A stretch of DNA of 7,760 bases from a bacterium (GTDB taxonomy: Bacteria; UBP15; UBA6099; JAJRTR01). Made by a program: the position numbers and the translations under genes. Shown one piece after another: positions 1-7,760 of the stretch (the stretch's first letter is position 1; each line of letters begins with the position of its first letter). The DNA is taken from assembly GCA_024278215.1 (NCBI GenBank), contig JAJRTR010000185.1:1-7760 (forward strand), read 5' to 3'. The notes under the pieces are model-generated. The model saw nothing but the letters and a program-made list of their open reading frames with translations. It was not told where the DNA came from and made no database searches.

Positions 1-1
1 G

Positions 2-106
2 AAAAAACAAATAGCAAATTATAAGCAATTCAAAAAACTTACCGGCGAATGGATCGACCTATCCGTCGAACTCGCCAAGCTTCGCAAATCAGTAAAAAAG
101 GGGTAA
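2..106 (+). CDS. C-terminal end of a small basic protein, possibly DUF6788 family (5' end outside window)
   Basis: An open frame enters from the left edge, with first complete codon at base 2, and runs 34 residues to TAA at 104-106. It contains IANYKQFKKLTGEWIDLSVE, followed by a lysine/arginine-rich tail ending KKG. The pattern of a Y-x-x-F-x-x-L segment, then an aromatic-acidic helix, then ELAKLR resembles, from memory, the C-terminus of small DUF6788 proteins. Those proteins often lie beside or inside transposon-like genes. That family call is inference from a short fragment. The composition (helical, basic, A-rich codons such as AAA) differs from the acidic TPR protein downstream. The start and full length cannot be seen. 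It could also be any small nucleic-acid-binding protein. Confidence 0.45.
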   Translation, partial: KKQIANYKQFKKLTGEWIDLSVELAKLRKSVKKG

Positions 107-212
107 AGTATTATCCAGAACTTGGTACTGTCCAGAAAAGAAGATAACGGCGATAATGAGACCGGCCGGCGCAACGAATAGCCTTTTGCAAGCGGCTCAG
201 GATAATATTCAT

Positions 213-217
213 GGAGG
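213..217 (+). promoter_or_regulatory. Shine-Dalgarno site that decides the TPR gene start
   Basis: GGAGG at 213-217 is separated by 8 bases from the ATG at 226, an ideal spacing. The in-frame ATG at 211 overlaps this motif and has no comparable site upstream of it, so 226 is the better start. Confidence 0.7.
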
Positions 218-225
218 CAGCGACA

Positions 226-1278
226 ATGGCAACAGACAGAATTGAAAATGATATGGACGAACTCAAAGAGCGGCTGAAAGGAAAACTCGACGATGGCGAA
301 GCTCTGGCTTCACTCGGCCGGGGCTACATGTTCATGCAGATGTATGACGAAGCGGAATATGTGCTTGAAAAAGCGCTGAGCATCGACAGCGGCTCCGCCC
401 TCGCGATGCACGGCATAGCTTCTCTGCTACTAACGAAAGGTAAAAAGGATGCAGCGATTTCTCTTTTACGGGAAGTCACGGAAAAACATCCCGACTATGT
501 GCCTTCCCTGCGTCTTCTCGGCTCGGTATGTTCGGAGGACAATCGGATCGAAAACGCAATTGCAGTGATGGCCAGGGCGGCGGAACTCGAACCCGACGAC
601 GCGGACCTTCTCTACGAACTCGGTAACCTCTACGACGATAACGACGAACCCGACCGTGCGATGGAAATGTATGAGAGAGTGCTTGAACTCGAGCCCGACC
701 ATGCGCCCGCCCACAATGCGATCGGCATACTCAAGGCTGATGACGAAGAATGGGCGGCCGCTATAGCTTCATATAATAAAGCGCTTGATATCGACCCGGC
801 ATATTCGAACGCGCTCTGCAATCTCGCGGCAGCATATCTCGGGCACCCGGATTTTCCGGTGGAAGACGCCGAAGACGAGTACAAGCGTGCTCTCGAACTG
901 GATGCGGAAAACGACGAAGCATACATGGGCCTGGGCTCGATATATTACGACGACGGGAAATACCGCAGGGCCAAAGACTATTTCGGGAAGGCTGCGCGTG
1001 CGAATCCGAACTCGGCGGAAGCATTTTTCGAGCTCGGCAACGCCTGCTTCATGATGGGCAGCCATGAAGAGGCGGCGATCGCATACAGGAACTCCTGCCG
1101 TGTGGACGCCGAGTTCGCCGATCCCCACTACTGGCTCGCTCAGGCTCTCCTGAAGACCGGCAACGGTCTCGAAGCGGCCATCCAGCTCAAGCTCTATCTC
1201 GAACTCGACGACGAGGGCGAGTGGGCCGAAGAAGCGCAGGCTAAACTCGACGAACTCAAGACCGACTGGCCGCTGTGA
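226..1278 (+). CDS. Tetratricopeptide repeat (TPR) protein, nine repeats
   Basis: A 350-residue protein built almost wholly from TPR units. By eye the repeats span residues 24-56, 57-90, 91-124, 125-158, 159-192, 193-228, 229-262, 263-296 and 297-330, followed by a short helical cap. The repeats show the usual G/A-Y-A-P pattern, for example YELGNLY...AMEMYERVLELEPD in repeat 4 and ALCNLAAAY...EYKRALELDAE in repeat 6. Repeat 6 carries a two-residue insertion (GHPDFP region). The protein is strongly acidic and has no signal peptide or membrane segment, so a cytoplasmic scaffold or adaptor is likely. TPR domains bind other proteins; the partner is not shown. An in-frame ATG at 211 would add five residues but overlaps the ribosome-binding site of the ATG at 226. 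It is followed by a 169-bp gap and probably ends its own transcript. The TPR architecture is very sure; the specific role is unknown. Confidence 0.93.
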   Translation: MATDRIENDMDELKERLKGKLDDGEALASLGRGYMFMQMYDEAEYVLEKALSIDSGSALAMHGIASLLLTKGKKDAAISLLREVTEKHPDYVPSLRLLGSVCSEDNRIENAIAVMARAAELEPDDADLLYELGNLYDDNDEPDRAMEMYERVLELEPDHAPAHNAIGILKADDEEWAAAIASYNKALDIDPAYSNALCNLAAAYLGHPDFPVEDAEDEYKRALELDAENDEAYMGLGSIYYDDGKYRRAKDYFGKAARANPNSAEAFFELGNACFMMGSHEEAAIAYRNSCRVDAEFADPHYWLAQALLKTGNGLEAAIQLKLYLELDDEGEWAEEAQAKLDELKTDWPL

Positions 1279-1337
1279 ATGTTTTTCACTTGCTCACCCA
1301 CGCATCCTTTATGCTTGTTTTCGATTATATTTAAATA

Positions 1338-1366
1338 TTGTATTCACACCTGTTTTTTTATATAAT
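1338..1366 (+). promoter_or_regulatory. Candidate sigma70-type promoter for the permease-glycosyltransferase genes
   Basis: A perfect TATAAT at 1361-1366 lies 17 bases downstream of TTGTAT at 1338-1343, which keeps the TTG of the -35 consensus. Transcription would start near 1373, giving a leader of about 75 bases before the permease ATG at 1448. The surrounding 1310-1370 stretch is AT-rich compared with the genes. Found by eye; AT-rich DNA gives chance matches. Confidence 0.45.
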
Positions 1367-1447
1367 CGCTTAGGTATATCCGCTACACTCCGGCATTATG
1401 TTTCCGGTCGCTACTGCGGTTAATAGGCTCGAAGAGGATAGTTCTCA

Positions 1448-2314
1448 ATGGACCCGACTTACTTGTTGTTCCTCGGGATTTGCATCCTGAATCCCTGCCT
1501 CCAGAATATCGGGATGGGCATACAGAAACTCTCGATAGATAAAACACCACTCCAGAAAACTTCCGGCGGAAAAACCAAATGGATAGGCGTGTGGATACTG
1601 GGTCTGCTTTTCCAGGTGGCGGTCGTGATACTCGGGTTCAAGGCGCTTTCGCTGGGCTACCCTGCCGCGACGCTCGGCGGTTTCGGTGGTCTCGGTCTCG
1701 TGTTCCTCGCCGTGTTCGCTTATGTTGTGCTGAAGGAAAAGATACTGCGCAACGAGTACATCGGCATGGCGCTCGTCGTTGTAGGCACAGCAGTGCTGGG
1801 CATATACAGCGAGGGGACACAGAACATGGAAGTCGCACTCGAGGCCCACCGTATGGTAACGTTCTTCGTCCCCTATTTCGCGATGATTGCATTCGGGATT
1901 TTTCTTCTTGTCAGATATAAGGAAACTTACGCTGGTGCTGTGTTGGGGCTCATAGGCGGCAGTATGAACGGCATCGGTGTCGTTTTTCAGAAAATCGTAA
2001 CGCTTACACATCTGGATGTAAGCGGATTCGACAAGCTTCTGTTAAGCCTTATACAGGCGCTGTCGTCCCCTGTTACATGGATAATGATAATCGGCGGTGT
2101 CGGCGGGCTGATTGTGATTCAGTACGGTTATAAATATGGCAAAGCTGTCCAGGTTGTGCCGTGCCATGCGTCGATGGTTGTGATAGTGCCTGCGATTGCC
2201 GGTGTGATAATCGCAAAAGAGCACGTGCCGCCCATCGCATGGTTGTGTATTGTCGTGATTGCAATAGGTGTCGTGATCATCACAACCGCCGCGCCCGCCA
2301 AGCACGCCGCGTGA
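1448..2314 (+). CDS. Drug/metabolite transporter superfamily permease (EamA/NIPA-like)
   Basis: A 288-residue integral membrane protein. I count about nine hydrophobic segments by eye, near residues 4-25, 46-69, 74-95, 103-121, 137-156, 161-184, 208-226, 237-256 and 262-281; the superfamily usually has ten. The segment ALSLGYPAATLGGFGGLG followed by VVLKEK (residues 67-98) and then GMALVVVGTAVLGIYS matches the EamA pattern of a glycine-rich helix, a K-E-x loop and a closing helix. The pattern recurs as VQVVPCHASMVV...AKEHV (235-260), consistent with the internal duplication of this superfamily. GIQK (24-27) and VFQK (179-182) sit at similar places in the two halves, as in NIPA-type members. 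GAGGA at 1434-1438 is 9 bases before the ATG. The next gene begins 36 bases after its stop, suggesting co-transcription. The substrate cannot be told: metabolite exporter, divalent cation and other roles all occur in the family. Confidence 0.85.
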   Translation: MDPTYLLFLGICILNPCLQNIGMGIQKLSIDKTPLQKTSGGKTKWIGVWILGLLFQVAVVILGFKALSLGYPAATLGGFGGLGLVFLAVFAYVVLKEKILRNEYIGMALVVVGTAVLGIYSEGTQNMEVALEAHRMVTFFVPYFAMIAFGIFLLVRYKETYAGAVLGLIGGSMNGIGVVFQKIVTLTHLDVSGFDKLLLSLIQALSSPVTWIMIIGGVGGLIVIQYGYKYGKAVQVVPCHASMVVIVPAIAGVIIAKEHVPPIAWLCIVVIAIGVVIITTAAPAKHAA

Positions 2315-2350
2315 CAATTGCATCAAAAGCAAAGGGGGCACACATTTTTC

Positions 2351-3010
2351 ATGACGTGCAATAAAATGAAAAAACCCACTGTCCCCGGGCCGGTCGTCAT
2401 TGCAGCGGGCATCGTATGCATTGCCTTTTTTCTTTTTCACAGTGTGTTTTCAGCAAAAATGAATTCCATCACGGCAGATGAATACGTGCATCTGCCTGTG
2501 GCGATATCAATACTGCAGACGGGAAACATGTTTATCGACCACACCGGCTCGCCGCCCCTGAGGGCGCTGGCGGGCATACCGGCGCTGATGTCCGCGCCCG
2601 TGATGGATTATGACAACAGCTTCTGGCGCGAAGGCAAAACTTATAAGTTTTCGTGGCTGTTCATGAAGAACAATTTTTCAAGGTATCACAGTCTGTACTT
2701 CCTTCCGCGCCTTCTGATAAGCGGCTTTGCCGTATTGCTGGGGCTGCTGGTGTTCCTCCACACGAAGCGGCTGTGGGGTTGGAGCGCGGTTCCATTCGCA
2801 TTCCTTTTATTTTTCTTCAATCCCGAGATACTCGCGCATGGCGCGCTCGTCACGGTTGACCTTCTCGTCGCTTGTTTTTTTTTGCGTCGTTTCATTTTTT
2901 CATTCTTTTTCTACGCAGGTCCACATGGGTTTACTGCCTGTTGTGCGGCGTCTCCATGGGGCTTGCTCTTCTCGCTAAATTCACTGCCGTTATACTCCCG
3001 CCTGTCATAA
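2351..3010 (+). CDS. GT39-like membrane glycosyltransferase, N-terminal part (frameshifted gene, 5' reading frame)
   Basis: This frame encodes the first part of a polytopic GT-C fold glycosyltransferase, the type that transfers a sugar from a polyprenyl-phosphate donor on the outer face of the membrane. Visible features are a first membrane helix at about residues 14-34, then ITADEYVHLP (40-49) with the acidic pair expected after helix 1 of GT39/PMT-like enzymes. Next come SPPL (67-70), matching the family's PPL motif, then LPRLLISGFAVLLGLLVF and NPEILAHGALVTVD (157-170), a conserved stretch in this family. After residue 177 (T run at 2875-2883) the frame loses family resemblance and stops at 3008-3010; the true continuation is in another frame. 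The ATG at 2351 is chosen for AAGGGGG ending 12 bases upstream. The ATG at 2366 (MKKPTV) is possible, and a TTG at 2318 is less likely. Only the first 177 or so residues are likely genuine. Confidence 0.75.
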   Translation: MTCNKMKKPTVPGPVVIAAGIVCIAFFLFHSVFSAKMNSITADEYVHLPVAISILQTGNMFIDHTGSPPLRALAGIPALMSAPVMDYDNSFWREGKTYKFSWLFMKNNFSRYHSLYFLPRLLISGFAVLLGLLVFLHTKRLWGWSAVPFAFLLFFFNPEILAHGALVTVDLLVACFFLRRFIFSFFFYAGPHGFTACCAASPWGLLFSLNSLPLYSRLS

Positions 3011-4101
3011 TTCTGATTCTGCTGCTTTTCCTGTTTTCACGCGAATATCGCGCCGGCAGAGCACGCCTGCCGCGGCTCGCCGCCGGGACAGTTGCCGCTA
3101 TCCTTGTTTCTCTTCTGGTGCTGAACGCGGGATACCTTTTCAACAGTACTGGAAAAACCTTGCAAGAGACTCCGGCGGCAGCGTCTCCGGGGGACTTTTC
3201 TTTCGGCGATCAGAATAATGCGACATCGACCGAGGAAATACGGTGGCGCAGCAACGCCATGCAATCACTGCGCAAGTCATTTCTCGGAGATGTGCCGATG
3301 CCGTTTCCGATTCTATATCTTCACGGCATCGACAAGCAGTTGTTTAAAAGCAACATACCGGTTTTTACATATTTTCTGAATGGAAAGTTGTCTGCTAAAG
3401 GGTGGGCGTTGTATTACCCCGAAGCGTTCGCACTGAAAACTCCGATCCCTCTTTTGATCCTGCTGATAGTCGCCGCAGGCTTTATGTTCGCAGGCCGGAG
3501 CAGTTTCTACGAACGCATTCTGTGGCTCGTGCCTGTCGTTTTCATGATTCAATTCACTTTTTTTGCGCGCGTCGATCTGGGGCTGCGTTACCTGCTTCCG
3601 ATCGTACCTTTCCTGATCGTTATCTGCGCCGGGGCGATGTCGAAAGTAATCAGATATGGAAGCTATGCAAAGTTCGCGGCAGTCGCGTTGTGCCTGTGGT
3701 ACGCCGGTTCGATATTCACGACATTCGGAAACGGCCTTGCGTACTTCAACGAGTTCGCGGGCGGCCCCGGTGGCGGACACAGGTATCTCGTCGAGTCCAA
3801 TCTGGACTGGGGCCAGAACCTTGTGCGGCTCAAAATGTATACGGAGAATATTGACGCGTCGCCTCTGCTCGTATACAACTACGGGCTTGTGCCCCCTGCG
3901 GCATACGGCATAAAGTCCGGTTGGGTGCCCTGCAAGCCGGAGGCGGCGGTAGTCGCGATAAGTGTCAATTATCTGTATGGTGTCGACCCGTTCGAGAAGA
4001 GACCGCGCGCGTGCTTCAAGTGGCTGCGGCAGCGAGAACCGGTGAGAATAATCGGCGACGGTTTATTTGTCTATGACATGCGAAAAGAATCGAAAGACTG
4101 A
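2872..4101 (+). CDS. GT39-like membrane glycosyltransferase, C-terminal part (frameshifted gene, 3' reading frame)
   Basis: This frame resumes the protein begun at 2351; the joined product would be about 580 residues, a normal size for this family. The 409-residue reading includes GVSMGLALLAKFTAVILPP (27-44), the conserved helix after the AHG..VT.D stretch, then several further membrane helices. VDLGLRYLLPIVPFL (234-248) matches the family's G-x-RY-x-LP motif. YFNEFAGGPGGGHRYLVESN (291-310), followed directly by LDWGQNL, is a hallmark of a bacterial subgroup annotated as phospholipid carrier-dependent or family 39 glycosyltransferases. The tail is soluble and ends in a short basic stretch. 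The TTG at 2872 is merely the first possible start in the frame; I see no evidence it is used. Everything downstream of the shift is well conserved with no further stop, so the break is recent, a sequencing or assembly error, or recoded. Acceptor and donor sugar are unknown. It converges with the DUF4127 gene, with 115 bases between the two stops. Confidence 0.8.
   Translation: MFFFASFHFFILFLRRSTWVYCLLCGVSMGLALLAKFTAVILPPVIILILLLFLFSREYRAGRARLPRLAAGTVAAILVSLLVLNAGYLFNSTGKTLQETPAAASPGDFSFGDQNNATSTEEIRWRSNAMQSLRKSFLGDVPMPFPILYLHGIDKQLFKSNIPVFTYFLNGKLSAKGWALYYPEAFALKTPIPLLILLIVAAGFMFAGRSSFYERILWLVPVVFMIQFTFFARVDLGLRYLLPIVPFLIVICAGAMSKVIRYGSYAKFAAVALCLWYAGSIFTTFGNGLAYFNEFAGGPGGGHRYLVESNLDWGQNLVRLKMYTENIDASPLLVYNYGLVPPAAYGIKSGWVPCKPEAAVVAISVNYLYGVDPFEKRPRACFKWLRQREPVRIIGDGLFVYDMRKESKD
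2875..2883 (+). other. Run of nine T where the glycosyltransferase reading frame shifts by -1
   Basis: The upstream frame reads TGT TTT TTT TTG across the run, while the downstream frame reads TTT GCG from 2881. One extra T (ten) or two fewer (seven) would join the two frames. The phasing T TTT TTT also fits a slippery heptamer for -1 ribosomal frameshifting, and a T run of this length can cause polymerase slippage. The shift must lie after 2859, because TGA at 2857-2859 closes the downstream frame, and before 3008. Confidence 0.7.
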
Positions 4102-4216
4102 TGTTATCGGTGTCATAGTAACTAACGTCGTAGTCGGAACCAAACAGGATTCTATCCGAGCCGCACAGCATTTACAGTGTCGTGTCAACGATGAAAAGAC
4201 GTAAGATAAGCTTTCT

Positions 4217-5731
4217 TCAGTCTGCTACCTCACCAAACTGCGCAAATATCAGTTCCGTTTCGATTATTGTCTCAAAAAACCTGTTCCACGGAAAAACAGC
4301 ACTTCTGATTGTGCCGGAATCCGGAACCGCAACATATTTCCCCGAGGGGTCTACCGGAAGAGTCCTGTTTATAAAAAACGTACTCATCATTTTTTGAAGT
4401 TCCGAGTCGCACTCTTCAACCAGAATTCTCTCAGCTTCCTCACGATTTGAAATATCCAGTTTGTCTCCGGTTGAGGAGATTATGTTCGGCCTGACTTTTG
4501 TGGAATACAAATAATCTTCCAGCAGTCTGTCCGTCAAGAAGTTGAACCTGCACCGGAGGCGCTTTTTCTGCGATAAATTTCCGTTACCCGATAATCCTGC
4601 CGCACATTGGGCTATGACTGTTCCACTGCTGTTTGCCGTAGTATTCCAACCAGCATAAGCGGCAAGCCGGAAAAAGAGTTGGCGCTCGAGCAGACTTTCT
4701 ATCAGTTCGGGAGATGAGCCATTGATATTTTCCGCATCTACGAGACCGACAGTTCTTGATTTATTCAGGTGATTCTGAAGATTTTCGATCAGCTTTTCAG
4801 ATGGTGTCGCCGATTCGTCGCCGCTTTTTTCATTCTCGATCTGTTCCAGGAATAAATCTTTTTGTTTTGTCCCGACGTTGGGCATGTGTGCCATGAGGAC
4901 AAAGTCCGAACAATCGGGAAAGCTTGCGATACGACCGCCCGCGGCCCGGACCTGTAGCCGTAGATTCTCTTCGAGCGAAAGCGGCTCATAGAGTGGCGTC
5001 GTCTCTAAAATACTCTGCTCGATGTCGAAGAAAAAAGACGGTGTAAGATTATATATGTCAGCCGCGGCGCGGGCGATCATGAGACAGGCGAGTTCGTCGG
5101 CACCCGAAAGCACAATCGTTTTTCGTTCGCCGAAGCTGAAGGCGTCGTCATTCAGCGATTCGAGTTCTCCGCCGTGAGGATTGCCTGCGGCAGTGTCTTC
5201 TTTGCCGATAACGAGGAAGTCGAATAAGCCGTCGCCTGCGAGTCTGACAGCGAGTCTGTTGACAGAAAGATTTCGTTTCCTTATTATGCCGGATTCGACG
5301 GTGGAACGGCTTTTTCCGTCCATCTGTTTTTTCCAGTTGCCGAACGACGATTCGTCGGACGCGGTTATTGCGTCCCGCAGAACAGTCGAGAAAGCATACA
5401 TTTTCAGGGCGGGTTTGTTTTTCCTGAGTTCCCTGAAATAGTTGAAAACTTTGAGAGCTGTGATTTCATTTGCAGTATCCGGTAACCTCGATTGTACGAG
5501 TCCGCCGTACACGATCATGTCGCATGAAATAATAATAGCATCTACAGGTTGTTCGAGCCGGCTGTCGAGCCATGCGAAAACCGCGTCGCGTGCGGCGGGC
5601 GAGTCCAGCGTGCCGAGTATATCAAGCGGCGGCATGATAAGTTCGAACCCGGCAAGCGCGGCCATTCGCGCCGGCAACCGGGTGCTTGCGGGGCGGCTGT
5701 CCATCGGCAGCAACACAAGTCTTTTATTCAT
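4217..5731 (-). CDS. DUF4127 family protein
   Basis: A 504-residue protein of unknown biochemical function that matches the DUF4127 family in length and N-terminal signature. The start [14 protein letters not shown] (5-18) corresponds to the family's LPLDxRP opening, and [16 protein letters not shown] (67-82) to its S-x-D-M-x-x-YGGL-x-x-SR motif. A later [14 protein letters not shown] stretch is equivalent to the family's G-x-D-D segment. Conserved Asp, Arg and Glu side chains suggest an active or metal site, but this is inference. There is no signal peptide and no membrane helix. The frame stays open upstream to 5896, but ATG at 5731 is chosen because the family motif begins five residues later. 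It is preceded by a GGGGCG stretch and overlaps the end of lspA by 8 bases (ATGAATAA). Translation is therefore probably coupled to lspA. The C-terminal third is less conserved-looking. Family call is from memory of the motifs. Confidence 0.85.
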
Positions 5732-6230
5732 CTTTTTCGCCCCGTAAAATAAAGAAGAATGCAAAGAGGAAAGTGCCGATGACGATGAAAGAATCCGCTG
5801 CGTTGAACGTAGGCCAGTGCATGGTCCCGACATAGACGTCGATAAAATCGAAAACCTTTCCGGCGTGCAGCCTGTCGATAAGGTTGCCGAGCGCACCGCC
5901 CAGCATCAGCGATACGCCCGCCATTGCAGGCAGGTCATTACCACTATACTTGAAAAGAATTACAATCATCGCCATGACAAGAACGACCGGGATATAAATG
6001 GAGTACGGCTGCGCGCCCTGGAACATCCCGAATGCAACACCTGTGTTGAATGTATGCACGATTGAAACGAATCCCGGAATTATTACAAGTTCTTCGCCGC
6101 CTCGTGAATTCATAAAATTCTGCGTGGCATATTTTGTGTACTGGTCGAACGCTACGGCTGCTATGCTGATCGCAAAAAAAAGAACCACAGACTTATTTGT
6201 TTTTATTTTTTGTTCGGTCATTTCGGTCAT
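5724..6230 (-). CDS. lspA: Lipoprotein signal peptidase (signal peptidase II)
   Basis: LspA is the inner-membrane aspartyl protease that removes the signal peptide from diacylglyceryl-modified prolipoproteins just before the lipidated cysteine. At 168 residues it has the usual length and four membrane segments (about 14-33, 75-94, 103-117 and 147-163). All signature blocks are visible: DQYTKYA (29-35), [10 protein letters not shown] (61-70), [20 protein letters not shown] (111-130) and [13 protein letters not shown] (140-152). By comparison with known LspA structures, the catalytic aspartates are D128 and D146. Two ATG codons lie in a perfect tandem 9-bp duplication (6213-6221 and 6222-6230), encoding MTEMTE, so the start is either 6230 or 6221. 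Neither has a clear Shine-Dalgarno site. A promoter candidate ends only five bases upstream of the first ATG. It is the first gene of a unit with the DUF4127 gene. Confidence 0.97.
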
Positions 6231-6235
6231 TGTGG

Positions 6236-6264
6236 ATTATATATTAAAACAATGTTTGAGCCAA
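6236..6264 (-). promoter_or_regulatory. Candidate sigma70-type promoter for lspA
   Basis: On the minus strand, TTGGCT (6264-6259, four of six consensus bases) is followed after exactly 17 bases by a perfect TATAAT (6241-6236). The expected start of transcription, six to eight bases further, falls at 6230-6228, that is on the first lspA ATG. The -35 hexamer lies inside the end of the palindromic element at 6258-6436, while the -10 lies outside it. Confidence 0.5.
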
Positions 6265-6436
6265 TTGCAAAATTCTGATTCGGCTACGGTCGGCTGCAAT
6301 TGTCAACAGCTGCGTTGTCGGCACAAAATCTTCCTCGACGTACTCTACAAGTACGCCTGCGGGGATTTTGCACACCCGCCTTGCTTCTGACCAATTTCGC
6401 TCGACCTCGCTTCGAACATAATTTTACAACTGGCTC
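6258..6436. repeat. 179-bp imperfect palindrome with 20-bp inverted ends (MITE/REP-like element)
   Basis: The whole stretch is symmetric about base 6347. The ends are GAGCCAATTGCAAAATTCTG (6258-6277) and, read on the other strand, GAGCCAGTTGTAAAATTATG (6436-6417), identical at 17 of 20 positions. Further paired blocks along the arms are GGTCG and AATTG, then CAAAATC/GATTTTG (6324-6330 with 6364-6370), and CGTAC/GTACG (6339-6343 with 6351-6355) around a 7-base centre. By hand count about 49 of 89 arm positions pair without gaps, and short gaps would add more. GTTT flanks both ends directly (6254-6257 and 6437-6440), which fits a 4-bp target duplication. No convincing reading frame is contained. 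It could be a non-autonomous mobile element, a dispersed palindromic repeat, or a structured RNA; copies elsewhere cannot be seen here. Confidence 0.75.
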
Positions 6437-6676
6437 GTTTATAAAAATGAAATGCCTTACTGTTTTGGTTGTGGCTGAGTATGTTGTCGCTACGAAATGA
6501 TATTGTGAATGAGAAAACGATCAGTCTGTGAGCTGCCAGGGTGAACCTTGGGAACGATGATTTACATAAACAGTGGGAACGATAACCGGGTGAAACGATG
6601 GATACTATTAAAGGGGAATATCGAATAGCAAACAAAGGATGAAGAAAGCAACAGATGTGCGGATAAACTTCTTGCG
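6437..6676. other. Non-coding upstream region of the C39-like gene
   Basis: Together with 6231-6436 this forms a 446-bp gap between the divergent lspA and peptidase genes. It contains no convincing gene and no clear promoter. It does hold the decamer TGGGAACGAT twice (6549-6558 and 6574-6583, 25 bases apart) and the core AACGAT also at 6516-6521 and 6594-6599. These could be operator sites or chance. Two very short reading frames near the right end are described separately. Confidence 0.4.
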
Positions 6677-6680
6677 ATGA
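6598..6680 (+). other. Two short reading frames chained by ATGA overlaps ahead of the peptidase gene
   Basis: ATG at 6598 opens a 14-codon frame (MDTIKGEYRIANKG) whose stop at 6640-6642 overlaps the next ATG at 6639. That one opens a 13-codon frame (MKKATDVRINFLR) whose stop at 6678-6680 overlaps the peptidase ATG at 6677. No strong Shine-Dalgarno site is seen before 6598, and the overlaps may be chance. Confidence 0.2.
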
Positions 6681-7720
6681 AACGAATACAAATGCCATAT
6701 AGCGGAAAGCACGGGCTGGTCGCCTGCGATCTGACGGTATCCGCGCCGCCCGGCATATACGGGAATACCGTGTACGGCAGGGGTGTGCTGCCCGGCCGCG
6801 AATGCGGGATGTTTGTGCGCGAAAGCGAATTCACATCAAACGCTGTCAGGATGGAATTCGCGTCGGACGAACTCGTGATGACCTGGAATGCTACCGCACC
6901 GCCCGGCACATCAGTCAGTATGGCATTTGCTGTGAGCGACGATGCGGAGAACTGGTCGAAGTGGTTTGAAATGGGAGACTGGAAAACCGACACAGCACGG
7001 GAAAGGCAGTGCGCCGACCGTGACTGGGGTAAACTGTCGGTTGATCATTTCAGGTCGGTCGGGAAGTTCCGGTTTGCGAAATACCGCGCAATATTTCACA
7101 CTGCCGATCCGAGCCAGGCACCACTGCTGAGACGTGTTTTCTTCTGCCACTCTGATGTAAAAAGCGGTGGCGACTGTGAGGCGGCAACATACGCGGGCAC
7201 CAGCGTCGACCTGGATGTGCCGTGGTTGTCGCAATATGACGAGCGGGTAGTGAAGGACCCTGTTATGATGGATGCGGGTGTGTGCGGTGCGACGTCTGTT
7301 GCGATGGTGCTCAGGTATCACGGAATAGCGGCAAACGTGCGTAATGTGGGACGCCGCGCATGGGACCCGTCGGCGGAAATATACGGCAACTGGGCTTTTC
7401 TGTGCGCCGCGGCTTCAGAGTACGGACCGGCGGCGTGGGTGCAGCGCTTTTCAGACTGGAGCAGTGTGCGGGAGTTTCTGGAAAGTGGGATTCCTGTCGT
7501 GATCAGTATATCCTATAATAAAGGTACTATGAGCTCCGAACCTGAAAAGGAAACGGCGGGGCACCTGATTGTCGTGCGCGGATTCACTGGAGACGGGGAC
7601 GTAATTGTGAATGATCCCGGCACGACAGACGAGCAGCGGGGAAGAAGATATGTGTATCCGGCGTGTGAATTGGGCCGTGCTTTTTTCGGTCATGGCGGCG
7701 TTGGTATTATAATTAAGTGA
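6677..7720 (+). CDS. C39-like papain-fold cysteine peptidase with N-terminal beta-rich domain
   Basis: A 347-residue two-part protein. Residues 175-347 form a peptidase_C39_2-type domain: VDLDVPWLSQYDE (177-189) with Q186 as likely oxyanion-hole residue, DAGVCGATSVAMVLRYHG (199-216) with candidate nucleophile C203, then AGHLIVVRGF (294-303) with H296 and VNDPGT (311-316) with D313 completing the triad. Residues 1-170 lack catalytic motifs and look beta-rich. LVMTWNATAPPGTSVSMAFA followed by WSKWFEMGDW (93-102) resembles the front domain of many secreted or surface C39-family proteins in bacteria, which may bind ligand or substrate. I see no signal peptide or membrane helix, so the protein as read would stay in the cytoplasm unless exported in another way. 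The ATG at 6677 is the first in-frame start after a stop at 6626-6628; it has no good Shine-Dalgarno site, and ATG at 6692 is an alternative. It has no ABC-transporter domain, so it is not a bacteriocin exporter. Substrate is unknown. Confidence 0.82.
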   Translation: MKRIQMPYSGKHGLVACDLTVSAPPGIYGNTVYGRGVLPGRECGMFVRESEFTSNAVRMEFASDELVMTWNATAPPGTSVSMAFAVSDDAENWSKWFEMGDWKTDTARERQCADRDWGKLSVDHFRSVGKFRFAKYRAIFHTADPSQAPLLRRVFFCHSDVKSGGDCEAATYAGTSVDLDVPWLSQYDERVVKDPVMMDAGVCGATSVAMVLRYHGIAANVRNVGRRAWDPSAEIYGNWAFLCAAASEYGPAAWVQRFSDWSSVREFLESGIPVVISISYNKGTMSSEPEKETAGHLIVVRGFTGDGDVIVNDPGTTDEQRGRRYVYPACELGRAFFGHGGVGIIIK

Positions 7721-7760
7721 CCGAACTGCTTTTTACATAATATCTGTATAACCGCATATA

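Follow-up and report, generated by a model that had tools for sequence, protein, structure and literature searches.

A palindromic miniature transposable element upstream of lspA carries a strand-polar inner hairpin that recurs on other mobile ends in several phyla

RESULTS

Main finding

Positions 6258 to 6436 of the window (the whole 7,760-nucleotide stretch of DNA analyzed here) are one copy of a MITE, a non-coding imperfect palindrome of 179 bp. Very probably, this family is best read as a non-autonomous transposable element with a conserved, strand-polar inner hairpin that outlives the ends on which it is carried. The evidence comes from the anatomy and fold of the window copy, from several hundred copies in the source genome, and from relatives in other phyla that have the same folded center between different terminal repeats.

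Anatomy and fold of the element

The element is too short to encode a transposase, and only chance open reading frames cross it. The initial annotation described 20-bp ends with three differences, and GAGCCAATTGCAAAATTCTG and GAGCCAGTTGTAAAATTATG do mismatch at 3 of 20 positions. The GTTT that it saw on both sides lies at 6254 to 6257 and at 6437 to 6440, and we read these as the left and right copies of the 4-bp target-site duplication, based on the sequence and on other copies that are flanked by different 4-bp repeats. Its borders are the true element borders, as genomic copies align over positions 9 to 187 of a query spanning 6250 to 6444, which corresponds to 6258 to 6436. Within them, the left terminal inverted repeat is GAGCCAATTGCAAAAT (6258 to 6273, plus strand), and the right one, which reads GAGCCAGTTGTAAAAT inward (6421 to 6436, minus strand), is defined by the sequence and the genomic copies.

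Almost the whole unit had been said to fold on itself, and we found one long hairpin for the plus strand with 10-nt flanks, at -59.2 kcal/mol compared to -43.1 kcal/mol for shuffled sequences (z -4.8; 0 of 200 shuffles as good), so the contrary outcome of a fold lacking any long hairpin did not arise. As RNA, the minus strand folds far better than the plus strand (-79.7 kcal/mol, z -8.0, versus -57.7 kcal/mol), and DNA parameters give -41.2 for the minus strand and -30.8 for the plus strand, so we assign the copy to the minus strand. A structured inner part common to several phyla occupies 6294 to 6396 on that strand, where covariance model R1 (see below), which has the window element itself among its 26 building sequences, scores 75 bits (E 6.8e-20). 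At its center, the plus strand reads TCGACGTACT-loop-AGTACGCC, and the minus strand forms the core hairpin GGCGTACT-loop-AGTACGTC with one G.U pair (6335 to 6357), which is marked out by covariation (alignment A3) and by its occurrence with other termini in other genomes.

Copy number and mobility in the source genome

We searched the source genome (4.55 Mb in 207 contigs) for the element. All 40 scored matches (at least 40 copies, from 477 candidates) were full or nearly full, at 91 to 100% identity, so the sequence is multicopy and not the single-copy intergenic DNA that the initial annotation had named as the contrary outcome. Copies have the ends GAGCCA...TGGCTC in common and differ from one another by small insertions and deletions. 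The terminal pattern GAGCCANTTGCAAAAT, with at most two mismatches, had 731 matches in the genome compared to 2 for a control pattern, which corresponds to approximately 365 elements with identical borders, or roughly 1.4% of the genome.

Two samples totaling 756 kb (17% of the genome) contained 63 full copies, 60 of them with both flanks. Flanking repeats were identical at 40 of these 60 sites (37 of 4 bp and 3 of 5 bp), another 11 matched at three of four positions, and the repeated sequence varied from site to site. All sampled copies with scorable context were intergenic. Terminal repeat pairs with equal 4-bp flanks in the same 756 kb were 178 to 181 bp long in 33 cases and 162 bp in one, with two mini elements of 46 and 48 bp; two longer pairs had 4 to 5 mismatches per end and are attributed to chance. 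Since the mini elements do not contain the inner part, the ends suffice for mobility. Thus, hundreds of copies, fixed termini, and site-variable 4-bp duplications support the initial reading of a palindromic miniature transposable element flanked by a short duplication, and we infer that the element is mobile from the duplications and the copy number. The full element was found in none of six same-order genomes searched, and the 179-bp sequence had no match in a comparison to plasmids.

Mini-palindromes of 36 to 48 bp, which hold little beyond two terminal repeats and have identical 4-bp flanks, are located at L204:16952-16997, L251:8779-8826, and L284:6384-6419. Weaker elements with other end types also seem to be present in the source genome at L209:7781-7884 and L201:11512-11615, and the one at L209 adjoins a CCCGCATATTTCACC end.

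Candidate transposases for the GAGCCA ends

Neither the 756 kb of sampled sequence (17% of the genome) nor the surroundings of the source genome's three DDE_Tnp_1 genes yielded an autonomous partner with GAGCCA ends, and these genes were rejected as partners because they have no such ends. We also considered whether the family is a REP/BIME or TIRYT system, that is, a set of palindromes moved by Y1 (RAYT-type) tyrosine transposases. Long terminal inverted repeats adjoining RAYT genes have been described (PMC3733652), and three of the six Y1 genes in the source genome have an element or half-element just upstream, which is a suggestive arrangement. At L153:1312-1968, the start of a REP-associated tyrosine transposase gene (NF047646, 96 bits) lies 42 bp away from a partial element made up of the left 52 bp (96% identity, right half absent), and two further RAYT genes have diverged copies just upstream. 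However, the Y1 loci examined in five other carrier genomes have no element linked to them, and three of eight carriers searched, including the complete Nitrospira moscoviensis genome, had no Y1 match. The target duplications at 40 of 60 copies also argue against this mode of movement, as HUH/Y1 transposition is not known to create them. We therefore regard a Y1-driven system as highly improbable, and the large REP/BIME-like repeat offered as an alternative in the initial annotation was dropped on these grounds together with the 179-bp unit and its duplicating terminal repeats.

The inner part recurs on other ends in other phyla

A search of 60 other genomes with the whole element, with no motif chosen, hit two genomes, with the alignment lying mostly over the center, and the matched sequences turned out to be complete palindromes with different ends. 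A core-pattern search of named genomes gave more than 100 places among the matches listed, though the pattern is loose enough that approximately 50 chance matches are expected (estimated from base counts) and single matches mean little. At many of these places, the palindrome is complete, and the arms score 25 to 43 compared to a control mean of 9. Carriers include Nitrospira, Gamma- and Deltaproteobacteria, Acidobacteriota, Planctomycetota, Hydrogenedentota, Aegiribacteria, and others. The core-bearing elements found elsewhere are similar in size and have different ends of several types, among them CTAG followed by CCCGCAT..TCAC, GAGGCTCTAACAAAA, and GAAGTCATCCCAAAACC. Model R1, built from 26 divergent elements in the minus-strand sense, matched 36 of 386 sampled genomes (approximately 9%) at E ≤0.001, usually with several copies in each. 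The presence of the same hairpin on different terminal repeats indicates that the inner cassette outlives the ends and is able to work with more than one transposase.

When the window element was compared with its relatives, raw identity was 0.55 for inner arms, 0.57 for outer arms, and 0.52 for shuffled inner arms, so the inner part is not the more similar one by this measure. Conservation therefore lies in short blocks and pairing, and that of the core is partly by construction, since the first relatives were picked by core sequence and 28 new ones by the model built from them. A stricter version of the core pattern had no match in viral contigs, and a looser version had six, mostly weak; two element-model matches were seen on an IMG/VR contig labeled viral (L144:760-860 and 5439-5539). 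An apparent 1.3-kb terminal repeat pair at L194 was rejected, as it consists of two decayed elements flanking a radical-SAM-like gene.

One of these end types, CTAG followed by CCCGCATTTCTCAC, is the end of IS1380-family insertion sequences, and judging from the sequences, the partner of the CTAG-type elements is an IS1380-family element. In genome G288, the right end of an IS1380 element, CCCGCATTTCTCACCA, is identical at 16 of 16 positions to the MITE ends of that genome, and its transposase matches NF033539 at 391 bits. Its left end has been lost, apparently via an IS3-like insertion, and the insertion sequence inside the remaining end is, by eye, unlike the MITE interior. An IS3-like end abuts the start of this transposase gene (L295:1000-1500). 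On plasmids of Stutzerimonas and Bradyrhizobium, intact elements annotated as IS1380 have ends of the type CTAG followed by CCCGCATTTCTCACAG. Relatives at L212 and L216 have CCCGCAT-type ends with CTAG/YTAR duplications, as expected of IS1380-derived MITEs, and the window family, with GAGCCA ends and varied duplications, does not. An IS701 transposase (PF13546) was rejected as the CTAG-type partner, being absent from 8 of 10 carriers, including the source genome, and only weakly matched in the remaining two. Genome G061, which carries dozens of CTAG-type elements, had no match to the DDE_Tnp_1 profile PF01609. The sole IS1380 match in the source genome, a fragment beside an element copy at L149, was also rejected, as it is a short relic with no matching end.

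Covariation and strand polarity of the fold

In an alignment of 33 R1 matches, 93.3% of cells pair compared to 74.4% in shuffled controls, two-sided changes occur in 86 cells compared to 24.8 (sd 3.9) in shuffled and 2 to 20 in slid controls, and the covariation score is 0.491 versus 0.155; the alignment was fitted to the model and so leans toward its structure, while the shuffled controls do not remove relatedness and the slid controls keep it. The core stem varies with compensation (GGCGUAG/CUACGUC, GGCAUACU/AGUAUGUU, and GGCGUAUU/AAUACGUC). At one core pair, 26 sequences have G.U, 4 have G-C, and 2 have A-U, and the opposite strand would read the G.U pair as an A.C mismatch.

We also found that the two strands are not equivalent. 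Of the 30 divergent elements compared, 29 fold better in the minus sense, and 28 still do so when the core is masked by putting a symmetric hairpin in its place (difference of 11 kcal/mol on average; Wilcoxon p 4e-6; n=30). The same strand is better in 27 of 28 loci found by the model only (p 1e-7). Transition-type mismatches alone show a weak bias (105 versus 77, p 0.045), and thus purine-rich mismatches account for part of the polarity.

These observations bear on whether the shared core could reflect ancestry only, with all such MITEs descending from one old MITE and the fold having no present function. The low raw identity of the inner arms fits such a history, as do the possible recombination of ends and cassette and the probable movement of the elements between species. 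Neutral decay, however, is not expected to leave strong two-sided covariation or a polarity in 27 of 28 model-found loci, nor to keep one pair as G.U, G-C, or A-U on one strand only. On balance, shared ancestry contributes to the polarity and covariation, and ancestry alone is an unlikely explanation, albeit one that deserves serious attention. We infer instead that selection acts on the fold, with RNA or single-stranded DNA as the acting form.

Position of the window copy and orientation of other copies

Profile matches agree with the initial placement of the element between lspA and a divergent peptidase gene: lspA (signal peptidase II; 5724 to 6230, minus strand) matches TIGR00077 (109 bits) and PF01252, and the C39-like peptidase gene (6677 to 7720, plus strand) matches PF13529 (E 6e-22). 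The element lies upstream of lspA, 27 bp from its start. A possible hybrid promoter directed toward lspA (6236 to 6264, minus strand) takes its -35 box, TTGGCT, from the element end and its -10 box, TATAAT, from the flank; it is a consensus match only, at 10 of 12 positions with 0.9 chance hits expected in the region, and its closeness to the lspA start codon may keep it from being used. A search of viral contigs gave no lspA relatives.

A DUF4127 gene (4217 to 5737) immediately follows lspA in the same orientation, and the two may form an operon with the element just upstream. A membrane glycosyltransferase-like gene at 2318 to 4101 (PMT_2 match in its second part) is present as two overlapping frames, and the split near a T run at approximately 2874 to 2882 could be a frameshift, a sequence error, or a pseudogene.

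With genes called by a simple script and not by a standard gene finder, the downstream gene in the source genome is co-directional with the better-folding strand in 43 of 57 cases (p 1.5e-4). This bias would fit a hairpin that is a cis-acting RNA leader or terminator kept by host genes, with mobility incidental. Among 70 foreign loci, however, the trend is opposite, with 27 co-directional and 43 not, so a general mRNA-leader role is unsupported outside the source genome, and a leader function based on orientation was rejected. In addition, no terminator-like site was found, and the copies are far too many and too recent-looking for host-kept leaders. We consider this explanation improbable and return to a mobile element with its own conserved hairpin.

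DISCUSSION

Proposed mechanism and meaning

In our model, which follows from the anatomy of the copies, a putative transposase acting in trans would recognize the terminal repeats of roughly 16 bp that begin GAGCCA, and would cut the target with a 4-bp stagger to give the 4-bp duplication. The interior of the element does not derive from a decayed transposase gene and instead carries the conserved strand-polar hairpin that is also seen in similar-sized elements with other ends in other phyla, including those with IS1380-family ends. The hairpin most likely acts as one-strand RNA or single-stranded DNA in multiplication or tolerance of the element. The insertion 27 bp upstream of lspA may have contributed a -35 box, which could affect that gene.

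The usual view of a MITE is that of a decaying remainder of a single insertion sequence. In the present case, approximately 9% of sampled genomes contain a covarying, strand-polar inner fold, which is carried by two or more kinds of ends. Should the fold be under selection, a non-autonomous element could harbor a functional nucleic-acid module that changes from one transposase to another, and the role of the module can be tested directly with the IS1380-type members in laboratory hosts. A broader view, which we put forward tentatively as possible rather than probable, is that many bacterial phyla share a class of mobile hairpins, structured as RNA or single-stranded DNA, that are selected for their fold and ride on unrelated transposase ends, with the inner hairpin and not the ends as the lasting unit.

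Comparison with known systems

In the Rfam scan, no family passed its curated threshold in the window, and the elements in 12 loci were without a match even when E was relaxed to 0.5. A limited search of the open-license literature gave MITE reviews, work on REP and TIRtron repeats, and IS1380 papers; we found no description of the cross-phylum core, though one may exist elsewhere, and the hits to core 8-mers in paper text were all primers or coincidental strings. ERIC (127 bp) and the 168-bp enterobacterial repeats (RU-1 and RU-2; PMC2759123) are also mid-sized intergenic mobile repeats of similar length, but they were described from enterobacteria, and our sequence comparison with them is the Rfam scan only. 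REP/BIME and TIRtron repeats (PMC3733652) are likewise palindromic, intergenic, and high in copy number, and the source genome has RAYT genes. However, a REP/BIME unit is defined as a 20- to 40-bp palindrome with a GTAG or CGTC tag (PMC3733652), and the window unit is 179 bp, with terminal inverted repeats and target duplications, and Y1 genes are unlinked to it in other carriers. Many core relatives resemble IS1380-family elements (NF033539) in having IS1380 ends and 4-bp CTAG/YTAR duplications, but the window family has GAGCCA ends rather than CCCGCAT, and the MITE interior is not IS1380 sequence. The window element is thus a MITE whose family we assign to neither IS1380 nor REP. It shares with prokaryotic MITEs (PMC10969869) its short non-coding sequence, terminal inverted repeats, target duplications, high copy number, and intergenic location. 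It differs from them in that the unit is almost wholly palindromic, the partner search over the 756 kb and around the DDE_Tnp_1 genes was negative, and the inner hairpin covaries and is found across phyla with different ends. This recurrence of a folded center on different mobile ends suggests that the fold itself has an undescribed job.
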